Shown here: positions 1 to 12,277 of the stretch, piece after piece | Layout of the letters: each line of letters starts with the position of its first letter | Numbering within the stretch: the stretch's first letter is position 1 | Origin: Treponema sp. | Lineage (GTDB): Bacteria; Spirochaetota; Spirochaetia; Treponematales; Treponemataceae | DNA: 12,277 nucleotides | NCBI GenBank assembly: GCA_017421145.1 | Contig: JAFOTA010000252.1 | Location: 1-12,277 of the forward strand | Direction of reading: 5' to 3' | The notes under the pieces: model-generated | Database searches by the model: none | What the model saw: only the letters and a program-made list of their open reading frames with translations | What the model was told of the DNA's origin: nothing | Program-made: the position numbers and the translations under genes

Positions 1-540
1 GGCTCGCTTGTAACCGGGGTCTGTGTTGTAACAGTGGTCTGAGTTGTATATCCAGGCTGGGTTGTTGTGACAGTCGTTTGTCCAGATGGTCTTGTTTCTG
101 TGACCGATGGTGTCGTTGTTACAGGAGTCTGGGCAATCTGTGTCGGTTCGCTTGTGACCGGGGTCTGTGTTGTGTATTCAGGCTGTGTTGTTGTGACGGT
201 TGTTTGTCCAGATGGTCTTGTTTCTGTAACTGATGGTGTCGTTGTTACAGGAGTCTGGGCAATATATGTCGGCTCGCTTGTGACCGGGGTCTGGGTTGTA
301 ACAGTAGTCTGAGTTGTGTATCCAGGCTGGGTTGTTGTGACCGATGGTGTCGTTGTTACAGGAGTCTGAGCAATCTGTGTCGGCTCAGTTGTGACCGGGG
401 TCTGGGTTGTAACAGTGGTCTGAGTTGTATATGCCGGTTCGTTTGTGACCGGGGTCTGTGTTGTGACCGATGTTTGTCCAGATGGTCTTGTTTCTGTGAC
501 CGATGGTGTCGTTGTTACAGGAGTCTGAGCAATGTATGTC
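1..540 (-). repeat. in-frame Thr/Val/Pro-rich repeat tract in the coding sequence
   Basis: The last 180 or so visible codons of the exported protein are imperfect repeats built from short modules: IAQTPVTTTPSVTETRPSGQ, TVTTQPGYTTQT and PVTSEPT. A DNA landmark (gatggtgtcgttgttaca on the plus strand) occurs at 106, 232, 343 and 502. The spacings are 126, 111 and 159 bases, all multiples of three, so modules have been gained or lost without breaking the frame. The composition (Thr, Val, Pro, Gln) suits an extended surface or periplasm-spanning stalk. The tract continues beyond the left edge, so the copy number is unknown. Confidence 0.92.
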
Positions 541-3191
541 GGCTCAGGATCGGTTTTTTCAAACGCAATGAGTTCTTTCTTTTCTGCCTTTGTGCTTGTT
601 TCCGCAATGACAGGCGTACTTGTTGCTGGCTGCTGCTGTGTAATCTGGGTTGATACAGTCCGCTCGACCGGTTTTTCTCCAACAACAACTGTTGCACCCG
701 CATCCGTATATGTCTTTGTATCAGCCGGCTGTGTCTTTGCAATCAGCTGATAGTCGCTTATCATGACAGGATCTGTATTTCCGAAATCTGGTTCCGGCAA
801 TCTGAGCTGTGCAATCAGTCCCGGGAGTTCCTGAACCAATACAGACGGATCATCAAGCTTGGCATAAGGATCTTCAGGCACTTTTTCATAAGATTGGGTG
901 TCAGCTATTATTGCATCAGGACGAAGCACGGAAGAAGGATCTGTCATGTCCGTAAGCTGTGCAAAAAGATTTGCAGTGTCGCTGTCAACGAAATCAGATG
1001 AATTTGCACCGTCAGAAGTAACGAATCCGTTTTCATCTTCACGGCTGGCCAATTCCGCCTGCTGTTCAAAAGTTCCGTCATTGATTATACCGGAGTCGAA
1101 TTCACCGCGGTCCCATATGGTCAAAGAAAGCCTGTCGGCAAGAGAATAGCTTCTTCCCCTTGTTTCTTCAAACGCACCGAGATATCTGTATTCGTTTGCA
1201 AGTTCCGGATTTTTATTGCGCAGATAATTATAGGCCTTGTCACACTCATCGAAATTCTCAAGCTCATAGTTGCAGCGTGCTACACCAAGCATGGCAAGGT
1301 CATTTTCAGGATCTTTTTCCAAAACCTGCTTATACCATTCAAGCGCAATGGCAAACTGCTTTCTTGCAAAATAAACGTTGGCGGTGTTCAGCAAAGACGG
1401 AAGATATCCGTTGCGGCGTGCTCTTTTGAACTGATCATCGGCTTCGACAAAAAGTCCGTACTCACCGTAAAGGATTCCAAGCTCATTTCTAAGCTGATCA
1501 GACTCATTGCGGGCAAGAAGCATGTTGTATTGAGAAATTACAGGAGAAATTTCCTTTGCAATCCAGTTGTCCATGCTGTGCTGGAAAAGCCTTGTAACGA
1601 TTTTCTGCTCAGGAAGCGTAAAGTTTGCCGTTGCACCAGGAACGCTTACAGGCTCATACAGTTTCCAACAATCTTCCATTGCATAGAACATACGGTCTTC
1701 AGGCGCAGTGGTTGTCCATTCCCTTGCACCCACTTTCCATGCCCGGCTGAATCCTTCATCTGTCAGCGTGATTTCAAGCGGAATCCATGCTTCACCGTCA
1801 CCTTTCAGGTCAAAAAGATTTGAGGTGTTCATCATGGATTGTCCGGCTTCTTTCATCGTGAGTCCTGAATCAAATGCCATGAAAATATGCCCCGGAATGG
1901 TTATGAATCCGGTTTTGATTCCGACTGCCTCAAAAAGCGAGCAGACAAGGATTGAAATATCGTCACAGTCACCGCCGCGGTATGTAAGCGTCTGGAACGG
2001 GAACTGAAGGAAGTCTATGGAAGAACCGCCGACATTATCAGAATATGCAGATGACGGGTCGATTACATAATTAAGACCGAACTGATCGAGCGTCTCAAAA
2101 ATTCCCATGGCGTACTGGATGTTCTGTGAAATCCTGGTTGCAGGACGGGCATTGTCGCGGACAATAGAGCTTATGTATTTTGCAAACCAAAGTGCCGCAG
2201 GATCTTTTGAAGAAACAAAAACCGCCGCACGCCTGTCATCGTCCCAGCTCATTGAGTTGCGGCCGTAGACTGGAACGATCATACCGATTTCTTTTTTCTT
2301 CTTTTTTCCGAGATAAGAATATTCTATTATAACCGTCGCTTCTGTATCAGTCTTTTCTGTCAAATCAAGCATGCGCTCGTTAAAGAACGCAGTCAGCTCT
2401 GCATTGACCGTTTCGCCCGAACCAAGCTTATCTACTTTTGCACAGACGTTCGGCTGGTTCATGAACTGGCTCTGATAAAAGCTTACCGTCACGTCTTCAA
2501 TCGCGGCATCTTCCTGATTCGTGATTCCTACGGTGGCAAAGGCATTGTTCTTGTACCAAGAATACAAAACAGGGAAAACAGGCAGAAGCTCGTTCGTCTC
2601 CATTTTGACCTTTGTAGTATCAGTGAAGGCTTCGGTAAGATTTACAGTCAAAGCGGCAGATCCACCGGCATCGGTCAAAAGCGGCTGAGGACTTGCGGCA
2701 TAATGAGAAACGTTTGCTCCTGCTTCAATAGAAACAACCGGATTCAATCTGTAGGTGAAAGACACGCTCAATCCGGCTGTAGGTCCAGTAACCATTCCGT
2801 CGGATTTGCTTGCCATGTATGCACCGGCCTGTGCGCTCAGATTAAGGCCAAGTCGGTCGTTAAGCTTGAAATGATAGCCTGCACCGGCAGAAATGCTCAT
2901 CAAATCAACTGGAGAAAGCTTGTCGATTGCAAGCCTCTTATAATCACCCTGAAGGAAAAAGTCCAGGCTGTCACCCTTGCGGTAAGTGAGCTTTGCACCA
3001 AGACCATAATCATAATCAATGCCTGCGGCTGAACCAAAAGCTTTTCCTGCGTTCGGGATAAGAGTCAAAAGCACATCATCATTGCTCCAAACCGGGAATG
3101 TACCGAGACATACCATCATACCGGTAGCAAGGAGGCACTTTTTCTGAGACTTCTTTTTAAGGTTCCTGGATTTTTTTGACGACCTTTTCAC
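1..3191 (-). CDS. exported barrel-transglutaminase-TPR protein with C-terminal Thr/Val/Pro repeats (3' end outside window)
   Basis: One open frame runs from a GTG at 3191 to the left edge, giving 1063 codons with no stop, so the C-terminus is missing. The GTG has a GGAGG (3203-3199) seven bases upstream. Residues 1-36 form a signal peptide with a very basic n-region and a likely cut after VWS. Residues about 37-185 are beta-rich with alternating polar and hydrophobic residues, like an outer-membrane barrel. A beta-sandwich-like stretch follows, up to about residue 310. Residues about 350-500 are transglutaminase-like: GGDCDD (Cys409), PGHIFMAF (His435) and WIPLEI (Glu473 at the usual Asp position). 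Residues about 560-678 hold three to four TPR-like units. An acidic Asp/Ser/Glu-rich linker leads to the repeats at residue 885 onward. The fold is seen by motif. An amide-crosslinking, peptidase or amidase activity on envelope proteins is inferred. The gene lies 2 nt behind its paralogue and is probably translationally coupled to it. Confidence 0.88.
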   Translation of the reverse strand, partial: MKRSSKKSRNLKKKSQKKCLLATGMMVCLGTFPVWSNDDVLLTLIPNAGKAFGSAAGIDYDYGLGAKLTYRKGDSLDFFLQGDYKRLAIDKLSPVDLMSISAGAGYHFKLNDRLGLNLSAQAGAYMASKSDGMVTGPTAGLSVSFTYRLNPVVSIEAGANVSHYAASPQPLLTDAGGSAALTVNLTEAFTDTTKVKMETNELLPVFPVLYSWYKNNAFATVGITNQEDAAIEDVTVSFYQSQFMNQPNVCAKVDKLGSGETVNAELTAFFNERMLDLTEKTDTEATVIIEYSYLGKKKKKEIGMIVPVYGRNSMSWDDDRRAAVFVSSKDPAALWFAKYISSIVRDNARPATRISQNIQYAMGIFETLDQFGLNYVIDPSSAYSDNVGGSSIDFLQFPFQTLTYRGGDCDDISILVCSLFEAVGIKTGFITIPGHIFMAFDSGLTMKEAGQSMMNTSNLFDLKGDGEAWIPLEITLTDEGFSRAWKVGAREWTTTAPEDRMFYAMEDCWKLYEPVSVPGATANFTLPEQKIVTRLFQHSMDNWIAKEISPVISQYNMLLARNESDQLRNELGILYGEYGLFVEADDQFKRARRNGYLPSLLNTANVYFARKQFAIALEWYKQVLEKDPENDLAMLGVARCNYELENFDECDKAYNYLRNKNPELANEYRYLGAFEETRGRSYSLADRLSLTIWDRGEFDSGIINDGTFEQQAELASREDENGFVTSDGANSSDFVDSDTANLFAQLTDMTDPSSVLRPDAIIADTQSYEKVPEDPYAKLDDPSVLVQELPGLIAQLRLPEPDFGNTDPVMISDYQLIAKTQPADTKTYTDAGATVVVGEKPVERTVSTQITQQQPATSTPVIAETSTKAEKKELIAFEKTDPEPTYIAQTPVTTTPSVTETRPSGQTSVTTQTPVTNEPAYTTQTTVTTQTPVTTEPTQIAQTPVTTTPSVTTTQPGYTTQTTVTTQTPVTSEPTYIAQTPVTTTPSVTETRPSGQTTVTTTQPEYTTQTPVTSEPTQIAQTPVTTTPSVTETRPSGQTTVTTTQPGYTTQTTVTTQTPVTSE

Positions 3192-3193
3192 CG

Positions 3194-5152
3194 CTAATCC
3201 TCCAGTTTTCCCAAGACACGGTTCAAGCCTTTCAACGCCGTTGCATTGGAAGGTTCTATTGCAAGAGCACGTTCATACCAGTCTTTTGCATCAACATACC
3301 TGTTCTGAAGCACCGCTATGTTGCCAAGGTTGTTCATTGCAGCTACAGAACCCATTGCGGCCGCCCTTTCATACACAGGGATCGCGCTTGAATAAATTCC
3401 TGCCCTTACGTAAAGGAGTCCCAGTTTGTTGAGAAGCTCCACGCTGATTCCCTGCTCTTTCATCTGATACTGCACCGCTGCAATCTGCGGACCATATTCA
3501 GTGGTGATGTAGCGTGACATATCGATTTCTACGGCAGCGATAAGATTTGCTTCCAAAGGAGATTCAAATGAACCAGAACCAGTGAAGCTTGCAGGAGGAT
3601 AAATCGACCATCCGTCTTTTACCATATAGAACGATTCATCCTCGTCGTTTTCTGCACCTTCCATCAGCTCGTTGATTGCGTTGTACCAGCTGTTGACGAA
3701 GCCTTCTTTTAGAGTTGACATGGAAACAGGAATCCATACCTTTTCATCTATTATAATGGCTCTGTCAGTGCCGTCCATCATCGCACCGATTTTTGATTCA
3801 GCCTGGTTCATATCAATCAAAACAATAAAATCATTTGAAAGCGGAATATAGCCAGCCTCGATACCTGCCGCCTCAAGCAAGGCCATGAAAAGGATTCCCA
3901 GATCATCCACGTCGCCGGATTTATAAAGCATGGTCTGCGCCGGATACTGGATATAATCCAAAAGCTCGTCGTCCATGTGATATTCTTCATACGGAGTTGC
4001 GTTGTCCGCCTTGCATTCGATTCCGCTCAACCTGATTCCTTCAAAAAGATACATTGCAAACTGAAGGTTTCTGTTCAATCCTGAACGGAGCTGGTTTCTT
4101 GCAACACCGACGATGGTTTTTGAAAGCTTTATGACATCTTCCGATGTGGATGAAATGTATGCAGACAAAATCTGCGGATCCATCCAGCGCACCTGATTGC
4201 GGTTATATACCGACACGATCACAGGCTCTATGGTCTTCAGCTTTTTACCGAGAAGCTCATATTCGATTATAACTTCACCCGGAATGTCACCTGCCTCGCT
4301 GAACTGCATGATTCTGTTGTTGAAGTCGGCAAGCAGAGGAACATCCCTTGTTTCACCCTTGAAAATCTTGTCCACTACGCCGCACAAAAGATCAGATGCA
4401 GTATATCCGTCTGCCCTGAAACTTACGCGCACATTCTGGATTTCAGCAGACTCGCCGTTTTCTATATAAAGCGTACCAATCTGATTTTCCTTGTACATGG
4501 TAGAAATAAGAGGGAAAACCCTGTCATCCTGCTCGGACGTTATTTTCACACGGTGAATCAGCTTTTCGGTTTCAAGCTTGAATTTTACGGAAATGCCCAC
4601 GCTCAATCCGGCCATACCAGGCTCCCCGAACCAGGAATGCGACTGATAATTGAACCAAGTGACATTGAGACCCAACGAAAGATTCGGATTGACTCTGAAC
4701 ATTACGTCACCATATGCCTTATACCACGGAGCATACATCGTCCTGATGTCATCCCTGCTCACGCTGTTTATGCCCATGGCAATCCCGAATCCCAAGCCGC
4801 CTGAAAGCTCCACCCTTGACCAAGGATAGGCAAAAAATTCCATGCGCACGCCAAGTGGGAAAAAAAGCAGAACTTTGCTGGTTCCCTCTTCAAGCTCCTC
4901 AAACTGATTCTTCGGCATGACGAACCCACCCAAGCTCAATCCCACGTTCATGAAGTTGGTAACGTTGATACCAGTTTCAAAAAATCCGTTGAATCCGACA
5001 GGAGCATAATATTTATCGGCTGACAAAAAAGGCAGCATCGCTCCAGGCGTAACCTTGAAAGAAATTTCATACGCAGACACTGGAACGATAAAAAAGAGAC
5101 CCATCAACATAAAACCGCAAATTTTCTTACGAAAACCATGCGTTCTTTCCAT
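3194..5152 (-). CDS. exported barrel-transglutaminase-TPR paralogue with a degenerate (inactive) transglutaminase site
   Basis: The start chosen is ATG 5152, giving 652 aa. It is preceded by GGGG at 6 nt and opens a normal signal peptide: MERTHGFRKK, a hydrophobic core, and a cut after VSA. An in-frame GTG at 5236 (680 aa) also has AAGGGG upstream, but would put about 40 residues before the hydrophobic core. The order is a beta-rich barrel-like domain (residues 56-220 in 680-aa numbering), a beta-sandwich-like region (230-345), a transglutaminase-like domain (390-515) and TPR-like units (590-675). It aligns throughout with the next gene, for example IIEYELLGKK against IIEYSYLGKK. The catalytic Cys is Val443 (GDVDD), the His is Asp469 (SNDFIV) and the acidic residue is Ser505 (WIPVSM), so enzymatic activity is unlikely. 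A structural or regulatory partner of the downstream active copy is inferred. It lacks the Thr/Pro tail and ends after the TPRs. Confidence 0.9.
   Translation of the reverse strand: MERTHGFRKKICGFMLMGLFFIVPVSAYEISFKVTPGAMLPFLSADKYYAPVGFNGFFETGINVTNFMNVGLSLGGFVMPKNQFEELEEGTSKVLLFFPLGVRMEFFAYPWSRVELSGGLGFGIAMGINSVSRDDIRTMYAPWYKAYGDVMFRVNPNLSLGLNVTWFNYQSHSWFGEPGMAGLSVGISVKFKLETEKLIHRVKITSEQDDRVFPLISTMYKENQIGTLYIENGESAEIQNVRVSFRADGYTASDLLCGVVDKIFKGETRDVPLLADFNNRIMQFSEAGDIPGEVIIEYELLGKKLKTIEPVIVSVYNRNQVRWMDPQILSAYISSTSEDVIKLSKTIVGVARNQLRSGLNRNLQFAMYLFEGIRLSGIECKADNATPYEEYHMDDELLDYIQYPAQTMLYKSGDVDDLGILFMALLEAAGIEAGYIPLSNDFIVLIDMNQAESKIGAMMDGTDRAIIIDEKVWIPVSMSTLKEGFVNSWYNAINELMEGAENDEDESFYMVKDGWSIYPPASFTGSGSFESPLEANLIAAVEIDMSRYITTEYGPQIAAVQYQMKEQGISVELLNKLGLLYVRAGIYSSAIPVYERAAAMGSVAAMNNLGNIAVLQNRYVDAKDWYERALAIEPSNATALKGLNRVLGKLED
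3199..3203 (-). promoter_or_regulatory. Shine-Dalgarno deciding the GTG start at 3191
   Basis: A GGAGG on the minus strand lies 7 nt before the GTG at 3191 and inside the last sense codons (Leu-Glu-Asp) of the upstream gene. Its position supports the GTG over later starts and points to translational coupling across the 2-nt junction. Confidence 0.75.
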
Positions 5153-5183
5153 TTTTTTCCCCACTTTTTTAACAGCACGCATC

Positions 5184-5218
5184 AAGCCGGGCAACGGTTT
5201 TATATGCAAACCCGGCTT
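5184..5218 (-). promoter_or_regulatory. 5' leader hairpin of the exported-protein operon
   Basis: A perfect 8-bp inverted repeat (AAGCCGGG at 5184-5191, CCCGGCTT at 5211-5218) encloses a 19-nt loop, just upstream of the preferred ATG at 5152. No U-run follows on either strand, so it is not an intrinsic terminator. It would sit in the mRNA leader if translation starts at 5152. A 12-codon frame (ATG 5238, stop TAA 5202-5200) ends inside the loop. Confidence 0.5.
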
Positions 5219-5247
5219 ATCCCCATTATCGAACACATCAACCCCTT

Positions 5248-5277
5248 TGTATACTACCTGATTGGGGAGTTTTTAAA
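5248..5277 (-). promoter_or_regulatory. weak candidate promoter for the exported-protein operon
   Basis: TTTAAA (5277-5272) and TATACA (5253-5248) are separated by 18 nt on the minus strand, each 4 of 6 to consensus. Transcription would begin near 5241. That leaves about 90 nt of leader before ATG 5152 and almost none before GTG 5236. A weak core promoter would fit activation by the divergent LuxR-type regulator. Confidence 0.3.
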
Positions 5278-5306
5278 GAAATTCATCAAATTTTTTGTGA
5301 ATTTTA

Positions 5307-5317
5307 CCAAATTTTGG
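5307..5317. promoter_or_regulatory. candidate operator dyad between divergent promoters
   Basis: CCAAA-T-TTTGG is a perfect 5-bp-arm dyad around one central base. It lies between the divergent start sites and 13 bp upstream of the -35 of the regulator gene. The octamer CAAATTTT occurs at 5287 and again at 5308, exactly 21 bp apart (two helical turns). LuxR-family dimers bind such spaced or dyad sites, but the AT-rich context makes chance a real alternative. Confidence 0.3.
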
Positions 5318-5329
5318 CCGTTTTTCATT

Positions 5330-5358
5330 TTGACAAACAACTGTCAGTACCATATAGT
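5330..5358 (+). promoter_or_regulatory. sigma-70 promoter of the LuxR-type regulator gene
   Basis: TTGACA (5330-5335), a 17-bp spacer and TATAGT (5353-5358) match consensus at 11 of 12 positions. Transcription should begin near 5365, leaving a leader of about 40 nt before ATG 5404, which has AGAGGG close upstream. Confidence 0.8.
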
Positions 5359-5403
5359 TAAACATAATCGGTAAATATTGAATTACTTTAAAAAAGAGGG
5401 CTT

Positions 5404-7902
5404 ATGTCAGAAAAAAATGGGTCAGAAACAATAAATCCGCCTGTGCCGAGTGCAAATCCGTATATCACACCGGAAAAGGCATGGGAAAAAATTGCCCTTG
5501 CCCGCCATGATTTCAGTCCCATGTATATCAGCGGAATGTCGAGCTACGGAAAAACCGAGCTTGTGAAACAATTTTTCGCCGGAAAGCGTTTCATTTACTA
5601 CGCATTTGAAGACGGAACCGAAAACATTGAGAATTTTTCAAAGAACATAAATCCCGTGCGCAAAACCCCTCTTCCGGTCGTGTTCGATGACCTTCAGTTC
5701 TGCAATGACGATGAAAAACGTGCAAAAATCCTGAACATAGCTTCAAGACCGGACGTACAGCCTATTTTTATCTCGCGCTCGCTTGCACTTGACTGGCTGC
5801 TTCCTTTTTTGACCACGCATGACATGGTTTTCATAACGGAAAATGAGCTTGGCATTACAGTCGAGCAGATTTCAGAATATTTTTCTTCCCTTGGTATAAG
5901 TTATTCGGAAGAAAACATCCAGGAGCTTCAGGATTTTATACTTGGAAATCCCTATGCACTTAAAGTCTCCGCAAAATGCCTGAAAGAAAATCCGGGAACG
6001 ACAGAGCTTATTCCGCAGCTCAAGGAGATTTTTGCAAGATACATGAGGTACAGCGTCGTTTATAAATGGCCTGCTGATTTCCTGAATTTTTTCGTGCAGC
6101 TGAGCGTCACAGAATCTTTTACCGTAGAGCTTGCACAGGAAATTACAAAAACTGAATTCGCCTCCCAAATCATATCGAGGGCAAACAATATAGGAAGCTT
6201 TTTGATAAAAAATGATGATTTCTATACATTCCGCCCAATCCCTCTTGCCGGATTTCAAGAGCTTGCAGAACAATCTTTTGGAAGCGAAAAAGTCAGGACA
6301 TTGCGCATAGAAGCCGGAAAATGGTTCTACAATCATGATGAGCCGGAAAAAGCATGCGTCATGTACGAAAAGGCAGATTACCGCAACGGAATAAAAGAAG
6401 TGCTTTTGAAAAACTCAACGCAGAATCCGAGCAACGGTCATTATCTTACGCTTTCACCTTATTATTTCCAGATGGATGAAAAAGAAATTGAAAGCAACGT
6501 AATCCTGATGAGCGGCATGAGCATGATCTGTTCCATGATGTTTAAAATAGAAGAAAGTGACATGTGGCTCGAAAAAATCAAGGAAAGGGTAAAATCTTCC
6601 GCAGGCAAAGAAAAAAACGAGGCAAAAAGGCAGCTCGCATACCTTGAGATAGCATTGCCCCATCATCACAGCGACAACATACTCACTACGATGAAAAACA
6701 TAGCGTCCCTCATAGCAAGCAACGGACTTTCATTGCCGGAATTCTGCATCACGAGCAATCTTCCTTCAATAATGAACGGAGGAAACGATTTCTGCACATG
6801 GTCGCTCAAAGACCGCGAGATTGCACACAAATATGCGAAAATAATCCGCCTGATACTCGGAAAAGACGGAAAAAGCCTTATAAACCTTGCCCTTGCAGAA
6901 AGCCAGTATGAAAAAGCCGGTGACAATACTGAAATACTTTCGTTCATGAGCCGCGGACAGCTTGAGGCAGAACTGGACAACAACATGGAAATGGAATTCG
7001 TTGCCGCAGGTCTTTTGATCAGATTTTATATTTCCACCGGACAGATTGAAATCGCCCAATTGCAGTACAAGGCATTTGAACGTAAATGCAAGGAAAGAAA
7101 AGTATACAAGCTGCTTCCGAATCTCCAGGCACTGCACTGCCGCATGGATTTGTACAAGGGTGATCTTGCAAGCGCACAGCTCTGGATGGAAAAGCAGGCA
7201 CCGAATGAAAACAAAGAAATCTTCGCCATGCTGAGGTTCCAGTATCTGACAAAAATCAGGTGCTATATTACGTTCGGAAATCTGACGGAAGCTTTTGCGC
7301 TGATTGAAAAGATGAAATGGTTTTCAAAGGTTTATACCCGTACATACATATCAATGGAGTGCAAGGTTCTTTCGGCAATCGTCCTTTTCAGGATGCAGGA
7401 TGACAAATGGCGCAATGAAATTGAAGATGCTCTTGAACAGACCCGCAAATTCAATTTCGTGAGGATTATAAGCGATGAGGGAGCCGCCGTACTGCCTTTG
7501 CTTTATGCACTTCAGGAAGATCATATAAAGGAAGAAAAAGAACTCAGGGACAAGGCAAAAAAAGAAAATCCTGAAAAACCATACAGTGCCCCTCAGCCAA
7601 GCCAAAGCCGCAGATGGTTTTTGCACGCACTCCGCCTGACCGAACGCATGAGCCAGCAATATCCGTCATACTGCGCACACACACCAACGCGCCACAAGGA
7701 TTTTTCTGACAATGCACGTACTATCCTTCTTTTACAGATGCAGGGTCTTTCTGCGTCAAAGATTGCTGAAAAAACAGGCATGGGATTTGAAAACGTGCGC
7801 TACCACATAAAGCAGAACTACAAAAAACTCGGAGTCACGTCAAAAAGCGAAGCCATGATTGCAGCAAGGGAGCTTCTGGGCGGTTCAAAACGTATTGATT
7901 GA
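5404..7902 (+). CDS. large ATP-binding LuxR-family (MalT/LAL-type) transcriptional regulator
   Basis: An 832-aa cytoplasmic regulator. Residues 44-51 (GMSSYGKT) are a Walker A motif matching GxxxxGKT. PVVFDDLQF (91-99) is Walker B, and PIFISRS (120-126) resembles sensor 1, so the N-terminal third is a STAND/AAA-type ATPase. Residues about 300-720 are a helical, TPR-like solenoid with no transmembrane segments, the usual inducer-sensing part of MalT-type proteins. Residues 768-826 are a LuxR/GerE helix-turn-helix: LLLQMQGLSASKIAEKTG, then ENVRYHIKQNYKKLGV. No receiver or autoinducer-binding domain is present. In this family, ligand binding with ATP drives oligomerisation and promoter activation. 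The gene is divergent from the exported transglutaminase-like operon across a 250-bp control region, so it probably regulates that operon, itself or both. The ligand cannot be read from the sequence. No plus-strand terminator is visible before the convergent RNA genes. Confidence 0.9.
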   Translation: MSEKNGSETINPPVPSANPYITPEKAWEKIALARHDFSPMYISGMSSYGKTELVKQFFAGKRFIYYAFEDGTENIENFSKNINPVRKTPLPVVFDDLQFCNDDEKRAKILNIASRPDVQPIFISRSLALDWLLPFLTTHDMVFITENELGITVEQISEYFSSLGISYSEENIQELQDFILGNPYALKVSAKCLKENPGTTELIPQLKEIFARYMRYSVVYKWPADFLNFFVQLSVTESFTVELAQEITKTEFASQIISRANNIGSFLIKNDDFYTFRPIPLAGFQELAEQSFGSEKVRTLRIEAGKWFYNHDEPEKACVMYEKADYRNGIKEVLLKNSTQNPSNGHYLTLSPYYFQMDEKEIESNVILMSGMSMICSMMFKIEESDMWLEKIKERVKSSAGKEKNEAKRQLAYLEIALPHHHSDNILTTMKNIASLIASNGLSLPEFCITSNLPSIMNGGNDFCTWSLKDREIAHKYAKIIRLILGKDGKSLINLALAESQYEKAGDNTEILSFMSRGQLEAELDNNMEMEFVAAGLLIRFYISTGQIEIAQLQYKAFERKCKERKVYKLLPNLQALHCRMDLYKGDLASAQLWMEKQAPNENKEIFAMLRFQYLTKIRCYITFGNLTEAFALIEKMKWFSKVYTRTYISMECKVLSAIVLFRMQDDKWRNEIEDALEQTRKFNFVRIISDEGAAVLPLLYALQEDHIKEEKELRDKAKKENPEKPYSAPQPSQSRRWFLHALRLTERMSQQYPSYCAHTPTRHKDFSDNARTILLLQMQGLSASKIAEKTGMGFENVRYHIKQNYKKLGVTSKSEAMIAARELLGGSKRID

Positions 7903-7942
7903 CTGGAATGGATAGGAAATAGATAGAAGATTGAATGGATAG

Positions 7943-7962
7943 AAAAAAAAGAGAGCCCAGAT
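7943..7962 (-). terminator. intrinsic terminator of the tRNA/SRP RNA cluster
   Basis: The 3' strand of the terminal SRP RNA stem (7952-7962, pairing with 8043-8053) is followed on the minus strand by a U8 run (7950-7943). The SRP RNA helix itself therefore appears to serve as the terminator hairpin. Confidence 0.65.
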
Positions 7963-8053
7963 AATCTTCGGCACCACCACAATCTGAATACCGTTGCTTC
8001 CTTCCGGATCTGGCGGGGTTTTCCAGCTGTGATGTGCAAAGCATCTGGACCCT
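7951..8053 (-). ncRNA. ffs: signal recognition particle RNA, small bacterial (4.5S) type
   Basis: The minus strand carries the diagnostic SRP helix-8 motif CCAGATCCGGAAGGAAGCAA: GGAA tetraloop, Ffh-binding asymmetric loop and the GGAAGCA strand. The ends pair over 11 bp (8043-8053 with 7952-7962, two G-U wobbles). This gives a single rod of about 103 nt, the usual size for the form without an Alu domain. The RNA binds Ffh and FtsY for co-translational membrane targeting. It lies 4 nt after tRNA-Ser(GGA) and is probably released from a common precursor. The motif is unmistakable; the exact ends may shift by a few bases. Confidence 0.92.
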
Positions 8054-8057
8054 GTAG

Positions 8058-8144
8058 CGGAAAGAGGGGGATTCGAACCCCCGATAGACTTTCGCCTATG
8101 CACGCCTTCCAAGCGTGTACCTTAAACCACTCGGACATCTTTCC
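8058..8144 (-). tRNA. tRNA-Ser(GGA)
   Basis: An 87-nt class II tRNA. The acceptor stem GGAAAGA pairs with TCTTTCC and the discriminator is G. The anticodon arm is CACGC-TTGGAAG-GCGTG, giving anticodon GGA (UCC/UCU codons). It has the long variable arm typical of Ser and a T arm GGGGG-TTCGAAT-CCCCC. CCA is not encoded: CTAC follows the discriminator, then the SRP RNA begins. Confidence 0.95.
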
Positions 8145-8365
8145 AAAATTAAAAATACAAAAAAAATACAGGACTTTTTGAATCTGCACCCCACAATCAA
8201 GCGTCTCTTGCTGAATCAACTCGGCTTGACTTTTGAAGCTTTGTTTTACGGAAACAAAATAAGGGAAACATTTTCCAATCTGAAAAATCCAGTCATCAAA
8301 CTGAAAAACCTGCTTACCAAGCTCCCGAAAACCAAATATAATCCAAAAACCTGTAATTATTTATG
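8145..8365 (-). other. 221-nt spacer between tRNA-Arg and tRNA-Ser(GGA)
   Basis: An AT-rich gap inside an otherwise tightly packed RNA cluster. No credible reading frame starts and ends within it, and no strong terminator hairpin or consensus promoter is visible on the minus strand. A plus-strand open frame crossing it starts and ends in antisense tRNA sequence and is not a gene. It could hold a promoter for the last tRNA and the SRP RNA, a small RNA, or the scar of a lost tRNA. Confidence 0.4.
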
Positions 8366-8440
8366 CGAGACTGACACGATTCGAACGTGCGACCCTCACC
8401 TCCGCAGGGTGATGCTCTAACCCAGCTGAGCTACAGTCTC
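8366..8440 (-). tRNA. tRNA-Arg(GCG)
   Basis: A 75-nt class I cloverleaf: acceptor GAGACTG/CAGTCTC, D arm GCTC...GAGC, anticodon arm TCACC-CTGCGGA-GGTGA, T arm GCACG-TTCGAAT-CGTGT, discriminator G. The anticodon GCG would read CGC and CGU (Arg). Many bacteria instead use an A34 (inosine) tRNA for these codons. C35, an Arg identity base, is present. CCA is not encoded. It lies 13 nt after tRNA-Ser(GCT). Confidence 0.92.
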
Positions 8441-8453
8441 AGAAAAAAAATAG

Positions 8454-8538
8454 CGGAGGCGACAGGGGTTGAACCTGCCCGGGCGTTTCCGCACCGACGG
8501 TTTAGCAAACCGTTGTATTACCGCTCTACCACGCCTCC
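8454..8538 (-). tRNA. tRNA-Ser(GCT)
   Basis: An 85-nt class II tRNA with acceptor GGAGGCG/CGCCTCC and anticodon arm ACGGT-TTGCTAA-ACCGT, giving anticodon GCT (AGC/AGU codons). It has a long GC-rich variable arm, T arm GCAGG-TTCAACC-CCTGT and discriminator G. CCA is not encoded. A T8 run (8450-8443) lies in the 13-nt gap before tRNA-Arg, without a separate hairpin. Confidence 0.94.
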
Positions 8539-8575
8539 AAAGTTCCTTGCGAAGCCCTGAGGCTATCAATAAGGA

Positions 8576-8662
8576 CGGAGCGAGAGGGATTTGAACCCCC
8601 GGTACCCGTAAGAGTACAACGGTTTTCAAGACCGCCGCGTTCGACCACTCTGCCATCGCTCC
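8576..8662 (-). tRNA. tRNA-Ser(TGA)
   Basis: An 87-nt class II tRNA with acceptor GGAGCGA/TCGCTCC and anticodon arm GCGGT-CTTGAAA-ACCGT, giving anticodon TGA (UCN codons, mainly UCA/UCG). It has a long variable arm, T arm GGGGG-TTCAAAT-CCCTC and discriminator G. CCA is not encoded. It is the first gene after the cluster promoter, about 10 nt from the predicted start of transcription. Confidence 0.95.
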
Positions 8663-8680
8663 AAACAAATTGTAGATATC

Positions 8681-8709
8681 ACTATATTAAAATCGGCTTT
8701 TTTTGTCAA
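8681..8709 (-). promoter_or_regulatory. sigma-70 promoter of the tRNA/SRP RNA cluster
   Basis: On the minus strand, TTGACA (8709-8704), a 17-bp spacer and TATAGT (8686-8681) match consensus at 11 of 12 positions. The expected start is near 8674, about 12 nt before tRNA-Ser(TGA). Confidence 0.85.
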
Positions 8710-8713
8710 GTAT

Positions 8714-8741
8714 TGTAAAAAAATATTTTAGAGCTTATAGT
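8714..8741 (+). promoter_or_regulatory. candidate promoter for the MscS-family gene, possibly leaderless
   Basis: TTGTAA (8714-8719), 16 bp and TATAGT (8736-8741) face right. The -10 ends only 7 bp before ATG 8749, so transcription would begin at or next to the start codon. No Shine-Dalgarno is present before this ATG, which agrees with a leaderless message. The -35 is 4 of 6. Confidence 0.35.
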
Positions 8742-8748
8742 AATATCC

Positions 8749-9822
8749 ATGGAAGAAGAACTTGTAGAAGATATAATTGTAGATGCTGTCCTGGCCGGTT
8801 CAGAAATGCCGGAAAACGTGCTTGAAGCAACTAAAGAAGTCACTACCGAAGTAGTCAACCAGACCAAATCAATACTGCACCTGGACCAGATCAAAGAATA
8901 TTTCACCTGGGAAAATTTTCTGAAAGTCATTACGAGCGTCATCGCGATACTGATTTTTTACGTAGCATACAGGCTCATAAAAGCTGCGGTCAAAAAAACG
9001 GCGTCAAAAAAGCTCGAGCCGCATACGGTAAGCATCATAACAAGGGCAATATCCTATGTTTTTTATATCCTCGTGATAATGTACGTGCTGAATCTGTTCG
9101 GTATAAATCTGACGGCAATATGGGGAGCTGCAGGTATAGCCGGAGTTGCGCTTGGTTTTGCGGCACAGACATCCGTGAGCAATCTTATAAGCGGTGTGTT
9201 CGTGGTTGCAGAAAGAGCCATGAAAATCGGTGATTATATAGAAGTTTCCGGTGTAAGCGGCACGGTCGATACAATCGGTCTTTTGAGCGTAACAGTCCAC
9301 ACTCTTGACAACCAGATGATACGCATTCCGAACAGCACGATAATCAACAGCAACCTGGTGAACTACAGCAGATATGAAAAACGCCGCTTTGTTTTCCCCC
9401 TGCCCATCAGCTATGATTCGGACATGGAAACCGCACTGATTGCCGCAAAAGAAATTGCCGACACATGCATTCAAAACGGTCATATTCTTGCAGACCCTGA
9501 ACCCCGCGCTTATTACGACGGATTCAATGAAGCCGTTAACCTGCGTCTTGCAGTTTGGTTTGAGCGTTCCAAATTGATTGATACAAAAAATGCCGTATAC
9601 ACGACCGCAGTGAAAGTTTTCCAAAAATACGGCGTGGTCATTCCGTTCACAAGGTATGACATAAAGATTGTCCCCGATGAACAGCCTGGTTCAAAGAAAG
9701 CAAAAAAATCGGAAAGCAAACCAGAGCCGCCTGCATTGATTTCCAAAAAATCAGAAAAGATAGAAGCCATAGCTGAAAAACCAAAAGCATCGGTAAGGAA
9801 ATCAACGAAGAAGAGCGTATAA
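8749..9822 (+). CDS. MscS-family small-conductance mechanosensitive channel
   Basis: A 357-aa inner-membrane channel that opens under membrane tension to release ions and small solutes during hypo-osmotic shock. Residues 1-50 are acidic and precede TM1 (58-77), TM2 (97-117) and the Gly/Ala-rich pore helix TM3 (122-148). The pore helix contains AIWGAAGIAGVALGFAAQ and leads into the family signature SNLISGVFVVAERAMKIGDY. The beta domain follows with DTIGLLSVTVHTLDNQ and IPNSTI, then the cage domain to about residue 309, ending IPFTRYDIKI. E. coli MscS is 286 aa. The excess here is the N-terminal acidic stretch and a 47-residue Lys/Ser/Pro-rich tail (311-357). The gene is 2 nt before the hydrolase and probably co-transcribed with it. 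The family call is firm, but which MscS paralogue it is cannot be told. Confidence 0.93.
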   Translation: MEEELVEDIIVDAVLAGSEMPENVLEATKEVTTEVVNQTKSILHLDQIKEYFTWENFLKVITSVIAILIFYVAYRLIKAAVKKTASKKLEPHTVSIITRAISYVFYILVIMYVLNLFGINLTAIWGAAGIAGVALGFAAQTSVSNLISGVFVVAERAMKIGDYIEVSGVSGTVDTIGLLSVTVHTLDNQMIRIPNSTIINSNLVNYSRYEKRRFVFPLPISYDSDMETALIAAKEIADTCIQNGHILADPEPRAYYDGFNEAVNLRLAVWFERSKLIDTKNAVYTTAVKVFQKYGVVIPFTRYDIKIVPDEQPGSKKAKKSESKPEPPALISKKSEKIEAIAEKPKASVRKSTKKSV

Positions 9823-9824
9823 AA

Positions 9825-10808
9825 ATGAATGCAGTTCAAATCACCGTCATAGCGGCCGCATCGATTATTGCCGTCATATTCATAATCCTCTCGGTTTTGG
9901 CAAACAAATTGCTGGATGCAACGTTCGTGCCTTCAAGCTCCGGTTGGAAGAAAATGAAATTCACCGAAGAAGAATCCAGAAAAACAGCTTCTAAAGAAAA
10001 GCTTGAAAAAATGGACAAAATGGAAGCCGAAAAAAAATCTGCCGACCACTGGCTTGGGAACACTCCCCATGAAGATTTACAGGTCACAAGTTTTGACGGT
10101 CTCAAACTGCACGGCTTTTTGCTCAAAAATGAAGGAAGCCACAAATATGCCCTGATCATCCACGGTTACAGAGGCAGACTCCGTGAAACAAGCGTTTACG
10201 GCAGGGTCTATCATCAGAACGGATGGAACGTGGTTCTGCCGGAAAACAGGGCATCGGGCATGAGCGGCGGAAAATTCCTGACCATGGGTGCGCTTGAAAA
10301 AAAAGATGTCGTAAAATGGATTGAAAAAATCCTGGAGATTGATAAAGATGCTTCTATAATATTGCACGGTGAAAGCATGGGTGCTGCCACGGTAATGATG
10401 ACTCTCGGCGAAAATCTTCCGCAGAACGTAAAGGCAGCTGTAGAAGACTGCGGATACACGTCCGTATGGAATATGCTGCGCCATGTCTTCAAAGATCTCA
10501 TGAAAAAATCTCCGTTCCCGATGCTGAATCTTACGAATTTCTACAGCAAAATAAGATTCGGATTCAGTTTCAAAAAAGCATCCGCAATAAAAGCAGTTTC
10601 AAAGGCAAAGGTTCCCCTTCTGATTTTCCACGGCGGCTCGGACGATTTGATTCCGAACACAATGGCAAGGGAAATCTACGTGGCAACCGCATCAAAAAAA
10701 GACTGGTTTATAATCCCCGGAGCCGGTCACTGCATGTCCGTGATACTCGAGCCAGATGTATACTGGTCAAAAGTCTGGGAATTTTTGTCAACAAAGGGAA
10801 ATCTGTAG
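9825..10808 (+). CDS. membrane-anchored alpha/beta hydrolase (YqkD/S33-like)
   Basis: A 327-aa protein with one N-terminal transmembrane anchor (residues 5-26, no cleavage site apparent). A charged helical linker follows (42-75), then an alpha/beta-hydrolase domain. HGYRG (113-117) is the oxyanion-hole strand turn. HGESMGA (181-187) is the nucleophile elbow with Ser184. HGGSDDLIP (269-277) supplies Asp273, and GAGHC supplies His302, so the triad is complete. The family includes esterases, lysophospholipases and aminopeptidase-like enzymes; the substrate cannot be deduced. The start overlaps the end of the MscS-family gene region (2-nt gap), with only a weak GAAGAG upstream, so coupled translation is likely. 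Because it follows a channel gene, a role in membrane or envelope maintenance is inferred. Confidence 0.88.
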   Translation: MNAVQITVIAAASIIAVIFIILSVLANKLLDATFVPSSSGWKKMKFTEEESRKTASKEKLEKMDKMEAEKKSADHWLGNTPHEDLQVTSFDGLKLHGFLLKNEGSHKYALIIHGYRGRLRETSVYGRVYHQNGWNVVLPENRASGMSGGKFLTMGALEKKDVVKWIEKILEIDKDASIILHGESMGAATVMMTLGENLPQNVKAAVEDCGYTSVWNMLRHVFKDLMKKSPFPMLNLTNFYSKIRFGFSFKKASAIKAVSKAKVPLLIFHGGSDDLIPNTMAREIYVATASKKDWFIIPGAGHCMSVILEPDVYWSKVWEFLSTKGNL

Positions 10809-10847
10809 CGGCACAGCTTGAACAAACGCACGGCTTTTTTATAGAAT

Positions 10848-10865
10848 AAAGCTCACAAGCTTTTT
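10848..10865 (+). terminator. weak candidate intrinsic terminator after the hydrolase gene
   Basis: AAAGCT-CACA-AGCTTT forms a 6-bp stem ending in a run of five T. The stem is AU-rich and short, so termination may be partial and the GGDEF gene could receive read-through. Confidence 0.35.
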
Positions 10866-10896
10866 ACAGACGGCATAACATAACACGGGGATAATT

Positions 10897-12069
10897 ATGT
10901 CAAACATTGGATTTTTGGAAGCGGATGCCATATGCCTCATCCTGCTGATTTGGATTATCGTTGAGATTCACACAAAAATAGACAGAAGATTCGAAAACAT
11001 TCTTTTCAAAAGCGCGGTAATTTTAGTCAGCATAATGATTGTATCCGATGCAGGACGGCGCATTTGCAACGGCATTCCCGGAACCATACCGTACATATTC
11101 AACAGCATTTTTTCCGCTTCATTCTATGCAGTGTCAGGATTCGCAGCCGCAACCTACCTTCTCTTCCTTATTGTAGAAAACATGCCCGACAAAAGACGAA
11201 AGCCACCGAGGATTTTACGCGACCTTCCGATGCTTCCGATTGTTTTCCTTTCAGTGATTTCAATCTGCTCGATCTGGACAGGCTGGCTCTTTTCAATCTC
11301 CAAAGAAACCAACGTAAGGGAACACGGTCCGCTTTATTTTTTTGAGCCGGCAATCACATACGCATTTTTCGCGCTTACATCGATATTCCTGATCGTAAAA
11401 CTGGTCACCCACCGCTACGACTCCACGCAGGCGCACAACAGGAGAATAATCGTCATTCTTTTGGTTGCATCAGGAATCGTACACTTGTTCATAACGTCAA
11501 CCGCAACGATATGGCTTGCAATCTCCGTTTCAATAGTCCTGATCTACATGGAGCTTCAGATAAAGCAGATTTCAATCGATGAGCTGACGAACGTGAACAA
11601 CAGGCGTTCATTCAACAATTACCTGAATCTTTTGATGAAAGAAGACAGGCAGTCATCTTTTTCCCTGCTGATGTGCGACATAGATTTGTTCAAGCAGATC
11701 AACGACCGCTACGGACATGTCGAAGGTGATTATGCCCTAAGTGCAGTTGCTGCCATACTCAAAGAACAGTGTTCAATCCTTAGTGAAACGGAACTTTATA
11801 TAGCCAGATTCGGCGGAGATGAATTCGCAATCATCTGCACGGCCCCGGAACCTATGAAAATGTCCCAGAAACTTAAAGACAACATAAGGTCAGCATTCAC
11901 CGCCCACAACACCGCAAGCGAAAAATCATACAAAATCAAAATAAGCATAGGCATTGCGGAAGCGGAACCAAGCCTCAGGGATCCGAAGATTCTAATCGCA
12001 AAGGCAGACAAAGCGCTTTACGAGGAAAAGGACATCCATCACAAAAAGCTTTCCAAGCATCTTTTATAG
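10897..12069 (+). CDS. membrane diguanylate cyclase (multi-TM sensor-GGDEF)
   Basis: A 390-aa protein expected to make c-di-GMP from two GTP. Residues 1-220 hold about seven hydrophobic segments (near 8-23, 38-52, 66-94, 110-131, 147-168, 183-201 and 203-218), an unassigned membrane sensor. The cyclase domain starts at DELTNVNNRRSF (228-239). It includes the metal and substrate-binding run DIDLFKQINDRYGHVEGD (261-278) and the intact GGDEF signature (306-310, in ARFGGDEFAII), and ends with KADKALYEEK. The RxxD inhibitory I-site is absent: the positions nine and six residues before GGDEF are Glu297 and Leu300. A GGGG about 7 nt upstream supports ATG 10897. It is 88 nt after the hydrolase and may be partly co-transcribed. 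No EAL or other output domain is present. Confidence 0.93.
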   Translation: MSNIGFLEADAICLILLIWIIVEIHTKIDRRFENILFKSAVILVSIMIVSDAGRRICNGIPGTIPYIFNSIFSASFYAVSGFAAATYLLFLIVENMPDKRRKPPRILRDLPMLPIVFLSVISICSIWTGWLFSISKETNVREHGPLYFFEPAITYAFFALTSIFLIVKLVTHRYDSTQAHNRRIIVILLVASGIVHLFITSTATIWLAISVSIVLIYMELQIKQISIDELTNVNNRRSFNNYLNLLMKEDRQSSFSLLMCDIDLFKQINDRYGHVEGDYALSAVAAILKEQCSILSETELYIARFGGDEFAIICTAPEPMKMSQKLKDNIRSAFTAHNTASEKSYKIKISIGIAEAEPSLRDPKILIAKADKALYEEKDIHHKKLSKHLL

Positions 12070-12076
12070 AGCCATT

Positions 12077-12262
12077 ATGCCCAGGGCTTCGGCATGAAAT
12101 CTATTGATAAATGCAACACATGAGCGGGTCCCAGTTGACGGCAAAAAGCAAGGTAACCTCCCTCAAGGGCTCCCTCCTTACTTTTTGCCTACGTCCCACT
12201 CCTGTGTTGCAAAAGTCCATTGTTCTTGTAATGCTGAAGCCCTGTGCTTATTTGCATAACGC
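12077..12262 (+). ncRNA. long imperfect hairpin, candidate 6S-like RNA or other structured RNA
   Basis: Three nested inverted repeats form one rod. The closing stem pairs 12082-12095 with 12231-12244 (14 bp, one G-U). The middle stem pairs 12113-12130 with 12193-12210 (15 of 18). The upper stem pairs 12140-12153 with 12176-12189 (13 of 14). The apex is CCC-TCAA-GGG. Between the closing and middle stems is a large AU-rich internal loop of 17 and 20 nt. The size and shape (closing stem, central bubble, long interrupted terminal stem) are those of 6S RNA, which binds RNA polymerase as a promoter mimic. A possible -10, TATAGA (12065-12070), overlaps the GGDEF stop codon, but its -35 is poor. The strand is uncertain. 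A mobile palindromic repeat is the main alternative. Confidence 0.4.
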
Positions 12263-12277
12263 TTGTTTTTGCGGTAC

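Follow-up and report, generated by a model that had tools for sequence, protein, structure and literature searches.

Why should a bacterium keep, directly beside a transglutaminase-like enzyme, a paralogue that lacks all three catalytic residues? The question is raised by a stretch of 12,277 nucleotides from a Treponema sp. (contig JAFOTA010000252.1; hereafter the window), in which two tandem genes on the minus strand encode a pseudoenzyme (3194..5152), transcribed first, and its putatively active paralogue (3..3191). Our analysis confirmed that the two represent a conserved pseudoenzyme-enzyme pair in spirochaetes, and the sequences compared make a partner or regulatory role for the copy without the catalytic residues (the dead copy) likely with respect to the copy that retains them (the live copy).

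The frame of the pseudoenzyme is open throughout and encodes 652 aa from the ATG at 5152, in agreement with the earlier note on this DNA, which had described it as intact; an alternative in-frame start, the GTG at 5236, gives 680 aa. Its stop codon is followed after 2 bases by the GTG at 3191 that starts the active paralogue, whose frame reaches the window edge (base 3) and has its C-terminal end beyond it. A GGAGGA on the same strand (3198..3203), within the final codons of the pseudoenzyme and 6 nt ahead of the partner's GTG, is the likely ribosome-binding site of the active paralogue. Given this motif inside the end of the first gene, both genes are probably on one message, and translational coupling of the two is likely. 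A scan of positions 3000-5600 returned six promoter-like matches, versus 4.5 in shuffled sequences, and one terminator-like match, versus 2.6, and no inference was drawn from it. The Pro/Thr-rich tail of the active copy is encoded by tandem repeats at 8-545, with units of 18, 36, 54, 111 and 126 bases; among paired live copies, frame length ranges from about 520 to 2,006 aa. The rest of the window contains a divergent MalT-like LuxR-type regulator with AAA and TPR regions (5404-7902), which by-eye reading did not find among the 22 commonest neighbour groups of the family loci, four tRNA genes on the minus strand (8057-8663), for Ser(GGA), Arg(GCG), Ser(GCT) and Ser(TGA), and, on the plus strand (8749-12069), genes for an MscS-type channel, an alpha/beta hydrolase and a GGDEF protein.

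The two proteins share 31% identity over 510 columns in a single BLASTP comparison (E 1e-69). In a joint alignment, V415, D441 and S477 of the pseudoenzyme (minus-strand codons 3908..3910, 3830..3832 and 3722..3724) occupy the same columns as C409, H435 and E473 of the active paralogue (minus-strand codons 1965..1967, 1887..1889 and 1773..1775), which make up the presumed triad. The aligned columns agree with the replacement of Cys, His and Glu by Val, Asp and Ser that the earlier note had claimed, and not one of 76 distinct dead copies surveyed below has His at the His column or Glu at the Glu column, which speaks against chance. The sites had been chosen correctly under the numbers 443, 469 and 505, which count from the GTG at 5236 and become 415, 441 and 477 when counted from the ATG at 5152. 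Structures were predicted for both proteins, as had been suggested, and an element-by-element comparison of the AlphaFold models places the three sites at matching secondary-structure positions: V415 and C409 are each the first residue of a helix (415-428 and 409-422), D441 lies just ahead of strand 442-451 and H435 opens strand 435-445, while S477 closes strand 471-477 and E473 directly follows strand 467-472. The model of the active paralogue has low confidence at 379-402. The Cys-His-acid triad is therefore absent from the window pseudoenzyme (V415/D441/S477) and present in its paralogue, where the acid is Glu and not the usual Asp and which would be expected, from these residues, to be catalytically active.

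Each of the two proteins is predicted to have an OmpA-like barrel and, after it, an Ig-like, a transglutaminase-like and a TPR part, to which the active paralogue adds the Pro/Thr repeat tail. In the pseudoenzyme, all on the minus strand, a signal peptide is followed by a predicted eight-strand outer-membrane beta-barrel (4571..5068, residues 29-194), an Ig-like beta-sandwich read by eye from the strands of the model and without a Pfam match (4187..4546, residues 203-322), a transglutaminase-like domain without catalytic residues, identified by the model, Foldseek and homology to the active copy (3593..4177, approximately residues 326-520), and a long helix with C-terminal TPRs (3197..3553, residues 534-652). 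This architecture suggests that both proteins are located in the outer membrane, with the Ig-like, transglutaminase-like and TPR regions on the periplasmic side. The N-terminal eight-strand barrel is of the same size as those of OmpA, NspA and OmpW and seems to be an anchor; unlike in the structures of these proteins, a transglutaminase-like domain follows it.

The transglutaminase core fold is recognisable in the window pseudoenzyme from the BLASTP match to the active copy, the helix and strands of the site, and Foldseek, which matched it to TG2 (3s3j; E 1.3e-3, probability 0.98, with a TM of 0.12 and an rmsd of 15 for the whole chain) and to factor XIIIa (E 2.0e-3, probability 0.99), both matches being globally weak (TM 0.12-0.13, rmsd 15-19). 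The active paralogue matched TG3 (1nug; E 2.4e-3, probability 0.99, TM 0.13-0.14). As in TG2, TG3 and factor XIII, a beta-sandwich precedes the transglutaminase core (Foldseek probability 0.98-0.99, E 1.3e-3 to 5.3e-3), whereas identity to these proteins is only about 10% with TM 0.12-0.14 and rmsd about 14-19 in a multi-domain alignment, and the barrel and TPRs of the spirochaete proteins are absent from them. A catalytically dead member of the transglutaminase family is familiar in erythrocyte band 4.2. The Pfam scan of the window pseudoenzyme gave no transglutaminase match, two relatives (P0039 and P0099) gave such matches below cut-off only, and the active paralogue scored 14.2 bits against Transglut_core, with a cut-off of 23. 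P0039 also matched the barrel family NF047328 with 25.6 bits, far under the cut-off of 130, and PF27340, precomputed for some pseudoenzyme relatives, was not recovered by Pfam scans of four of them. In VIA-align, matches to the barrel and the TPRs took up all rows, and its result bears on these parts and not on the middle domains. Pfam and NCBIfam name nothing in the enzyme family beyond its TPRs. Membership of the anti-phage protein family ProA (NF058533) is not supported, since the scores of the window active copy (24.6 bits; E 3.7e-6, residues 219-486) and of P0149 (33.5 bits; E 7.6e-9, residues 220-493) are far under the cut-off of 1500; the match corresponds to the Ig-like and transglutaminase-like region and covers about 270-280 of 1903 profile positions.

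A core profile detected the family in 56 of 392 Spirochaetota genomes, two runs that scored up to three and up to five candidates per genome giving the same 56. Dead copies are present in 23 of these genomes, all of which also hold a live-type copy, and the remaining 33 have live-type copies only, so that among the 56 no genome has a dead copy without a live-type one. The profile of the dead family matched 47 loci in genome contigs. Relatives that carry a name come from Treponema or other spirochaetes, with the exception of a contig titled Synergistales bacterium (L047), in which the first part of the core was matched in an odd frame with no recognisable triad and which is perhaps mis-binned or chimeric. 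From loci L001-L177 we counted 76 distinct dead copies, leaving out L047, L173 and L175, which lack the triad columns; in this survey live copies that end before His or Glu were classed as live by Cys and score. Five of the matches, which summed to 162, fall outside the 76: one in genome G333 is an additional live-type copy in which the C, H and E motifs are all present, those in G039 and G323 are live-type by score and both cut by contig ends, with the Cys in view in G039, the one in G071 is the second piece of a frame already counted, and the one in G214 is a dead-type fragment described below.

The pairing of the two genes holds throughout this sample. Of the 76 dead copies, 71 immediately precede a live-type partner encoded on their own strand, with a frame-to-frame gap of at most 138 nt; four have the partner 1.1-3.2 kb away and one ends with its contig. 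A live-type partner is thus found within 3.2 kb in 75 of the 75 cases where the sequence permits a view. The full C/H/E is seen in 68 of these partners, and seven are partly visible (three to Cys, three to His, and one short of the site). The partner at L093 is partly visible because of an in-frame TAG in its live-type match (G312:C1:411428-412423), for which an assembly error, a stop or a true loss is possible. In the four separated pairs the intervening sequence is a CHASE2 gene in three and an extra dead copy in one, a truncated frame of 377 aa with V/D/S between the full dead and live copies (L005:9927-11057). A search of 268 frames found no fused dead-live protein. In three loci (L094, L095 and L106) the dead copies have lost GDxDD (GSARD, GSSRD and GSNID) and the GDCDD of their live partners is also altered (GDCSY, GDCTY and GDCSY), which makes co-variation of the two sites possible; the dead copies of L090-L093 lack GDxDD too, yet their partners keep GDCDD.

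To place the copies relative to one another, a quick, unrooted tree was built without bootstrap from 151 rows thinned at about 72% identity, excluding cores shorter than 280 residues and removing the triad columns with their neighbours. One branch (SH-aLRT 100) sets all dead copies apart from the other rows, a second (SH-aLRT 97) does so for the paired live copies, and the single live copies form the remainder (branch support 62); the three labels require two changes on the tree, the minimum possible. The dead state would therefore have a single origin, provided that C/H/E is ancestral, and the tree does not support the triad having been lost separately in numerous lineages. For 54 pairs, the distance matrices of dead and live copies correlate with r 0.950, while partner swaps within 11 multi-pair genomes gave a mean r of 0.604 and a maximum of 0.934, none of 5000 reaching 0.950. 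Together, the tree groups and the correlated distances suggest a single origin of the pair, whose two genes would since have been duplicated and passed on together.

Analysis of the neighbouring genes revealed a further recurrent member of these loci. In 29 loci the gene immediately after the live copy is a large one that belongs to one BLAST group, and a gene of this group immediately precedes the dead copy in four, of which L061 and L093 are one place. The six downstream frames with both ends visible measure 2,655-4,667 aa, many members have a lipoprotein-like signal according to a simple pattern, and scans of two of them showed little that is known except a Big_5 Ig-like domain, below cut-off in one. 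Among paired live copies followed by 700 nt or more of sequence (n=51), the next frame has at least 600 aa in 26 and a lipobox in 24, and among unpaired live copies (n=67) in 13 and 15, respectively; the lipobox baseline, which includes some of the same genes, is 74 of 584 other neighbours. The large gene is not beside every pair, and pairs with short live copies have other neighbours, often a small secreted protein and a CHASE2 gene. A CHASE2 gene was no more than 20 kb from a pair in 17 of 64 cases (16 of 23 genomes), against about 1.4 expected, the limit of 20 kb having been set after the size of the downstream gene was seen; the one that was scanned is a CHASE2 nucleotide cyclase. For the window itself the gene downstream of the live copy lies beyond the end, and among the nearer relatives (L001-L006) it is visible in L005 and L006. 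A small protein near the pairs in 13 loci looked FecR-like by eye, a label that we do not claim, as the similar L180:16280-16933 has no Pfam match. In another set of loci (L150-L159), which carry single live copies, a VCBS/FG-GAP-like protein (by eye) is directly upstream in seven.

We consider it probable, at about 60%, that the enzyme whose gene starts 2 bases further downstream has the dead copy as its non-catalytic partner subunit, in a complex that would act on a large lipoprotein-like protein. The models for this reading are prozyme and AdoMetDC for the pair, and LapG and LapA for enzyme and substrate, both described below. Both copies would sit in the outer membrane through their OmpA-like barrels, with the other parts in the periplasm, and would form a complex there; the live copy would act on the very large lipoprotein-like product that the next gene encodes in relatives, and the dead copy would either recruit this substrate or act as an on-off switch for the live copy, with its former catalytic pocket, by now acidic, as a binding site. 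The physical complex, the direction of regulation and the substrate are what we infer from the genomic comparison. It is possible, though not probable, that the dead copy is instead an independent outer-membrane binding protein, for a peptide, a cell-wall fragment or an ion, and that the tandem is an inherited operon without any contact between its products. The dead copy does keep its own predicted barrel and its TPRs, either of which can bind other molecules, and tight linkage alone would also produce pairing, co-duplication and matching trees, so these are no proof of contact. An independent binder, however, does not sit easily with genes that stay within 3.2 kb in every viewable case across the branches sampled, nor with the presence of a live-type copy in all 23 genomes that have a dead one.

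Pairing of an enzyme with a pseudoenzyme is already known as a kind. In Trypanosoma brucei, prozyme, a dead paralogue, activates live AdoMetDC by heterodimerisation, according to one report (PMC5201418). The spirochaete pair is likewise a dead paralogue with a live one; unlike AdoMetDC and prozyme, which belong to a eukaryote and to another enzyme family, its members are direct gene neighbours with a putative complex and activation, and it is a variant in a family that Pfam and NCBIfam leave unnamed. Searches of an open-licence library of papers turned up none that describes the spirochaete system. A bacterial dead-live pair that stays together across the sampled spirochaete branches and is duplicated as a unit constitutes a strong natural experiment, for which the 54 linked pairs offer a starting set for locating contact sites. 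In gut and rumen treponemes it also links an enzyme family to a lipoprotein-like protein of giant size and to a CHASE2 signalling gene, as one testable system.

A second known system resembles these loci in its components. LapG, as described in PMC4359373, is a periplasmic cysteine protease of transglutaminase fold with a Cys-His-Asp triad and calcium near the active site, which controls the large surface protein LapA and is coupled to a second-messenger protein, its regulator LapD being a c-di-GMP receptor. In many relatives a large gene similarly adjoins the live copy; the points of difference are that its product looks like a lipoprotein and that the frequent signalling neighbour is a CHASE2 protein, a cyclase in the one scanned. 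LapG is soluble; by contrast, the live copy is a predicted barrel protein with Glu as the third residue, and the dead copy is also a predicted barrel protein. Membership of the LapG family has no clear support: the LapG entry 4fgo matched the active copy with E 0.25 over 49 residues and no LapG model was among the Pfam and NCBIfam hits. By analogy, these spirochaete loci might be a second counterpart of the Lap system, tied to a CHASE2 nucleotide cyclase: a protease of transglutaminase-like type in the outer membrane would set free or anchor a giant surface lipoprotein, and the dead paralogue would be the sensor subunit, with an acidic, perhaps calcium-binding, pocket at its former active site that gates the live copy; we regard this more specific scheme as doubtful.

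The residues at the former active site indicate how the pocket of the dead copies has changed. Among the best 120 of 198 pseudoenzyme relatives and the window protein (121 rows, P0001 and P0003 being one protein), all rows but one have D at the His column (120) and the other has E, the Glu column is split between S (109 rows) and A (12), and the Cys column has K in 74, V in 22, C in 9, D, R and A in 5 each and M in 1; in the live family (best 120 of 841 relatives and the window) C/H/E is found in 121 of 121 aligned rows. The 76 distinct dead copies have D in 68, E in 7 and G in 1 at the His column (Asp or Glu in 75/76), S in 61, A in 11, R in 2 and K in 2 at the Glu column (Ser or Ala in 72/76), and 12 residues at the Cys column (K 22, Y 15, V 9, C 8, S 6, A, L and I 4 each, and M, R, E and N 1 each). 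The copies with Cys are scattered (at least 4 changes in 50 tree rows), and none of them has the His or the Glu. On the tree, the 50 dead rows require at least 19 changes at the Cys column, 4 at the His column and 10 at the Glu column, which points to drift at the nucleophile site and, at the other two, to a replacement that has since been mostly retained. The expectation that Val, Asp and Ser would be conserved among orthologues consequently stood for the Asp and Ser sites and failed for the Val, which is ruled out as a conserved key residue; random residues, named in advance as evidence against a retained function, were seen at the former Cys site alone.

The surroundings of these sites changed as well. 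P-G-H forms the His loop in 152 of 157 distinct live copies, and P433-G434-H435 of the live copy corresponds to a mostly acidic stretch in the dead ones: the three positions ending at the former His have a mean of 2.3 acidic residues in dead copies versus 0.03 in live copies, and 68 of the 76 dead copies have at least two. GDxD(D/E) is kept in 67 of 76 and appears as GExDD in two; the motif is gone in seven, so an acidic pocket is not universal. All 34 paired live rows share Y375, P433, G434 and T475, residues that the dead rows do not preserve: Tyr stands at the Y375 column in 18 of 50 and Thr at the T475 column in 4 of 50. We infer that the former active site of the dead copy may be a binding pocket, perhaps for a cation. 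The constancy of Asp or Glu and of Ser or Ala, together with the acidic loop, could also point to new chemistry, in which Asp and Ser, with Lys at the former Cys site in some copies, make up another active site or a metal site, in which case the dead copy would not strictly be a pseudoenzyme. We find this improbable, given that the former Cys site is unfixed and is Val in the window protein, and that the Ser gives way to Ala in 11 and to Arg or Lys in 4 of the 76; within such a reading a cation site would be a better fit than a catalytic one.

The dN/dS values in relatives indicate purifying selection on the dead copy. In the printed comparisons with dS of 0.05-1.1, dead copies gave 0.055-0.198, low as the earlier note had anticipated, and live copies 0.023-0.226; one dead-copy comparison with dS 0.023 gave 0.27. 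These values come from 40 printed comparisons, some of which are one organism pair sampled twice, and those of the window pseudoenzyme itself are saturated (dS above 2) and unreliable. No internal stop occurs in the dead-copy matches among the matches listed. With the catalytic motif lost, the fold kept and purifying selection present in relatives, the dead copy has the features of a pseudoenzyme and is presumably catalytically inactive. That selection maintains the dead copy in some non-catalytic capacity linked to its active neighbour, for which scaffold, regulator and decoy are candidates, is well supported by dN/dS, the held Asp/Glu and Ser/Ala, the single branch, the duplication as a unit and the pairing. 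That the dead copy is a decaying duplicate heading for loss is extremely improbable, because the low dN/dS, the open frames and the one old origin contradict pseudogene decay of the family as a whole, even though the triad is lost and single copies do decay, as the truncated copy in L005 and a fragment beside the G214 pair show. The latter is a dead-type frame of 133 aa just upstream of a dead-live pair (L189:2380-2778) and is likely the remnant of a further dead copy.
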